Positions 1-64,000 of a stretch of DNA of 64,000 nt are shown here, one piece after another (the first letter of the stretch is position 1; each line of letters begins with the position of its first letter). The stretch is taken from positions 1 through 64,000 of the forward strand of contig NZ_PSTQ01000002.1 in NCBI RefSeq assembly GCF_002931075.1, read 5' to 3'. The notes under the pieces are model-generated. The model worked only from the letters and a program-made list of their open reading frames with translations, was not told the DNA's origin and did not search any database. Made by a program: the position numbers and the translations under genes. This DNA is from Pseudoclavibacter sp. AY1F1 (GTDB taxonomy: Bacteria; Actinomycetota; Actinomycetes; Actinomycetales; Microbacteriaceae).

Positions 1-90
1 CCCGGTTACATTCCGAACCCGGAAGCTAAGACTCTCAGCGCCGATGGTACTGCAGGGGGGACCCTGTGGGAGAGTAGGTCACCGCCGGAC
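1..90 (+). rRNA. rrf: 5S ribosomal RNA, 3' part (5' end outside window)
   Basis: The first 90 bases match the 3' three quarters of a bacterial 5S rRNA: the CCGAACCCGGAAGCTAAG segment is the conserved loop B/helix III region, and the GAGAGTAGGTCACCGCCGG stretch is the usual 3' helix. The 5' end lies before position 1, so this is the tail of an rRNA operon whose 16S and 23S genes would be upstream. The 3' end is placed at about 90 by analogy with other 5S genes. Confidence 0.95.
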
Positions 91-100
91 TTCTTCATAT

Positions 101-159
101 GCCGGGGTTGGTTGTTGAGTGAGCAGAGATGCTCCTCGATGACCAACCCCGGCTTTTTT
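101..159 (+). terminator. Rho-independent terminator of the rRNA operon
   Basis: GCCGGGGTTGGT (101-112) pairs with ACCAACCCCGGC (142-153) and is followed by six T residues. It sits directly after 5S rRNA and fits intrinsic termination of the rrn operon. The loop is about 29 nt and contains a small secondary hairpin. Bases 160-259, up to the stop of the convergent DUF58 gene, hold nothing recognisable. Confidence 0.9.
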
Positions 160-259
160 GTACCCAAAAACTCAGCCAACGAATGCTGCCTGCCCCGACC
201 AATTGTCGCTGGCTGTGGCTTTCTGACGCAGTCTTTAGCCTCCCAGTGAGCCGCGGCGG

Positions 260-1567
260 CTACAAGCGGCCGGAAGCCTTCAACTCGATGTAGTGGTCAG
301 CAATAGCCGGCGGCAACGCCGTGGGCGTCCCCGTCACTGTCTCGCCACCAAGCCGACGAACCGTCTGGCGCACCCGCTCCTGGTCCAGGAGGGCACGCTC
401 CGCGGCAGATGCCGCGTACGTCTGCTCGCGCGTATCCCTCCGCACGGACACCTCGTGGACGTCCGGGTTGAGCACCGAGCCAAGCACAACAACGTGCTTG
501 CTCGTCAGCTGAGGAAGAGCCGAGATGACCGGCTCAAGGGTGCCGGCGGTCTCCAAGGTCGACAAGATGACGACAAGCGAACGATGGGTGGTCACTCCAC
601 GGACGAGGCCGGGGATCGCGCGCCAATCCGTCGCGATGAGCTCGGGCTCCACGTCGGCGAGGGACTCCACCATCCGGCTCAGCAGTTCAGCTCCGGAGAC
701 TCCCTGGATGCGCGCGCGTACGCGGCGATCCCAAGCCACCACATCAACACGGTCACCAGCGCGCGTCGCGAGGGCCGCCAGCAGCAGTGCAGACTCGATC
801 GCGGTATCCAGCCGGCTCTCGTCCGCGACGCGCGCTGCGGAGGTCCGCCCGGTGTCGATGACGATGACCACACGGCGATCGCGCTCCGGCCGCCAGGTCC
901 GCACGACCAGGTCCTGACGGCGCGCAGTGGCACGCCAGTCGATGGAACGGACGTCGTCACCGCGGACATACTCCCGCAGCGAATCGAATTCGGTGCCCTG
1001 ACCGCGGACCATGAGCCGAGTCGCGCCGTCCAGCTCCCGGAGGCGCGCAAGCCGAGACGGGAGGTGCTTCCGTGAATTGAACGGAGGCAGGACCCGCAGG
1101 ACGCCCCTGTTCGGCAAGCTCACCTGGCGCGCGGCGAGGCCCATGGGCCCCCAACTGCGCAGCGTCACCAATTCAGCGCGACGCTCACCCCGACGGGACG
1201 GTTGGAGCGGGAACTCAGCGAGGCGTCGCTCGCCCGGCGACACGTCCAGCTTCGCGCGCAGCTGCGTCCCACCGGCCGTCGGCTCCCAGCCGTCGCGCGC
1301 CTCCAGGCGGAGGGTGCGCGAACCCTGGTTGGTGATGGCGACCCGGCTCACTGCATCCTCGCCCAGCCGAACCCGAGCAGGCAGATCGCGCTCGAGAGAT
1401 ACCTCGCGGGGCGCGCCCGCGAGCAGCACATCCGCGATGGAGGCGAGGAGGACAAAGAGGAGCCAGATCGCCAGCGTCAGATACGCCGACTCGGTCGTCT
1501 GCCCGAAGAGCACAACGGGTACGGCTCCGACCGCCGTCAGCAGGACAAGACGTCCGCTCACCACCAT
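260..1567 (-). CDS. DUF58 domain-containing protein, MoxR-associated
   Basis: The 435-residue protein has two N-terminal membrane segments (about residues 4-45) and then a soluble region with the DUF58 signature: a YVRGDDVRSIDWRATAR motif followed by VIVIDTGR, the start of a von Willebrand A-like fold with a MIDAS-like aspartate. DUF58 proteins are commonly encoded beside MoxR AAA+ ATPases and are thought to be their client or adaptor; the exact role is not known. I chose ATG at 1567, preceded by a GGGAAG ribosome-binding sequence, because the upstream extension overlaps MoxR and is rich in Arg and Ser. It lies 55 nt downstream of moxR and is the last gene of a five-gene minus-strand operon. 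A long plus-strand frame across this gene is a GC-skew shadow. Confidence 0.88.
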   Translation of the reverse strand: MVVSGRLVLLTAVGAVPVVLFGQTTESAYLTLAIWLLFVLLASIADVLLAGAPREVSLERDLPARVRLGEDAVSRVAITNQGSRTLRLEARDGWEPTAGGTQLRAKLDVSPGERRLAEFPLQPSRRGERRAELVTLRSWGPMGLAARQVSLPNRGVLRVLPPFNSRKHLPSRLARLRELDGATRLMVRGQGTEFDSLREYVRGDDVRSIDWRATARRQDLVVRTWRPERDRRVVIVIDTGRTSAARVADESRLDTAIESALLLAALATRAGDRVDVVAWDRRVRARIQGVSGAELLSRMVESLADVEPELIATDWRAIPGLVRGVTTHRSLVVILSTLETAGTLEPVISALPQLTSKHVVVLGSVLNPDVHEVSVRRDTREQTYAASAAERALLDQERVRQTVRRLGGETVTGTPTALPPAIADHYIELKASGRL

Positions 1568-1622
1568 GTGCTCACGCTTCCCTTCAGAGTGTCGAAATGC
1601 AATGCTCCGAGCCTGCTCGAGA

Positions 1623-2576
1623 TCAGATGGGCACCTGGACCTGCGCGAGGACGGAGCGCAGGATCGCGTCTGCCCCGACGCCCTCAAGCTCCGCCTCTGG
1701 ACGCAACTGCAGGCGATGGCGCAGGACCGGGAGGGCCATGGCCTGAACGTGGTCGGGCGTCACCGCCTGGTATCCGCTCAGGTACGCAAAGGCCTTGCTC
1801 GCGGACATGAGCGCAGTAGCCCCGCGAGGGGAGACGCCCATCCGCACGGACGGCGACTGCCTCGTGGCCCTCGCGATGTCGACGATGTACGCGAGAACGT
1901 CAGCCCTGACGTCGACGGCGGCGGCCTGAGCTTGAGCCTGACGGAGTTCCTCCGCCGAGAGCGCGCTGCGCACGCCTGCCGCCCGGAGGTCTCGCGGCGA
2001 GAAGCCCGCCGCGTGCCGGCGCAGCACCTCGAACTCCGCGTCACGCGAGGGGAGGTCCAGCACCAGTTTGATGAGGAAGCGGTCGAGCTGCGCTTCCGGG
2101 AGCGTGTAAGTGCCCTCGTACTCGATCGGGTTCATCGTGGCCGCAACCAGGAAGGGGGCCGGGAGCGCCCTTGTCACGCCATCGGCGGAGACCTGGCGTT
2201 CCTCCATTGCCTCGAGCAGCGCGGATTGGGTCTTCGGGGGTGTGCGGTTGATCTCATCCGCGAGCAGGATGTTCGTGAACACCGGGCCCTCACGGAACTC
2301 GAACTCGCCAGCAGCGGAGTCGTAGACGAGCGAGCCCGTGATGTCACCCGGCATGAGGTCGGGGGTGAACTGAACGCGCTTCGTGTCGAGGGACAGCGTC
2401 TCACTGAGCGCACGCACGAGGAGCGTCTTGCCGACTCCCGGTACACCCTCGAGCAGGGCGTGACCGCCGGCGAGCAACGCGACAAGCAGACCGTCGACGG
2501 CCCGTTCCTGGCCGACCACCGCCTTCGCGACCTCGCCTCGGACTCGCTGCAGGGCTTCACGGACATCGGTGCTCAT
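1623..2576 (-). CDS. moxR: MoxR-family AAA+ ATPase
   Basis: This 317-residue protein is a full-length MoxR ATPase. Walker A GVPGVGKT lies at residues 44-51 and Walker B LLADEINR at about 104-111 (D107, E108). The sensor 1 region (AATMNPIEYEGTY) and LPEAQLDRF follow, and the C-terminal AAA lid occupies the last 100 residues. MoxR proteins act as chaperone-like ATPases that assemble or activate neighbouring von Willebrand A-type proteins, here probably the DUF58 protein. The ATG overlaps the stop of the upstream DUF4350 gene by 4 nt, which implies translational coupling. Family assignment is secure; the substrate is inferred from the neighbourhood only. Confidence 0.95.
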   Translation of the reverse strand: MSTDVREALQRVRGEVAKAVVGQERAVDGLLVALLAGGHALLEGVPGVGKTLLVRALSETLSLDTKRVQFTPDLMPGDITGSLVYDSAAGEFEFREGPVFTNILLADEINRTPPKTQSALLEAMEERQVSADGVTRALPAPFLVAATMNPIEYEGTYTLPEAQLDRFLIKLVLDLPSRDAEFEVLRRHAAGFSPRDLRAAGVRSALSAEELRQAQAQAAAVDVRADVLAYIVDIARATRQSPSVRMGVSPRGATALMSASKAFAYLSGYQAVTPDHVQAMALPVLRHRLQLRPEAELEGVGADAILRSVLAQVQVPI

Positions 2577-3898
2577 ACGGGGTCTCCGGACTTCTCGGCT
2601 GGTGCGCTCGGGTCGGTTGCGCTCGGGTCGGTCGTGCTCTGGTCGGGGGCGTTCGAGGCAGGGGAGGATGTTCGAACACCGCTCGGGTCTGCCGCTGCCG
2701 CGACTGCTCGCTCGAGCGTCAGCAGCGCCTGGCTCAGGTTGAGCAGCTCGGCCTCACTGCCCGGCACGGCATCGAGCAGGGTCCAAGACACAGCGGCCCG
2801 GTTGGCGCCGAGAATCGCGGCGCTCGAGGTGATGATCTCCTGCACGTGGCTGGCGCGCGCCAATCCGAGAGACTTCGCGAGTCGCGTCGTTGTTCCGACC
2901 CTGAGGTTGTCGATGGCGCGCAGTCGCGCGCGCTGCTGCGCGTAGAGCCGACCCCGCCCATGCATCGTTTCGGACGCCTCGACGAGCACCGGGAGGCGCT
3001 CTTCGACGAGGGGACCGAAGCGGCGCCCGCGCCACACCATGACGCCAAGCAGCGTCGCAAGCGCGATGAGAATCGTCGGTGTCAGCCAAGGTGGAACGAA
3101 GGAGTCGAGGGAGGGCTCAACGCCGAATGCGGCTTCGGCGTCAGCGGCGCCGGGTACATACCAGACGAGCGATTCGGTCTGGCCGAGCACGGCAAGCCCC
3201 ATGGCGGCGTTGGCGACACTCAGCACTTCGCCATTGCTCAGGTTGTCCGTCGCGCCGAGCGCGGCGAGTTCCGTCCCGGAGGGGAGGGTCGTCTCGACGT
3301 AGGCGAAGCGCTCCGATTCCGGGTAGCAGGCACTGCCGACAGTGGCTGCTTCGTCGTCGAGCTGGTAGAGCCGCGCTCCCCGCTGCGAGATCTGCGGGGC
3401 GATCTCTCCGAGCGGCAAGGTGCAGTCGGGGCCAGCATCGACGGCGTCGTCCTCCTCGCCGACCGCTCCGAGCCCGCCGAGAGTGATCGACCCGCCCAAC
3501 GCCTCCAGAAGTCCCCTGCCCGGAGCGATCAAGAGAATGCGATCCGCGTCGAGCTCTGAGATACGGGCCGCGAGATCGTCGACGGCGATGCCGTCCCGGT
3601 CGTGGACAACAAGCGTGGTCTCGCCGCCAGCGTCCTCGAGCTGGGATCGCGCCTCGTCTGCGGTGGTCGCCGTGCTGGTCTGCACGCCCTGATCGCCGAG
3701 AACGGTAAAGATCGCCTTCGCGCCGTTCGGGCGAGCGGAGTCGACCTCCAGGTACGGCGAGTTCGCGTTGGCGACTCCTCCGGCGATGAGTGCGCTCGAC
3801 ACGGCGACGACTACCGCCCCCGCCGCGATGAGCAGCCAGGGGCGCGCGCGTCTGACTCGCTCGGAGAAAGTGGGGGTGGCACCCTGGACCTCGGTCAC
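2573..3898 (-). CDS. DUF4350 domain-containing membrane protein
   Basis: A 441-residue protein starting with GTG inside a GTGA overlap with the preceding gene. A transmembrane segment lies at about residues 18-42, followed by an extracytoplasmic domain with the DUF4350 pattern (NGAKAIFTVLGDQGVQT, then LLIAPGRGLLEALGG). A second membrane segment at about 283-302 leads to a cytoplasmic C-terminal region. The family is a standard member of actinobacterial moxR/DUF58 operons and has no established biochemical function. The C-terminal 25 residues are a low-complexity Ser/Asp/Thr/Pro tail. Gene order and overlaps suggest a membrane complex with the DUF4129, DUF58 and MoxR products. Confidence 0.85.
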   Translation of the reverse strand: MTEVQGATPTFSERVRRARPWLLIAAGAVVVAVSSALIAGGVANANSPYLEVDSARPNGAKAIFTVLGDQGVQTSTATTADEARSQLEDAGGETTLVVHDRDGIAVDDLAARISELDADRILLIAPGRGLLEALGGSITLGGLGAVGEEDDAVDAGPDCTLPLGEIAPQISQRGARLYQLDDEAATVGSACYPESERFAYVETTLPSGTELAALGATDNLSNGEVLSVANAAMGLAVLGQTESLVWYVPGAADAEAAFGVEPSLDSFVPPWLTPTILIALATLLGVMVWRGRRFGPLVEERLPVLVEASETMHGRGRLYAQQRARLRAIDNLRVGTTTRLAKSLGLARASHVQEIITSSAAILGANRAAVSWTLLDAVPGSEAELLNLSQALLTLERAVAAAADPSGVRTSSPASNAPDQSTTDPSATDPSAPAEKSGDPV

Positions 3899-4572
3899 GA
3901 CAGGCGTCCAGCCAACGGGGTCAGCGCGCTGGGCTTCGTCGCCTCGAGAGCCGAGTCGAGGCTACGCAGGTGCTGCCAATCATCCTCTGACGCACCGAGG
4001 CCGAGGTAGCGCGCCGCGTTAAAGGAGCTGGCGGCGCGATGCAGTCCGTGCGCGTGTGCGGGAAAGGCCGCTATCGTCGCGTCGGCGACAGTCGTCGCTG
4101 TCATGCCGGGGCTCAGCGCGATGACCGTTCGGTTGTTCACGGCTCGCGCCAGCGCTCGGAACTGCTCGATGACCGCAGTCTCGAAGTCCTCGCGCGCCGC
4201 CGCCGCAGCAGCAGAAGCTCGCAGCTCCTGCGCCGATCGGTTGTCACCGTCGAAGAGGTCAGGCGGAATCGTCGTACTGCGCCTGGCCCGCTGGACGAGG
4301 ATCGGCCGGCCGACGAGCAGAGCGATGACACCGAGAACGACGATGGCACCGATGATGAGGGCGATCGGCGAGAAGCCGCCCGGAACACCTTCGATGGGCT
4401 GCAAGATGTCGTTCACCCAGTTCCAGAAGTCTTCGATCCAGATGTCGAGCCAAGTCGGTGAGGCCTGCGTGTACTCGCTCTTCGAGAGCTCGCGCTGGAG
4501 GAGCTCGCGCGCCGAATCCTCGTCGATGTCGAGCGGAGGCTCTGCGGAGCCGGCCCAGAGGCCAAGCAGCAT
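3895..4572 (-). CDS. DUF4129 domain-containing membrane protein
   Basis: The 225-residue protein opens with an acidic extracytoplasmic stretch containing ARELLQRELSKSEY, a motif typical of DUF4129. A single membrane segment follows at about 76-98, then a cytoplasmic region with REDFETAVIEQFRALAR, also a family hallmark. DUF4129 resembles the C-terminal cytoplasmic part of some transglutaminase-like membrane proteins and commonly accompanies MoxR, DUF58 and DUF4350. Its ATG shares one base with the stop of the upstream gene (TGATG) and its own stop overlaps the DUF4350 start by 4 nt. Molecular function is unknown. Confidence 0.85.
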   Translation of the reverse strand: MLLGLWAGSAEPPLDIDEDSARELLQRELSKSEYTQASPTWLDIWIEDFWNWVNDILQPIEGVPGGFSPIALIIGAIVVLGVIALLVGRPILVQRARRSTTIPPDLFDGDNRSAQELRASAAAAAAREDFETAVIEQFRALARAVNNRTVIALSPGMTATTVADATIAAFPAHAHGLHRAASSFNAARYLGLGASEDDWQHLRSLDSALEATKPSALTPLAGRLS

Positions 4573-5933
4573 CAGCGCACGTATCCCGGCGCCGCCATGG
4601 GCTGCAGCTGCTGTTCCCGCTGGACATCGAAGTGAGCGTCGGTGATCTCAGCTCCGGCGGCAGACTGCTCCGCGTACCGCTGCAGAGTGACACCCAGCCC
4701 CTCCTTGCGCATCCGCAGGTCGAAGTAGAGGATCGTCGCGTTTCCGCTCGTCAGCACAAGCACGATCGCCCCGAGCAGTACCTGGAGGGCGGACGTGACC
4801 AGCAAGATGACGGAGAACGCCACGATGGTGCCTGCGTCGGGTTCCGACGCCTGCCCGCTGGCCAGCGGCGTGAGGAGCACCTGCCCCATGCTGACCGCCA
4901 ACTGAGCGACTGTCGAGACCGCCCCTGTCGCGAAGTTCAGGATCACCTGGACGACGACCACAACACCGAGGACTCGCCAGAAGTTCCCGTGGGAAAGGCC
5001 CCAGCTGCGACGGATCGCGGCGATCGGACCGAGCCCCTCGAGGACGATGGCACTCGGAGCGAACATGATTTTGATACCGACCCACACCATGAGCACAACC
5101 GTCGCACCGCCGAGCAGCAGCGTGAAGATGACGCCGAGGCCGATGGAGCCAGCGATCGTTGCTTCGTCGCCACCAGAGCCAGCGAGGACGACGAACATGA
5201 TGAAGGGGATGAGCAGCCAGCCCACGGCGATGAGCAAGAGAGAGCCGACGCCGACGATCACGGCGTAGCCGATCAGGCGCCAGATGCCCCGCCATCCTGC
5301 ACGCCAGGCCTCTTTGAAGCCGAGCTTCTCGCCGATGGCGCCACGTGCCACGACTCGCACAAGAATGCCCTGCAGCAGAGCTGAGCCGATGCCCGCGAGG
5401 GCCAGGCCGAAGAGCGCGGCGAGCGAGGTGAGCGTGATCGAGGAGATCAGCATCGGTGCGATGTCCTCTTGGCTTCCCGCGAACGGGATGCGCGTGAACA
5501 TGAGCAAGCCGACGACGACGGGGAGCAGGCTCGCGAACAGCGTCGTGACGCCCATGACGATCACGGCGCTGCCCAACGTGGTCTTGGGTGAAGTCCGGAA
5601 CAAACGGAAGGTGGCCGCGAGGGCATCGCCGAAAGCGAGTGGGCGAAGCGGGAACAGGCCGGGCGCTGGCGCCGGCATCCATTGCCCACCCGGTTGCTGA
5701 CCGTAACCGGGTTCTTGCGGCGGGCCATACTGCCAGCCACCGGAGCCGGGTGCGCCGTACTGTGGCGGCTGCTGAGCCGGCCACTGCCCTCCCGCTGGCC
5801 ACTGCCCTCCCGCTGGCCACTGCCCTCCTGGAGGTGCGGCGCCTGGTGCCTGCCCGCTGGGGGTCTGCGCTCCGGGGCTCGGCGGATACGCGTGGTTGGG
5901 CTCTGGTGCGTGCTCGTATGGGCCATGCGTCAC
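4572..5933 (-). CDS. Multipass membrane protein with proline-rich N-terminus (GPDase membrane-domain-like)
   Basis: The GTG at 5933 is chosen because GGAG lies just upstream; the longer frame runs into the mtrA coding region and has no protein character. The 453-residue protein starts with about 100 cytoplasmic residues rich in Pro, Gly and Gln, including three AGGQWP repeats. After an LRPLAFGDALAATFRLFR motif come about six membrane segments. This arrangement is that of proteins annotated as glycerophosphoryl diester phosphodiesterase membrane-domain proteins, which lack the catalytic domain. It is the first gene of the minus-strand operon and diverges from mtrA. Function is unknown; a scaffold role for the MoxR module is a guess. 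Confidence 0.8.
   Translation of the reverse strand: MTHGPYEHAPEPNHAYPPSPGAQTPSGQAPGAAPPGGQWPAGGQWPAGGQWPAQQPPQYGAPGSGGWQYGPPQEPGYGQQPGGQWMPAPAPGLFPLRPLAFGDALAATFRLFRTSPKTTLGSAVIVMGVTTLFASLLPVVVGLLMFTRIPFAGSQEDIAPMLISSITLTSLAALFGLALAGIGSALLQGILVRVVARGAIGEKLGFKEAWRAGWRGIWRLIGYAVIVGVGSLLLIAVGWLLIPFIMFVVLAGSGGDEATIAGSIGLGVIFTLLLGGATVVLMVWVGIKIMFAPSAIVLEGLGPIAAIRRSWGLSHGNFWRVLGVVVVVQVILNFATGAVSTVAQLAVSMGQVLLTPLASGQASEPDAGTIVAFSVILLVTSALQVLLGAIVLVLTSGNATILYFDLRMRKEGLGVTLQRYAEQSAAGAEITDAHFDVQREQQLQPMAAPGYVR
5779..5832 (-). repeat. Three tandem 18-bp units coding GQWPAG repeats
   Basis: Three head-to-tail copies of an 18-bp unit (plus strand GGCCACTGCCCTCCCGCT) are seen at 5779-5796, 5797-5814 and 5815-5832; the third has diverged at its end. 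They encode the GQWPAG repeats in the N-terminal tail of the minus-strand membrane protein and keep frame, so copy number could vary between strains without disrupting the gene. Confidence 0.85.
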
Positions 5934-6051
5934 CGCTCCATCGTGGCACACTGCTCGGCGCGCACTCTGGGTTGAGCCTCTGAGGCGACTATGCCCGCTA
6001 CGCTGAAGGAACCGCTCGGTCTCGTGCGGGTTCTGGAACAGGGAGGGTTCT

Positions 6052-6741
6052 GTGGGCGAACGCATCCTCGTGGTCGATGACGACCTCGCGCTCTCGGAGA
6101 TGATCGGCATCGTTCTCAGGGCCGAGGGGTACGAACCCGAGTTCTGTGGCGACGGCGCCGCTGCCCTTGGCGAGTTCCGACGGGTGAAACCGGAGCTTGT
6201 GCTCCTCGACGTCATGCTGCCAGGCCTCGACGGCATCCAGATCTGCCACCTGCTGCGTGCCGAGTCCGGCACGCCCATCATCATGCTCACCGCGAAGTCG
6301 GACACGACTGACGTGGTTCGGGGTCTCGAGGCGGGTGCCGACGACTACATCGTCAAACCCTTCAACCCGAAGGAGCTTGTCGCCCGCATCAAGACTCGCC
6401 TGCGCGCGAGCCAGCCTGAAGTGCAGAGCATCATCCGCGTCGGCGACCTCACACTGAACGTCAACGCGCATGAGGTGCTGCGCGGTGAAGAGCAGATCAA
6501 CCTCACTCCCCTCGAGTTCGACCTGCTCCTCACTCTCGCGGCGAAGCCGCAGAAGGTGTTCACACGCGAAGAGCTGCTCGAGCAGGTCTGGGGCTACCAG
6601 TACAAGGCGGATACACGACTCGTGAACGTGCACGTCCAGCGCCTCCGAGCAAAGGTCGAGCACGATCCGGACCACCCGAAGATCGTGGCGACGGTTCGAG
6701 GCGTGGGCTACCGCGCTGGGAACACGACCGCGTTCTCCTGA
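6052..6741 (+). CDS. mtrA: MtrA response regulator (OmpR family)
   Basis: The 229-residue response regulator has a receiver domain with acidic residues D9-D11, phosphoacceptor D53 (LLDVMLPG), T80 and K102, and a winged-helix DNA-binding domain from about residue 125 with LTPLEFDLL and the RLVNVHVQRLRAKVE recognition region. Identity as MtrA rests on the very close sequence and on the mtrB and lpqB genes that follow directly. MtrA controls cell division, wall metabolism and osmotic responses in actinobacteria and is usually essential. It starts with GTG, preceded by GGGAGGG. The 118-bp divergent region to the upstream operon should contain promoters for both directions. Confidence 0.97.
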   Translation: MGERILVVDDDLALSEMIGIVLRAEGYEPEFCGDGAAALGEFRRVKPELVLLDVMLPGLDGIQICHLLRAESGTPIIMLTAKSDTTDVVRGLEAGADDYIVKPFNPKELVARIKTRLRASQPEVQSIIRVGDLTLNVNAHEVLRGEEQINLTPLEFDLLLTLAAKPQKVFTREELLEQVWGYQYKADTRLVNVHVQRLRAKVEHDPDHPKIVATVRGVGYRAGNTTAFS

Positions 6742-6742
6742 C

Positions 6743-8776
6743 GTGAGCGCAGTCAGTCCGCGCGCGACGAGCTCTTCTTCTCGGCCTTCCGACGTCGATA
6801 CCGACGGCATCCGCGTCCCATACAGGTGGCGCTCCGCCCGCGGTGTCTGGCGCAACCTCGTTTTCCTCTGGCGCACGTCGCTGCCGTTCCGGACGATCGC
6901 GCTCTCGGTCGCCCTGACGACCGCGACGGTGCTGTCCGTTGGGTTCGTGATGTCGAACTCCATCGCGAGCGACCTGTTCAACTCGAGGCTCCGACCTCTC
7001 GTGTCGGAGACCGAGCGTGCCGTGACCGCCGCGCAGACCGTATTCGCCTCTGGCGAAGAGACGGACAGCGCCGCTCTTGAGACGCTGCAGACGCTCGCGG
7101 TTGATGCCGCGCAGGACTCGGCCGCGAACAGCTACGGCGTGATCTTCATGCAGAGCGCTTCGACGGCCGGGCAGCAGTCGAACGAGCTGCGGGCCCTCGC
7201 GAAGGGGCCCGTCTCCGCGGACCTGGTCTCGACGGAATTGCGTGCCGCCGTGAGCGCCGGGGTCGACACCACTGCGACCGGCACGACGTCGGCGTCCCCG
7301 CAGACGCACTACCAGTCGATCGCGCTCGTGGACGAGCTCGGTAACGAGGTGCCCGGCATCGTGATCGGCTCCACCGTGACGGTGCAGAGCCTGGGCCAGT
7401 ACGAGATGTACTTCGTCTACTCGATGGAGGAGACGCAGCAGACCCTTGATTTCGTTCAGCGCACCCTGGTCGTCGCGATGTTCGTGCTCGTTCTCCTCGT
7501 CGCCGTCATCACCGGCTTCGTCATGCGGGCCGTGATCCAGCCGATCCGCGAGGCGGCGAAGACCAGCAGGCGCCTGGCCGCGGGGCACCTCGAGCAGCGC
7601 GTTCCGGAGTCGGGCGAAGACGATATCGCGACGCTTGCGAGATCGTTCAACGAGATGGCCGACAGCCTCCAGGATCAGATCGAGCGCCTCGCGAACCTGT
7701 CCCAGGTTCAGCAGCGCTTCGTCTCGGACGTCTCGCACGAGCTGCGCACCCCGCTCACGACCATCCGTCTCGCGGGTGGGATGCTCTTCGACCGCCGCGA
7801 CGACTTCGACACGGTGACTGCTCGATCGGTCGAGCTCCTGCACGACCAGATCGAGCGCTTCGAGATCCTCCTCGCGGACCTGCTCGAGATCTCGCGTTAC
7901 GACGCTGGAGCGGTGGAGATCCTGCGCGAGTCGAACAGCCTCGCCACGGTCGCCGACGATGTCATCGGGGCCATGACTCCGGTCGCCCTCGACCACAGCA
8001 CGCGCCTCGTTCTGAACGCGCCGGGCGGCTACGGGGAGTCGGAGTTCGATGCACGCCGGATCAATCGCGTCGTCAGAAACCTCCTCGGCAACGCCATCGA
8101 GCACGGCGAGGCGAAGCCCATCGTCGTCTCGGTCGACTCGAACGAATCGGCGGTTGCCCTGTCAGTGCGTGACTACGGCATCGGGATGACGGAGGCCGAG
8201 CGCACCAGGGTGTTCGATCGCTTCTGGCGCGCCGACCCTTCCCGCAAGCGCACGATGGGTGGGTCCGGGCTCGGGCTCGCTATCTCTCTCGAAGACGTCC
8301 GCCTCCACGAGGGGCGGCTGGAAGTGTGGTCGGAGCCAGGCAAGGGAACGAACTTCAGGCTCACCCTGCCGAGGTTCGTCGGCGGGAAGATCATGGGCTC
8401 CCCACTCCCGCTCGAACCTGGGGATGCCGGTGCCGCCACCATCATGATCGACCAGGAAGACGTCTCCTCTGAAGCGTTTACGGACGAGGACGTGGACACC
8501 CAGCCGATCGAACTGCCCGACCTCGTCGGCATGCGCTCCTCGAACGCGGAGCCGCTCGTCTCCTCGGCCCCCACGAACTCCATGGACGTCATCGAGAACG
8601 TGGACCTGGACGAGCCGGCTCAGGTGCCAGCGCCCTGGGACGACGCTGAAGCCGTCGTCGTGACGAGTTCGGCCCCCGAGTCTGTTCCGTCGCTTCCCAG
8701 CGGGGAGCAGGACGATGCGGTGGGCACTAACGACACCGACGAGAGCCGCGAACCGAACGAGGAGGACGCGAAGTGA
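6743..8776 (+). CDS. mtrB: MtrB sensor histidine kinase
   Basis: A 677-residue sensor kinase beginning with GTG one base after the mtrA stop. It has a first membrane segment at about residues 54-76, an extracytoplasmic sensor region to about 237, a second membrane segment at about 238-262, a HAMP domain, a HisKA domain with phosphoacceptor H332 in SDVSHELRTPL, and a HATPase domain ending near 550 with GGSGLGLAIS. It phosphorylates MtrA. The last 125 residues form an acidic, low-complexity tail rich in Asp, Glu, Ser and Pro that is not part of the kinase fold. The stop overlaps lpqB by 4 nt. Confidence 0.96.
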   Translation: MSAVSPRATSSSSRPSDVDTDGIRVPYRWRSARGVWRNLVFLWRTSLPFRTIALSVALTTATVLSVGFVMSNSIASDLFNSRLRPLVSETERAVTAAQTVFASGEETDSAALETLQTLAVDAAQDSAANSYGVIFMQSASTAGQQSNELRALAKGPVSADLVSTELRAAVSAGVDTTATGTTSASPQTHYQSIALVDELGNEVPGIVIGSTVTVQSLGQYEMYFVYSMEETQQTLDFVQRTLVVAMFVLVLLVAVITGFVMRAVIQPIREAAKTSRRLAAGHLEQRVPESGEDDIATLARSFNEMADSLQDQIERLANLSQVQQRFVSDVSHELRTPLTTIRLAGGMLFDRRDDFDTVTARSVELLHDQIERFEILLADLLEISRYDAGAVEILRESNSLATVADDVIGAMTPVALDHSTRLVLNAPGGYGESEFDARRINRVVRNLLGNAIEHGEAKPIVVSVDSNESAVALSVRDYGIGMTEAERTRVFDRFWRADPSRKRTMGGSGLGLAISLEDVRLHEGRLEVWSEPGKGTNFRLTLPRFVGGKIMGSPLPLEPGDAGAATIMIDQEDVSSEAFTDEDVDTQPIELPDLVGMRSSNAEPLVSSAPTNSMDVIENVDLDEPAQVPAPWDDAEAVVVTSSAPESVPSLPSGEQDDAVGTNDTDESREPNEEDAK

Positions 8777-10491
8777 CACGAGCAGCGAACCTGCGCAGCG
8801 CGCCACGGGCCGTCGGCGCTGCGATCGTGATCCTCGCCATGCTCGTGCTGGTCGGTTGCGCGCGCATCCCCACATCCGGACAGGTCCTCGCTGGTGAGTC
8901 CGAGCAGCAGGAGAGCGACCAGTCGTACAGCTTCTTCCCGGACGCGCCGCGAGCGGGGATGAGTCGAGAGGAGATCGTCGAGGGCTTCCTCGACGCGGGA
9001 ACGGGCACGCAGAACGACTACGAGGTCGCTCGTGAGTACCTGTCGGACTCGTTCAGGCAGGAGTGGGACCCGAACGCGCGCATTCTCATCACAGCGTCTG
9101 TGCCCGACGTCGTGGACGCGGGATCTGATCGCATCGAGGCCAGCTACAAGTCATCGGCGACGGTCGACGCCGACGGCCTCTACAGCGAGCTCGGGGGAGG
9201 AACGACCGAGCGTCTCGAGTTCTCGCTCGCCCAGGATGCGGAGGGGGAGTGGAGGATCACCGAAGCCCCACCGGGCATCGTGCTGCTTAGCCAGAATTTC
9301 CGCAGCCTCTTCAAGAGCTACACCCTCTACTTCTACAACGACACGCTTTCGCGACTCGTCCCTGACGTGCGCTGGTTCGATGCGCAGCAGACCGCGATGA
9401 CCAGAATCGCCAGAGCCCTGGTCAACGGGCCAGCACCGTGGCTCGCCGAGGGCAAGGTCGTCAGCGCGATCCCCTCGGGGGTATCGCTGCTCGGAGCTGT
9501 GACGGTCGAGGGTGACGTGGCCGACGTCGATTTCTCCTCAAGCCTCTCCTCGACCTCCCCGGACCAGTACTCACGGATGCTCCTGCAGCTCACGGAGAGC
9601 TTCGGCGACTTCGAATCGATCACGAGCGTCACGATGTCCATCACGGGCGTACCGATCGACCAGGAGCTCCCGCCCGACTCCGACGTTGTGGTCAACCGAC
9701 AGGTGACCAGCACACCGCTCGTTTACAAGGGCGGTGAGCTCGGTTTCCTGAGCGGCAGCAATGTGACGGCGTCAGACGAGACTGCTGCCCTGCAGGGCGC
9801 GATCGCCTCGCTCGGCCCGCAGCGGGGCGCGTACTCGGCCGACGGCGACGTCGCATCCTTCGTGACGCCGAACGGCGTCTTCACGACACCCATCAAGGAG
9901 CCAGCGCCACTGCTCGTCGACGCTCGGCCCGGTCCCCTGGCGATGAGCCTCGACAGCTGGGGCTACACGTGGACAGGCGGGACCGACGGCTCGGGCCTCC
10001 GCGCCACGGACGTCGAGGATCGTCAGCACAGCTGGCTCGTCCCGGACGAGCCTGTCGGCGCAACGGGGTACAGGGCCATCGCGGTTTCCCGCGACGGAGC
10101 CAGGCTCGCTGTGCTGGAGAACACGTCCGTCGGCGTGCGCATCGCCGTCATGGCGATCGAACGCGAGCTGGGTACCAACCGGCCCATAGCACTCGGCACT
10201 CCGCTCATCCTGGCTCCTGGGGGGATCTCGCCCATTGACCTGGCATGGGTCGATGAGACGTCTCTTGCGGTGCTCGCCACGGGCAGCGACGGGCCCTCCG
10301 AGATTCGCACGCAGACGGTCGGCGGGTCGGTCAGCGTCAACGGCGCGGTGAAGGACGGCCAGCAGATCACGGGCAGCAACACGCCAGCTGGGCTGCGGGT
10401 GCTCGACAAGGACCACAATATCTACGTGCCGAAGGGCAACAGGTGGCAGCAGTCAGAGGCCGTCGTCGACTTCATCCTGACCCAGGTGTGA
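8773..10491 (+). CDS. lpqB: LpqB lipoprotein, MtrAB accessory
   Basis: The 572-residue precursor has a lipoprotein signal peptide with lipobox LVGC and acylated Cys29, so the mature protein should be anchored to the outer face of the membrane. A GerMN-type domain lies at about residues 190-290 (QTAMTRIARALVNG, LLQLTESFG) and the C-terminal half is a LpqB beta-propeller-like domain. In mycobacteria LpqB interacts with the MtrB sensor region and modulates its signalling. GTG start in a 4-nt overlap with mtrB, so mtrA-mtrB-lpqB form one transcription unit. Confidence 0.95.
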   Translation: MTRAANLRSAPRAVGAAIVILAMLVLVGCARIPTSGQVLAGESEQQESDQSYSFFPDAPRAGMSREEIVEGFLDAGTGTQNDYEVAREYLSDSFRQEWDPNARILITASVPDVVDAGSDRIEASYKSSATVDADGLYSELGGGTTERLEFSLAQDAEGEWRITEAPPGIVLLSQNFRSLFKSYTLYFYNDTLSRLVPDVRWFDAQQTAMTRIARALVNGPAPWLAEGKVVSAIPSGVSLLGAVTVEGDVADVDFSSSLSSTSPDQYSRMLLQLTESFGDFESITSVTMSITGVPIDQELPPDSDVVVNRQVTSTPLVYKGGELGFLSGSNVTASDETAALQGAIASLGPQRGAYSADGDVASFVTPNGVFTTPIKEPAPLLVDARPGPLAMSLDSWGYTWTGGTDGSGLRATDVEDRQHSWLVPDEPVGATGYRAIAVSRDGARLAVLENTSVGVRIAVMAIERELGTNRPIALGTPLILAPGGISPIDLAWVDETSLAVLATGSDGPSEIRTQTVGGSVSVNGAVKDGQQITGSNTPAGLRVLDKDHNIYVPKGNRWQQSEAVVDFILTQV

Positions 10492-10568
10492 CGGGCACAG
10501 TTCTTGCTCTTCTCCACAGGCTGACCTGACACCCGTATCCCGGGTGCGAGCCGGGCCATTCTTGCTGG

Positions 10569-11369
10569 ATGCCACCACCGCGATGGATGTTGCCGCGCTC
10601 GACACTGACCGAGCACGTGCGTGGGCGACTTCGGAACCTGCGCGAGGCCGCGCTTGACGCGCTCGCGGTGGTGCTGCCGGTCACCTGCGCGTCGTGCGGC
10701 GACGTCGACCGGGCGCTGTGCCGAAGCTGCGCAGAGCACCTCGCCCGCATCGCCCTGGTGCGAGAGTGCGGGGTGCGTATCAGCTCCGCCGACGGCCGCC
10801 GGATTCTGGTCTTCGCCGCCTCGGACTACGTCGGGCCGACCAAGGCGCTCGTCGCCGCGCTCAAGGAACGTGGGCGAGCGGATGCGGCACGCCCGCTCGC
10901 CGTGCTCCTGCGGAAGGCAGTTGGCGCACTGGCCGAGGCCGAGACGGCGGCCGCCGACGCGTTCGACGGTAGCCAGGCTCCCGCCTGGGTCGCCGTGCTC
11001 GCCCCGTCTTCAGCGAAATCGCTTCGCAACCGTGGCTACTCGCACCTCGCGCTGCTCTGGGGACTCGCGATGCCGGGAGTGCGCAACGCGAGGGGCCTGC
11101 GGGTCATCCGACGAGTCGAGGACCAGGCGGGACTCACCGTAGCCGCGCGTGCAGAGAACCTCCACGACGCCTACCGCTCGGAGCCAGGACTCGAGGGCGT
11201 GCGGGTAGTTCTCGTGGACGACGTCGTCACGAGCGGTGCCACGCTCCGCGAGTCAGTCCGTGCGCTCGAAGCCGTCGGTGCCGTTGTCGTCGGCTGCGTT
11301 GTCATCGCCGAGGCCGTGCGCAGAAACCCGCAGAGTCGAGGGGTGGAACTCGACACGCGCGGAGAGTAG
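10569..11369 (+). CDS. comF: ComF family phosphoribosyltransferase-like protein
   Basis: This 266-residue protein has an N-terminal zinc-binding region (CASCG and CRSCAEH, about residues 40-60) and a C-terminal phosphoribosyltransferase fold with the PRPP-binding motif VRVVLVDDVVTSGATLRE at about 214-231. LRNRGYSHLALLW is another ComF hallmark. ComF is needed for DNA uptake in naturally competent bacteria, but actinobacterial homologues are conserved beside lpqB without proven competence, so the function here is uncertain. It follows lpqB after 77 nt that contain a small CACCCG/CGGGTG hairpin. No strong ribosome-binding site precedes the ATG; a CATTCT sequence 6 nt upstream might be a -10 element. 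Confidence 0.88.
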   Translation: MPPPRWMLPRSTLTEHVRGRLRNLREAALDALAVVLPVTCASCGDVDRALCRSCAEHLARIALVRECGVRISSADGRRILVFAASDYVGPTKALVAALKERGRADAARPLAVLLRKAVGALAEAETAAADAFDGSQAPAWVAVLAPSSAKSLRNRGYSHLALLWGLAMPGVRNARGLRVIRRVEDQAGLTVAARAENLHDAYRSEPGLEGVRVVLVDDVVTSGATLRESVRALEAVGAVVVGCVVIAEAVRRNPQSRGVELDTRGE

Positions 11370-11480
11370 GGCATGCCTGCGAAATCGCAGACAACGGGGA
11401 GTGAATTGGGGTCTACGATTGCCGCACAGCATCACGAGGCAGTGACACTTCGGCCTCGTGCAGAACGACAGGAGAGTGAC

Positions 11481-12149
11481 ATGGAAATCACGATCACCGG
11501 TCGCAACACCGAGATCCCGGACCGCTTCCGCGAATACGCCACAGAGAAGGCGCTCGCGAAGGTCTCGCTTCTCGATGGCAGGACGCAGGCGGCGGAAATC
11601 AAGCTGACCAAGCGCACGGATCGGGCAGGGAACCTGCTCGACAAGGGCAAAGTGGAAATCACGCTCTTCGGTCCGGGCCCGGTCATCCGCGCCGAGGCCG
11701 AGGCCGGTGACAAGTACGCAGCCTTCGACCTCGCGCTCGACAAGCTCGTCGAGCGTCTCCGTCGCAACAAGGACCGCAAGAAGATCCACCGCGGCCAGCA
11801 CACGCCCCTTCGCCTGCAGGAGGCTGCCGCAGACAACTTCGCGCAGGTCGACGTCGTTCCCGCTGACACCGACACCATCAGGCTCGTGGAGAACGGCGGA
11901 ACCGCCTCAGAGATCGCGGCAGAGGAAGAGGTCCTCGAGGAGCTGTACTCACCCGTCGTGATCCGCGAGAAGACGTTCGCGCCCAAGCGCCTCAGCAAGG
12001 ACGAAGCGGTCGACCACATGGAGCTCCTTGGGCACGACTTCTTCCTCTTCATCGAAAGCGAGTCGCTTCGCCCGAGTGTCGTGTACCGGCGCCGCGGCTG
12101 GGACTACGGCGTCATCGCGCTTGACGAGAATGAGGTTCCCGTTTCCTGA
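11481..12149 (+). CDS. hpf: Long-form ribosome hibernation promoting factor
   Basis: ATG at 11481 is selected because GGAG stands 8 nt upstream and the sequence MEITITGRNTEIPDRF is the canonical HPF N-terminus; the upstream extension of the frame has no family similarity. The 222-residue length is that of long HPF. The N-terminal S30AE domain (1-100) binds the 30S decoding region, and the C-terminal domain (about 160-220, with FAPKRLSKDEAVDHMELLGHDFFLF) dimerises to form 100S ribosomes in stationary phase. The position between comF and secA is the standard actinobacterial order. Confidence 0.95.
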   Translation: MEITITGRNTEIPDRFREYATEKALAKVSLLDGRTQAAEIKLTKRTDRAGNLLDKGKVEITLFGPGPVIRAEAEAGDKYAAFDLALDKLVERLRRNKDRKKIHRGQHTPLRLQEAAADNFAQVDVVPADTDTIRLVENGGTASEIAAEEEVLEELYSPVVIREKTFAPKRLSKDEAVDHMELLGHDFFLFIESESLRPSVVYRRRGWDYGVIALDENEVPVS

Positions 12150-12163
12150 CCTCCTGGTCACAT

Positions 12164-12206
12164 GCCTCGCCCCGGTCGATGCTTCCAGCATCGCTCGGGG
12201 CGAGGT
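12164..12206 (+). terminator. Strong hairpin between hpf and secA
   Basis: CCTCGCCCCG (12165-12174) pairs with CGGGGCGAGG (12196-12205), with an inner CGATGC/GCATCG stem. There is no T-tract, so it may terminate weakly or act as an mRNA 3' stabiliser. TAGAAT at 12210-12215, just downstream, is a candidate -10 element for secA and would give a leader of about 70 nt. Confidence 0.6.
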
Positions 12207-12290
12207 GCGTAGAATCAACCGATACGCACAGCAAGGGCTGTGCTTCGCCGCGCGCTCTCGCGCCATTGCGTTAACCAGTAGGAGCAGACC

Positions 12291-15239
12291 TTGGCCTCAG
12301 TTCTCGAGAAGATTCTCCGCATGGGCGAAGGGCGCACCCTTCGTAAGCTCGAGAGCGTCGCCAAGCAGGTCGGCCGCCTTGAAGAGGCGTTCAAGGAGTA
12401 CAGCGACGACGAGCTTCGCGACATCACGGCCTCGTTCCGCGAACGCCATGAGGCGGGAGAGTCGCTCGACGCGCTCCTGCCTGAAGCATTCGGTGCCGTT
12501 CGCGAGGCTGCCGGTCGAGTCCTCGGCCTCCGTCACTACGACGTGCAGCTCATGGGTGGCGCGGCGCTCCACCTCGGCAACATCGCCGAGATGAAGACCG
12601 GTGAGGGTAAGACCCTCGTTGCCACACTCCCTGCCTACCTCAATGCCATCGCGGGCAAGGGCGTGCACGTCGTCACGGTCAACGACTTCCTGGCCACCTA
12701 CCAGTCCGACCTCATGGGCCGCGTGTTCCGCGCCCTCGGCATGACCACCGGCTGCATCGTCTCCGGCCAGTCGCCCGCCGAGCGTCGTGAGCAGTACGCA
12801 GCGGACGTCACGTACGGCACGAACAACGAGTTCGGCTTCGACTATCTGCGCGACAACATGGCCTGGCGCTCCGAGGACATGGTGCAGCGCGAGCACTTCT
12901 TCGCGATCGTGGACGAGGTCGACTCCATCCTCATCGACGAGGCGCGCACGCCGCTCATCATCTCCGGCCCCGCGCAGGGCGACGCGAATCGCTGGTACTC
13001 CGAGTTCGCCTCGATCGTGCGCAAGCTCAAGGAAGGCCGCGACTACGAGGTCGACGAGAAGAAGCGCACGATCGGTGTCCTCGAGCCCGGCATCGACCGT
13101 GTTGAAGACGCCCTCGGCATCGACAACCTCTATGAGTCTGCGAACACTCCGCTCATCTCGTTCCTGAACAACGCCATCAAGGCGAAGGCGCTCTTCAAGC
13201 GCGACAAGGAATACGTCGTGCAGAACGGCGAAGTCAACATCGTCGACGAGCACACGGGCCGCATCCTCAAGGGCCGCCGCTACAACGAGGGCCTGCACCA
13301 GGCCATCGAAGCGAAGGAGGGGGTGCAGATCAAGGCAGAGAACCAGACGATGGCCACGGTCACCCTCCAGAACTACTTCCTCATGTACGACAAGCTCGCC
13401 GGCATGACGGGTACGGCTGAGACCGAAGCGGCCGAGTTCATGAGCACCTACAAGCTCGGCGTCGTGCCGATCCGCACGAATCGCCCGATGCAGCGCAAGG
13501 ACAACCCCGACCTCGTCTACAAGAACGAGAAGGTGAAGTTCGATCAGGTCGTCGAGGACATCGTCGAGCGGCACGAGACCGGACAGCCTGTGCTCGTCGG
13601 CACGACAAGCGTCGAGAAGAGCGAGTACCTCTCCAAGCTGCTCGCGAAGCGTGGCATCAAGCACGAAGTGCTCAACGCGAAGAACCACGCGCGAGAAGCC
13701 GCCATCGTCGCCCAGGCCGGGCGGAAGAGCGCCGTCACGGTCGCCACCAACATGGCCGGCCGTGGTACCGACATCATGCTCGGCGGCAATGCCGAGTTCC
13801 TCGCCGTCGCGGAGATGACCGCCCTCGGACTTGACCCGCAGGATAACGCCGACGAGTACGACGAGAAGTGGCTCGAGGTCTTCGGGTCGATGAAGGAGCA
13901 GGTCAAGAGCGAAGCTGACGACGTGGCGGAGGCTGGCGGCCTGTACGTGCTCGGAACTGAGCGCCACGAGTCGCGTCGAATCGACAATCAGCTGCGAGGC
14001 CGTTCCGGACGACAGGGCGACCCCGGTGAGAGCCGCTTCTACCTGTCGATGACGGACGACCTCATGCGGCTCTTCAACACGGGCGCCACCCGGGCGATCA
14101 TGGCCGGCGACGGCACACCGGACGACCTTGCGCTCGAGTCCCGCATCGTCTCGCGCGCCATCCGTTCTGCCCAGTCGCAGGTGGAGTCTCGCAACGCCGA
14201 GATCCGCAAGAACGTGCTCAAGTACGACAACGTGCTCAACGAGCAGCGCACGGCGATCTACAGCGACCGCCGTCGCATCCTCGAGGGCGACGACATCGCC
14301 GACAAGGTGCAGAACTTCCTGACCGACGCGATCGACGACATCATCCAGGAGCACACGGGCGACGGAACCGGTGATGACTGGGAGTTCGACGCCTTGTGGA
14401 CCGACCTCAAGCAGCTTTACCCGGTGGGTATCACCGAAGAGGAGCTCTTCGAGGAAGCCGGTGGGCGCAGCAAGCTCACGCGAAAGCTGCTCGAAGAGGA
14501 GATCCTCTCGGATGCTCGGCACGCCTACGAGCGCCGCGAGGAGTCCATCGGCGAGGACGCCACCCGCGAGCTCGAGCGTCGTGTCGTGCTGAGCGTGATC
14601 GACCGCAAGTGGCGTGACCACCTCTACGAGATGGACAACCTCAAGGATGGCATCGGCCTCCGCGCCATGGCGCAGAGAGACCCGCTCGTGGAATACACGC
14701 GCGAGGGGTTCGCGATGTTCCAGCAGATGCTTGGCAGCATCCGCGAAGAGTCCGTCGGCTTCCTGTACAACCTCGAGGTCACCGTCAAGAAAGATGAGAC
14801 TCCGTCGGCGAGCGACACTCCCGACGTGCAGATCGTCGCAAAGGGGCTCGATGACAAGGAGCAGACCGCTCTGAGCTACTCCGCCGCCACCGACCAGGGC
14901 GAGGTCGAGGTGCGCAACGAGCGCGGCCAGCTCAACCAGCGGGCGACGGCCGAAGCCAAGCGCCGGGAGCGCGATCTCGGCACCTCGTCCGCACTCGACC
15001 AGGCGCGTGACGAGGCCGGCGAGGAGCCCGCCGCTCCTGCCGCGAGCCCCCGGCAGGCAACGCGCCCTCGTCAGCCGGTCTCGCGGTCTGGCAACCCAGC
15101 GAAGCGTCAGGCAGCTGAGCAGTCCGAGCCGTCTGCGAGCAACGCTCCAGCAGCGGGGAGTTCCTTCGGCAAGGGTGGGACGTCCAAGCCGGGCGACCAG
15201 CCAGCTGGCAACCGGGCTCAGCGCCGCCGCAAGAAGTAG
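12291..15239 (+). CDS. secA: Preprotein translocase ATPase SecA
   Basis: The 982-residue SecA drives export of unfolded proteins through SecYEG. It contains the DEAD motor (Walker A TGEGKT at 103-108, DEVD at 208-211), the preprotein crosslinking domain, the second nucleotide-binding fold ([11 protein letters not shown], then [13 protein letters not shown]) and the helical scaffold. The C-terminus, about 100 residues, is a poorly structured Ala/Pro/Gln/Arg region ending in AQRRRKK and lacks the cysteine-rich zinc motif of many SecAs. Translation starts at TTG (12291), supported by AGGAGC 6 nt upstream and by the conserved N-terminus. A long antisense frame is an artefact. Confidence 0.97.
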
Positions 15240-15284
15240 CGGCCGGCCTCAGCCGGCAAGCCGTCGACGCCGAATGTCGTGATC

Positions 15285-15319
15285 GCAGCGGGCGCACCAC
15301 CACGTGGTGCGCCCGCTGC
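15285..15319. terminator. Bidirectional hairpin between secA and the Rv3235-like gene
   Basis: A perfect 16-bp inverted repeat (GCAGCGGGCGCACCAC and its complement) with a 3-nt loop lies between two converging genes. It has no T-tract on either side. It probably stops or stabilises both transcripts. Confidence 0.7.
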
Positions 15320-15341
15320 GTCGTGAGCTGGACGATGTTGA

Positions 15342-15809
15342 TCAGAGGACGTGGATGGCTGACGCTCGCCAACGACGGTCGAGGCCCTCGAGGCGCACGG
15401 TGACGGCTCTGACCCTCGCGCCGAAGTCGAGGACAACCACTGCATCGACGATGTTCTCGCTTGTGTCCTGCACGCGAAGGGTGAGTTCCACGAAATTCGG
15501 GCGTCGTGTCGGTCGCCGCCGCGCTTGTCGCGCGCGTGCCGCGTGCTGGGTGCGAATGAGCAGGTGGCGGAAGACGTCGTCGGTCACCCACCTCGAGAGC
15601 TGCTCGATGTCCCGGACCCCGGCGATAACCTCCACGACGCTGCGGGCGAGGTTCGAAATAAGCGGCTTCGGGTCGGGCAGGTCGCTCGCGGCCGTCCGTT
15701 CACGAACGAAGAGCGGGTCCGCATCGATGAGTTCGCCGGCGCTCGAATGAGCCGATGATTGAGTTGCATCGACGGCGCGTAGCGCCCTGATGCTGCGCAC
15801 TGGCAACAT
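15342..15809 (-). CDS. Rv3235-family protein
   Basis: The 155-residue protein resembles the small actinobacterial Rv3235 family, whose genes lie close to secA. The recognisable part is the C-terminal 110 residues: an amphipathic helix (NLARSVVEVIAGVRDIEQL), RWVTDDVFRHLLIR, an Arg-rich loop, and strands ending in VEGLDRRWRASAIHVL-like sequence (LEGLDRRWRASAIHVL). The N-terminal 40 residues are variable. ATG at 15809 follows a G-rich run that can serve as a ribosome-binding site. No biochemical function is known; family placement comes from pattern and context. Confidence 0.72.
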   Translation of the reverse strand: MLPVRSIRALRAVDATQSSAHSSAGELIDADPLFVRERTAASDLPDPKPLISNLARSVVEVIAGVRDIEQLSRWVTDDVFRHLLIRTQHAARARQARRRPTRRPNFVELTLRVQDTSENIVDAVVVLDFGARVRAVTVRLEGLDRRWRASAIHVL

Positions 15810-15936
15810 GCGGCCCCCCGAATGATCTCAGGCGATTCCCCCCGAACCGTCTGGCGACATGAAACCACGCAGGAACCTCCGCTCGCCAGGTTCGAACTCC
15901 CCTGTGGATAACTCCGCCCTCCGAAAACGAGGCCCA

Positions 15937-15948
15937 TACGCTGGCGAG
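15937..15948 (+). promoter_or_regulatory. Candidate -10 element for a leaderless transcript
   Basis: TACGCT (15937-15942) fits TANNNT and ends 6 nt before GTG at 15949, where no ribosome-binding site is visible. This decides the start of the following gene in favour of the GTG. Confidence 0.4.
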
Positions 15949-16545
15949 GTGCGGTGGGACGACCTTTTCGACGACCTCGCGAGCGAGTTGCAGGGTGGGC
16001 TCGACGCCGAGGCGGCACGACGCGCCGTCGAGGACGAGCGGCTCCGAGTCGGCAGGTTGACCGTGCGAGAGCGACTCATCGCTCTCGCGGAGAGCGGGGA
16101 TCGTCCCGTATCGCTGCTGATGTCAGACGGTTCCATCGTGGCGGTGAGGCCGAAGTCCTTCGGCAGCGACTGGCTCTCAGCTGAACTGCTCGCAGAATCG
16201 GGTCGAGCCCGTGTCTGCATCGTCCCGACCGCCGGTATCGCGTCCCTCGTCCTCGACGAGGAGCAACTCGTCGCGAGCCTGCGTGAGCCGCGGGGGAGCC
16301 ACCCGGGTGACCTCTCGGGCCGTCTCGGCCTGCCGTTCGCGCTCCGTGACCTCGGACGCCGCCGTCAGCAATGCGAGTTTGTCGTGACGACCGGGACGAT
16401 CGTCGGCACGATCGACCGGGTTGCACGTGATCACCTGGACGTAGCCGTCCATGAGCGCGGTGTGGCTCGGCGGGCCAAAGACGTCGTCGCCTACCGGATC
16501 ATTCCGCTTGACGACCTCCGCCTTGTGATCCTCGCTGGCGACTAG
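15949..16545 (+). CDS. Conserved actinobacterial hypothetical protein
   Basis: A 198-residue protein if GTG at 15949 is used; an ATG at 15859 would add 30 residues of low-complexity basic sequence. The start V-R-W-D-D-L-F-D-D-L-A-S-E-L looks like a natural N-terminus. Residues 20-50 form an acidic/basic helix (AARRAVEDERLRVGRLTVRERL), and the remainder is predicted beta-rich (RPVSLLMSDGSIVAVRP, then LDVAVHERG). No catalytic motif or membrane segment is seen. I do not recognise a named family. Its position between secA and pdtaS is shared by genes of unknown function in related genomes, which is an inference from memory and not checked. Confidence 0.65.
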   Translation: MRWDDLFDDLASELQGGLDAEAARRAVEDERLRVGRLTVRERLIALAESGDRPVSLLMSDGSIVAVRPKSFGSDWLSAELLAESGRARVCIVPTAGIASLVLDEEQLVASLREPRGSHPGDLSGRLGLPFALRDLGRRRQQCEFVVTTGTIVGTIDRVARDHLDVAVHERGVARRAKDVVAYRIIPLDDLRLVILAGD

Positions 16546-16571
16546 GGAGACACGACCTATGTCGTATCTCC
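16546..16571. terminator. Hairpin between converging genes
   Basis: GGAGACACGAC pairs with GTCGTATCTCC (one mismatch) around a CTAT loop, between the stop of the upstream hypothetical gene and the convergent HTH gene. Directly after it, GAGCAGCGGT occurs three times in 45 bp (16576-16621), the last copy inside the 3' end of the HTH gene. Confidence 0.55.
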
Positions 16572-16605
16572 ATAGAGCAGCGGTGGGACCGGAGCAGCGG
16601 TCGGA

Positions 16606-16917
16606 CTAGAGCAGCGGTCGGAGGCGCGGGACGATGTCGTCCTGGTCTGATTCCGAAGTCAGGAAGTCTCCCGAGTCGGCGAACTCACTCTGACGGAGCG
16701 CGGCGACACGGCGCTGGTATTCGTACTGATCGTCGATGTACTGCTCGAGCATGGTGCGCTCGACTCGCCACTCACCGACTCCACCGATGCGAATGGCAGG
16801 CAGCTCCCCGCTCTGGACGAGTCCCGTTGCGATGTCCATCGTGACGTTGAGGATCTCGCAGACCTCGGAGAGGGTCAGGAAACGGCCGATTGACTGGGGG
16901 TCAACGGATGCGTTCAT
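16606..16917 (-). CDS. Helix-turn-helix (excisionase-type/MerR-like) DNA-binding protein
   Basis: The 103-residue protein begins MNASVDPQSIGRFLTLSEV and carries an excisionase-type winged helix-turn-helix: LTLSEVCEILNVT, then SGELPAIRIGGVGEWRV, then MLEQYIDDQY. The C-terminus is acidic (SESDQDDIVP). Such proteins in actinobacteria include BldC-like developmental regulators as well as phage excisionases; with no integrase or attachment site nearby a chromosomal regulatory role is more likely. The start at 16917 is supported by GATAAT 7 nt upstream, without a ribosome-binding site. Confidence 0.82.
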   Translation of the reverse strand: MNASVDPQSIGRFLTLSEVCEILNVTMDIATGLVQSGELPAIRIGGVGEWRVERTMLEQYIDDQYEYQRRVAALRQSEFADSGDFLTSESDQDDIVPRLRPLL

Positions 16918-16930
16918 GCCGTCGATTATC
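16918..16930 (-). promoter_or_regulatory. -10 element for leaderless HTH-gene mRNA
   Basis: On the minus strand GATAAT (16925-16930) is followed by 7 nt and then the ATG at 16917. Transcription would start at or next to the A of the start codon. Confidence 0.55.
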
Positions 16931-17044
16931 GCGCGCGGATCGCGGAAGGGCACGTGCTGTGGATAACTTCTGCGCCTTCTCTCACGTTGCGCCACCATTG
17001 CAGGGTCGCCGCGCTTCTGGCGACCGACGATGGGGGAGTGTTGC

Positions 17045-17671
17045 ATGAGCACGATTAAGGGGAGAAAGCCGAGACCGTGGGTGGACCCGAGGCTCTTTCT
17101 CGGTGCTCTCCTCGTGGCCGCATCGGTGCTCGGCGTCGTCGGAGTCCTCGTCACGGGCAACCGCATGGAAATCGCCTATGCGGCTTCCTCGACGCTCGCC
17201 CCGGGGCAGCTGGTCACCGTCGACGATCTCGTTGCGGTCGAGGTCGCCCTCGGCACGAGCAGAGAGGCCTACCTGGGGGCAGAGACGGCTCCGACTGGCG
17301 ACTTCATCGTGACGCAGACGGTGCAGGCCGGTGAGCTCGTGCCGCGCTCGGCCATCGGCAACGCGGATTCGAGTCGTTCCTCCGTGATCGTCGAGGTGTC
17401 GGGCGGTCTCCCGACGGAGCTCGGGTCCGGTAGCGCCGTCGAGCTCTGGTCAAGCCAGGAGACGGCGCCGGGAACGTACGGTGCGCCGGTCCTCACCTCG
17501 GCAAACGCCGTCGTCGCGAAGATCCTGCCACGGGAAGGATCTCTCTCCTCGAGCCAGGCAGATCGCGTGGAGCTGCTCCTGCCGAAGTCCGAGATCCCGG
17601 CTCTGCTCGCCGTGATCAACAATGATTCGCGTCTCGCGCTCATCCCCGTCTACCTCGAGAAGGGGCAATAG
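17045..17671 (+). CDS. SAF-domain membrane protein (CpaB/RcpC-like)
   Basis: ATG at 17045 has GGGGGAG 6 nt upstream. The 208-residue protein has a basic N-terminus, a membrane anchor at about residues 20-40, and an extracytoplasmic SAF domain (STLAPGQLVTVDDLVAVEV, then GELVPRSAIG). The C-terminal part resembles the outer portion of Flp-pilus assembly protein CpaB (VELWSSQ, DRVELLLPKSEIPALLAVIN). SAF domains bind carbohydrate and occur in CpaB/RcpC and in flagellar FlgA. No TadA, TadB, TadC or pilin gene is present in this window, so a pilus role cannot be claimed. Two bases separate it from the following ATPase gene. Confidence 0.78.
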   Translation: MSTIKGRKPRPWVDPRLFLGALLVAASVLGVVGVLVTGNRMEIAYAASSTLAPGQLVTVDDLVAVEVALGTSREAYLGAETAPTGDFIVTQTVQAGELVPRSAIGNADSSRSSVIVEVSGGLPTELGSGSAVELWSSQETAPGTYGAPVLTSANAVVAKILPREGSLSSSQADRVELLLPKSEIPALLAVINNDSRLALIPVYLEKGQ

Positions 17672-17672
17672 C

Positions 17673-19175
17673 GTGTCGCGGATTCTGCTTGCCATTGATT
17701 TCGAGATCGAGGCCCGGCTCCTGGAGGGCATCATCGCCGCTGGGCACGACATCGTCGACAGGGTCTCGGGCGGCCTCGCGGCGGCCACTGCGCTCGAGCG
17801 CCTCCGGCCGGAGTTCGTCCTGCTGCAGGGCGCGCCAGAGACGCTCACCCCGCGCAGTTTTGCGGCCTGCGCGAGATTCGGTGCCAGGTGCATCGTGGTG
17901 ATCTCAAGCGACCTGGAACGTCGCAATGCCGAGGCGTTCTCCGTGACGGAGATGGTCGACGCGACTGCGAACTGGAGCGAGATCGAGGAACTGCTCACCT
18001 CAGGCGGCGGCGACGTGTCGCGCGACGTTCCGACCGGCCCAATCCCGCAGCAGTCGCTGTCGTTCGCGAGGCCGCCTGCGGAGGGCGTCCTGGCTGCTGA
18101 GGGGGCGCTGCCAGAACCGGCTGGGAGAGAGCGCCCGCCTCTCGACGCACCTACCCGGTCCGCCCGCAGGCGAGCGGACCGGGCGCGTAGAGGTGCAGAC
18201 ACGCGGTCTGCTGCGCGATCGAGGTCGCTGCCGGTTCCGCTGCGTCGAACACGCCCGGATGGGCGGGGGATGCTGCTGGCCGTCTGGGGGCCGCACGGCG
18301 CGCCGGGTGCATCCACCGTCGCCGCAGCGGTCGCATCCAGCGCTGCCAACGCGGGCCAGCGTGTGCTCCTCATCGACGCGGACACCTTCGGCGGTTCACT
18401 CGCCCCGATGCTCGGTATCACCGATGAGGCGCCCGGTTTCGCGGCGGCGTGCCGGCTCGCGGGGGCGGCGCGTCTCACGCTTGGCGAGCTCGAACGCATC
18501 TCAGTGTCGCGCTCGTTCGGGAGGGGAGATCTGCGTGTGCTCACGGGAATCGCGAATCCCGCGAGGTGGCCAGAGCTCTCGCGGGACCGGGTGCTCACGG
18601 TGCTCGAGAAATGCCGCGAGGTCGCCGACTTCGTTGTCGTGGACGTGGGCTTCAGTCTCGAGAGCGATGACGAGATCGCAAGCGACGCGTTCTCTCCCCG
18701 CCGCTCGGCCGCGACGTTGGCTACCCTCACCGTGGCCGACAGGGTGCTCGCCGTCGCGGACGGCCAGGCCGTCGGCCTGCAGCGATTCCTTCGGGCTCGT
18801 GCGAACCTGGTCGAGGTCGTCGGGGAGACGCCGACGGATGTGATCGTGAATCGTGTCCGAGCAGACGCGGTCGGTCTCGGCGCGGCCGGCCAGATCAAGC
18901 ACGTGCTCTCGCGATTCGCGGGGATCGAGGCGAGCGCGTTCATCCCGCTCGACCAGGCGGCCTGCGATCGGGCCCTGCTGGCGGGCGAGCCGGTGACCTA
19001 CGCGAGCCCGCGCTCGGTGTTCGCCCGGGCGATCGGTGCCTATGTGTCGGACACCCTGCTGACAGCGACTTCAACGGCAGGGGCGCAGGAAAGCACGCAG
19101 CAGAAGAATCCTGGAAGTGCCGTATTTCGCCGCTTCTGGCGCGGTCTTGGCGAACTGCAAGCTCAGAACTCCTAA
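17673..19175 (+). CDS. ParA/CpaE-like P-loop protein without the P-loop lysine
   Basis: GTG at 17673 follows AAGGGGC. The 500-residue protein has an N-terminal receiver-like domain (ILLAIDFEIEARLLEGIIAAG) and a basic linker, then a SIMIBI-class ATPase-like domain from about residue 200. The P-loop reads GPHGAPGAST (206-215): Ala213 stands where Walker A Lys would be. LLIDADTFGGSLAPMLG and FVVVDVGFSLES correspond to the next motifs of the MinD/ParA family. Homologues in related actinobacteria also often show a substituted P-loop of the GAPG(R/A) type, as far as I recall. It forms a pair with the SAF protein; the product may be a localisation or assembly factor. Confidence 0.8.
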   Translation: MSRILLAIDFEIEARLLEGIIAAGHDIVDRVSGGLAAATALERLRPEFVLLQGAPETLTPRSFAACARFGARCIVVISSDLERRNAEAFSVTEMVDATANWSEIEELLTSGGGDVSRDVPTGPIPQQSLSFARPPAEGVLAAEGALPEPAGRERPPLDAPTRSARRRADRARRGADTRSAARSRSLPVPLRRTRPDGRGMLLAVWGPHGAPGASTVAAAVASSAANAGQRVLLIDADTFGGSLAPMLGITDEAPGFAAACRLAGAARLTLGELERISVSRSFGRGDLRVLTGIANPARWPELSRDRVLTVLEKCREVADFVVVDVGFSLESDDEIASDAFSPRRSAATLATLTVADRVLAVADGQAVGLQRFLRARANLVEVVGETPTDVIVNRVRADAVGLGAAGQIKHVLSRFAGIEASAFIPLDQAACDRALLAGEPVTYASPRSVFARAIGAYVSDTLLTATSTAGAQESTQQKNPGSAVFRRFWRGLGELQAQNS

Positions 19176-19184
19176 GCTGACCGA

Positions 19185-20687
19185 GTGTCGAGTCTCTCAT
19201 CGCAACTCCAGCGCCGCGCAAACCTCAGTGAAGCTGAGCAGTCGTGGATCCTGCAGCTGAGCGCCGATTGGCAGCTCCTCACCGACCTCTCGTGCGCGGA
19301 CGTGGTGCTCTGGGTGCACACGAAAGAAGATGACTTCGTCGCCGTCGCGCAGGGCCGCCCATCCAGCGCCCCGACCCTCTTCTACCGCGACCTCATCGGG
19401 CAGCCCGTGCGCGAGCAATGGGCCGTAGCCGTGCGACGCGCCTACGAAGAGGGCATCACCGTGCGCTCTACGGAACCGGACTGGTTCGATGAGATCCCGA
19501 CGCAGCTCCTCGTGACACCGGTCTTCTGCCGGCTGCCGGGTGAGGGCGTCAGCGAGCACCCGATCGCCGTCATCACGAGGCACACGAACCTCGGCAGCAC
19601 TCGATCCATCACCCGCCAGGAGGAGACCTTCCGTGATTGCGCGGACGAGATCTTCGCGATGATCGAAGAGGGGGCGTTCCCCGACCCCGAGGCGCCGCAG
19701 ATCTCCAGGCGAGGAGCGCCACGTGCATCCGACGGCCTCATCAGACTCGATAGGGATGGCGTTGTCACCTTCGCGAGCGCCAACGCGCTGAGTGCCATGA
19801 ACAAGCTCGGGTTCGGCGGCGAGCTCGAGGGTGAGGTGCTCTCCGAGGTCGCCTCGGCCCTGGTCCACGACAAGAGCAGAGTGACCGTCGATGAAGCGCT
19901 GCCCCTTGTCGTCACGGGGCGCGCCCCCTGGATGACCGATGTCGAAGCGAGGGACATCACCGTGACGCTGCGTGCGTTGCCGCTTCGCGCGCACGGAGAA
20001 CGCACGGGCGCGATCGTGCTCTGCCGCGACACGACGGACGTCAGGCACCAGCAGCAGGAGCTCATCACCAAGGACGCCACGATCCGCGAGATCCACCACC
20101 GGGTGAAGAACAACCTCCAAACGGTTGCGGCGCTCCTGCGGATCCAGGCTCGGCGCTCTCGCAGCGACGAGGCCAGGGAATCCCTGACCCAGGCCATGCG
20201 CCGCGTTTCCTCGATCGCCGTGGTGCACGACACGCTCTCGGGCGGCTTCTCTCAGACGGTCGACTTCGACGAGGTCTTCCTGCGAGTGATGAAGCTCATC
20301 ACCGAGGTCTCCTCGTCCTCCAACACCGTCGTCAGACCAGTTGTCAGCGGACGCTTCGGTACGCTGCCAAGCGAGTACGCGACCCCCCTCGCGCTTGCGC
20401 TGACGGAGCTCGTCACGAACTCGGTGGAGCACGGACTCGCGGGCCAGGAAGGCGAGGTGACAGTCACGGCAGAGCAGACCCCTGGCGGGCTCTCTGTCAC
20501 GGTCGCCGACACAGGCTCAGGGTTCGTGGCAGGTCGGATCGGTGCGGGACTCGGCACGCAGATCGTCCGCACGCTCGTCGAAGGTGAACTGGGCGGTTCG
20601 ATCGAGTGGCACTCGGAGCCCGGCCAGGGCACTCAGGTCAAGCTGCGCATCCCCAGCAGGTGGAAACGCGAAACGGGCGGCGCGTGA
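19185..20687 (+). CDS. pdtaS: PdtaS-type sensor histidine kinase
   Basis: The 500-residue cytosolic kinase has an N-terminal GAF-like domain (about 1-150), a PAS domain (about 180-285), a HisKA_2 (HWE-like) domain with IHHRVKNNLQTVAALL (H304, H305), and a HATPase domain with ALTELVTNSVEHGLAGQ and GAGLGTQIVRTL. This is the architecture of mycobacterial PdtaS, which phosphorylates the antiterminator PdtaR. The opposing whiB1 gene gives the same neighbourhood as in Mycobacterium. A cognate PdtaR gene is not in this window. GTG start 9 nt after the preceding gene, so co-transcription is possible. Confidence 0.9.
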   Translation: MSSLSSQLQRRANLSEAEQSWILQLSADWQLLTDLSCADVVLWVHTKEDDFVAVAQGRPSSAPTLFYRDLIGQPVREQWAVAVRRAYEEGITVRSTEPDWFDEIPTQLLVTPVFCRLPGEGVSEHPIAVITRHTNLGSTRSITRQEETFRDCADEIFAMIEEGAFPDPEAPQISRRGAPRASDGLIRLDRDGVVTFASANALSAMNKLGFGGELEGEVLSEVASALVHDKSRVTVDEALPLVVTGRAPWMTDVEARDITVTLRALPLRAHGERTGAIVLCRDTTDVRHQQQELITKDATIREIHHRVKNNLQTVAALLRIQARRSRSDEARESLTQAMRRVSSIAVVHDTLSGGFSQTVDFDEVFLRVMKLITEVSSSSNTVVRPVVSGRFGTLPSEYATPLALALTELVTNSVEHGLAGQEGEVTVTAEQTPGGLSVTVADTGSGFVAGRIGAGLGTQIVRTLVEGELGGSIEWHSEPGQGTQVKLRIPSRWKRETGGA

Positions 20688-20698
20688 ACGCCGCCCGC
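20675..20698. terminator. Hairpin overlapping the pdtaS stop
   Basis: CGGGCGGC (20675-20682) pairs with GCCGCCCG (20691-20698) across the pdtaS stop codon; it sits between two converging genes and can serve both. There is no T-tract. Confidence 0.5.
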
Positions 20699-20735
20699 TG
20701 GGCGATCCGCAGCCGAAGTGCGGAGTTGATCGTTG

Positions 20736-20984
20736 TCAGGAAGCGCGTCGTGCGCGTGCCGCGCGGCGCTTGAGTGCGCGGCGCTCGTCTTCCGAGAGGC
20801 CGCCCCAGACACCGGAGTCCTGACCGGTGTCGAGTGCGTACTGGAGGCATACCTCCGTCACCTTGCAGGAAGCGCAAACGGCCTTCGCTGCGTCGATCTG
20901 GTCGACAGCTGGGCCGGTGTTTCCTACCGGGAAGAAGAGCTCGGGGTCTGCGTCCAAGCAGGCGGCAGTATCGCGCCAATCCAT
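20736..20984 (-). CDS. whiB1: WhiB1 iron-sulfur transcription factor
   Basis: The 82-residue protein has the four WhiB cysteines at C9, C37, C40 and C46, which hold a [4Fe-4S] cluster, the turn GVWGG (about 59-63) and a basic C-terminal tail ([15 protein letters not shown]) that binds DNA. Cysteine positions and length match mycobacterial WhiB1, an essential nitric-oxide-responsive regulator that partners the primary sigma factor. ATG at 20984 is preceded by AAGGAG at normal distance. The gene faces pdtaS, as in other actinobacteria. A cluster of two palindromes lies in its upstream divergent region. Confidence 0.95.
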   Translation of the reverse strand: MDWRDTAACLDADPELFFPVGNTGPAVDQIDAAKAVCASCKVTEVCLQYALDTGQDSGVWGGLSEDERRALKRRAARARRAS

Positions 20985-21094
20985 CAGTGGTGCTCCTTAT
21001 CGAGTGCGCCTCGCGCACAAAAACGCTCCGCTGGGAGCGAAGTTCGTGAACCCGGGATGCGGTGACTGGCCTATAGACTTGGCCTCGATTTTGC

Positions 21095-21121
21095 ATACCT
21101 CCGGGTATCTCTACCTAGAGA
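21095..21121. promoter_or_regulatory. Two adjacent palindromes in the whiB1 divergent region
   Basis: ATACCTCCGGGTAT (21095-21108, 5-bp arms) and TCTCTACCTAGAGA (21108-21121, 6-bp arms) abut each other between whiB1 and the plus-strand membrane protein gene. They look like dyad operator sites. No known regulator can be assigned. Confidence 0.4.
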
Positions 21122-21163
21122 AAGATTTTGCCACAGCGTGATTTTCCAGGCAAGGGGTAATTC

Positions 21164-21580
21164 GTGAGCTTAGGCACGGCCAAGCGTCCGGTCACCGTCA
21201 TTCTGCTTGCCGGGGTGCTCATTTTCGAGGCCGCGATCCTCGCGGCGGCGACGGTCTTCCTCATCGTGGAGACGGCCGCGCAGCAGGCGGAGTTCCTGGC
21301 CTCATCCCTTGCGCTTGCTGGGCTTGCGCTGCTCGGGGCCGTGCTGCTCGCGCTTGTCGCCGTGTCCATCATCCGCCTGCGCTCCTGGGTGCGCGGGGCC
21401 GCGATCACGTGGCAGATCATGCAGCTGGCAGTCGCCTGGGTGTTCCTTCAGGGCGATATTGCTGTCTGGGTCGGCTGGGCTCTCGTGGCCGTCAGCTTGC
21501 TCGGCATCGTCGCAGCCGTGCATCCGGCAACTGCCCGCGCACTGCGCCGCGACGACGACGAGCTGGAAACGGGCCGCTAG
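21164..21580 (+). CDS. Small membrane protein, four predicted helices
   Basis: GTG at 21164 follows AAGGGG. The 138-residue protein has four hydrophobic helices, at about residues 10-34, 44-68, 80-96 and 99-119, and a short acidic cytoplasmic tail (RRDDDELETGR). I do not recognise a named family; similar short four-helix proteins appear beside whiB1 or peroxiredoxin genes in actinobacteria. The 3' end overlaps the stop of the convergent peroxiredoxin gene by 4 nt. Confidence 0.75.
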   Translation: MSLGTAKRPVTVILLAGVLIFEAAILAAATVFLIVETAAQQAEFLASSLALAGLALLGAVLLALVAVSIIRLRSWVRGAAITWQIMQLAVAWVFLQGDIAVWVGWALVAVSLLGIVAAVHPATARALRRDDDELETGR

Positions 21581-22056
21581 ATCTCGAGGAGCTTCAGGAT
21601 GCGGGCAACGTGGCCCGCGGCTCGGACGTTGTAGAGCGCGTGCACGATGCTGCCTGCTTCGTTGATCACGAAGGTCGAGCGGATGGGCCCAACGGCCACG
21701 CGGCCGTACTTGTTTCGCTCGCCGTACGCGCCGTACGCCGTCTGGACCTTGTGGTCGGCATCGCTCAGGAGCGTGAAGTCCAAGTGCTCGGCGTCGCGGA
21801 ACTCGGCGAGCTTCTCCGGCTCGTCGGAAGAGATACCGAGGATCGTGTAGCCCGCCGCACGGAGGGGCGTGTCGCTCTCGCGGAAGTCGCAAGCCTCAGC
21901 CGTGCATCCTGGCGTGAAGGCCTCGGGATACGTGTAGAGAATGACCCGCTTGCCTCGGTAGTCGGAGAGCGAGACGGAGCTGCCGTCCTGATCGGTGAGG
22001 GTGAAATCGGGGGCGCTTGCACCAGGCTCGAGGCGGGCCGGAGTTGATGTCGTCAT
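21577..22056 (-). CDS. bcp: Thioredoxin-dependent peroxiredoxin, BCP/PrxQ type
   Basis: ATG at 22056 gives 159 residues, the normal length for the family. The peroxidatic cysteine is C51 in FTPGCTAEACDFR and the resolving cysteine is C56, the CxxxxC arrangement of PrxQ/BCP enzymes that reduce hydroperoxides using thioredoxin. YPEAFTPGC and ILGISSDEPEKLAEFR are other family hallmarks. One oddity is the Tyr at 43 and the Glu at 45 before the active site, where many members have F-Y-P-K/A. The upstream extension of the frame reaches towards the tRNA gene and has no protein character. Confidence 0.93.
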   Translation of the reverse strand: MTTSTPARLEPGASAPDFTLTDQDGSSVSLSDYRGKRVILYTYPEAFTPGCTAEACDFRESDTPLRAAGYTILGISSDEPEKLAEFRDAEHLDFTLLSDADHKVQTAYGAYGERNKYGRVAVGPIRSTFVINEAGSIVHALYNVRAAGHVARILKLLEI

Positions 22057-22145
22057 GCCCTCAATCGTGGCATGTTGTGGTCGATTGGACTTCGAGTTCA
22101 AAACAGTGCTATGCTCTCTCGGTCGCCACGGAAACGTAACGGCAC

Positions 22146-22218
22146 GCACCTCTAGCTCAATTGGCAGAGCAATTGACTCTTAATCAATGGGTTCTCGGTT
22201 CAAGTCCGAGGGGGTGTA
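22146..22218 (+). tRNA. tRNA-Lys (anticodon CTT)
   Basis: A complete cloverleaf can be drawn: acceptor GCACCTC (22146-22152) with GGGGTGT (22211-22217, including G-U pairs), D arm GCTC/GAGC, anticodon stem ATTGA/TCAAT with loop CTCTTAA (anticodon CTT at 22179-22181), T arm CTCGG/CCGAG with TTCAAGT loop, and discriminator A at 22218. CCA is not encoded. Confidence 0.96.
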
Positions 22219-22224
22219 CGAGAT

Positions 22225-22260
22225 AGGCCCGGTAGCTCTCGCCAGCTACCGGGCCTTCTT
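22225..22260 (+). terminator. Intrinsic terminator after tRNA-Lys
   Basis: AGGCCCGGTAGCT (22225-22237) pairs perfectly with AGCTACCGGGCCT (22244-22256) around a 6-nt loop and is followed by a short T-rich tail. Confidence 0.88.
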
Positions 22261-22373
22261 GCATTCAAGGTCGACGCGGGCATTCAAGGTCGACGCGGGC
22301 ATTCAAGGCCGGAGCGGCATTCAAGGTCGGCGCGGGCACTCAATGTCAGCGCGGGCACTGACCGCTGGCGCGC
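22261..22373. repeat. Tandem repeat, about five to six 19-bp units
   Basis: Units of the form GCATTCAAGGTCGACGCGG start at 22261, 22280, 22299, 22317 and 22336, with a decayed sixth at 22355. The first two are identical and the rest drift. The array begins right after the tRNA terminator and stops 100 bp before the flavoenzyme gene. No reading frame is conserved across it, and unit length plus absence of spacers exclude a CRISPR array. Confidence 0.85.
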
Positions 22374-22472
22374 GAGTGAGCGGGAATCTGCCGTTCTCCG
22401 AGGCGAGGTGCTGGCAGAATGGGCATGCACTGGCTTGGCGCGGATCGCGCCGACGACGAGGAGGCAGATTCC

Positions 22473-23780
22473 GTGACGAATGCACCCGGTGAACTTTGGG
22501 CGAACTGGCCGCGAACCGCACGGGCGACCCCCTCGAGCATCGTTGCTCCGAGGACGCCGGTCGAGGTGCAGCGGATCGTCGCGGAGGCGTACAGCAGCGG
22601 CAGGCACGTCAGGCCTGTCGGGGCGAGCCACACCTCGAACGCGCTTGCTGCCGCGCCGGACATCCTGCTCGACACACGCGGTCTCCGGGGCCTGAACTGG
22701 ATCGACCTTGACAGCCACGAGGCATCGTTCGGCGCGGGGACGACGATTGCCGAGGCGGGGGCGCTGCTCGAAAGCTATGGCTGGCAACTCGAGAACTTCC
22801 CGAACAATCCGGCCGTAACGCTCGGTGGGGCCGTCGCGACGGGGAGCCACGGTACCGGCGCGCGCTTCGCGAGCCTCTCGTCGCAGCTTGTCTCCGCGAC
22901 TCTCGTGTCGGGCACGGGTGAGCTCGTGACGGTCAGCGCCCATCAGGACCTCGAGCTGTGGCCATCGGTCAGGCTCAGCCTCGGCGCCCTCGGGATCTTC
23001 ACGGAACTCGTCTTCCGCATCGTTCCCGGCTACCGCATCCGCACCTCTGAGGAGGAGATGCGCATGAGCGGGCTCGTCGACGAGTTCGCAGTGCTCGCCT
23101 CAGGGGCAGACCACTTCTCGGCGAGCTGGCGCCCCCACACGGACGAGGTGTTCGTGACGCAGGGCTTCCGCGAGTCAGGCGAGATCGCGGATGAGCCGAC
23201 GCCGTCGCGCCGCTCGGCTTCGTTCGGCGCGCTCGGCGAAATGCTGGCGATCGGCTTGTCCAAGTCGCTGCCACTGCTCACTCCCGCCGTGAACAAGCTC
23301 GCGAACCGCGTGCATCCGGTCGGCGAGTCCACCCTCGGGCCCATGCGCGCCCTGGCCGAGCCAGCGCCGGTGCGCTTCGCGTCGCTCGAGTACTCGTTCC
23401 CCATCGCTGAGACGCCGGAGGTGCTGCGCGCGCTCGACGAGACCCTCGAGCGGTCGCACCTGCACCTTCCCTACGCTGTGCGCGTCTCAACGACCGCGGC
23501 TGACGATGCGTTCCTGTCAAACGCATACGGGCGCACGGTTGGCAACATCACGGTGCGCGTGCCATCGACGCTCGACGCGCGCCCGATCTTCACCGCTGCG
23601 GAGGACCTCTTCCTGAGCCTCGGCGGCTTGCCGCACTGGGGGAGCTTCCACACGGTGCGAGCCGAGGAGTTCAAGCACGTCATCACGCGCTTCGGTGACT
23701 TCCACACGGCGCGTGAGCGCCTGGACCCGGAGGGCGTGTTCGACAACGCCCACCTGAGGCGGGTCCTCGGAGCGCACTGA
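22473..23780 (+). CDS. FAD-linked aldonolactone oxidase family protein
   Basis: GTG at 22473 has a consensus AGGAGG about 8 nt upstream; an ATG at 22419 would overlap a likely -10 (CAGAAT). The 435-residue protein has an N-terminal FAD-binding PCMH domain with RPVGASHT, FGAGTTIAEA and AVTLGGAVATGSHGTG, where many covalent vanillyl-oxidase-type flavoproteins have GSGHS followed by His linkage; here the first is VGASHTSN. The C-terminus carries the aldonolactone oxidase domain with a HWGSFH motif and the ending RLDPEGVF. Relatives include D-arabinono-1,4-lactone and L-gulono-1,4-lactone oxidases. Substrate is not determined. Confidence 0.85.
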   Translation: MTNAPGELWANWPRTARATPSSIVAPRTPVEVQRIVAEAYSSGRHVRPVGASHTSNALAAAPDILLDTRGLRGLNWIDLDSHEASFGAGTTIAEAGALLESYGWQLENFPNNPAVTLGGAVATGSHGTGARFASLSSQLVSATLVSGTGELVTVSAHQDLELWPSVRLSLGALGIFTELVFRIVPGYRIRTSEEEMRMSGLVDEFAVLASGADHFSASWRPHTDEVFVTQGFRESGEIADEPTPSRRSASFGALGEMLAIGLSKSLPLLTPAVNKLANRVHPVGESTLGPMRALAEPAPVRFASLEYSFPIAETPEVLRALDETLERSHLHLPYAVRVSTTAADDAFLSNAYGRTVGNITVRVPSTLDARPIFTAAEDLFLSLGGLPHWGSFHTVRAEEFKHVITRFGDFHTARERLDPEGVFDNAHLRRVLGAH

Positions 23781-23816
23781 GCTGGCTGCGCGCGGCCGCG
23801 CACGACCGCGCACCTG

Positions 23817-23885
23817 AGTCTCGGGATGGGTTTCGAGCTTCGAATGGGTTGCATCCCATCCCGAGGTGAGGAACCCATCCCGAAG
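23817..23885. repeat. Nested palindromic repeat element, copy A
   Basis: This 69-bp intergenic segment contains three related blocks of the TCGGGATGGG type in direct and inverted order, so several alternative stems can form. It is very similar to 34224-34294. It lies between two converging genes (flavoenzyme and MFS transporter). Its central palindrome is imperfect compared with copy B. Confidence 0.8.
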
Positions 23886-23924
23886 CTGTTGAGGCGAGCG
23901 AAACGCGGCGCCCTAGATATACAT

Positions 23925-25187
23925 CTAGAGCGGTTCGTCGGCCCGCGGGTCGTTCAGATTGCGCCAGGGGCGGTCGCGCCATCTGAACGCGCCCGCTCTA
24001 TGCAGGATCCAGGCCGCGAGCATCGCCCCGATGGCTCCGGATGCACCGCCCACGAGGAGCGCGGCCCTCGGCCCGAACAGCTCGACGATCCATCCCATGA
24101 CGGGAGCGCCGATCGGCGTGCCGCCGAGGAAGATCGCCATGTACAGCGAGAGGACCCGCCCTCGCATCGACGGCTCGACGCTTCCCTGCACCAGGGCGTT
24201 GGCCGTGGTGATCGCGCTGAGCGACGTGAAGCCGATGGGGATGAGCGCGATGGCGAAGAGCCAGAACGTGGGGGCGAGTGCGGCCGCGAGGCAGCTGAGC
24301 GCGAAGAACACGCTTGAGGTGAGCAGCACGCGGAACCGGGCCCGCTCGCGTTTGGCCGCGAGCAGCGCGCCGCCGAGCGAGCCGATGGCAAGGATCGACG
24401 AGAGCAGCCCGAAGCTGTCGGCGCCGCCCTGGAACTCCGTCGTCGTCATGGTTGCGGTGTAGATGGGGAAGTTCAGGCCGAAAGTGCCGAGGAGGAAAAC
24501 GAGCACGAGCACGGCGACGATGTCCGGCCGCCTTGCGACGTAGCGGATGCCCTCGCGGATCTGCCCGCGCCCCCGCTTCGATGGGGGAGACGGCAGCAGC
24601 TCTGAGGTGCGCATTGCCATCAGCGCCGCGATCGTCGCGACGTAGGTGAGCGCGTTGAGGAGGATCACGGGCCCTGCGCCGATCACCACCGTGAGGACAC
24701 CTGCGACGGCCGGCCCGAGCATCCTGGCACCGTTGAACGACGCGGAGTTGAGTGCTACGGCGTTCGACAGCAACTTGAGGCCCACGACCTCGGAGACGAA
24801 CGCCTGGCGCGCTGGCGCGTCGAGGGAGGCGGCGCAGCCGAGGAGCAGCGCGAAGACGTAGACGTGCCAGAGCTCCGCGACGCCGGCTGTGACGATCGCG
24901 CCGAGCGCCAGGGCGAGCACGGCCATGACGGCCTGTGTCCAGATGAGCACCTTGCGCTTCGAGAGTCGATCGGCGATGACTCCGGCGTACGGGGCGAGGA
25001 TGAGCTGTGGGCCGAACTGCAGTGCCATGACGACGCCGAGGGCTGTCGCGTCGTTGTCGGTGAGCTCGGTGAGGACGATCCAGGCCTGCGCGGTGCGCTG
25101 CATCCATGTGCCCACGTTGGACGTCAGTGACCCCGCGAACCAGATGCGGTAGTTCCGTTCACGGAGCGAGCGGAACATCGAACTCAC
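23925..25187 (-). CDS. MFS transporter, drug exporter type
   Basis: GTG at 25187 (GGGAG 8 nt upstream) or ATG at 25178 can start translation; I prefer the GTG. The 420-residue protein has about twelve membrane segments and the enterobactin-exporter-like MFS layout: FRSLRERNYRIWFAG at the N-terminus, GVIADRLSKRKVLIWTQ (the loop 2-3 motif), APARQAFVSEVVG, and SVEPSMRGRVLSLYMAIFLGGTPIGAP. A very long upstream in-frame extension is not coding. The gene faces away from the DsbA gene across 135 bp. An imperfect dyad, TTGTGGCC with GGTCACAA, lies at about 25234-25273. Substrate is unknown. Confidence 0.87.
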   Translation of the reverse strand: MSSMFRSLRERNYRIWFAGSLTSNVGTWMQRTAQAWIVLTELTDNDATALGVVMALQFGPQLILAPYAGVIADRLSKRKVLIWTQAVMAVLALALGAIVTAGVAELWHVYVFALLLGCAASLDAPARQAFVSEVVGLKLLSNAVALNSASFNGARMLGPAVAGVLTVVIGAGPVILLNALTYVATIAALMAMRTSELLPSPPSKRGRGQIREGIRYVARRPDIVAVLVLVFLLGTFGLNFPIYTATMTTTEFQGGADSFGLLSSILAIGSLGGALLAAKRERARFRVLLTSSVFFALSCLAAALAPTFWLFAIALIPIGFTSLSAITTANALVQGSVEPSMRGRVLSLYMAIFLGGTPIGAPVMGWIVELFGPRAALLVGGASGAIGAMLAAWILHRAGAFRWRDRPWRNLNDPRADEPL

Positions 25188-25322
25188 GGCATCTGCTCCC
25201 TGGGGGTCGTCGGGTTCTCGGGGGGGCACAATGTAATAGTTGTGGCCGCAAGTAAATATGTGAAGGTCACAAAATGATCTCACGTACAATGACGCCGGTC
25301 GTCGAACCCGAGGAGAGCCGCA

Positions 25323-26114
25323 ATGGCAGACAAGAACCGCGAACACATTCAGAAGCTTCGCGAAGAGGCGAACGCCATCCGCAAGCAGGAAGAGGCGAGA
25401 GCAAAGCGCGGACGCGTGCTCACGCAGGTCGGCATCATCGTCGGCGCAGTCGTCGTACTCGGTGCGATCGTGCTGCTCGCAGTGTTCGGTTCGACCTGGT
25501 TCGGCAAGAAGATCGAGATCACGGCAGACGGCACGGTTGCGGTCGGGCGCCTTGACGGCTCCACCGTGGAGCAGCCCATCACGGTTGCCGACAACTCGGC
25601 GATCGTCATCGGGGCAGCGGATGCGCCGGTCAAGATCGACTACTACTTCGACTACTCTTGCCCACACTGCGTGGACTACCACGAGCAGACTGGGCCGGTC
25701 TACAACGACCTCGTGGCATCTGGTGACGTTCAGGTCACCTACCACGCCATCAACATCGTGGCACCGTACGGTGCCGAGGCCGCAGCGGCGATCGCGGCGA
25801 CGGTCGCCAACGAGCCTGGCGCGTTCTTCGAGGTGCACGACGGCCTCTTCGGCATCCCGGCCGAGACGCAGACCGGCTGGGGGCCAGCAGACTACGCCTC
25901 CGCGCTCGGCCAGCTCGGCGTCACGAACCAGCAGGCGCTCGCGGACACCACCAACGGCGAGTTCTCGAGCTGGGCAGCCTCGAACACGACGGCGGCGCGT
26001 GCGGCCGGCGTGAACGGAACGCCCACCATCATGATCGATGGAGAGATCCAGCAGACGCCGCCCGACGCCGCGACCCTCATGGGGCTCGTCGGCACGGCAA
26101 ACACCGGCGAATAG
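25323..26114 (+). CDS. Membrane-anchored DsbA-like thiol:disulfide oxidoreductase
   Basis: The 263-residue protein has a basic coiled N-terminus, a membrane segment at about residues 33-55 and an extracytoplasmic thioredoxin-fold domain with the active site C113-P-H-C116 and a GTPTIM cis-proline loop near the end. Actinobacterial DsbA-like proteins introduce disulfides into exported proteins and are reoxidised by VKOR, whose gene follows after 12 nt. ATG is preceded by GAGGAGAG. An AT-rich stretch at 25234-25300 is the likely promoter region shared with the divergent MFS gene. Confidence 0.93.
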   Translation: MADKNREHIQKLREEANAIRKQEEARAKRGRVLTQVGIIVGAVVVLGAIVLLAVFGSTWFGKKIEITADGTVAVGRLDGSTVEQPITVADNSAIVIGAADAPVKIDYYFDYSCPHCVDYHEQTGPVYNDLVASGDVQVTYHAINIVAPYGAEAAAAIAATVANEPGAFFEVHDGLFGIPAETQTGWGPADYASALGQLGVTNQQALADTTNGEFSSWAASNTTAARAAGVNGTPTIMIDGEIQQTPPDAATLMGLVGTANTGE

Positions 26115-26126
26115 CGGAGGCGAGAC

Positions 26127-26774
26127 GTGGCGAGCTCCGCTGAATTGGCTGAGGCCCTCGAGGACGAGCAAGGCAGCGAATCCAAGCTGCCCTGGCTCGT
26201 CCGCACGCCCAAGAACGTGGCATGGGCGCTTGTCGTCTTCGGCAGTGTCGGGCTGCTCGCGAGCTTCTTCCTGACCGTCGAGTACATCCACAAGCTTCAG
26301 GCGCCAACCGAGGCCCTCGTGTGCGACCTGAGCCTCTTCGTGACGTGCGGGCCTGCTATGCAGTCATCCGCTGGCGCGATCCTCGGGTTCCCGAATATCA
26401 TCATCGGCCTCGTGGCGTTTGCGGTGACCGTGGCCATCGGTGCTGGCATCTTCGCCGGCGCGAGCTACCGTCGCTGGTTCTGGGTGGCCTTCCAGGTCGG
26501 CCTCGTCGGTGCCGCAGCGCTCGTCAGCTACCTGCAGTGGTACAGCGCCTTCGAGCTCGCTCGTCTCTGCCTCTGGTGCATGATCATCTGGGCTGCGACC
26601 ATTCCACTCGTCTCGACGGGGACGATCTTCAACATGGTGCACGGCCACCTCGGGTCCGGCGCTCAGCGCGTGGGGGCGAAGCTCGCCCCGTTCCTCCTGA
26701 CGATCATCATCGTCTGGTATCTGGCGGTCATCGCGATCGTCTTCGCCGGCCTGCTGCCCTACTTCGCGGTCTAG
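26127..26774 (+). CDS. Vitamin K epoxide reductase (VKOR) family protein
   Basis: The 215-residue membrane protein (GTG start) has five predicted helices. The loop cysteines C66 and C74 and the active-site pair C148-L-W-C151 match bacterial VKOR, which transfers electrons from DsbA-like proteins to menaquinone. SSAGAILGFPN at 80-90 is the conserved quinone-binding region. In this order DsbA-VKOR forms the oxidative protein folding pathway of actinobacteria, replacing DsbB. A strong terminator follows, so the two genes are probably a complete operon. Confidence 0.92.
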   Translation: MASSAELAEALEDEQGSESKLPWLVRTPKNVAWALVVFGSVGLLASFFLTVEYIHKLQAPTEALVCDLSLFVTCGPAMQSSAGAILGFPNIIIGLVAFAVTVAIGAGIFAGASYRRWFWVAFQVGLVGAAALVSYLQWYSAFELARLCLWCMIIWAATIPLVSTGTIFNMVHGHLGSGAQRVGAKLAPFLLTIIIVWYLAVIAIVFAGLLPYFAV

Positions 26775-26811
26775 CCAGCGGCCGCGCCCCGGAGCGCGTA
26801 CGGCACGCACG

Positions 26812-26848
26812 CAAAGAACCCCGGTCCGAAAGGACCGGGGTTCTTTGC
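26812..26848. terminator. Intrinsic terminator after the DsbA-VKOR operon
   Basis: CAAAGAACCCCGGTCC pairs with GGACCGGGGTTCTTTG across a GAAA tetraloop. A-rich and T-rich ends give function on both strands, which suits the convergent gene that follows. Confidence 0.92.
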
Positions 26849-26880
26849 TGTGCAGTTCAGTGGCGTCGTGGGGAAGCGGT

Positions 26881-27513
26881 TCAGGCGATCTTCCGCTCGA
26901 CGCCGACGGCGGAGGAGGCGCGTGCAGCGATGTCTGCCGGGCGCGGCGTGACTGTCTCGACGAGGTCTTCGAGTGATTCCTCGGGCTTCAGAAACGTTTC
27001 GATGGCCTTCTGTCGTTCTTGCTCGCTGACGGGAGCGAGGCGAGCGGGCGCTTCCTGTCCAGACTCAAGGGCGGCTACTGTGCCGAGCGTGTTCTGGATG
27101 CGGCGAACGAGGTCGGCAACCATGATCTCCGAGAACATGGCGTCGTCGCCCGGCTCGCGGTCTGGCCGCCACTCGAGGCGGTAGCGGCCCTCGGCGCCGA
27201 ACATGTCGTCAAGGAGGAGCGTGAGCTCTTCGCGTGCCTCGTCGCTCATGATGGCGCTCGGCTCTAGGAGGCGCGGCGGCTCGAGCTCGCTGCCTGGGCG
27301 TTCGAGGCCCGAGAAATTGGGGTGGCCGCCGAGCGGCATCGCCGGGCGAGCTGACGGCGCAGAGGCAGCGGGGATGGGGGCTGGAATGGCGCCCACGTGC
27401 TGCTGCGAGGGTGCAGGAAGCGTAGCTGCTCCGTGCTGGGCGGGCTGAGCCGACTCTGTCGTCGACGTGACTTCACCCTCGGGGTGTCGCCGCTTGCGGA
27501 ACCAACCGAACAC
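26881..27513 (-). CDS. Hypothetical protein, proline/alanine-rich N-terminal half
   Basis: The GTG at 27513 is preferred because AAAGGGG precedes it; an ATG at 27531 would use those bases as codons. The 210-residue protein starts VFGWFRKRRHPEG and has about 90 residues of low-complexity Ala, Pro and Ser. A conserved-looking acidic helical region follows (SDEAREELTLLLDDMFGAEGRYRLEWRP, then LVRRIQNTLGTVAALESG). No catalytic motif, signal peptide or membrane segment is seen. I do not recognise the family. Confidence 0.68.
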   Translation of the reverse strand: MFGWFRKRRHPEGEVTSTTESAQPAQHGAATLPAPSQQHVGAIPAPIPAASAPSARPAMPLGGHPNFSGLERPGSELEPPRLLEPSAIMSDEAREELTLLLDDMFGAEGRYRLEWRPDREPGDDAMFSEIMVADLVRRIQNTLGTVAALESGQEAPARLAPVSEQERQKAIETFLKPEESLEDLVETVTPRPADIAARASSAVGVERKIA

Positions 27514-27643
27514 GGAGTCCCCTTTCTGCACAGGTTTCGAGGCTCTTGCACCGGAACAGGTCGTCTGGCCCGGAATGAGACAGCACTAGTCTCACGGCGT
27601 TCGTGCGGCGCGTCGATAGACACGCCGCACGCCGCGCGGATTG

Positions 27644-27835
27644 TTAGTCGAGCTCTAGCTTCTTCTGGTTCGCGTCGTCCATGACGGCACTGATCGCGAG
27701 TGCGGTGGAGATGCCCCAAGCGAGCCAGACGAGCACTGCCCGCCAGCGCTTGGTCTCCATCGATGTCTGCCGGACGACGCCGACGATGCCGAAGACCGAG
27801 GACAGGATCGCGCCGTTAGTGAGGAATTTGCGCAT
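27644..27835 (-). CDS. Small two-helix membrane protein
   Basis: The 63-residue protein starts at ATG 27835 with GGGAG 9 nt upstream. Two hydrophobic helices are seen (about 7-23 and 31-50), separated by a basic loop (RQTSMETKRWR), followed by a charged tail (DDANQKKLELD). Base composition matches neighbouring genes. No family recognised. Confidence 0.6.
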   Translation of the reverse strand: MRKFLTNGAILSSVFGIVGVVRQTSMETKRWRAVLVWLAWGISTALAISAVMDDANQKKLELD

Positions 27836-28264
27836 GGCTTCCGCTCCCTGCTTGTGCCGGGGCCGCGTCGTTGTGATGGCGCCGACGTTCTGATGGACCC
27901 CGTCAGATTAGCGGTGTCATCTGGCTGATTCGTGAAGTGCCTCGTGAGTCGCCTGGAGTTCACTCCGGGGACCCCTGGGCACCGACGGGGTCGATTCGCC
28001 ATTTTTAGGCCGAATCACTGCCTTCCCTATGTGTGCAACTGATCAAATTGGTGCGGACCAAGTTATCGTTGGATCCTCATTTTGACCTTGCGACGCTGTT
28101 GGACGGGCTCATGGGGGCATCATGTCGGCGGTCGCCTCGCGTGTCGAGTCCGCGCGGCACGCCCGCAGAGCGGCCGGAGTGCTCCAGGTCGGTCGAGGTG
28201 CGCTCATTGCGCACATCCTGACCGATCGGTTGAAGTCTGACCGTTCGGTCAATAGACTCTCGGG
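27836..28264. other. 429-bp intergenic region before the TetR gene
   Basis: The left half is relatively AT-rich (28000-28085), which suggests a promoter, but I cannot define one. An open frame at 28122-28268 is listed separately. The right end carries the TetR operators. Confidence 0.5.
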
Positions 28265-28268
28265 GTGA
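28122..28268 (+). CDS. Possible 48-codon small ORF overlapping the TetR start
   Basis: ATG at 28122 follows a GGGGG run, and the frame reads MSAVASRVESARHARRAAG and onwards to a TGA that overlaps the TetR GTG by 4 nt, the layout of translational coupling. Against it, the frame runs through both TetR operators and the -10 element, and random open frames of this length are common at this GC content. No family recognised. I include it only because of the overlap. Confidence 0.2.
   Translation: MSAVASRVESARHARRAAGVLQVGRGALIAHILTDRLKSDRSVNRLSG
28219..28264 (+). promoter_or_regulatory. Twin TetR operators and leaderless promoter
   Basis: Two dyads of one type, TGACCGATCGGTTG (28219-28232) and TGACCGTTCGGTCA (28238-28251), have centres 19 bp apart, about two helical turns. 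TAGACT (28253-28258) follows and lies 6 nt before the GTG at 28265. A bound TetR dimer would block this promoter, so the gene should be autorepressed. Confidence 0.75.
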
Positions 28269-28876
28269 CCGAGCAGCAGCCCCCATCGCAGAGCCCTGAC
28301 GCCGACCCGCCGCAGGGCCAGCAGCCCCGTTCCGCGCGGACGCACCCGACCGATCTCCTCAAGGAGGCGGCGCTCGTCGAGTTCGCCGCGCACGGCTACG
28401 AGGGTGCCTCCCTGCAGGAGATCGCGAGCAAGGCCGGCTACACGAAGGCGAACCTGCTCTACCACTTCGGCTCGAAGCAGGGCCTCTTCGAGCAGGCCGT
28501 GCTCGAAGCCCTCGGTGCGTTCGAGGAACTCGTCGACTCGCTGCAGCGCCTCGACATCGGCGCCGAGGACGAACGACTCGTCGGGCCGTTCGTCGACTTC
28601 CTCCTCAAGCACCGCCTCGCCGTGCACATGTTCGTGAACCACCGCAGCACCGGAGCCGGCGAGTTCATCGCGACAAGAGTCGACTCCATCATCGAGCGGC
28701 TTGTTGCGGCGCTGTCCGACGACGAACCCGACCGTGCGCTTCGCATCGCCATCGGGCTCGCCGGTGTCACCTACTGCCTCGCCAACGAGAGCATCCCTGG
28801 CGAGGCCCGCACGCAAGAGCCGACACGCGACGAACTCGTCGCCGCGCTCACCTTCATCTCGGCCACGCGCCGGTAG
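28265..28876 (+). CDS. TetR-family transcriptional repressor
   Basis: The 203-residue protein has a flexible Pro/Gln-rich first 25 residues, then a TetR DNA-binding domain at about 28-75 (LLKEAALVEFAAHGYEGASLQEIASKAGYTKANLLYHFGSK). The rest is a helical ligand-binding domain. Starts at GTG 28265, probably leaderless. It lies 22 nt upstream of the MMPL gene, in one operon with the MMPL and YhgE-like genes, and most likely represses all three in response to an exported compound. The ligand is unknown. Confidence 0.92.
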   Translation: MTEQQPPSQSPDADPPQGQQPRSARTHPTDLLKEAALVEFAAHGYEGASLQEIASKAGYTKANLLYHFGSKQGLFEQAVLEALGAFEELVDSLQRLDIGAEDERLVGPFVDFLLKHRLAVHMFVNHRSTGAGEFIATRVDSIIERLVAALSDDEPDRALRIAIGLAGVTYCLANESIPGEARTQEPTRDELVAALTFISATRR

Positions 28877-28898
28877 TCCACAGGCAGGCAACAGACTC

Positions 28899-31856
28899 AT
28901 GGCCCTTCTTCTCTTCCGAATCGCCCGAGGCTCGTACCGCCACCCGTGGCGTGTGCTCTCCGCGTGGATCCTCCTGCTGGCCGTCGCGCTCGGCGTCGGC
29001 GTGGCCGCAGGCGGTGCACTCAAGGAGTCGTTCGCGATTCCGGGCACCCAGTCGCAGGCGGCGCTCGACCGCCTTGGGGAAGTGTTCCCCGAAGCGGCAG
29101 GCGCAAGCGCGAGCGTCGTCGTCGTCACCCCGGCCGGGGAGTCCGTCGAAGACGAGCCGTACAAGGGCGCGATCGAGGACGCGGCCGAGCAGCTCGGCGG
29201 ACTCGACGGCGTCAGCCAGGCGCTGTCACCCTTCTCGGAGTACGCGACTGATGCCGTGTCCGCCGACGCCGAGGCTGGCATCATCCGCGTGCAGTTCGAC
29301 GGCACGAGCGAGGACATCAGCGAGGCAGTGATCGCAGAGGTCACCGAGATCGGAACGTCGCTTGAAACCGCAGGTCTGCAGGTCGGCTTCGACGGGCAGA
29401 TCTTCCAGAACCTCGAGTATGGGCTGACGCCGACCGAGATCGTCGGCGTCGTCTTCGCGGCCATCGTGCTGCTTGTGACCTTCGGTTCGGTGCTCGCCGC
29501 CGGCCTTCCGCTCGCCTCCGCCATCGTGGGGGTCGGTGTGACGATGGGCGGCATCCTCTTCGCCGCGAAGTTCGTGGTCGTCTCGAGCGCGACACCGCTG
29601 CTCGCGGTCATGATCGGCCTCGCGGTCGGCATCGACTACGCGCTCTTCGTTGTCTCACGCCACCGCACGCAGCTCGCGAACGGGATGGACCCGGAGGAGT
29701 CGACAGCGACCGCCGTCGGCACGGCGGGCAACGCCGTCGTCTTCGCCGGCGTGACCGTCATGATCGCCCTCCTGGGCCTCATGATCGTCGGGATCCCGTT
29801 CCTCAGCGTCATGGGTGTCGCGGCAGCCGGCGCCGTGTTCGCCGCCATGGCCGCCGTCATCACGCTCATCCCAGCGCTCCTCGGCTTCGCGGGTGAGCGG
29901 ATGCGCCCCAAGGTCGGGTCGCGCGCGTTCCGCCGCGAGACGGGCGCCAACGCGAAGCCCACGATGGGCAGGAGATGGGTGCGGCTCGTCATGAAGGCGC
30001 CGCTGGCGTTCGCGCTTGCCGTCGTGGCCATCCTCGGCACGCTTGCCCTCCCCGCGCTCGACCTCAAGCTCGCCCTGCCCTCCGGTGCCTCCGAGCCGGA
30101 GGACAGCGTTGCGCACGTCGGCTACGACCTCGTCTCCGAGCACTTCGGACCGGGTGCCAACGGGCCCCTCATCGTCATGGTCGACATAACGCAGGGCGAC
30201 AACGAGTCGCTCCTCGACGATCTGCAGCTCATCGCCGACCGCGTCGCCGAGGTCGACGGCGTCGAGACCGTCGGCGACCCGTTGCCCAACCTGACCGTTG
30301 ACTCCGCGATCATCCAGGTGGTGCCCTCGACGGGGCCGGACGACGACGAGACGCTTCGGGTGGTCGGCGAGATCCGCAACCTCGGCGATGAGCTTGAGCT
30401 CGAGACCGGCATGAAGACCTCGGTGACGGGCGCGACGGCCATCGCGCTCGACATCTCCGACCGTCTCAACCAGGCGCTGCTGCCGTTCGCCGCCGTGGTC
30501 GTCGGGCTCAGCTTCTTCCTGCTCATGATGGTGTTCCGCTCGATCCTCGTCCCGCTCAAGGCGGCGCTGAGCTTCCTGCTGAGCGTGTTCGCGGCCTTCG
30601 GCGTCGTCGTCGCGATCTTCCAGTGGGGGTGGTTCGCCGAAGCACTGCACGTCGTGCCCGGCCCGATCATCAGCTTCATGCCCATCCTGCTCATGGCCAT
30701 CATCTTCGGGTTGGCCATGGACTACGAGGTCTTCCTCGTCTCCGGAATGCGCGAGGCGTACGTGCGAAGCGGGAACGCCAGGGAGGCGGTCGAGACCGGC
30801 TTCGCAAACGGCGCGCGCGTGGTCACCGCGGCCGCGCTCATCATGTTCTTCGTCTTCGCCGCGTTTGTGCCAGAGGGGGCTGGCGTCATCAAGGCCATCG
30901 CCCTCGGGCTCGCGGCCGGCATCTTCTTCGACGCCTTCCTCGTGCGCATGACCCTGGTGCCCGCCGTCATGGCGATGCTCGGCAAGCGGGCCTGGGCCTT
31001 GCCTGCCTGGCTCGACCGGATCCTGCCCGACCTCGACGTCGAGGGGGAGCACCTCCGGCACTACCGGCAGAACGCCGAGTGGCTGCTCGACCAGCCCGAC
31101 GGCATCGCGATGGACGCGCTTGTCGCCGGTGCCGAATCGACGACGACGCGCCCGGTCACCGGCGGCATCGAACGCGGCGGTGTGCTGCTCGTCGAAGGCC
31201 AGCTCGCCGAACGGCGGCTGCTCGCGGCGACCCTCGCCGGTCGCATCGCCCCCGTGAGCGGGCACGCCCACGCGCACGGGCACCTCACGCCCGGAGACGA
31301 GGGCGCGCTCATGCGTCGCGTCGCCGTCGTAGATGCCTCGTCCATCGATGCCAGGTCGGCGGAACTCACCGTGGGCGCGCTCCTCGAGGAGCGGCTCCGC
31401 CTCGGCCGCGGAGTCGCGGGGGGAGCAGTGCCAGCTGCGCTCATCGAGCAGGCGGTCGCCGAGGTCTCTGCCGCCGTTGCCAGGCTGCGCGACGGATCAC
31501 CGCGTGTGCAAGCAGACACGAGCCTCGGTGACCTCCGGCCAGCATCTCGAGGTGTCGCGCTGGCACGCATCGCCCTGGCGGAAGCACCAGAGGTCCTGAT
31601 CCTCGACCTCGGCCCCGGAGCCGAGGCAGAGGCGGCCATCCGCCTCGCCGCGTCCCTCCTTTCGGAGACGAGCGCACTCGCTGCGCCTGAAACGACCATC
31701 GTCCTCGGGATTCCCGGAGGACTCGACCCCGCCGCCATCGTGGGCGAGGTGCGACGCCCCGCCGGCCGCATCCGACTCGATGCCCCACCGGTCGCCTCGG
31801 CCGACGCAGAATCCACGCACACTGCATCCAGCACGCACAAGGGAGCACTCGCATGA
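28899..31856 (+). CDS. MMPL/RND-family transporter with degenerate ABC-ATPase-like C-terminal domain
   Basis: ATG at 28899 begins MALLLFRIARGSYRHPWRVL. Residues 1 to about 720 are a standard MMPL (RND) transporter of twelve helices with two extracytoplasmic loops; GLAVGIDYALF and FGLAMDYEVFLVSGMRE are the conserved intramembrane motifs. Residues 750-945 resemble an ABC nucleotide-binding domain in order: a GGIERGGVLLVEGQLAERRL segment in place of Walker A (GxxGxGK missing), ELTVGALLEERLRL, a signature-like stretch SLGDLRPASRGVALARIALA, then EVLILDLGPGAEAEA in place of LLLLDEPTSGLD. All catalytic residues (Lys, Gln-loop, Glu) appear lost. The stop overlaps the next gene by 4 nt. Substrate unknown. 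Confidence 0.85.
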   Translation: MALLLFRIARGSYRHPWRVLSAWILLLAVALGVGVAAGGALKESFAIPGTQSQAALDRLGEVFPEAAGASASVVVVTPAGESVEDEPYKGAIEDAAEQLGGLDGVSQALSPFSEYATDAVSADAEAGIIRVQFDGTSEDISEAVIAEVTEIGTSLETAGLQVGFDGQIFQNLEYGLTPTEIVGVVFAAIVLLVTFGSVLAAGLPLASAIVGVGVTMGGILFAAKFVVVSSATPLLAVMIGLAVGIDYALFVVSRHRTQLANGMDPEESTATAVGTAGNAVVFAGVTVMIALLGLMIVGIPFLSVMGVAAAGAVFAAMAAVITLIPALLGFAGERMRPKVGSRAFRRETGANAKPTMGRRWVRLVMKAPLAFALAVVAILGTLALPALDLKLALPSGASEPEDSVAHVGYDLVSEHFGPGANGPLIVMVDITQGDNESLLDDLQLIADRVAEVDGVETVGDPLPNLTVDSAIIQVVPSTGPDDDETLRVVGEIRNLGDELELETGMKTSVTGATAIALDISDRLNQALLPFAAVVVGLSFFLLMMVFRSILVPLKAALSFLLSVFAAFGVVVAIFQWGWFAEALHVVPGPIISFMPILLMAIIFGLAMDYEVFLVSGMREAYVRSGNAREAVETGFANGARVVTAAALIMFFVFAAFVPEGAGVIKAIALGLAAGIFFDAFLVRMTLVPAVMAMLGKRAWALPAWLDRILPDLDVEGEHLRHYRQNAEWLLDQPDGIAMDALVAGAESTTTRPVTGGIERGGVLLVEGQLAERRLLAATLAGRIAPVSGHAHAHGHLTPGDEGALMRRVAVVDASSIDARSAELTVGALLEERLRLGRGVAGGAVPAALIEQAVAEVSAAVARLRDGSPRVQADTSLGDLRPASRGVALARIALAEAPEVLILDLGPGAEAEAAIRLAASLLSETSALAAPETTIVLGIPGGLDPAAIVGEVRRPAGRIRLDAPPVASADAESTHTASSTHKGALA

Positions 31857-34075
31857 GCGCCGCCGTTCTCCACTCCATCACGGCCGACCGCGGGGCGCTG
31901 CGTCGCCGACGCGTCCGAAACCTGCTCGTCGCGATCCTCGTGCCCCTCATCGTCGCAGGCGCATACTTCGCGGGCCTCGCCGGAGCGGAGGCCCGAACCT
32001 CGGCGATCCCGGCGATGATCGTGAACAACGACGAGATGCAGACCCCGACCGCGCCAGACGGCACGGAGACGACCGTCATCGCGGGCAGGCTCGTCGTCAG
32101 CGCGCTGACCGACCCGGACACAGCGACGGGCTTCGACTGGCAGCTCGCCAACGCCAAAACCGCGAAGGCGGCGTTGGACGACGGCTCCGCGTACGTCGTC
32201 GTCACCATCCCGGAGGACTTCTCCGCACGCATCACCGGCATCGCCGACGAGGGGGCGACGCCCGCCACGATCGACGTGACCACCGACCAGTCCCACGATT
32301 ACCTGTCTCCCGCCATCGCCAACGGGCTCTCGGATGCACTCACCGCCCAGTTCGGCACGCAGGTCACCGAGATGGTCGCCGTCCAGCTCTTCGATGGCAT
32401 CGGGCAGACGGCCACGTCGCTGCGAGACGCGGCGGACGGCGCATCCCAGCTGGCAGACGGAGGCACGCAGCTCGGCTCCGGCGTCGCGCAGTTCGCCGAC
32501 GGCCAGAGCGAGCTCTCGACGGGACTCGTGCAGAGCGCGGACGGCGCCAGCGAATTGTCGACCGGTGTGACCACCTACGTCTCCGGCGTCGGTCAGCTCT
32601 CGAGCGGCATCACCCAGTACACGGGAGGCGTCGACCAGCTCTCGGTGGGCATCACGCAATACACGAGCGGCGCCGACCAGCTCGCGGCTGGCGTTGGGCA
32701 GCTCGCACAGCAGACTCCAGGCTTGCGCACCGGCGGCCAGGAACTCACAGATGCTGGCACCCAGCTTGAGGGCTACTCGAGCGCTGTAACGCAGGGCACC
32801 GCAACCTACCAAGAGCAGATCAGGCCGGCGCTCGTCGCGCTCAACAACTCCACGGAAGGTCTCGTCGCGTGGTGCGCTGCACTCGCCGACCCGACCCTCA
32901 AATCCGAATGCGAAACGCAACTCGAGGGCCTCGCCGGCACAACCGGCGGCGTCGACGGCCTCGTTTCGACCCTCGACGGCGCGACGGGCGAGCTCACCGC
33001 CGTGACCGACGGAGCAACCGACCTGAAGGCGCTCGGCGCAGGCCTCGTCACGCTCGCCGACGGTATCGACCAGCTCAACACCGGCGCGACGCAGCTATCG
33101 GCAGGCTCGAGCAGCCTCACCGCCGGAGCCTCCGACCTCGCGACGGCAGGCGACGAGCTCGAGAGCGGCGCCACCCAGCTCGTCACAGGCGGCACCGAGC
33201 TCGAGGCCGGCGCGAGCGCGCTCGCAACCGGACTCGGGCAGCTCCGCGACGGTCAGCAGCTGCTGGTCGACGGTGTCGCCCCCATCCAGGAGGGCGTTGG
33301 CGAACTCACCTCCGGCGCGAGCCAGCTCTCAACGGGCCTCAGCGACGGAGCAGCGCAGGCGGAGGACGCCGTGGGCGACCCCGACGCGCTCGCGGAAGTC
33401 GTCGCCAACCCTGTCCAGGCCAACCAGGCCATGCAGCACGAGGTGAGCTTCGGCGAGATCCTCACCGCCCTCATCTTGCCTCTGGCACTCTGGCTCGCGG
33501 CACTCGCGACGACGCTCATGCGCCGCCTCGTGCCCACCGAGGCCTACGCCTCGATGGCGTCGAACGCGCGCATCCTGCTCGATGCGACGAGGCGGATGCT
33601 CCTGCCGCTCGCCGCCGTGCTCCTCGCCGTCATGATCATCGCGCACGGCTTCGTCGGGGTGCCCGTCGGCGCGGCGTTCGCGACGCTCGGCCTCGGCGCG
33701 CTCTGCGCGATCGCCCTCATCGGCCTGCACCTGCTGTTCACGACCCTCTGGGGCAGGCGTGCCGCGGCCGTCGCCTCCATCGGCCTCCTGAGCATCCAGG
33801 TGCTCGCCATGCGAGGACTCGTGCCGCTCGAGCTGAAGTCGCCGTTCGTCGAAACGCTCTCGGGGCTGCTCCCCGGAACGCACCTCGCCGCAGGGCTGCA
33901 ACTGGCCTACTCGGGGGGCAGCGCATCCGGAGTCGTGATGGCCGCCGTCGGCCTGCTGATCATCGCCGCGGTCTCGTTCGCAGCGGCGAGCCTTGTCATC
34001 GGGCGCAGACGACGCTCGAAGCCGTCGCTTGTTGCCGGCCTCGCCGCCGGGCGCCGCGAGCTCGTCGCCGCGTAG
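31853..34075 (+). CDS. YhgE/Pip-type membrane protein (ABC-2 fold)
   Basis: The 740-residue protein has a first membrane segment (about 22-42), a long extracytoplasmic region to about 545 and a C-terminal block of five or six helices of ABC-2 permease type. N-terminal IPAMIVNNDE and YVVVTIPEDFSARI are typical of YhgE/Pip proteins. The extracytoplasmic part carries heptad-based 14-residue repeats such as GVGQLSSGITQYTG and GVDQLSVGITQYTS, predicted to form a long helical stalk. Family members include the phage-infection protein of lactococci and YueB-like proteins. In other operons an ABC ATPase gene accompanies it; here the only ATPase-like sequence is the degenerate one fused to the MMPL protein. 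Confidence 0.88.
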   Translation: MSAAVLHSITADRGALRRRRVRNLLVAILVPLIVAGAYFAGLAGAEARTSAIPAMIVNNDEMQTPTAPDGTETTVIAGRLVVSALTDPDTATGFDWQLANAKTAKAALDDGSAYVVVTIPEDFSARITGIADEGATPATIDVTTDQSHDYLSPAIANGLSDALTAQFGTQVTEMVAVQLFDGIGQTATSLRDAADGASQLADGGTQLGSGVAQFADGQSELSTGLVQSADGASELSTGVTTYVSGVGQLSSGITQYTGGVDQLSVGITQYTSGADQLAAGVGQLAQQTPGLRTGGQELTDAGTQLEGYSSAVTQGTATYQEQIRPALVALNNSTEGLVAWCAALADPTLKSECETQLEGLAGTTGGVDGLVSTLDGATGELTAVTDGATDLKALGAGLVTLADGIDQLNTGATQLSAGSSSLTAGASDLATAGDELESGATQLVTGGTELEAGASALATGLGQLRDGQQLLVDGVAPIQEGVGELTSGASQLSTGLSDGAAQAEDAVGDPDALAEVVANPVQANQAMQHEVSFGEILTALILPLALWLAALATTLMRRLVPTEAYASMASNARILLDATRRMLLPLAAVLLAVMIIAHGFVGVPVGAAFATLGLGALCAIALIGLHLLFTTLWGRRAAAVASIGLLSIQVLAMRGLVPLELKSPFVETLSGLLPGTHLAAGLQLAYSGGSASGVVMAAVGLLIIAAVSFAAASLVIGRRRRSKPSLVAGLAAGRRELVAA

Positions 34076-34085
34076 GCGCGCTCGG

Positions 34086-34150
34086 GCCGCCGGGGCGCCC
34101 AGACCGCCGGGGCGCCCAGGCCGCCGGGGCCACCAAGGTCGCCGGGGCCG
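34086..34150. repeat. Tandem repeat, four 17-18 bp units
   Basis: Units related to GCCGCCGGGGCGCCCAGA begin at 34086, 34104, 34121 and 34139. They follow the stop of the YhgE-like gene and read in no conserved frame. Confidence 0.75.
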
Positions 34151-34223
34151 GTTGTGGCCGGTTGGCCACACTCCTCGGCGTGGCCACGCGTCTCGGTGCG
34201 GCGCTGCTGCATCCGACAGTCAA

Positions 34224-34294
34224 AGTCTCGGGATGGGGTGCGCGCTTCGGGATGGGTTGCAACCCATCCCGAGATGAGAAACCCATCCCGAGAC
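34224..34294. repeat. Nested palindromic repeat element, copy B
   Basis: The core at 34247-34272 is a perfect 26-bp palindrome centred on TTGCAA. The outer arms GTCTCGGGATGGG (34225-34237) and CCCATCCCGAGAC (34282-34294) pair perfectly around it. The whole block closely resembles copy A at 23817-23885. Both copies sit between converging genes. Confidence 0.88.
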
Positions 34295-34388
34295 GAGAGT
34301 GGGGGACGGGAGCGGGAGACGAGACGAGGGCGGGAGATGAGACGGGAGTGGGAGTGATCGCTCGACGGCGTCGGGCATTGCGCGGGCG

Positions 34389-35204
34389 TTAGACCGTGTC
34401 GGGGACCGAACGGCCGAGCTGCAGGTGCTCGTGGGCGAACGCGACGGTCTCGCGCAGCATGCGCAGGCGGTCCGGCTCGTTCTTCGCCTTGCGCGTGTTC
34501 ACTTCGGCCACGACGTGGCCTGACCAGCCGATCGAGGCGAGGTACTGCAGCGTCTCGGCGACGGGCTGGCCGCCCTCGCCGGGAGCGAGGTGCTCGTCGA
34601 AGAGCTTGTCGTTCGCCTCGGGCGCCTGGCCATCGCAGAGGTGGATGTGGCGCAGGCGGTCGCCCGCGGCCTTCGCCATCTGCAGGGAGTCGCGGCCGGA
34701 GAGGGCTGCGTGCGAGAAATCGAGGGTGATGGCGTCGCAGTCCATCTCGACGGGGTCGATGCCGGGCTTGTACGCCTGCAGGGCGCGGCCGGAGACCTTC
34801 CACGGGAACATGTTCTCCACGGCGATCTCAGTGCCGGTGTCTGCGTTGATTTCGCGGACGATGTCGAGGAAGTTCTCCGCGTATCCCGACTGCCACCGGA
34901 ACGGCGGGTGGACGACCACGGTGGAGGCGCCGATGTCGCGGGCAAGCTCGGCGGAGCGCTGCAGTTTCGTGCGCTGGTCGCGGCCCCACACGAACTGCGT
35001 GAAGAGCAGGACCGGGGCGTGGACGGCCAGCACCGGCAGCTGGTACTTGTCGATGAGCCGCTTCAGCGCATCCACGCTTCGTGAGGTCTGGTCGGTCGAG
35101 ATCATGATCTCCATGCCGTCGAAGCCCGCGTCGCGAGCTATCTGGAACGACGTCTCGACAGACTTCGGGAACGTGCAGGAGGTGCTCATGCCGACGGTGA
35201 TCAT
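34389..35204 (-). CDS. Sugar phosphate isomerase/epimerase family protein
   Basis: A 271-residue protein with the xylose-isomerase-like TIM-barrel pattern: EIMISTDQTSR near the start, VHPPFRWQSGYAENF, a glutamate in EIAVENMFP, an aspartate-histidine pair in TLDFSHAALSG, HIHLCDG, and VVAEVNTR at the C-terminus. These Glu, Asp and His residues normally coordinate a divalent metal. Substrate cannot be read from sequence. The ATG at 35204 has TAATCT 7 nt upstream and no ribosome-binding site at usual distance. Confidence 0.85.
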   Translation of the reverse strand: MITVGMSTSCTFPKSVETSFQIARDAGFDGMEIMISTDQTSRSVDALKRLIDKYQLPVLAVHAPVLLFTQFVWGRDQRTKLQRSAELARDIGASTVVVHPPFRWQSGYAENFLDIVREINADTGTEIAVENMFPWKVSGRALQAYKPGIDPVEMDCDAITLDFSHAALSGRDSLQMAKAAGDRLRHIHLCDGQAPEANDKLFDEHLAPGEGGQPVAETLQYLASIGWSGHVVAEVNTRKAKNEPDRLRMLRETVAFAHEHLQLGRSVPDTV

Positions 35205-35217
35205 TTTCCGGAGATTA
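35205..35217 (-). promoter_or_regulatory. -10 element for leaderless isomerase-like gene
   Basis: TAATCT (35212-35217, minus strand) is 7 nt upstream of the ATG at 35204. Confidence 0.45.
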
Positions 35218-35259
35218 CTCCTCTCCGCTGTCCGAAAGATGACGGACCCTCCAGACGAA

Positions 35260-35985
35260 TCAGGTGAGACGGTATTCGAGCTCGGGCCGGCCGGGCGTTC
35301 CGTACCTGGGGGTGCGCTCGGCGGCGGAGGTGTCGACGAGGTGCTCGAGGTAACGGCGCGCCGTGACGCGGGAGAGCGTCAGCTGCTCAGAGAGCTCCTT
35401 GGCTGAGATGCCGGTTCCCTCCCCGGGCGCCCTGAGTGCGGCGATGACGCTTGCGAGCGTCTCGCTCGTAAGCCCCTTGGGGAGGCTCGCGTGGGGTGTG
35501 GCCTGGCGGAGCGACGCGAGTGTCTGATCGACCTCGTCCTGACTCGACACGATGTGGTCGAAGAGGCCTGCCCGGTATTCGCGCAGGGCTTCCAGCTTCT
35601 CGGCGAAGGTCTGGAATGTGAACGGCTTGAGCAGGTAGTGGGCGATGCCGAGCGAGACCGCCTGCTTCACGGTCGCCGCCTCGCGCACGGCGGTCACGGC
35701 GATGATGTCCACGTCGTGCCCCTCAGCTCTGAGCCGTCTGGCGACATCGATGCCCGTAGCGTCCGGCATGTTGATGTCGAGGAGGACCACGTCGATGCGC
35801 TCGGCGTCACCGGCGGCGGCCGCGCGCACGGCGAGGATCGCCGCGGACGCCGTCCCAACGACCCCGACAGCACGGAACCCTGATATGCGCTCGACGTAGG
35901 AGACGTGCGCCCGCGCCGTCAGCGGTTCGTCGTCGACAACAAGCACGTGCAGAGGCGCATGCCGGGCCGCCAGGTCACCAGTCAT
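35260..35985 (-). CDS. Response regulator, CitB/DcuR type
   Basis: The 241-residue regulator has an N-terminal receiver domain with acidic D18 and D19, phosphoacceptor D70 in VVLLDINMPD, and the KPF lysine near residue 117. A C-terminal helix-turn-helix domain (LSEQLTLSRVTARRYLEHLV) is typical of CitB, DcuR and DpiA. Its start overlaps the 3' end of the kinase gene by 11 nt. It probably activates the divergent dctA gene beyond the kinase, by analogy to the DcuSR/DctA system; the binding sites are not identified. Confidence 0.88.
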   Translation of the reverse strand: MTGDLAARHAPLHVLVVDDEPLTARAHVSYVERISGFRAVGVVGTASAAILAVRAAAAGDAERIDVVLLDINMPDATGIDVARRLRAEGHDVDIIAVTAVREAATVKQAVSLGIAHYLLKPFTFQTFAEKLEALREYRAGLFDHIVSSQDEVDQTLASLRQATPHASLPKGLTSETLASVIAALRAPGEGTGISAKELSEQLTLSRVTARRYLEHLVDTSAAERTPRYGTPGRPELEYRLT

Positions 35986-37606
35986 CTGCGGTTCGCCCCT
36001 CTCCTGAAACGCCGCTCGGGGTCAGCTCAGTCCCTCGCACCGGCAGACACACGGTGAACGCGGACCCCTCGACGTCGATGCTCCCGCCTGATCTGCGCAC
36101 GGCCTGCCTGACCAACGCGAGGCCAACACCGCGCCCCTTGCCGGGCTTGCCGGAAACGCCGAAATCGAAGATGCGTCCGAGGAACTCCGGGTCTGGTCCG
36201 TCTCCGCTGTCGCTGACCTCGATGAGCACCTCGCCGTCGAGCTCCTCGACCAGCACGCGAACCGCGGGGGCTGGCGTGGCGCGGGCCGCCTCGAGGGCAT
36301 TGTCGATGAGGTTGCCGACGATCGTGATGAGGTCCCTCGCCGAGGCGCTCGCGGGAACCCGGGCGGGCAGGTGCAGCTCGAAGCGCACATCCATCTCGTC
36401 GGCCTGCGACGATTTGCCGAGGAGCAGTGCGACAAGAACCGGGTCCTCGATAGCGCGCACGAGGCGGTCCGCCAGCTCCTGGCTGACGTCGAGGGTAGAG
36501 CTCGCGAGCCGCATCGCCTCGTCCGGCTGGCCGAGCTCGATGAGCGCGATGATCGTGTGCAGTCGGTTCGCGAACTCGTGCGCCTGCGAGCGGAGCGCCG
36601 CCGCGAGCGTCTGCGACGTCTCGAGCTCTCCGCTGAGTTCCTCGATGCGGGAGTGGTCGCGCAGCGTGACGACCGTGCCTGCGAAGCGCGGTGCATCCTG
36701 ACCCGGCCCACGCGTAACGACGGCCTCGCAGTTCACGACGAGCACGTGCCGTTCGGTGACGACGATCTCGTCGACGACGGCGTCCTCGCGCAGCAGGACG
36801 TCGCGGAGAATCTCAGGCACTTCCAGTTCCCGCACCGGCACCGGGGCGGCCTGCGGGTCGAACGGCGGCAGGCCGAGGTACTCGGCGGCCACCCCGTTCG
36901 TGAGCGCGATCCTGCCCTTCGTGTCGATGAGGACAAGCCCCTCGTCGATCGAGCGCAGCACACCCTCGTAGTAGGCGAACATGCGGGCCAGGTCCTCCGG
37001 GCCACGGTTGTCCGTCACCCGCCGCAGGTACCGGCTCAGCGCCCATGCGCCCGCGCCTCCGATGAGCAGCGCGCCAAGCGCAGACCAGAGGATCAGGGCG
37101 ATGCGCGATCCCGTCGCGACGTGCGCGTTCGAGACAGTCACACCGGCCGACACGAGGGCAACCACCTCGCCGTCCGCCCAGATCGGGGCGACGGCGCGCA
37201 CCGAGGGGCCAAGCGTTCCCGTGTAGGTCTCGGTGAACGTGGAGCCCGCGAGCGCCGCATCGATGTTGCCCTGGAACAGGCGACCGATCTCCTCCGGATT
37301 TCGGTGTGTGATGCGCACCCGGTCCGTGTCCATGATCGTGATGAAGTCGATTCCCGTGGAGTCGGAGATGACGATCGCGTACGGCTGGAGGGCGCTGCTG
37401 GGGTCGTCAGCCGCGAGCTGCTCGACGACAAATGGGTCGTGGGCGATCGTCTCGGCGACCGCCAGGCTGCGCAGTGCGGCGTCGTCCTCCGCCTCGCGGC
37501 GCGCATCCGCCCACACGACGGCCACGCCGATGCCGGTGAGCGCCAGGATGGCGACGAACTGCAGCACGAAGAGGCGCGTCGCGACGCTCCAGCTTGCGAA
37601 TCGCAC
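35975..37606 (-). CDS. Sensor histidine kinase, CitA/DcuS type
   Basis: The GTG at 37606 is supported by AGGAGG 5 nt upstream. The 543-residue kinase has a first membrane segment at about 9-31, an extracytoplasmic PAS-like sensor domain, a second segment at about 175-195, a cytoplasmic PAS domain (LARMFAYYEGVLRSIDEGLVLID), a phosphoacceptor region QAHEFANRLHTIIALIELG with the histidine typical of CitA/DcuS kinases, and a HATPase domain (GNLIDNALEA, GKGRGVGLALVRQAV). The sensed ligand is likely a C4-dicarboxylate or citrate, inferred from dctA next door. Confidence 0.9.
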   Translation of the reverse strand: MRFASWSVATRLFVLQFVAILALTGIGVAVVWADARREAEDDAALRSLAVAETIAHDPFVVEQLAADDPSSALQPYAIVISDSTGIDFITIMDTDRVRITHRNPEEIGRLFQGNIDAALAGSTFTETYTGTLGPSVRAVAPIWADGEVVALVSAGVTVSNAHVATGSRIALILWSALGALLIGGAGAWALSRYLRRVTDNRGPEDLARMFAYYEGVLRSIDEGLVLIDTKGRIALTNGVAAEYLGLPPFDPQAAPVPVRELEVPEILRDVLLREDAVVDEIVVTERHVLVVNCEAVVTRGPGQDAPRFAGTVVTLRDHSRIEELSGELETSQTLAAALRSQAHEFANRLHTIIALIELGQPDEAMRLASSTLDVSQELADRLVRAIEDPVLVALLLGKSSQADEMDVRFELHLPARVPASASARDLITIVGNLIDNALEAARATPAPAVRVLVEELDGEVLIEVSDSGDGPDPEFLGRIFDFGVSGKPGKGRGVGLALVRQAVRRSGGSIDVEGSAFTVCLPVRGTELTPSGVSGEGRTADDW

Positions 37607-37651
37607 GGCACCTCCTCGGCGTCGATGGGCGGGCCGCACCTGGTCTCGCTG

Positions 37652-37679
37652 TTGAGGGGCGCGGTGAAAACAGTATGAA
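37652..37679 (+). promoter_or_regulatory. Candidate promoter of dctA
   Basis: TTGAGG (37652-37657) and TATGAA (37674-37679) are 16 bp apart. They would give a leader of about 85 nt before dctA. The site lies in the 164-bp divergent region with the sensor kinase. Confidence 0.4.
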
Positions 37680-37770
37680 CGCAAGTCGCGGTCGTCATGT
37701 CGGTGAGCGGATGCTCAATCCATCGTTCTCGACGCAGCTCGCGTCGGATCTCAAGGGAGAGAAGACAGCA

Positions 37771-39150
37771 ATGGCGCTCACATCTCAGGACACCAAAGCC
37801 CCGCGTAAACGCGGCATCGACAAGACCCACTGGCTCTACATCGCCGTCATCATCGCCGTGCTGGCCGGCATCACCGTCGGACTCGTCTTCCCGGAGTTCG
37901 GGAAGGCGCTCAAGCCCGTCGGCGAGGCGTTTGTTGCGCTCATCAAGATGATGATCGCCCCCATCATCTTCTGCACGATCGTGCTCGGCGTCGGCTCGAT
38001 CGCCAAGGCAGCGACGGTCGGCAAGGTCGGCGGGCTCGCGCTCCTCTACTTCATCACGATGTCGACGTTCGCCCTTGGCATCGGCATGGTCGTCGGCAAC
38101 TTCATCCACCCGGGCGAGGGCCTGAACATCGCGAGTGCGTCCTACGAAGCGGATGCGTCGAAGAGCGAGGGGACTGCCGACTTCCTGCTCGGCATCATCC
38201 CGACCTCGCTGTTCTCCTCGCTCACCGACGGCAGCATCCTGCAGGTGCTGTTCGTGGCCCTGCTCCTCGGCTTCGGTCTGCAGAAGATGGGCACGAAGGC
38301 CGCGCCCATCATCGACGCGATCGCCCAGATCCAGGCCCTCGTCTTCCGCGTGCTCGGCATGATCATGTGGGTCGCCCCGGTCGGAGCGTTCGGAGCCATC
38401 GCGGCGGTCGTTGGAGCGACGGGCATCGACGCGGTCATCGCGCTCGGCACGCTTATGGTCGCCTTCTACATCACGTGCGCGCTCTTCATCGTGGTGGTGC
38501 TCGGCTCGCTGCTCTGGCTCGTGGCCCGCGTCAACATCTTCAAGCTCATGAAGTTCCTCGGCCGTGAGTACCTCCTCATCGTCTCGACGTCGTCGAGCGA
38601 GGTGGCGCTGCCTCGCCTCATTGCGAAGATGGAGCACGTCGGCGTCTCCAAGTCGGTCGCCGGCATCACGATTCCCACCGGGTACTCGTTCAACCTCGAC
38701 GGCACGGCCATCTACCTGACGATGGCGTCGCTGTTCATCGCCAGCGCGATGGGCACGCCGCTCTCCATCGGTGAGCAGGTCTCGCTGCTGGTCTTCATGA
38801 TGATCGCCTCGAAGGGTGCCGCCGGCGTCACCGGTGCCGGCCTCGCGACGCTCGCAGGCGGCCTGCAGGCCCACCGCCCCGACCTCGTCGACGGCGTCGG
38901 CGTGATCGTCGGCATCGACCGCTTCATGTCCGAGGCTCGTGCCCTCACGAACTTCACGGGAAACGCCGTCGCGACGGTGCTCGTCGGAACGTGGACCAAG
39001 GAGATCGACAAGCAGCGCGTCGATCTCGTGCTGAGCGGTGGTGCCCCGTTCGACGAGGCGACCATGAACGAGGACGTGCACGGCTCGACCGATCACTCGC
39101 GCGACGCCAAGAGCCAGCAGGTCATCGACCAGGAGCGCGTCACGGCGTAG
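37771..39150 (+). CDS. dctA: C4-dicarboxylate:cation symporter DctA
   Basis: The 459-residue membrane protein (ATG at 37771 after AAGGGAGAG) is a DAACS/SDF-family transporter. It has about eight helices, LIKMMIAPIIFCTIVLGVGSI near the N-terminus, STSSSEVALPRLIAKME (serine-rich hairpin loop HP1), IPTGYSFNLDGTAIYLTM, and a RFMSEARALTNFTGNAVATVLV ending that contains ligand and Na+ sites. It imports succinate, fumarate or malate with Na+ or H+. Placement next to the CitA/DcuS-like two-component genes supports ligand-controlled expression. A 23-bp palindrome follows the stop. Confidence 0.93.
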   Translation: MALTSQDTKAPRKRGIDKTHWLYIAVIIAVLAGITVGLVFPEFGKALKPVGEAFVALIKMMIAPIIFCTIVLGVGSIAKAATVGKVGGLALLYFITMSTFALGIGMVVGNFIHPGEGLNIASASYEADASKSEGTADFLLGIIPTSLFSSLTDGSILQVLFVALLLGFGLQKMGTKAAPIIDAIAQIQALVFRVLGMIMWVAPVGAFGAIAAVVGATGIDAVIALGTLMVAFYITCALFIVVVLGSLLWLVARVNIFKLMKFLGREYLLIVSTSSSEVALPRLIAKMEHVGVSKSVAGITIPTGYSFNLDGTAIYLTMASLFIASAMGTPLSIGEQVSLLVFMMIASKGAAGVTGAGLATLAGGLQAHRPDLVDGVGVIVGIDRFMSEARALTNFTGNAVATVLVGTWTKEIDKQRVDLVLSGGAPFDEATMNEDVHGSTDHSRDAKSQQVIDQERVTA

Positions 39151-39169
39151 CCCGAACCGCTCACGCACA

Positions 39170-39227
39170 CAGACCTGTGGGGTGCGCATCCGTTTCGAAA
39201 GATTCGGATGCGCACCCCACAGGTCTG
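39170..39227. terminator. Long perfect hairpin after dctA
   Basis: 23-bp arms (39170-39192 and 39205-39227) pair perfectly around a 12-nt loop that itself contains TTTCGAAA. There is no T-tract. It separates dctA from the converging membrane protein gene; its length exceeds ordinary terminators. Confidence 0.8.
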
Positions 39228-39262
39228 CAGCGGGGAGCGCGGGGTCCGGCACGCTCGCCGGA

Positions 39263-40591
39263 TCACATCCTCACATCGGGCCCGACGGGGACTGGCCGCA
39301 AGCTCTTGCTCCGAGCACGAACCCGCACGAGCCCAAAAGCCAACGCCGCAGCACCGAGGCACAGGAACGGGGCGATAATCGCGAGCTTGAGTATTGCCCC
39401 ACCAAGCAGAAACCCGCCCGCAATCGCGAGCGCAGCCGCAGCCGGAATGGCCCATACCTGGAGGCCCCGGATTGCCGCGAGGCACAGGCCGGTCCCGAAC
39501 AGCGCGAGCGCAGCAGCTAACACTGGTGCGACCATGAAGAGGAACCCCTCCATGAAGGGCCGGATCGTCCAGCAGGCCGCGACAAGGACGAGCGCAAGGC
39601 ACCAGGAAAACGCGGCCCAGATCGCGACGCTGCCCATGCGCCGTCGCACCAGCGCGGCTCCGGCAATGAACGTCGGGAGAGGGGCGAGGACGGCCAGGAC
39701 GAGAGCCGAAGAGCTCCATAGCTCCGCCCCGGCGAGGTTGAAGCGCTGGATGACGAGGCCGATGCAGCCGATTGCGCCACTTGAAACTGCGGTAGCGGCG
39801 AGTAAGGCAAGGTCGCGCGAAGCGACTCCCGCGACCGCTCTCGTTGTTCCTTCTCGTTGGGAGCGAGTCACGCTTGCTGCTACGACTACCGCGACGACCA
39901 ACGTGCAGGCCACAAGCGAGTTGACGCCCGATGCGCCGAGCATCACGTTCGAGTAGACGATTCCGCTGAGAATTCCGAGCGCGCCGCCTAGGACCAGTCG
40001 AAGCCAGGTGGGGAACATCTCGCTCAAGGCGCTTCCGGCGGCAATCGTCGCGGCCACCATGAAAAGAGCGGTGCTCGCGGGCCAAGTGAAGTTGAGCGGG
40101 AACAGCAACTCCTCCTCGGCGCCTGGAACCGGAAGCAGCCAGAATGCGAACTCGGCGCTACCGGTCAGCGCGCTCAGCGCGAACGCGGCCGCAGAGAGGG
40201 TCGCGGGCCAGGCGCTCATCTGTAGTGCTCGGACCAGGAGCGTGACCACTGCGAAGCCGAAGGCCGCGACTCCGGCAGCGCGCCCGATGAGGACTGCGAT
40301 GAAGAGTGCGGGGGTTATCGACATGAACGTTTCGCCAGTCGTCAGTCGCTGGAGGAGCCCGACCACCGCCGGGCCGGAGAAGCTGACAACGGCTACAAGC
40401 GCCAGGGCCAGGGCGATCTTGTAGCTCGCGCGTTCGGCCAGGCCGTGCACGCGGATCGACCAGGCTTCGGTGAACTCGGGCTTCGTGGCTCCGCGTGCCG
40501 CGGCGTCGTCCTCGAGCATCCCGAGGAACACGTCGCCGTTTTCCCCGCGCCACGCTTTCGGGTACCAGCGGAGCAGCTTGCTGTAGCTCAC
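39263..40591 (-). CDS. PadR-associated multipass membrane protein
   Basis: The 442-residue protein overlaps the PadR gene by 4 nt. A short cytoplasmic N-terminus with LLRWYPKAWRGENGDVFLGMLEDDA is typical of proteins encoded behind PadR regulators; about ten hydrophobic helices fill the rest. The C-terminus is basic (RVRARSKSLRPVPVG). It has no transporter motif I recognise. The GC content and codon use at 39700-40000 are slightly less extreme than the neighbours. Confidence 0.75.
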   Translation of the reverse strand: MSYSKLLRWYPKAWRGENGDVFLGMLEDDAAARGATKPEFTEAWSIRVHGLAERASYKIALALALVAVVSFSGPAVVGLLQRLTTGETFMSITPALFIAVLIGRAAGVAAFGFAVVTLLVRALQMSAWPATLSAAAFALSALTGSAEFAFWLLPVPGAEEELLFPLNFTWPASTALFMVAATIAAGSALSEMFPTWLRLVLGGALGILSGIVYSNVMLGASGVNSLVACTLVVAVVVAASVTRSQREGTTRAVAGVASRDLALLAATAVSSGAIGCIGLVIQRFNLAGAELWSSSALVLAVLAPLPTFIAGAALVRRRMGSVAIWAAFSWCLALVLVAACWTIRPFMEGFLFMVAPVLAAALALFGTGLCLAAIRGLQVWAIPAAAALAIAGGFLLGGAILKLAIIAPFLCLGAAALAFGLVRVRARSKSLRPVPVGPDVRM

Positions 40592-40947
40592 CAGGCCACC
40601 GCCGCGCTCATGCCAGCCGTGCCTGGGCGCAACGCCGCGGTCGGCGGCGTTGCAAGGCGCTTCTCCGCCGCGCGGGCTCGAGCCAGGAGGCGCTTGGTCT
40701 CGACTTCGAGCGCCGTGCGACCCGCAGGGGTCAGCTCGTAGTAGCGACGTGCCCGACCATCGACCGTCTCCTCGCCAGCCCGCTGGATGCGGCCGTCGCG
40801 CTCGAGGCGATCGAGGGAGGTGTAGAGCGTCGTGACGCGCAGTTTCACGGCGCCGTCGCTCAGCTCGTCGGCGTCCCTGAGGATGCCGTAGCCGTGCTGG
40901 CGGCCTCCTGCCAGCGCAGTCAGGATCCAGAATGCAACTTCAGTCAT
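40588..40947 (-). CDS. PadR-family transcriptional regulator
   Basis: The start is placed at ATG 40947, not the in-frame ATG 18 nt upstream, because TATATT lies 7 nt before it and the upstream codons overlap the operator. The 119-residue protein has the PadR winged helix: FWILTALAGGRQHGYGIL, LRVTTLYTSLDRLERDG, and RRYYELTPAGR, then a helical dimerisation arm. PadR repressors usually control a membrane or export protein in the same operon, here the gene downstream. Confidence 0.9.
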   Translation of the reverse strand: MTEVAFWILTALAGGRQHGYGILRDADELSDGAVKLRVTTLYTSLDRLERDGRIQRAGEETVDGRARRYYELTPAGRTALEVETKRLLARARAAEKRLATPPTAALRPGTAGMSAAVAW

Positions 40948-40967
40948 GTGTGGGAATATACCCACAT
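40948..40967 (-). promoter_or_regulatory. PadR operator overlapping a leaderless -10
   Basis: TGTGGG and CCCACA (40949-40966) form a 6-bp dyad with the six central bases reading TATATT on the minus strand, the -10 element 7 nt before the ATG. A further half site CCACAT follows at 40975-40980. Binding would block RNA polymerase directly. Confidence 0.7.
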
Positions 40968-41372
40968 CGGTAATATGTGGTCAATCGACATCTGAACTGG
41001 CTGGCGAATCGAGCCTCGGACCGCCTCGGACCGCCTCGGACCGCCTCTGACGGCCTCCGACCGCCTCGGAGGGCCTCCGACCGCCTCGGAGGCGGCGAGG
41101 TGGAACACTGCCGGGTTCCGGGCGTGCTGCCAATTAAGGGGCGAAGTGGCTTTCGAGCGCGCAGCGCCAGCCAAGGCGCCGCAAGATTCCGGGGCGCGGC
41201 GAACGGCTCGCTTGCATTTCGCCCCTAAATCGACGGCGCTTGGAGCTGAGCGGGGAACGGGGCAGCTTGGAGGCGAGGCCGCCGAGGCGGGGCAGGAGGA
41301 GTAAGGCTGGGAGCGTGGGGCGAGGTGTGGGACCTTGGATGGGTGTGGCGGCTTCGGCGCAGTCCGCGTCGG
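40968..41372. other. 405-bp intergenic region with tandem repeats
   Basis: It holds the 10-bp tandem array at 41011-41090 and a separated 9-bp inverted repeat, AGGGGCGAA (41137-41145) with TTCGCCCCT (41218-41226), enclosing a GC-rich region that may end the corA transcript. No convincing gene is seen. Confidence 0.6.
41011..41090. repeat. Tandem repeat, eight 10-bp units
   Basis: Units CCGCCTCGGA are repeated from 41011 to 41090 with small changes (GAGCCTCGGA, CCGCCTCTGA, CGGCCTCCGA, GGGCCTCCGA). It lies upstream of the PadR gene. Confidence 0.85.
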
Positions 41373-42338
41373 CTACAGCCAGTCGCGCTTCTTGAAGACG
41401 ATGTAGAGCACCACGGACGAGCCGATGACGAGGGAGACGGAGGCGATGAGGCCCTCGACCTCGTTGTGGCCGGGGAAGTCGACGTTCATGCCGAAGAAGC
41501 CGGTGATAGCGGTCGGGACGGCGATGATCGCGGCCCAGCCCGTGACCTTCTTCATGATCTCGTTCATCTTGTTGCCCTGCAGCGCGATGCTCGTCTCGAT
41601 GGCCGTCGAGACGTGCTCCGCGAGCGTCTCGGACCAGTCGGCAGCAAGCGCGGCGTGGTCGCCGACGTCGGCGAAGTATGGGTGCAGCTCGGGTGCGACC
41701 TTCTCCTCGCCCTGGTGGATGAGGAGGGTGATGACCTCCTTGAGGGGGAGCGTCGCGTGGCGCAGCTTCGAGACGCTCCGGCGCAGGGTGAACGCGCGCC
41801 GCTGCACCTCGCTGGTGTCCGGCCGTTCGCTGAAGAGTCCGTCGCTGAGCGCCTCGATGACCTCGTCGAGCTGCTCGACGGAGTCGGTGTGGCTGTCGAC
41901 GACAACGTCGAGGAGCCCCCAGACGAGCCACGGAACCCCGAACTCCGAGAACTCCTCGTTTTCGTCGAGCCGTTTCGTGACGTCCTCGATGGGGAAGGCG
42001 GGTTCGTGGACGGTCACCAGGATGCCGGGCAGGATGAACGCGGTCAGCCGCGAGATCGTGACGTCGCCGGTCTCATCGCACGCCGAGCTCGACAGTGTCA
42101 GCAGCAGGTGCGAGTCGAAGCGGGCGAGGCGGGGACGCTCCAGACGGGACCGCGCGTCCTCGACCGCGAGGGCGTGCAGGTCGAGGAGGCGTGCGAGCTC
42201 ATCGAGCGCGCCCACCTCCTCGAGTGTCAGGTCGACCCAGGCCGTGCAGTCCCCGGATGCACGGTGCTCGGTGAGGTTCGACAGCGAGTGCTCGCCGCCG
42301 ACACGCTTGCCGTCGCGGTAGAGCCTCTTGGTCTGCAT
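41373..42338 (-). CDS. corA: CorA-family divalent cation channel
   Basis: The second ATG (42338) is preferred over ATG 42347, which lies inside a TACGAT -10 hexamer. The 321-residue protein has the CorA cytoplasmic funnel (WVDLTLEEVGALDELARLLDL; EDARSRLERPRL) and two C-terminal helices with the selectivity motif GFFGMNVDFPG. The charged C-terminal KKRDWL is standard. It imports Mg2+ or Co2+. Family assignment is firm; ion preference is inferred. Confidence 0.93.
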   Translation of the reverse strand: MQTKRLYRDGKRVGGEHSLSNLTEHRASGDCTAWVDLTLEEVGALDELARLLDLHALAVEDARSRLERPRLARFDSHLLLTLSSSACDETGDVTISRLTAFILPGILVTVHEPAFPIEDVTKRLDENEEFSEFGVPWLVWGLLDVVVDSHTDSVEQLDEVIEALSDGLFSERPDTSEVQRRAFTLRRSVSKLRHATLPLKEVITLLIHQGEEKVAPELHPYFADVGDHAALAADWSETLAEHVSTAIETSIALQGNKMNEIMKKVTGWAAIIAVPTAITGFFGMNVDFPGHNEVEGLIASVSLVIGSSVVLYIVFKKRDWL

Positions 42339-42351
42339 GCGGCTCATCGTA
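42339..42351 (-). promoter_or_regulatory. -10 element for leaderless corA
   Basis: TACGAT (42346-42351, minus strand) lies 7 nt before ATG 42338. It overlaps the alternative ATG at 42347, which argues against that start. Confidence 0.5.
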
Positions 42352-42363
42352 CGGCCGCCCGGG

Positions 42364-43602
42364 TCAGGTGAACGGCGCTTGCGGCGGAAGCCGCGGCGAG
42401 CTCGACGGTGCCCGACCGTAGCTGAGCCTCCGGATCGCCCATTCGGCGGGGCCGGCCTTTCCGGCCTTCTCGAGGAGAACGGCTCCGAGCAGTGTCGCGA
42501 GCCACGTCGCGGTGCCGATCAGGAAGGCACCGCCGGTGCCGACGACACCACCGAGGCCGAGCGACCAGGCGGGCATGATCAGGAGGAAGATGACGGACTG
42601 CGCAAGGTAGCCGGACATCGAGCGGCGTCCAAGCGCGGTGAGCGCCCTGATCACAGGGCTCGGCGTGGCGCCGGAGTGCTGTGTGCTGGCGACGATGAGC
42701 GCGAACAGAGCCGCGTAGCCGGCACCGGCGAGGATGCCCGTGGCCGAGTGCAGGGAACCCGCTAGGAACCAGACGGGGCCGGGGTCGAACCCGAAGGCCA
42801 GACCGAGCGCGAAAGGGATGCCGCCAGCGACCGCGGCCGAGACGCCGCCGATGGCGATCAGGCGCAGCGTGCGGGCGTGCTCCCACGGACGTTCGAGCAG
42901 TTGGTGCCTCGCCATGAGGAGGCCGAGCAGCATGGGTGGGAGGATGCCCAGCACCGTGAGGGGAGCGAGCATCAGGAACGGCAGGAACTCGCCGACGCGG
43001 ATGAGGTGCGCGTCGAGGAGCGTCTCGCTCAGCACCGACGGCATCATCGGCGCCGCACCGCCGCTGAGCGCGCCGAGGCCGGACGCCGCGGCCGCGTCGC
43101 CGCTCCCGAACGCCACAGCGAGCGGTGCAGTGATGCCGAAGACGAGCCACAGCACCCAGTTCGGCGAGCGCATCAGGAGGATCAGGACGAACCCTGCGAG
43201 CGCGTAAGTGTGCATGATGTCGCCCATGAAGAGGAGCAGTCCGTGCAGGGCGCCGAAGACGAAGAGCCAGAGGTTGCGCTTCACGAGCAGGCGCCGCACG
43301 GTCGGCCACGCCGTGCCGCGCCGCTCCTCCCGTGTCACGAGCTGGTGTAAGCCGTAGGCGAACAGCAGGGAGAAGAGCGGGAAGCTGCGGTTGTCGATGA
43401 AGAGCGCGCTGAGGACGTCCGCGACCCGGTCACCGACGCTGGCGTCCAAGGGGCGGAACAGAATGCCCTGATCCCTCCCATACAGGTACACGGTGAGGTT
43501 CGCGATGGCGATGAAGAGGAGTGCGAATCCCCGAGCCGCGTCTGGGGCGAGGGCTCGTGCGCTGGTCGCCGTGGGCTGGAGTCCTGGCGCGGGAGGATGC
43601 AT
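42364..43602 (-). CDS. DUF418 domain-containing membrane protein
   Basis: The 412-residue protein has about ten hydrophobic helices. The N-terminal PDAARGFALLFIAIANL and FPLFSLLFAYGLHQL, and the C-terminal SGYLAQSVIFLLI, are the usual DUF418 (YeiB-like) signatures. The function of the family is unknown, although it is distantly related to membrane acyltransferases. It ends 26 nt before the corA start and has its own probable leaderless promoter. Confidence 0.87.
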   Translation of the reverse strand: MHPPAPGLQPTATSARALAPDAARGFALLFIAIANLTVYLYGRDQGILFRPLDASVGDRVADVLSALFIDNRSFPLFSLLFAYGLHQLVTREERRGTAWPTVRRLLVKRNLWLFVFGALHGLLLFMGDIMHTYALAGFVLILLMRSPNWVLWLVFGITAPLAVAFGSGDAAAASGLGALSGGAAPMMPSVLSETLLDAHLIRVGEFLPFLMLAPLTVLGILPPMLLGLLMARHQLLERPWEHARTLRLIAIGGVSAAVAGGIPFALGLAFGFDPGPVWFLAGSLHSATGILAGAGYAALFALIVASTQHSGATPSPVIRALTALGRRSMSGYLAQSVIFLLIMPAWSLGLGGVVGTGGAFLIGTATWLATLLGAVLLEKAGKAGPAEWAIRRLSYGRAPSSSPRLPPQAPFT

Positions 43603-43614
43603 GCCCCAACGCTA
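43603..43614 (-). promoter_or_regulatory. -10 element for leaderless DUF418 gene
   Basis: TAGCGT (43609-43614, minus strand) is 6 nt before the ATG at 43602. On the other strand TAAAAT at 43655-43660 is a candidate -10 for the mrp operon. Confidence 0.45.
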
Positions 43615-43699
43615 TCGAAAGACGTATTCGGCACACGCGCAGGCAACTGCCAGGTAAAATAAATCAGTCCACACCGCTGCATGAGCTCCAGGAGGCCGA

Positions 43700-46600
43700 A
43701 TGATCGCGTTCCTGGCTATCTTCCTCGGCGCGAGCATCCTCATCCCGGTGCTCCACAGGTGGCTACGGAACGTGACGTTCCTCGTTGCCGCCGCCATCCC
43801 CGCTGCCGCCTTCGTCTGGACGGCGTTGCTCGGTCCTCGCATCCTGAGCGGCGAGGTGCTCACGGAGAGCATCCCCTGGATCCCGCAGATCGAGATCGCG
43901 ATCGCCATGCGAATGGACGTGCTCGCCTGGATCATGACGCTCATCGTGACCGGCATCGGCGCGCTGGTCCTCCTCTACTGCGGGCGCTACTTCAAGCCGG
44001 ACGAGCCGGACCTCGGCCGCTTCGCCGCCGTGCTGCTCGCCTTCGCCGGCGTCATGTTCGGGCTGGTGCTCGCCGACGACATCTACCTCCTCTTCATCTT
44101 CTGGGAGGCGACGAGCGTGCTCTCGTTCCTCCTCATCGGCCATTACTCGTCGAAGCGCGCGAGTCGCGGTGCCGCCATGCAGGCCCTGCTTGTCACGACG
44201 CTCGGCGGCCTCGCCATGCTCGTCGGCCTCGTCATGCTGCACGCCTCGACCGGCACGTCGCTGTTGTCTGAGATCATCGCGAACCCGCCTGAGTTCGACG
44301 GTTTCACGATCACGGCGGTGATGCTCGTGCTCGCCGGGGCCGTCACCAAGTCGGCGCTTGCCCCGTTCCACTTCTGGCTTCCCGCCGCGATGGCCGCCCC
44401 GACCCCCGTCAGCGCGTACCTGCACGCCGCGGCGATGGTCAAGGCCGGCATCTACCTCATCGCGCGCTTCGCGCCCGGCTTCGCGGAGATGCCCGGCTGG
44501 CGCGAAGTGCTCATCACGATCGGCGTCGCGACGATGCTCATCGGCGGCTGGCGTTCGCTGCGCCAGCACGACCTCAAGCTGATCCTCGCCTACGGCACCG
44601 TCAGCCAGCTCGGCTTCATGACCGTCGTCGTCGCCTTCGGCACGCGGGATGCGGCGCTCGCGGGCCTGGCCATGGTCATCGCCCACGCCTGCTTCAAGGC
44701 GGCCCTGTTCCTGATCGTCGGCATGATCGACCACCGCACGGGGACACGCGACATCCGCAAGCTGTCCGGCCTCGCGAAGGCGGCCCCAGTCCTGTTCTGG
44801 ATGACGGCGCTGGCCATCGCGGCGATGGCTGGCGTGCCGCCGATGTTCACCTTCGTCGCGAAGGAGGCCATCCTCACGGCGCTCCTCGAGGCCGGCGAAG
44901 CTGGCAACATGTGGGGTTGGATCGCGCTCGTCGGGGTCATCATCGGCACCGTCTTCACGGTCGCCTACTCGGCCCGCTTCCTCTGGGGTGCGTTCGCCTC
45001 GAAGCAGGACGTCGAGCGCGTGCGGTACGTGCCGGAGCACCTCGACTTCATGTTCTCCCCGCTGGTCCTCGTCGTCGCCTCCCTCGGCCTCGGCTTCGCC
45101 TCCGGCCTCATCGATCCCGTGCTCGCCATGTACGCGGACACGCTCCCGGAGCTGCCCGGCGTCAAGCCGTACCACCTGGCGCTCTGGCACGGGTTCGAGC
45201 CTGCGCTGTTCATCACGATCGGCACCTTCATCGTCGGAGGGCTGCTGTTCGTGTGGCGGGCACCCGTCGCTCGGGCACAGGCGAAGGTGCCACCGCTCAT
45301 CGAGTCGTCGCGCGGCTACTGGACCACGATGCGCGTCGTCGACGTCATCGCCGCCCGCACCACGGCGACAACGCAGCGCGGCTCGTTGCCCTTCTACCTC
45401 GCGTCGATCTTCATCATGTTCGTCGTGGCGTCCGTCTTCACGCTCGTCACGATGGATACACCGGTCCCTGCGTTCGAGACGCAGATCCGCTGGCAGGAGA
45501 TCGCGATCATCCTGATCATGATCCTCGCAGCGTTCTTCGTGACGAGCTCGGAGAAACGGTTCCAGGGCGTCATCCTCGTCGGAGTCACCGGCTACGGCAT
45601 GGCTGGCCTCTTCGCCCTCTCCGGCGCCCCTGACCTCGCGATCACGCAGGCCCTCATCGAGACCATCACGCTTGTCGTCTTCGTGCTCGTGCTGCGCAGG
45701 CTCCCCGCCCGCCACGGCAAGGCGCTCAAGAACCCGCCGTCGTGGCTGCGCTGGCTCATCGGCGGCAGCGTCGGTCTCGTGCTCGCCGTCGTCGCATGGA
45801 TCTCGCTCGCTTCCCGCCAGGCGATTCCCGACTCGGTGTTCTTCCCCGAGTTCGCCTACAAGGGCGGTCACGGCTCCAACATCGTCAACGTGACGCTCGT
45901 CGACATCCGCGGCTGGGACACGATGGGCGAGCTCTCCGTGCTCATCGCCGCCGCTACGGGCGTCGCGAGCCTCGTCTACCTCAACAACCGAGGCCGGTCG
46001 CGCGTCGACGCGGCCCGCGGCCCTCGCTTCCTGCGTGCATCCCGCCCGGTCACCGAGCCCATCGACCTCGCCGCCGTCAGCGCGGCAGGGCAGAAGCTGG
46101 GCAAGGCGGACAAGCTGCAGGGGGAGCGCCGCAAGGTCTGGCTCATCGCCGGGAAGTCGCTCGCGCCGAACAACCGCTCGATCATCCTCGAGGTCGTCGT
46201 GCGGCTCGTGTTCCACGCGCTGCTCATCGCCTCCCTCTTCCTCCTGTTCACGGGGCACAACACTCCGGGTGGCGGCTTCGCCGGAGGTGCCGTCGCGAGC
46301 CTCGCGCTCGCCGCGCGCTACCTGGCTGGCGGCCGTGCGGAGCTCGACGAGGCCGTGAAGGTAGATGCGGGTCGACTGCTCGGCATCGGGTTCCTGCTCG
46401 CGACCCTCACGGCGCTCGTGCCGATCTTCTTCGGCCAGGCACCGTTCACGTCCTCCTGGATCGACCAGGACATTCCAGGCATCGGCCAGTTCGTCTTCGT
46501 CACGTCGACCGTGTTCGACATCGGCGTCTACCTCATCGTCATCGCGCTGGTCATCGACATCCTGCGCTCGCTGGGTTCGGAGATCGACCTGCAGATCGAA

Positions 46601-46780
46601 CAGGACGCATCCCCTGACTCTGACACGTCAGCGGCAGAGCACGACGGCCTGCAGGGCGAGAACGCAGAGGGAGGCGAGACGGGCTTCAACACCGGCGCTC
46701 TCGCTCGTGTCAACGAAGAGGTCGGAACCGACCAGAACGACATCGAACCAGTCGAATCCGAGGAGGTGACCCGCTCATGA
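43700..46780 (+). CDS. mrpA: Multisubunit Na+/H+ antiporter subunit A, fused A-B type
   Basis: The 1026-residue protein starts at ATG 43700 after a strong AGGAGG. Residues 1 to about 500 are the proton-conducting NuoL-like part (FIFWEATSVLSFLLIGHY, GAVTKSALAPFHFWLPAAMAAPTPVSAYLHAA). Middle helices correspond to MrpA-specific segments, and residues 825-970 form a complete MrpB domain (RSIILEVVVRLVFHALLIAS, GHNTPGGGFAGGAVASLA). The last 60 residues are acidic. The Mrp complex exchanges external H+ for internal Na+. The A-B fusion is usual in actinobacteria, so a separate mrpB gene is not expected. Confidence 0.95.
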   Translation: MIAFLAIFLGASILIPVLHRWLRNVTFLVAAAIPAAAFVWTALLGPRILSGEVLTESIPWIPQIEIAIAMRMDVLAWIMTLIVTGIGALVLLYCGRYFKPDEPDLGRFAAVLLAFAGVMFGLVLADDIYLLFIFWEATSVLSFLLIGHYSSKRASRGAAMQALLVTTLGGLAMLVGLVMLHASTGTSLLSEIIANPPEFDGFTITAVMLVLAGAVTKSALAPFHFWLPAAMAAPTPVSAYLHAAAMVKAGIYLIARFAPGFAEMPGWREVLITIGVATMLIGGWRSLRQHDLKLILAYGTVSQLGFMTVVVAFGTRDAALAGLAMVIAHACFKAALFLIVGMIDHRTGTRDIRKLSGLAKAAPVLFWMTALAIAAMAGVPPMFTFVAKEAILTALLEAGEAGNMWGWIALVGVIIGTVFTVAYSARFLWGAFASKQDVERVRYVPEHLDFMFSPLVLVVASLGLGFASGLIDPVLAMYADTLPELPGVKPYHLALWHGFEPALFITIGTFIVGGLLFVWRAPVARAQAKVPPLIESSRGYWTTMRVVDVIAARTTATTQRGSLPFYLASIFIMFVVASVFTLVTMDTPVPAFETQIRWQEIAIILIMILAAFFVTSSEKRFQGVILVGVTGYGMAGLFALSGAPDLAITQALIETITLVVFVLVLRRLPARHGKALKNPPSWLRWLIGGSVGLVLAVVAWISLASRQAIPDSVFFPEFAYKGGHGSNIVNVTLVDIRGWDTMGELSVLIAAATGVASLVYLNNRGRSRVDAARGPRFLRASRPVTEPIDLAAVSAAGQKLGKADKLQGERRKVWLIAGKSLAPNNRSIILEVVVRLVFHALLIASLFLLFTGHNTPGGGFAGGAVASLALAARYLAGGRAELDEAVKVDAGRLLGIGFLLATLTALVPIFFGQAPFTSSWIDQDIPGIGQFVFVTSTVFDIGVYLIVIALVIDILRSLGSEIDLQIEQDASPDSDTSAAEHDGLQGENAEGGETGFNTGALARVNEEVGTDQNDIEPVESEEVTRS

Positions 46781-47445
46781 CCCTGTCCCTTGTGCTGCTC
46801 GTTGGCATGGCAGTGCTCTACGCCTGCGGCGTCTACCTGCTCCTCGAGCGCAGCCTGACGCGCATGCTCCTCGGGATCCTGCTCGTCGGCAACGCCACGA
46901 ACATCCTCATCTTCTTCATGTCGGGCAGCTTCGGTCTCGCGCCCATCTACGACGCGGATGTGGCACCCGAGGACTACTCGGACCCGATCCCGCAGGCCTT
47001 CATCCTCACTGCCATCGTCATCACCTTCGGCGTGACGGCGTTCATGCTCGCCCTCATCTACCGTTCGTGGCGCCTGGCGCAGGCCGACACCGTGAGCGAC
47101 GATGAAGAGGACATCGCGATGCGAACCGCCGATCTCTCGCAGGACGACGAGGAGTTCGACGAGGACGACTCGGGCGACACCGAGTTCGGGCAGTACGCCG
47201 AGGCCGCCGTCTCGACGGCGCGCATCGACATGGGGGAAGGGCCGGACTCGGGGTCTGGCAGGGACAGCTTCGCGGAAGCCTCCCTCAAAGCCACCGAGCC
47301 GAGCAACCGCCACGAGGAGCTTGAAGAGTTCCGGGCAGGCGAGCAGGACGCCGAGGGCACCCAGCCCGAGGTCGGCCTCGATTCCGGCTCGGATGACGCC
47401 GCCAACCGCAGAGACGACAACGCAGGGGAGGGGGATCGCTCATGA
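46777..47445 (+). CDS. mrpC: Na+/H+ antiporter subunit C
   Basis: The first 110 residues are an MrpC/NuoK-like core of three helices (VYLLLERSLTRMLLGILLVGNATNILIFFMSG; DPIPQAFILTAIVITFGVTA). It is unusual that about 110 additional residues follow, highly acidic and apparently unstructured, rich in Asp, Glu and Ser, ending in RRDDNAGEGDRS. The family is normally 110-130 residues in length. Both ends overlap neighbours by 4 nt, so translation is coupled. Confidence 0.92.
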   Translation: MTLSLVLLVGMAVLYACGVYLLLERSLTRMLLGILLVGNATNILIFFMSGSFGLAPIYDADVAPEDYSDPIPQAFILTAIVITFGVTAFMLALIYRSWRLAQADTVSDDEEDIAMRTADLSQDDEEFDEDDSGDTEFGQYAEAAVSTARIDMGEGPDSGSGRDSFAEASLKATEPSNRHEELEEFRAGEQDAEGTQPEVGLDSGSDDAANRRDDNAGEGDRS

Positions 47446-49007
47446 CCTGGCTTGTTCCCCTCATCGTGCTCGTGCCGCTCATTGGAGCGGCCCTCGCGCT
47501 GACCGCGGCCCGCGCGGCCCGTCTGCAGATCTTCATCGCGCAGGCGACGCTTGTCCTCGCGCTCGCAGTGAGCGTCGGCCTGCTCGTCGCCGTCACCACG
47601 TCTGGCGAGGCGCTTGTCGTGCAGGGCGGCGGCTGGCTCGCGCCGTTCGGCATCTCCCTCGTCGTCGACCAGCTGTCGGCGATGCTCGTCGTTGTCACCA
47701 GCATCGTGCTGCTCGCGGTCATGGCCTTCTCGATCGGCCAGGGCGCGGCGGACGGCGACGACGAGACCCCGGTCTCGATCTTCTACCCCACGTACCTCGT
47801 GCTGTCGGCGGGCGTCTACAACGCGTTCATCGCGGGCGACCTCTTCAACATGTACGTGGGCTTCGAGATCCTGCTCGTGTCGAGCTTCGTGCTCATCACG
47901 CTCGGAGGCACGACGGAGCGCATCAAGGCCGGCGTCACCTACATCGTCGTGAGCCTCGTCTCGTCGTTCATCTTCCTGGGCTCGATCGCGCTCATCTACG
48001 GCGCCGTCGGAACCGTGAACTTCGCCGAGATCGCCGTGCGCATGGCGGAGCTGCCGCAGGATGTGCAGCTCATGCTCCACATGCCGCTGCTCATCGCCTT
48101 CGCGATCAAGGCGGCGCTCTTCCCGCTGTCGTTCTGGCTGCCGGACTCATACCCGTCGGCGCCAGCTCCGGTCACGGCCGTGTTCGCGGGCCTGCTGACG
48201 AAGGTCGGCGTGTACGCGATCCTGCGCACGGAGACGCTCCTGTTCTGGGACAACGACATCTCCGTGCTGCTCATGGTGATCGCGCTGCTGACGATGATCG
48301 TCGGCATCCTCGGTGCCGTCGCCCAGGCAGGCATCCGGCGAATGCTGTCGTTCACGCTCGTCAGCCACATTGGCTACATGATCTTCGGCGTCGCGCTCGG
48401 CACCGAGCTCGGCTACGCGGCGACGGTGTTCTACATCGTCCACCACATCATCGTGCAGACGGCGCTGTTCCTCGTGACGGGGCTCATCGAGCGAATAGCC
48501 GGCTCATCGTCCCTCACGCACCTCGGCGGGATGCTCAAGCGGGCCCCGTTCGTGGCCGTGCTGTTCTTCATCCCGATGCTCAACCTCGGCGGTATCCCGC
48601 CGTTCTCGGGCTTCATCGGCAAGGTCGGCCTCTTCACGGCGGGCGCGGCCCAGGGGAGCGTGCTCAGCTACGTGCTCATCGGCGCCGGTGCCGTGACGAG
48701 CCTCCTCACCCTGTACGCGCTCATCCGCGTCTGGAACCTCGGCTTCTGGCGCACACAGGAGCAGGTCGTCGACTTCTCCTCGCCCATGACGGAGCGGATC
48801 TCCGACACCCCCGAGTCGGCCGTCGTCACCGAGACGAAGTCGTCGTCGCGGCTCATGACGATCGCGACGACCACGATGGTCGCCGTGAGCGTCGCCATCA
48901 CGGTCTTCGCCGGCCCCATCTACGAGTGGTCCGAGACGGCCGCGTTCGACCTGTTCCCTGCTGAGTACATCAGCTCGGTCTCCAATGGGGAGGTGCTCAA
49001 GCCGTGA
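47442..49007 (+). CDS. mrpD: Na+/H+ antiporter subunit D
   Basis: The 521-residue protein is a NuoN/NuoM-like proton-channel subunit with about fourteen helices. YVGFEILLVSSFVLI holds the conserved glutamate, and KAALFPLSFWLPDSYPSAPAPVTAVFAGLLTKVGVYAI is the lysine-bearing family signature. It forms the second proton path of the Mrp complex. The C-terminus after the last helix has a short extracytoplasmic segment. ATG at 47442 in a 4-nt overlap with mrpC; its stop overlaps mrpE by 4 nt. Confidence 0.95.
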   Translation: MTWLVPLIVLVPLIGAALALTAARAARLQIFIAQATLVLALAVSVGLLVAVTTSGEALVVQGGGWLAPFGISLVVDQLSAMLVVVTSIVLLAVMAFSIGQGAADGDDETPVSIFYPTYLVLSAGVYNAFIAGDLFNMYVGFEILLVSSFVLITLGGTTERIKAGVTYIVVSLVSSFIFLGSIALIYGAVGTVNFAEIAVRMAELPQDVQLMLHMPLLIAFAIKAALFPLSFWLPDSYPSAPAPVTAVFAGLLTKVGVYAILRTETLLFWDNDISVLLMVIALLTMIVGILGAVAQAGIRRMLSFTLVSHIGYMIFGVALGTELGYAATVFYIVHHIIVQTALFLVTGLIERIAGSSSLTHLGGMLKRAPFVAVLFFIPMLNLGGIPPFSGFIGKVGLFTAGAAQGSVLSYVLIGAGAVTSLLTLYALIRVWNLGFWRTQEQVVDFSSPMTERISDTPESAVVTETKSSSRLMTIATTTMVAVSVAITVFAGPIYEWSETAAFDLFPAEYISSVSNGEVLKP

Positions 49008-49714
49008 TGAAGGTCAAGGAAACCAGCGCCCGTAAGCCGCGGCGCCACGCGATTCTCGTCCAGCTGCCGCTGCTGCTCGCGCTTGTCGCGTTCTGGCTCG
49101 TGCTGTGGGGGCACGTCGACGTCATCAGCGTCGTCACCGGGATCATCTTCTCGGTCATCATCGTCGAGGTCTTCTACCTGCCGGCGGTCGACCTCTCCGG
49201 CCGCATCAACCTGTGGTGGACGCTCGTCTTCTTCGTGAAGTTCGTCTACCGCCTGGTGAGCGCGTCGCTCATCGTCGCGTGGCTGGCCTTCCGCCCCGCG
49301 AAGCCGCCGCTCGGCTCCGTCATCTCGGTGCAGCTGCGCACGCGCAGCGACTTCATCCTCACCCTCACGGCCGAGGTCAATATGCTCATCCCCGGCTCGA
49401 TGGTCGTGGAAGTCGACCGGATGCACTCCGTGCTGTACCTGCACGTGCTCGACGCGTCGACCGACGAGTCCGTCGAGTCCGTCAAGGCGCTCGCGCTCGA
49501 CGTCGAGGAGGGGCTCGCGCTTGCCCTCGGCACACGCGACGACCTGTGGCGCGTCAACCGCGACCGCGTTCGCCGCGGTCTCGGCCCCATCGGGCAGTCG
49601 CCGGCGCAGAAGAAGCACGAGGCGATCCGCGACAAGCAGTTCGCGCACGACATGCCCGTCATCGTCAAGGAATCGGCCAGCGGCCGATCTGCAGCTCAGG
49701 AGGGGGAAAAGTGA
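49004..49714 (+). CDS. mrpE: Na+/H+ antiporter subunit E
   Basis: The 236-residue protein (GTG at 49004; ATG at 49007 is possible) has two or three N-terminal helices and the MrpE features VFYLPAVDLSGRINL, FRPAKPPLGSVISVQL and LTLTAEVNMLIPGSMVVEVD. A C-terminal cytoplasmic tail of about 70 residues is longer than in many homologues. MrpE is an essential structural subunit of the antiporter and has no NADH-dehydrogenase counterpart. Confidence 0.93.
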   Translation: MMKVKETSARKPRRHAILVQLPLLLALVAFWLVLWGHVDVISVVTGIIFSVIIVEVFYLPAVDLSGRINLWWTLVFFVKFVYRLVSASLIVAWLAFRPAKPPLGSVISVQLRTRSDFILTLTAEVNMLIPGSMVVEVDRMHSVLYLHVLDASTDESVESVKALALDVEEGLALALGTRDDLWRVNRDRVRRGLGPIGQSPAQKKHEAIRDKQFAHDMPVIVKESASGRSAAQEGEK

Positions 49715-49998
49715 TGGTCGTCGACGTGCTCGTCTGGATCTTCGGCACGATGTTCGCCGTCGCCGCGCTCCTCGCGGTGATCCGCATCATCCGCGGCCCC
49801 TCCATCGTCGACCGCATGGTCGCCTCCGACGCGCTCCTCACGATCCTCATCTGCGTGCTCGTCGCCGACATGATCATCCGCGGGCACACGGACACGCTCC
49901 CGCTGGTGCTCGCCCTCGCGATGACCGCATTCATCGCCTCGGTCGCAGTCGCCAGGCACGTCACAAGGCAGGAGGCGAACGCCAGTGAGCGCTTCTGA
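49714..49998 (+). CDS. mrpF: Na+/H+ antiporter subunit F
   Basis: The 94-residue, three-helix protein has the MrpF hallmark RIIRGPSIVDRMVASDALL and ends [19 protein letters not shown] at 49714 is preferred over GTG at 49711 because AGGAGGGGG then stands 7 nt upstream. It shares one base with the mrpE stop and overlaps mrpG by 14 nt. Confidence 0.93.
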   Translation: MVVDVLVWIFGTMFAVAALLAVIRIIRGPSIVDRMVASDALLTILICVLVADMIIRGHTDTLPLVLALAMTAFIASVAVARHVTRQEANASERF

Positions 49999-50485
49999 CA
50001 CGCTTCTCGCATCGGGTGGGCTTCTTGTGGCAAACGGCCCCTTTGACGCCCTCGATGTCATCTCCCTCATCTGCCTCGGCCTTGGCGCGCTCCTCTCGCT
50101 CGCCGCGGGTGTCGGCCTCATGCGGTTCTCCGACGTGCTCATGCGCATGCACGCGCAGACGAAGCCGCAGATCGCCGGCCTCATGTTCCTGCTCATCGGC
50201 CTCGCCGTGCAGCAGACGCACCTGCCGACGATCCTCTTCCTCATCCCGATCATATTCTTCCAGATGCTCACCACGCCCGCCGGGGCGACGATGCTCGCGC
50301 GAGCTGGCTACCGGAGCAGGCAGTTCGACAACGTGCCGCTCTACGTCGACGAGCTTGCGGCCGCGGTCGAGAGCGCGCAGCGCCGCACCGATGACGAGCT
50401 GGCGCGGGCACACGCGGTTCGGACCGGTCAGCCGGAACGCGAGCCGGCGCCCGAGCACGAGGGCCTGGGGCACGGCGAGAAGTAG
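49985..50485 (+). CDS. mrpG: Na+/H+ antiporter subunit G
   Basis: The 166-residue protein starts at GTG 49985 and has three helices. [30 protein letters not shown] is the MrpG motif. The C-terminal 55 residues form a charged cytoplasmic tail that most family members lack. It completes the mrpACDEFG operon; the next gene, ilvD, has its own promoter and no clear terminator separates them. Confidence 0.92.
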
Positions 50486-50522
50486 CGTGTCACAGCGGCG
50501 CGGGCAGAGCTTCTCCGCGGCG

Positions 50523-50535
50523 TAGAATGGCGGGC
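50523..50535 (+). promoter_or_regulatory. -10 element for leaderless ilvD
   Basis: TAGAAT (50523-50528) is 7 nt upstream of ATG 50536. The alternative ATG at 50527 lies within the hexamer and would not be transcribed from this promoter. Confidence 0.6.
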
Positions 50536-52236
50536 ATGCCTGAGCCAGAAATCGACATCAAGCCACGCAGTCGGGTCGTCACCGACGGCATCGAAGCCAC
50601 CACCTCGCGCGGCATGCTTCGCGCTGTCGGTATGGGTGACGATGACTGGGACAAGCCGCAGATCGGCATCGCGTCCTCGTGGAACGAGATCACCCCATGC
50701 AACCTCTCCCTCAATCGCCTCGCGCAGGGCGCCAAGGAGGGCGTGCACTCTGGCGGTGGCTACCCGCTGCAGTTCGGCACCGTCTCCGTCTCTGACGGCA
50801 TCTCCATGGGCCACGAGGGCATGCACTTCTCGCTCGTCTCGCGTGAGGTCATCGCCGACTCCGTCGAGACCGTTGTCATGGCCGAGCGCCTCGACGGTAC
50901 CGTGCTGCTCGCCGGATGTGACAAGTCGATCCCCGGCATGCTCATGGCATCCGCGCGACTCGACCTCTCGAGCGTCTTCCTCTACGCGGGCTCGATCGCT
51001 CCGGGTTGGGTGAAGCTCTCGGACGGCACCGAGAAGGACATCACGATCATCGACTCATTCGAGGCAGTCGGTGCCACGAAGGCCGGCAAGATGTCCGAGT
51101 CCGACCTCAAGCGCATCGAGTGCGCGTTCGCGCCAGGTGAGGGCGCCTGCGGCGGCATGTACACGGCCAACACGATGGCCTCCGTCGCCGAGGCGCTCGG
51201 CCTCAGCCTGCCAGGCTCGGCCGCTCCCGCATCGGCCGACCGCCGCCGCGACATGTACGCCCACCGCTCGGGTGAGGCAGTGGTCAACCTGCTCCGCCAG
51301 GGCATCACGACGGGCGACATCCTCACGAAGGAAGCCTTCGAGAACGCCATCGCGCTTGCCATGGCGCTCGGCGGATCGACCAACGTCGTGCTCCACCTCC
51401 TCGCGATCGCTCGCGAGGCGCAGGTCGATGTCACCCTGCACGACTTCAACCGCATCGGCGACAAGGTTCCCCACATCGCGGACATGAAGCCGTTCGGCAA
51501 GTACGTCATGAATGACGTCGACCGCCACGGCGGCATCCCCGTCGTCATGAAGGCGCTCCTCGACGAGGGCCTCATGCACGGCGACGCGCTCACCGTGACG
51601 GGCAAGACGCTCGCCGAGAACCTCCGCGACCTCAACCCGGACCCGGTCGACGGCGACGTCGTGCACACGGTCAACAACCCCATCCACGCGACGGGCGGCA
51701 TCACGGTGCTGCACGGCTCGCTCGCCCCAGAAGGAGCCGTCGTGAAGACGGCAGGCTTCGACGCCGACGTCTTCGAGGGCCCAGCCCGCGTGTTCGAGCG
51801 CGAGCGCGGCGCGATGGACGCCCTCACCAACGGCGAGATCGAAGCTGGCGACGTCATCGTCATCCGCTACGAGGGCCCGAAGGGCGGACCGGGCATGCGC
51901 GAGATGCTCGCCATCACGGCGGCCATCAAGGGCGCGGGGCTCGGCAAGGATGTACTACTCTTGACGGACGGACGATTCTCAGGCGGCACAACCGGCCTGT
52001 GCATCGGCCACATTGCACCGGAAGCGGTCGACCAAGGTCCCATCGCTTTCGTCCGCAGTGGAGATCTGATTCGGGTCGACATCGCGGCTCGCTCGATCGA
52101 CCTACTCGTCGACGAAGCTGAGCTCGCCTCCCGCCGAGAAGGCTGGGAACCACTCCCTCCGAAGTTCACGCGCGGCGTGCTTGCGAAATACTCGAAGCTC
52201 GTCCGCAGCGCGTCCGAGGGGGCGACCACGGGCTAG
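50536..52236 (+). CDS. ilvD: Dihydroxy-acid dehydratase
   Basis: The second ATG gives 566 residues starting [13 protein letters not shown]. IlvD dehydrates 2,3-dihydroxy-isovalerate and -methylvalerate to the 2-keto acids. Three cysteines expected to bind the iron-sulfur cluster are C55 in EITPCN, C128 in GCDKSIPG and C205 in [13 protein letters not shown]. The C-terminal half has [12 protein letters not shown] and [11 protein letters not shown], both conserved in the IlvD/EDD family. It starts the branched-chain amino acid cluster. A gap of 81 nt to ilvB contains a small GGGGCTCGGCCCC hairpin. Confidence 0.95.
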
Positions 52237-52317
52237 CCCCCGGAGCCTCGGCTCTGACCTTGGGGCTCGGCCCCATCGACTGCGCTCGACTCATCGAGTA
52301 CAAGAAGAACGGATCTC

Positions 52318-54120
52318 ATGACGCAGGAAACTGCCGCCCGCATTGCCGCGGCGTCACCCTCCTCCGGGCGCGAGCCCGAAATGCTGACCGGAGCCCAGGC
52401 TGTTGTCCGCACCCTCGAGAACCTCGGGGTCACGGACGTCTTCGGGCTGCCCGGCGGCGCCATCATCGAGGTGTACGACCCACTCCTCGACAGCACCAAG
52501 CTCCGCCACATCCTGGTCCGCCACGAGCAAGGCGCCGGCCACGCCGCCGAGGGCTACGCATCGGCGAGCGGCCGGACCGGCGTCTGCATCGCGACGAGCG
52601 GCCCAGGCGCAACGAACCTCGTGACCGCGATCGCCGACGCCTACATGGACTCGGTGCCGCTGCTGGCCATCACCGGCCAGGTGTTCTCGCACCTCATGGG
52701 GACCGACGCGTTCCAGGAGGCCGACATCATCGGCATCACGATGCCCGTGACGAAGCACAGCATCCTCGTCCGCACGCCGGAGGAGATTCCCGCGGCCATC
52801 GCGTCGGCGCACCACATCGCGTCGACCGGTCGCCCGGGGCCCGTCCTCGTCGACATCACCAAGGACGCGCAGCAGAAGAAGGCGCCATACATCTGGCCGG
52901 TCAAGCTCGACCTCCCCGGCTACCGCCCGGTGCTCAAGGCGCACGGCAAGCAGATCCTCGCGGCGGCTCAGCTCATCGCGCAGGCCAAGAAGCCCGTCTT
53001 CTACCTGGGCGGCGGCATCGTCCGCTCCGGCGCGTCCACTGAAGTGCAGCGCCTCGTCGAGAAGACCGGGGCACCGGCTGTCACGACGCTCATGGCCCGC
53101 GGCGCGTTCCCCGACTCGCACCCGCAGATGCTCGGCATGCCAGGCATGCACGGCACGGTGCCTGCGGTGCTCTCGCTGCAGGAAGCCGACCTGCTCATCA
53201 CAATCGGCGCCCGCTTCGACGACCGAGTCACCGGCAAGTCGGCGCTCTTCGCGCCGAACGCGAAGGTCATCCACGTCGACATCGACCCAGCAGAAATCTC
53301 CAAGATCCGCACGGCCGACGTGCCGATCGTCGGCGACGCGCGCGAAGTCGCGATCGACCTCCTCGCCGCCGTCACCGACCATGCGCCCGCCGACACGGCC
53401 CGCCTCGCGGACTGGTGGACGTACCTCGACGGTCTGAAGGCCGAGTTCCCACTCGGGTTCACCAAGCCGAGCGACGGGCTCCTCTCGCCGCAGCACATCA
53501 TCCAGCGCATCAGCGAGCTCACGGGGCCGGAGGCCATCTACGCCGCGGGTGTCGGGCAGCACCAGATGTGGGCAGCCCAATTCGTCAAATACGAGCGGCC
53601 GAACGCCTGGCTCAACTCCGGCGGTGCAGGCACCATGGGCTACGCCATCCCGGCCGCCATGGGCGCCAAGGTCGCCGAGCCGCACCGCACGGTGTGGGCG
53701 ATCGACGGCGACGGATGCTTCCAGATGACCAATCAGGAGCTCGCGACCTGCGCGATCAACAACATCCCCATCAAGGTCGCCATCATCAACAACTCGTCGC
53801 TCGGCATGGTGCGACAGTGGCAGACGCTCTTCTACGACGGCCGCCACTCGAACACCGACCTGAACACGGGACACGAGACGGTTCGCATCCCTGACTTCGT
53901 GAAGCTCGCCGACGCCTACGGCGCGCTCGGCATCCGCGTCACGAAGGAAGAGGAGATCGACGCCGCCATCAAGCTCGCCCTCGAGACCAACGACCGCAGC
54001 GTCGTCATCGACTTCGTCGTGAGCGCAGACGCCATGGTGTGGCCGATGGTGCCGCAGGGCGTCTCGAACAGCTTCGTCCAGTACGCCAAGGAACACAGCC
54101 CGACCTTCGAGGGGGAGTAG
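52318..54120 (+). CDS. ilvB: Acetolactate synthase large subunit
   Basis: The 600-residue thiamine-diphosphate enzyme makes 2-acetolactate or 2-aceto-2-hydroxybutyrate from pyruvate. The activating Glu70 lies in [14 protein letters not shown]. The central domain binds FAD ([11 protein letters not shown]), and [15 protein letters not shown] through IINN forms the ThDP/Mg2+ motif near 465-495. [15 protein letters not shown] carries the Trp/Met region of the herbicide site. The ribosome-binding sequence is weak (GGAT). No leader peptide or attenuator is visible before it. Confidence 0.96.
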
Positions 54121-54123
54121 AAC

Positions 54124-54630
54124 ATGTCGAAGCACGTACTTTCGCTCCTCGTCGAGGACAAGCCAGGTCTGCTGACACGCGTCGCCGGGCTCTTCGCCCG
54201 CCGAGGCTTCAACATCGACTCCCTCGCCGTCGGCGCGAGCGAGGTCGACGGGCTCTCCCGCATCACGGTCGTCGTGGACGTCGAGGAGTTCCCGCTCGAG
54301 CAGGTGACGAAGCAGCTCAACAAGCTCGTCAACGTCATCAAGATCGTCGAGCTCGAATTCGACGCCTCCGTCCAGCGCGAGCACCTGCTCGTCAAGGTGA
54401 AGGTCGATTCGGCGACTCGCTCGCAGGTCATCGAGGCCGTCAACCTCTTCCGCGCCCGCGTCGTGGACGTCGCCACGGACGCGCTTGTCATCGAAACCAC
54501 AGGCGACACGGGCAAGGTGCAGGCGTTCCTGCGCGTCCTCGAGCCGTACGGCATCCGCGAGATCGTCCAGTCCGGCCTCGTCGCCGTCGGCCGCGGATCC
54601 AAGTCCATGACCGAGCGGGTCGCGCGCTGA
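54124..54630 (+). CDS. ilvN: Acetolactate synthase regulatory subunit
   Basis: The 168-residue protein has an N-terminal ACT domain (VLSLLVEDKPGLLTRVAGLFARRGFNIDSLAVG) and the C-terminal ALS regulatory domain (REHLLVKVKVD, FRARVVDVA, RVLEPYGIREIVQSGLVAVGRG). It binds valine for feedback inhibition and activates IlvB. It starts 3 nt after the ilvB stop, so coupled. Confidence 0.96.
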   Translation: MSKHVLSLLVEDKPGLLTRVAGLFARRGFNIDSLAVGASEVDGLSRITVVVDVEEFPLEQVTKQLNKLVNVIKIVELEFDASVQREHLLVKVKVDSATRSQVIEAVNLFRARVVDVATDALVIETTGDTGKVQAFLRVLEPYGIREIVQSGLVAVGRGSKSMTERVAR

Positions 54631-54674
54631 CCCCGCGTCGCGCATCCGCTCGCCCTGTACCGACCAGCGCAGAT

Positions 54675-55758
<1,084 letters not shown>

Positions 55759-55792
55759 GCGTCACCATCCTTCGGCAGTTCTGAACTGCGTT

Positions 55793-55833
55793 GGGCCGGC
55801 CTCGAGCATCAGCTCGGGGCCGGCCCTTCTTCC
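55793..55833 (+). terminator. Intrinsic terminator after ilvC
   Basis: GGGCCGGCCTCGAGC (55793-55807) pairs with GCTCGGGGCCGGCCC (55812-55826) with one T-G pair and an ATCA loop, followed by TTCTTC. Confidence 0.85.
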
Positions 55834-55941
55834 CGCGGGCAGCCCGCGTGTTACGGCGACGTGGGGCGGATGCGCGTTCAGCGATAAGATCGGTTCGGCC
55901 TGCGCCCGCAGACTCCCTGTCTCCACTGGAGGATTCTTCAC

Positions 55942-57534
55942 GTGTCAAAGCCCGTCGTTCTGCTTGCCGAGCAGCTTTCCCCCGCAACCGTGGATGCGCT
56001 CGGTCCCGACTTCGAAGTCCGCCAGGTCGACGGCACCGACCGTCCTGCGCTCCTCGAAGCACTCGCCGAGGCCAACGCGATCCTCGTGCGCAGCGCGACC
56101 CAGGTGGACGCCGAGGCGATCGCCGCGGCCCCGAACCTGAAGATCATCGCGCGCGCCGGAGTCGGCCTCGACAACGTCGACACGCCCGCCGCCACGAAGG
56201 CCGGCGTCATGGTCGTCAACGCTCCGACCTCGAACATCACTTCGGCGGCCGAGCTCGCCGTCGGCCACATCATCTCGCTGGCCCGCCACATCCCGAACGC
56301 CAACGCGTCGATGAAGGCAGGCGACTGGAAGCGCTCGAAGTACACGGGCGTCGAGCTGTTCGAGAAGACCATCGGCATCGTCGGGCTCGGCCGCATCGGC
56401 ACGCTGGTCGTCGACCGCCTCAAGGGCTTCGGCGTGAACCTCGTCGCCTACGACCCCTACGTGACGCCGGCGCGCGCCTCGCAGCTCGGCGTGCAGCTCC
56501 TCAGCCTCGAAGAGCTCATGGCGCAGTCGGACTTCATCACCATCCACATCCCGCGCACGCCGGAGACGACCGGTCTCATCGGCCAGGCGGAGTTCGCGCT
56601 CGCCAAACCGGAGCTTCGCATCGTGAACTGCTCGCGCGGCGGCATCATCGACGAGAACGCCCTCCGTGACGCCCTCGAGTCCGGCAAGATCGCCGGCGCG
56701 GCCCTCGACGTGTTCGTCACCGAGCCGCCGTCGAACCGCGACCTCCTCGACCAGCCGAACCTGCAGCTCACGCCGCACCTCGGCGCATCCACCGACGAAG
56801 CCCAGGAGAAGGCCGGCGTCTCGGTCGCGCGCTCCGTGCGCCTCGCTCTCGCCGGCGAACTCGTGCCGGACGCGGTCAACGTCGCCGGTGGCATCATCGA
56901 CGAGTACGTGCGCCCGGGCATTCCGCTCATGGAGAAGCTCGGCCAGTTCCTGCAGGGACTCATCGGCACCTCTCCCGTGGCCCTCGACATCGAAGTGCAC
57001 GGCGAGCTCGCCCGATACGAGGTCAAGGCGCTGCGTCTCGCCGCGCTCAAGGGCTTCTTCACGAACATCGTCACCGAGCAGGTCTCCTACGTGAACGCGC
57101 CGCTCCTCGCGGAGGAGCGCGGCCTCGAGGTGCGCATGAACGTCGACGAGGACAGCGACGAGTACCGCAACGTGCTTACGCTGCGCGCGACGCTCAGCAA
57201 CGGCAAGACGGTCGCCGTCTCCGGCACGCTCACTGGCCCGAAGCAGATCGAGAAGCTCGTCGGCATCAACGGCTACAGCATCGAGGTCCCACTCGCCGCG
57301 CACCACCTCGTGATGGTCTACAGCGACCGGCCGGGCGTCGTGGCCGTCTACGGCGCCGCGCTGGGCGAAGCTGGCGTCAACATCGCCGGCATGCAGATCG
57401 CGCGCGAGGAAGAGGGCGGCCACGCGCTGTCCGTCCTCACGATCGACGAGCCCGCGAGCGACGAGCTGCTTGCGCACCTGCGCGACGCGATCGGCGCATC
57501 CGAGCTGCACGAGATCGACATCGTCGAGAGCTAG
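55942..57534 (+). CDS. serA: D-3-phosphoglycerate dehydrogenase
   Basis: The 530-residue enzyme performs the first step of serine synthesis. The substrate and NAD domains contain GVGLDNVDTPAA, GIVGLGRIG (Rossmann motif), NCSRGGIIDE (catalytic Arg), VFVTEPP (Glu) and LTPHLGAST (His). After about residue 315 comes the intervening ASB domain and then a C-terminal ACT domain (VMVYSDRPGVVAVYGAALGEAGVNIAGMQI) that binds serine, as in mycobacterial SerA. GTG start with GGAGG upstream. Unlinked to ilv in biochemistry but co-located in many actinobacteria. Confidence 0.96.
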   Translation: MSKPVVLLAEQLSPATVDALGPDFEVRQVDGTDRPALLEALAEANAILVRSATQVDAEAIAAAPNLKIIARAGVGLDNVDTPAATKAGVMVVNAPTSNITSAAELAVGHIISLARHIPNANASMKAGDWKRSKYTGVELFEKTIGIVGLGRIGTLVVDRLKGFGVNLVAYDPYVTPARASQLGVQLLSLEELMAQSDFITIHIPRTPETTGLIGQAEFALAKPELRIVNCSRGGIIDENALRDALESGKIAGAALDVFVTEPPSNRDLLDQPNLQLTPHLGASTDEAQEKAGVSVARSVRLALAGELVPDAVNVAGGIIDEYVRPGIPLMEKLGQFLQGLIGTSPVALDIEVHGELARYEVKALRLAALKGFFTNIVTEQVSYVNAPLLAEERGLEVRMNVDEDSDEYRNVLTLRATLSNGKTVAVSGTLTGPKQIEKLVGINGYSIEVPLAAHHLVMVYSDRPGVVAVYGAALGEAGVNIAGMQIAREEEGGHALSVLTIDEPASDELLAHLRDAIGASELHEIDIVES

Positions 57535-57564
57535 GCATTCTGCAGGCGGCCCGCCGCCTCGGCC

Positions 57565-57622
57565 AACGCTGCCTGCGTTTTCACCCCTGCGTATTCGCAA
57601 GGTTGGAAACGCAGGCAGCGTT
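57565..57622 (+). terminator. Long inverted repeat after serA
   Basis: AACGCTGCCTGCGTTT (57565-57580) pairs perfectly with AAACGCAGGCAGCGTT (57607-57622); the 26-nt loop can form a smaller TGCG/CGCA hairpin. No T-tract. The remaining bases to 57819 are GC-rich and featureless. Confidence 0.6.
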
Positions 57623-57819
57623 TCGCTTTGGGCGGATGCGCGGGGTAGCTCGAGTTCCGCGGCTTGAAGGTCGAAGCGCGCCGCGGCGCAATCGCTGCCA
57701 GCCGATTGCCCCTTTGAAGGCCCTGCTGGAGGGCGAATCGCCGGGCAGCGATGGGCGCACGCGCGGCGCAGCGCGGGGCACGGCGTCGCGGGGGCGTTGA
57801 CGCGGGGTGCGGGGCGTCC

Positions 57820-58353
57820 TCAGTGGCCGAGGGTCGCTTTGAGGACGGAGACGGCGACGCCGATGAGGGCGAGGCCGATGCCGGCGGCGAAGGTGCGGAA
57901 GGAGGGCTGCTCGCCGCGGATGCGCTGCACCGTGAACCCCATGACCGCGAGGCGCGCGATGATGACCACCTCGGCGGCGATCTGCGCCGTCTCGCCGTGC
58001 ATAACACCAAGCGCGGCGAGGCCCAGGATGGCTGCGGGGATGGACGCGGCTGACGCGATCGGCACGGCATCCCGCAGCTCATGGAGGAGCTGCGTGTGTG
58101 CGGCGCGATCTGGGCGATCGCCGGCCTCAGCGCGAGTCGAATGCCCGACCGCGTCGGCGATGAGGTGTGCGAGCAGTGTTGTGCCGCCCGTCGCCAGCAC
58201 GGTGATGGCCCCCTGGCCGGGGTTCTCGCCCGCGTGCACGAGCCCGAGGAGCGTGGCGAGCACGATGATGTTGCCGTACACGTAGGCCGTGAGGCGGCTC
58301 GCGGCCCGCTCGCGGGGCAGGTCGTCTTTGCGGCGCAGGATGGCGGTGGTCAT
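57820..58353 (-). CDS. Membrane protein of unknown function, four to five helices
   Basis: The 177-residue protein has hydrophobic segments at about 21-40, 48-66, 98-117, 124-140 and 153-173. The sequence TGGTTLLAHLIADAVGHSTR with two histidines and an aspartate in or near a membrane segment is notable. No named family recognised. The ATG at 58353 has no ribosome-binding site but TAGCGT 8 nt upstream. It is divergent to leuB. Confidence 0.72.
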   Translation of the reverse strand: MTTAILRRKDDLPRERAASRLTAYVYGNIIVLATLLGLVHAGENPGQGAITVLATGGTTLLAHLIADAVGHSTRAEAGDRPDRAAHTQLLHELRDAVPIASAASIPAAILGLAALGVMHGETAQIAAEVVIIARLAVMGFTVQRIRGEQPSFRTFAAGIGLALIGVAVSVLKATLGH

Positions 58354-58367
58354 GGGGACAGACGCTA
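58354..58367 (-). promoter_or_regulatory. Possible -10 for leaderless membrane protein gene
   Basis: TAGCGT (58362-58367, minus strand) is 8 nt before ATG 58353, one or two bases longer than the other cases in this window. Confidence 0.3.
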
Positions 58368-58426
58368 GCCCAGCTGCGGCCTAAACTGGGGGAGCCGCGA
58401 ACGCCGCCGGCAGGAAAGGACGCCTC

Positions 58427-59509
58427 GTGTCGGAACGTGCAGTGCCGGACAAGCTCGACATCGCCGTCATCCCCGGTGATGGGATCGGCCCGGAGGTCAT
58501 CGCGGAGGCACAGCGTGCACTCCGCGCGGCGCTCCCCGAGGGCGTCGAGCTGAGCCTCACCGAGTATCCATTCGGCGCGGGCCACTACCTCGAGACCGGC
58601 GACATCATCTCCGATGCGGAGCTGCACGCGCTCGCGCAGCACGACGGCATCCTCCTGGGCGCGGTCGGCGGGGACCCGGCCGATGAGCGCCTGGCTGGCG
58701 GCATCATCGAACGCGGCCTGCTGCTCAAGCTGCGCTTCGCGTTCGACCATTACATCAACCTGCGCCCTGGCGCGATCTCGAAGGGTGTCAAGACCCCGTT
58801 GAGCGACCCGGGCGAGGTTGACTTCGTCGTCGTGCGCGAGGGCACCGAGGGGCCGTACGTCGGCAACGGCGGCGTCGTTCGCGTCGGGACGCCGCACGAG
58901 ATCGCGACCGAGGTGTCCGTCAACACGGCCTACGGTGTTGAGCGCACCGTGCGGTACGCGTTCGAGAAGGCGCAGTCGCGCGCCCGCAAGCACCTCACGC
59001 TCGTGCACAAGAAGAATGTGCTCGTGAACGCCGGCGTGCTCTGGCAGCGCGTCGTCGACCGTGTCTCCGCCGACTACCCGGAAGTTGCCGTCGAGTACCT
59101 GCACGTCGACGCTGCTACGATTTTCTTCGTCACGAACCCGTCGAGATTTGACGTGATCGTCACCGATAACCTGTTCGGCGACATCGTGACGGACCTTGCC
59201 GCAGCCATCACTGGCGGCATCGGGCTGGCGGCCTCGGGCAACATCAATCCCGAAGGCGAATTTCCCAGCATGTTCGAGCCCGTTCACGGCTCGGCACCAG
59301 ACATCGCGGGCCTCGGCAAAGCCGACCCGACGGCGGCGATCCTCTCCGTCGTTCTGCTGCTCGAGCACTTCGGACTCTCGGACGCAGCCGCATCCCTCGA
59401 AGGTGCCTGCCGTGCCGACCTCGCATCCCGAGGTGGGGCATCCAGGAGCACCTCCGAGATCGGCGACGCCATCATCTCCCGACTGACCGCGCAAGGAACA
59501 CACGCATGA
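58427..59509 (+). CDS. leuB: 3-isopropylmalate dehydrogenase
   Basis: The 360-residue enzyme catalyses the NAD-dependent decarboxylation step of leucine synthesis. Motifs are [26 protein letters not shown] (substrate Arg residues), the KKNVL lysine and [28 protein letters not shown] with metal-binding Asp residues. The [19 protein letters not shown] region is typical for actinobacterial LeuB and separates it from isocitrate dehydrogenase. GTG start after GAAAGGA. The stop overlaps ilvE by 4 nt. Confidence 0.94.
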
Positions 59510-60633
59510 GCGACACCAGCAGCACCGCCACCGCACCGACCGAGGGCGCGTCCCTCGAGTTCACGATCGAGCGCAACCCGGCTCCGGCGTCCGCCGAGGT
59601 TCGGGATGCGGTGCTCGCCGACCCCGGGTTCGGCAAGCACTTCACCGACCACATGGTCATCATCGACTGGACGGTCGCAGAGGGTTGGCACGACGCTCGT
59701 GTCGTGCCGTATGGGCCGCTGCAGGTCGACCCTTCGTCTGCGGTCTTCCACTACGGCCAGGAGATCTTCGAGGGCCTCAAGGCCTACCGCCACGGCGGGG
59801 GAGAGGTCTTCGGGTTCCGTCCCGAACGCAACGCGCAGCGCCTGCAGAGCTCGGCGCGGCGCCTCGCGCTGCCGGAGCTGCCCGAAGAGCTGTTCCTCGA
59901 GTCGGTTCGCCAGCTCGTGCAGATCGACGAGCAGTGGGTTCCGGCTGCTGGCGAGGGCAAGACGCTATACCTGCGCCCGTTCATGATCGCGTTCGAGAAC
60001 TTCCTCGGCGTGCGGGCGGCGCAGACGGTGCGGTACATGGTCATCGCCTGCCCGGCGGGCTCGTACTTCTCCGACCCGACGCGCCCCGTCGACATCTGGC
60101 TCTCGCAGGAGTACTCCCGCGCCGGTGCCGGTGGCACGGGTGCCGCGAAGTGCGGCGGCAACTACGCATCGTCGCTGCTCCCGCAGGAGGAGGCGTACGC
60201 GAACGGATGCGAGCAGGTGCTGTTCCTCGACTCGTCGGAGAACAAATACCTCGAGGAGCTCGGTGGCATGAACATCGTGCTCATCAAGTCGGACGGCACG
60301 ATCCTGACCCCGCTGAGCGATTCCATCCTCCCGGGCATCACGCGCGACAGCGTGCTCGAGCTGTGCGAGCGCGCCGGTCGGAAGATCGAGCAGCGCCGCA
60401 TCACGATCGACGAGTGGCGCGAGGGAGTCGCCGACGGCACGATCGTCGAGGCCTTCGCGTGCGGCACGGCGGCGGTCATCTCGCCCATCGGCAAGGTCAA
60501 GTCGCCCGACTTCACGATCGAGAACCCGGTCATCACGCAGGACTCGGTGAGCATGCGCATCCGCGCGGAGCTCACGGGTATCCAGAACGGCGAGCTGCCC
60601 GACCTCATGGGCTGGACGCAGCGCCTGGCGTAG
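59506..60633 (+). CDS. ilvE: Branched-chain amino acid aminotransferase
   Basis: The 375-residue class IV pyridoxal-phosphate enzyme transfers amino groups between glutamate and valine, isoleucine or leucine. The PLP Lys is K215 in [16 protein letters not shown]. Other motifs are [27 protein letters not shown] and [14 protein letters not shown]. It finishes the amino acid pathway started by ilvD. No clear terminator follows. Confidence 0.96.
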
Positions 60634-60735
60634 CGGCTCGACGGGCTGACGAACTCGACAAGCTGGCGGACGGCGGACTGACGCGTGGTCTACGGATGGG
60701 CTGCCCGTAAGGGCGCCGAGTACCAGGAGCGGGTC

Positions 60736-61095
60736 ATGGCTGCGCCATCGAGGCGCGGCTTTGTGCTGCTGGTGGTGCTCGAGTTGGTTCTGGCGGTCCT
60801 GTTCCCGGTGTTCCTCGCCTTTGGCGAGTACTGGCTGGGCCCAGTGGTGCTCGTGGTCGCCGCCCTCGCGGGGTGGGCGACCACGAGGTTCCTCGTGCAC
60901 GTCTCGCCGTGGCTGCGACGGGTCGTCGTGATCTGCGCGGTGCTCGGGATGCTCGCGCTTGGTGTGTTCGCGAGTCCTGTCGCCGCGATGGGGCTGCTTG
61001 CGCTGTTCGCCTACGCGGGAGGCTGGTTCTTGACGTTCGCTGTGGCTCCTGCGCGGGCGGTCCGCTGGCAAGAGGTCACGCGGGGCCGTCGCTAG
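60736..61095 (+). CDS. Small membrane protein, hypothetical
   Basis: ATG at 60736 with AGGAGC 6 nt upstream is better supported than GTG at 60685. The 119-residue protein has three or four hydrophobic helices (about 8-29, 33-48, 60-80, 81-103) and a basic C-terminus. No family recognised. The 3' end overlaps the converging gene by 4 nt. Confidence 0.65.
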   Translation: MAAPSRRGFVLLVVLELVLAVLFPVFLAFGEYWLGPVVLVVAALAGWATTRFLVHVSPWLRRVVVICAVLGMLALGVFASPVAAMGLLALFAYAGGWFLTFAVAPARAVRWQEVTRGRR

Positions 61096-61604
61096 CTTCT
61101 GTAGAGCAGCGCCATGTACGCGCCGCGCAGCAGCTGCACTTCGAGGACCAGCTGCTGGAAGCTCCACGCGCGCGGAGGCTTGCAGGTGATGAGCGACATG
61201 GGCCCGTCGCGCAGCTCGAGGAGCTCGATGCTTTCGATCTTGAGCGCCGTCTCTGGTCTGGCGCGGGCGAGGAGCGCCTTGACGCCGTCCTCGTCCATGT
61301 CGGCGTCGCGGGGCGCGTCGAACTCGAACGTGAGCGTGTAGATGTCGATGAACAGCGAGTCGGTGTCGTCGAACTCGTCGCGGCGACCGTCTTCGCGCTG
61401 CTCCTCGCGGTACACGTAGCCGAGTACGTCGTCGCCGGCCGGCATCGTGACGATGAGGCCGCGGCCGAGTTCCAGCTGCTGCCGGAGCGAGCGGCAGACG
61501 TGGGCGAACGCGAGGTCCTCGACGTCGATGACGTCGACAGTGATGTCGACGGCTCCGTCGTCGCCGATTTCGACGCCGTTGGGGAGGGTGTAGGTGTTCG
61601 CCAT
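61092..61604 (-). CDS. Hypothetical acidic protein
   Basis: The 170-residue cytosolic protein (ATG 61604 after GGGAG) begins MANTYTLPNGVEIGDDGAVD and is rich in Asp and Glu. Alternating hydrophobic residues suggest beta structure: TEFE-like strands around SLFIDIYTLTFEFDAP, IESIELLELRDGPMSLITC, then FQQLVLEVQLLRGAYMALLYRS. No signal peptide, membrane helix or catalytic motif. Family not recognised. Confidence 0.65.
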   Translation of the reverse strand: MANTYTLPNGVEIGDDGAVDITVDVIDVEDLAFAHVCRSLRQQLELGRGLIVTMPAGDDVLGYVYREEQREDGRRDEFDDTDSLFIDIYTLTFEFDAPRDADMDEDGVKALLARARPETALKIESIELLELRDGPMSLITCKPPRAWSFQQLVLEVQLLRGAYMALLYRS

Positions 61605-61619
61605 GCCGTCAGTCTCCCA

Positions 61620-61691
61620 GAACGGCGGGGCGGGCGAGGACGGCGGGCCGGGTGAGAACGGCGGGGCAGGTCAGAACGGCAGGGCAGGATG
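61620..61691. repeat. Tandem repeat, four 18-bp units
   Basis: Units of the GAACGGCGGGGCAGGTCA type begin at 61620, 61638, 61656 and 61674. They lie in the 100 bp between two minus-strand genes. Confidence 0.8.
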
Positions 61692-61704
61692 CACACCCGG
61701 CGGG

Positions 61705-63150
61705 TCACGCCCCACCGGCCCGCAGCCGCCTGGCAGCCCCAGCGAGCCACAGCTGCACGCCCTCCGCCATGATCCGGGGGTCGAGGCCGGAGATCGCCGC
61801 GATCTGGTCGAGTCGGTAGCGCACGGTGTTGCGGTGCGTGCCGAGCTCGTCGGCGACCTGGGCGATCTGCCCGGAGTGGGCGAAGTAGGCGTCGAGGGTG
61901 GCGAGCAGCATGGAGCCGTGCTCCGCGTCGTGCGCCTCGAGCGGCCCGAGGACTTCGGCGGCGAGCTCCAGCACTGGCACGTCGCGGCTCGCGAGCAGCA
62001 GGGAGGAGATGGAGAGGCGCGCGGAGGTGGCGACGTCGACGTCCTGAGGGGCTCCCTGCAACGCATCCCGAGCCTCGAAGTAGCTCCAGCGCAGCGCGAG
62101 GGAAGCGGGGTACAGGTCGCCGATGCCGATGCGCGCGGCGATGCCAGCGGAACGCGCGAGGCCGATGAACGCCTCGGCGGCGGCCGGCATGCGCGTGCGC
62201 TCGGGCGCTATGACAATGAGGCGTCCTTCGAAGACGGCAGACACCGACGACTGCAGTTCGGCTGGCAGGGGGAGCGCGGTGAGTTCGGCCGTGCGGCGCT
62301 CGTCGGTCTCCGCGATGAGTACGCGCGCGGCCTGACCCGTCGCGACGCCAAGCGCCGTCAGCCTGCGCTCCGCATCCTCGACCGTGAACATGCCCCTGAT
62401 GAGGTCGTGCAGCACATGGCCGGATGCGTCTCGAGCGGCCCGCACTCGTCTCGTGTCCTGGATGAGCTGCAGGCTGAGCAGCGACCGCGCGTAGTTCACG
62501 AGTCCTTCGTTGACGCGGGGGCTCGTGATGTGGAGGGTCGCGCCCGCCGACTGCCCCGTCGAGATGGGGAGCGCATCCCACCCCGTCACGGTTTCGTCCT
62601 GCACGTCGAGGCTCCCAGCGAGCAGCTCGCCAAGGCGGGTGACGGCGACGTGTGATTTCGTGAGCCTGGCGAGGCGAGCGGCGAGGCCCTTGATCCCACC
62701 GTCGGAGAGCAGCGATGTGACGAGCTGCTGTTGCTGGCGGTGCTCGCTCTCGAGGCGCGAGTGCTGCGCGTCGGTGCTCGCCTGCGTGACCACCTTCGTG
62801 AGGGCCGCGAACGGGGTCTCGTAGGCGACCTCGAAGAGCGGGAGTCCGGCCTGTTCCGCAGCGGAGACGAGGGCAGCTGGCACGGTGTCGTGCGTGAAGC
62901 CCGTGCCGACGCCGAGCGCCACGGTGTCGGCCGCGACGAGGGACTCGACAAACGAGCGGTACGCGCGGGTGCCGCGCAGGCGCATCCCGGTCGTGAGGAC
63001 CAGCTGCCTGCCCGTGAGGAACGGCTGCGGGTTGAGCAGCTCCGTCGTGGCGACCCATTCGATGCCGGCGCGCAGGGCCTGCGGCTCGCCGGTGTGCAGG
63101 GTGATGCCAAGCGATGGGTTGGCGAGAAGCGTGTCGACGGTGGCAAGCAT
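61705..63150 (-). CDS. PucR-family transcriptional regulator
   Basis: The 481-residue regulator has the N-terminal PucR domain (TGRQLVLTTGMRLRG, SLVAADTVALGVGTG), a central GGDEF-like CdaR region and a C-terminal helix-turn-helix (QVADELGTHRNTVRYRLDQIAAISG). PucR/CdaR-type regulators control catabolic genes for purines, amino acids and GABA. It is divergent from the aminotransferase gene with 138 bp between, so it probably activates gabT. ATG 63150 has TACAAT 6 nt upstream. Confidence 0.9.
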   Translation of the reverse strand: MLATVDTLLANPSLGITLHTGEPQALRAGIEWVATTELLNPQPFLTGRQLVLTTGMRLRGTRAYRSFVESLVAADTVALGVGTGFTHDTVPAALVSAAEQAGLPLFEVAYETPFAALTKVVTQASTDAQHSRLESEHRQQQQLVTSLLSDGGIKGLAARLARLTKSHVAVTRLGELLAGSLDVQDETVTGWDALPISTGQSAGATLHITSPRVNEGLVNYARSLLSLQLIQDTRRVRAARDASGHVLHDLIRGMFTVEDAERRLTALGVATGQAARVLIAETDERRTAELTALPLPAELQSSVSAVFEGRLIVIAPERTRMPAAAEAFIGLARSAGIAARIGIGDLYPASLALRWSYFEARDALQGAPQDVDVATSARLSISSLLLASRDVPVLELAAEVLGPLEAHDAEHGSMLLATLDAYFAHSGQIAQVADELGTHRNTVRYRLDQIAAISGLDPRIMAEGVQLWLAGAARRLRAGGA

Positions 63151-63162
63151 GACCTGATTGTA
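63151..63162 (-). promoter_or_regulatory. -10 element for leaderless pucR-type gene
   Basis: TACAAT (63157-63162, minus strand) is 6 nt before ATG 63150. AGGAGG at about 63167-63172 is too far upstream to guide this start. Confidence 0.55.
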
Positions 63163-63288
63163 GGCACCTCCTAGACGGATGCACAGAAGCGGTGAGAAGC
63201 GTCGTGCGCGTGCCCATTCGTCCCGTGGGGGAGAACCGCGTAGCCTTCAAGCCATACCAAGAGGTCGAACCCCGAGGAAGGAAGCACC

Positions 63289-64000
63289 GTGACGGAGTTC
63301 CGCATTGCCCAGGAGCGCAAGCTCGAAGGCGCCATTCCAGGCCCCAAGTCGCAGGCTCTGACTGCGCGTCGTGAGGCGAGCGTCTCCGCATCGCTTGTTC
63401 CCGCAGTCCCCGTGTACGCGGCAGACGTCGATGGTGCCATCATCCGCGACGTCGACGGCAACCAGTTCGTCGACTTCGGCGCCGGCATCGCCGTCACCAA
63501 CGTCGGCGCGTCGCACCCCCGCGTCGTCGCGGCCGTGCAGGAAGCCGCGTCGCACTTCACGCACACCGCCTTCGGCATCACCCCGTACGAGGGCTACGTC
63601 GCGGTCGCTGAGAAGCTCATCGAGATCACGCCGGGCACGCACGCAAAGAAGGCCGTGCTCCTTAACTCCGGCGCGGAAGCCGTCGAGAACGCGGTCAAGA
63701 TCGCCCGACACTCGACTGGCCGCAACGCCGTCATCGCGTTCGACCACTCGTTCCACGGCCGCACGAACCTCACGATGGCCCTCACCGCGAAGAACGTCCC
63801 GTACAAGGACGGCTTCGGCCCCTTCGCACCCGAGGTCTACCGCGCACCCATGAGCTACCCGTACCGCGACGGCCTGACCGGCGCCGAGGCGGCAGCGCGC
63901 ACGATCGACGTCATCGAGAAGCAGGTTGGCGGCAACAATGTCGCGGCCATCATCATCGAGCCCATCCAGGGTGAGGGCGGCTTCATCGTCCCCGCCGAAG
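63289..64000 (+). CDS. gabT: 4-aminobutyrate aminotransferase, N-terminal part (runs off window)
   Basis: GTG at 63289 after GAGGAAGGAAG starts a frame that stays open to the last base; 237 codons are seen. The protein has the class III aminotransferase pattern: DVDGNQFVDFGAGIAVTNVG, TPYEGYVAVAEKLIE, NSGAEAVENAVKIAR, FDHSFHGRTNLTMALT and IIIEPIQGEGGF. The PLP lysine lies beyond the window. It transfers the amino group of GABA to 2-oxoglutarate. Identification as gabT and not an ornithine or acetylornithine enzyme rests on PYRDGLTGAEAA and on the adjacent PucR regulator. Confidence 0.87.
   Translation, partial: MTEFRIAQERKLEGAIPGPKSQALTARREASVSASLVPAVPVYAADVDGAIIRDVDGNQFVDFGAGIAVTNVGASHPRVVAAVQEAASHFTHTAFGITPYEGYVAVAEKLIEITPGTHAKKAVLLNSGAEAVENAVKIARHSTGRNAVIAFDHSFHGRTNLTMALTAKNVPYKDGFGPFAPEVYRAPMSYPYRDGLTGAEAAARTIDVIEKQVGGNNVAAIIIEPIQGEGGFIVPAE

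Follow-up and report, generated by a model that had tools for sequence, protein, structure and literature searches.

An ABC ATPase-type domain fused to the C-terminus of an MMPL transporter encoded next to YhgE/Pip in Pseudoclavibacter

Results

Gene order and local signals

The window (the whole stretch of DNA that was analysed: 64,000 nucleotides, positions 1 to 64,000 of contig NZ_PSTQ01000002.1 of Pseudoclavibacter sp. AY1F1) carries on its + strand a run of three genes, for a TetR-family regulator, an MMPL protein that ends in a domain resembling the nucleotide-binding domain (NBD) of ABC proteins, and a YhgE/Pip protein; these form a putative operon with the TetR gene first (Table 1). 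Of the 100 loci L056–L155, which were chosen as relatives, 78 have a TetR-like gene immediately upstream in the same orientation. The inverted repeat just upstream of the window TetR gene, with 12-nt arms that are 92% complementary, is a candidate operator. The YhgE/Pip start and the MMPL stop share 4 nt (ATGA); a start-like [AG]TGA overlapping the MMPL stop was present in 72 of 76 named loci, and a loose purine-rich pattern in 54 of the 76, both as raw counts uncorrected for chance. At 31833–31853 of the window the putative AAGGGAG-like ribosome-binding site for YhgE coincides with codons for the conserved C-terminal residues of the fusion protein (KGAL and similar); because of this overlap, the conserved tail is probably a translation signal.

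Table 1. Features of the TetR–MMPL–YhgE/Pip run, in positions of the window.
Feature	Position	Strand	Basis or remark
Candidate TetR operator, inverted repeat TGACCGATCGGT-N9-ACCGTTCGGTCA	28219..28251		Repeat search; function inferred
TetR-family regulator	28265..28876	+	PF00440, E 5.4e-14
MMPL transporter with C-terminal ABC NBD-like domain	28899..31856	+	985 aa plus stop
MMPL/RND core, residues 1–708	28899..31022	+	PF03176, E 2.1e-85
Linker LPDLDVEGE..., residues 709–732	31023..31094	+	Alignments; usual end of related MMPL proteins
ABC NBD-like pseudo-ATPase domain, residues 733–962	31095..31784	+	Profile, predicted fold, motif alignment
Former Walker A, GQLAERRLL, residues 767–775	31197..31223	+	Alignment
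Former signature helix and Walker B, residues 874–906	31518..31616	+	Asp kept, Leu for catalytic Glu
AAGGGAG, putative ribosome-binding site of YhgE gene, inside MMPL tail	31839..31845	+	Sequence; function inferred
YhgE/Pip family ABC-2-type membrane protein, 740 aa	31853..34075	+	TIGR03061, PF12698

The MMPL core and the YhgE/Pip protein

A Pfam search of the 985-aa protein returned MMPL as the sole match, with PF03176 found in both halves (two stretches). The core contains Asp246-Tyr247 and Asp608-Tyr609, and all 148 fused ORFs, a count that includes near-copies, retain both pairs; Asp-Tyr pairs of this kind are the proton relay of RND proteins, and because both are kept throughout, the MMPL half looks proton-driven. 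With the whole 985-aa protein as query, 272 of 299 family genomes gave a match at E≤1e-100, the C-terminal domain not being covered in all of these.

The following gene had been assigned to the YhgE/Pip type in an earlier reading of the window (hereafter, the sequence-only reading), and the profile searches agree with this. The N-terminal model TIGR03061 scored 97.6 bits in the genome reading and 93.7 bits in hmmscan (cut-off 96.15), PF12698 (ABC2_membrane_3) scored 34.7 bits, which is over its cut-off, and the C-terminal model TIGR03062 scored 69.1 bits against a cut-off of 102.2. The predicted structure had a pLDDT of 77. Foldseek found ABCG2, Wzm and ABCA folds over about 200–225 columns, all weak and none at E≤0.001; the top four ranks were held by coiled-coil proteins, which come first because of the long helical repeats of YhgE, with an ABC type-2 transporter domain in fifth place and ABCG2 in tenth. 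To our knowledge the function of YhgE/Pip proteins is only poorly defined. The Pip family is said to have homologues in the ABC-2 superfamily (PMC3924187).

The C-terminal domain has the fold of an ABC ATPase

Single-sequence searching of residues 724–985 gave no match in Pfam, NCBIfam or PDB, and PF00005 did not match the window domain, which hence lies below the curated cut-off. Taken alone these nulls would have dismissed the domain wrongly, and profiles were therefore needed. The relatives of the domain confirmed by search numbered 187, of which the best 80 were kept, and the C-terminal profile was built from an alignment of 56 relatives. The genera named in the records of the relatives, such as Pseudoclavibacter and Gulosibacter, are Microbacteriaceae; a few records give no more than Actinomycetota, Micrococcales or actinobacterium. 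Against PDB this profile matched 200 distinct sequences at E≤1 (best 9.6e-6); the best 60 of the 200 were all ABC proteins, among them many P-glycoprotein near-copies matched in the second half only, and EcfA was collinear with profile positions 27–237. In a column-shuffle control, for which 10485 non-MMPL ORFs of the loci analysed were searched, 20 shuffled copies gave 0 matches at E≤0.01 as against 50 for the real profile; 11 canonical ABC ATPases were present, and 6 of them are among these 50. In many short MMPL ORFs of the class the match was confined to the first 30–60 profile positions, that is, the linker. PF00005 was matched by 9 of the 56 relatives at E≤1 (best 1.8e-4), and over its cut-off by the three P-loop-intact fusions examined (E 1e-9, 6e-13 and 3e-16).

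AlphaFold2 predicted the domain (230 residues) with a pLDDT of 90 and a pTM of 0.86, the last 20 residues being of low confidence. Foldseek then gave 995 matches in PDB at E≤0.001 (best E 1.2e-11), and by title 46 of the best 50 of the 995 were ABC ATPases or transporters (including FtsE, MalK and CbiO titles, which we take to be ABC families); the titles of the other four (7ekm, 7ekl, 2it1 and 4u02) were uninformative. The neighbours are the CbiO, FtsE and MlaF ATPases, with TM-scores of about 0.5–0.67 for the best rows (shorter measure). AlphaFold2 and Foldseek together thus give the window domain the NBD fold of an ABC ATPase, and the C-terminal domain of the window MMPL protein is confirmed by fold and collinear homology as an ABC ATPase-type domain. 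The proposal of the sequence-only reading that residues about 750–945 follow the order of an ABC ATPase was in this way borne out by the profile, by the shuffle control and by the structure prediction that it had called for.

Catalytic motifs of the window domain

Also correct was its observation that the Walker A lysine, the signature glycines and the catalytic glutamate are absent. The Walker A column (residues 767–774) reads GQL-AERRL, with R772 in the lysine column and GxxxxGK[ST] gone; in the lineage of the window the glycine loop itself has been lost. The signature region reads LRPASRGVALARIAL, with no LSGGQ. In the Walker B segment (VLILD) Asp 903 is kept and L904 occupies the place of the catalytic Glu, and no H-switch His was found in residues 932–942. 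From these residues we infer that the window domain would not use ATP.

An intact ATPase gene had been reported as missing, and this holds within the window, where the NBD profile matched no other ORF. Inspection by eye of the window ORFs of ≥150 aa likewise found no ABC ATPase, with three loose Walker A matches; the ORF at 50395–52233 is alone among the three in having SGG as well as the loose Walker A, and is by eye not an ABC ATPase.

Conservation and variants of the fusion

The NBD profile matched inside the MMPL frame in 98 of the 100 loci (absent in L058 and L059), and in 98 of the 100 the gene directly after MMPL is YhgE, in the same orientation; in the two loci without it, L136 reaches the contig end and in L146 the MMPL frame continues through the YhgE stretch. 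The 148 fused ORFs (near-copies included) divide into 126 long and 22 compact ones. The P-loop is lost in 118 of the long ORFs and kept in 8, these 8 belonging to f24 and f34, two families of the class other than the window's, with P-loops such as GPPGTGKT and GPSGSGKT and a Walker B DD. Among the compact ORFs the P-loop is lost in 17, GR is present in 2 and GK in 3 (L074 and L258 from the window's family, L214 from f46). The compact form (L056, L060, L074, L212–L215 and others) is without the helical subdomain and the signature helix, and some compact fusions keep a P-loop (GEHRTGKS in L074, GPPHSGKT in L214). When unique sequences were counted, the 102 long fused domains of the window's family and its relatives had a P-loop in 0, a Glu in the catalytic place in 0, and the Walker B Asp in 88. 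SGG was found in 0 of 120 unique fused domains, a set from which the sorting of sequences excludes the P-loop-intact long ones.

Between five close members of the genus, mean dN/dS came to 0.140 for the domain (residues 716–950); the MMPL core gave 0.078, the first part of YhgE 0.097 and the tail 0.285. With dN/dS at 0.14 the domain is maintained under purifying selection; decay is rejected by this value, and the word "decayed", which the sequence-only reading had applied to the domain, was misleading.

Stand-alone partners of YhgE

We surveyed YhgE in 148 genomes of the class; of 56 matches, the 40 over the NCBIfam cut-off were counted and the 16 below it left out. A stand-alone NBD-like gene lay directly upstream of YhgE in 28 of the 40 loci, a fused MMPL–NBD gene in 7 (L061 among them), and neither was found by HMM in 5 (L237, L239, L242, L250 and L254), although L242 shows an ABC-like start by eye. 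The stand-alone NBD–YhgE loci contained no MMPL match, so NBD–YhgE is a unit of its own. Thirty-five stand-alone domains were compared, the 28 upstream of YhgE plus seven loci picked as profile matches (a biased sample): Walker A has GK[ST] in 2, GR[ST] in 25, GR followed by another residue in 1, and is lost in 7; SGG is present in 0 of 35, and a Glu in the catalytic place in 0 of the 33 that are covered there (two of the 35 being uncovered). When three stand-alone members were run against NCBIfam, none of the best 25 models for each reached its cut-off. The claim that YhgE is elsewhere paired with an ABC ATPase therefore stood as to the pairing and failed as to the partner, which is no ordinary ATPase.

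Since the stand-alone partners lack LSGGQ and the catalytic Glu and mostly have Arg for the Walker A Lys, the catalytic loss began before the fusion or independently of it; by its motif state the actinobacterial YhgE partner is an atypical ABC-like family, with the window case its eroded, fused end. Much of the catalytic loss is, judged by these motifs, shared by the whole family rather than brought about by the fusion. Capture of a YhgE-linked ABC-type domain by an MMPL gene, which the sequence-only reading had suggested, is well supported by the stand-alone and fused arrangements, both found in related genomes as it had asked, and by the existence of P-loop-intact fusions.

In the window genome the second-best match of the profile was a 269-aa ABC-like protein (E 6.6e-16) encoded directly upstream of another YhgE gene. 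This genome has two more YhgE genes, L206 (G000:C13:183000-196000), whose stand-alone NBD-like partner has GAGGRGRT, and L250 (G000:C5:16700-25700), which has a TetR gene beside it and where no NBD-like gene was found; since L250 has none upstream, YhgE does not always need an NBD-like gene. Six YhgE-linked NBD-like genes (L234, L235, L238, L243, L244 and L249) make up a second group, which is more diverged; they form one clade (100/99) and have His or no P-loop residue at the position of the Walker A lysine.

In a tree of the NBDs, whose bootstrap had not converged and whose compact rows occupy less than half of the alignment columns, the long fused rows fell in one clade (98/85; 20 of 21, with L075 apart), and the compact and P-loop-intact fused rows made up another (97/93; 27 of 29 rows); the 8 canonical ABC rows split off with full support. 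No support joins the two fused clades, and the stand-alone rows need 3 changes, of which starred branches force at least 1. A single origin of the fusion was considered and is not shown by this tree, the two fused clades being without a supported join. Going by the motifs, the class may hold a gradation whose stages are a stand-alone partner, a fusion with an intact P-loop and a fusion with a pseudo-NBD.

Discussion

The explanation that we favour, and hold to be moderately probable, is that the domain is a pseudo-NBD, the former partner of YhgE, which docks the MMPL protein on YhgE without ATP hydrolysis within one TetR-controlled complex moving a hydrophobic envelope compound. On this view the ABC-type protein that was once the partner of YhgE/Pip would have become an in-frame C-terminal extension of an MMPL transporter; the pseudo-NBD would still dock on YhgE from the cytoplasmic side, in the way in which an NBD sits on an ABC-2 transmembrane domain, and would no longer hydrolyse ATP. 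Docking would hold the proton-driven MMPL protein and YhgE in one complex, which would draw its energy from the proton gradient, would be under TetR control, and may move a lipid or other hydrophobic envelope compound. It is plausible that the domain serves as a structural coupling domain, a connector of two transport machines. Against docking stand the weak fold matches of YhgE, the presence in L250 of a YhgE without an NBD, and the greater variation of the domain relative to the MMPL core. The helical subdomain and signature helix are the part that usually meets the coupling helix in ABC transporters, and since the compact fused domains have lost both, the docking surface may differ. As to the substrate, a study of Saccharopolyspora hirsuta reports that cholesterol raises YhgE gene F1721_04135 3.82-fold and MMPL gene F1721_04140 3.33-fold, among 28 genes (PMC9782250); the two tags look consecutive. 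This induction hints at a hydrophobic inducer or substrate.

More tentatively, the complex could be an ABC-type translocator run on protons, in which YhgE has swapped its ATPase for an MMPL pump and the dead NBD acts as a mechanical coupler. It is rather unlikely that the domain is instead a regulatory sensor, which would gate the MMPL protein on binding, but not hydrolysing, a nucleotide or some other ligand, YhgE being merely a co-regulated neighbour. Retention of the Walker B Asp in 88 of the 102 unique long domains despite loss of the P-loop would suit a sensor, and the Walker A Arg variants of the stand-alone relatives could bind nucleotide weakly; however, the lineage of the window has lost the glycine loop itself, and the stand-alone homologues pair with YhgE with no MMPL match nearby, which points to YhgE as the partner of the domain.

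That the domain is an active, atypical ATPase with a divergent P-loop, a real NBD for YhgE, we consider improbable: its predicted fold is intact, and two other families have long fusions that retain GxxxxGK[ST] and the Walker B DD, but a P-loop or catalytic Glu is found in none of the 102 unique long domains and SGG in none of the 120. We give as little weight to a functionless vestige on its way out, with which the higher dN/dS of the domain than of the MMPL core and the large losses in the compact form would agree; purifying selection, the high-confidence fold and the NBD profile match in 98 of 100 relatives all argue against it. A chance resemblance arising from Ala/Leu-rich, high-GC coding, suggested by the empty single-sequence searches of the window domain, is rejected by the column shuffles and runs against the profile, the fold and the P-loop-intact relatives, so that we dismiss it.

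By convention, ABC transporters and RND/MMPL pumps belong to different energy classes. A conserved fusion in which the ATPase motifs are gone and the proton-relay residues are kept is a natural test of whether an NBD can act purely as a coupler, and it suggests for YhgE/Pip proteins a partner and a possible energy source; actinobacterial YhgE, for its part, is in many cases accompanied by an atypical ABC-like family of its own. In the available, largely non-subscription literature on YhgE/Pip and MMPL/RND proteins, no description of an MMPL–NBD fusion was found.

The MmpL/HAE2 transporters of the MmpL3 and ActII-3 type (NF052608, TIGR00833) resemble the window protein in the MMPL core, in both Asp-Tyr pairs and in the end of the core, whereas the window protein falls far below the curated cut-offs of both models; we know of no NBD-like domain at the end of MmpL3. 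The closest homologues of the domain outside fusions are the stand-alone YhgE-linked ABC-like proteins of actinobacteria, which occupy the same spot upstream of YhgE and like the window domain lack LSGGQ and the Glu; they differ in being separate genes, with a mostly recognisable GxxxxGR[ST] loop and no adjoining MMPL gene. TmrAB-like ABC transporters share with the window domain an NBD-type domain without catalytic residues, but there one NBD site is degenerate and a competent site remains, whereas the profile found no other NBD-like ORF in the window. A precedent for cooperation between MMPL and ABC proteins is MmpL7–DrrABC, in which an MMPL protein works with an ABC-type exporter: according to a 2024 study, MmpL7 lacks the proton-relay residues and is likely a scaffold with DrrABC in PDIM export (PMC11539658). 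In that system Walker A and B are intact in the ABC partner, MmpL7 is said to lack the relay, and the genes are separate (PMC11539658); the window protein presents the reverse arrangement, and in fused form.
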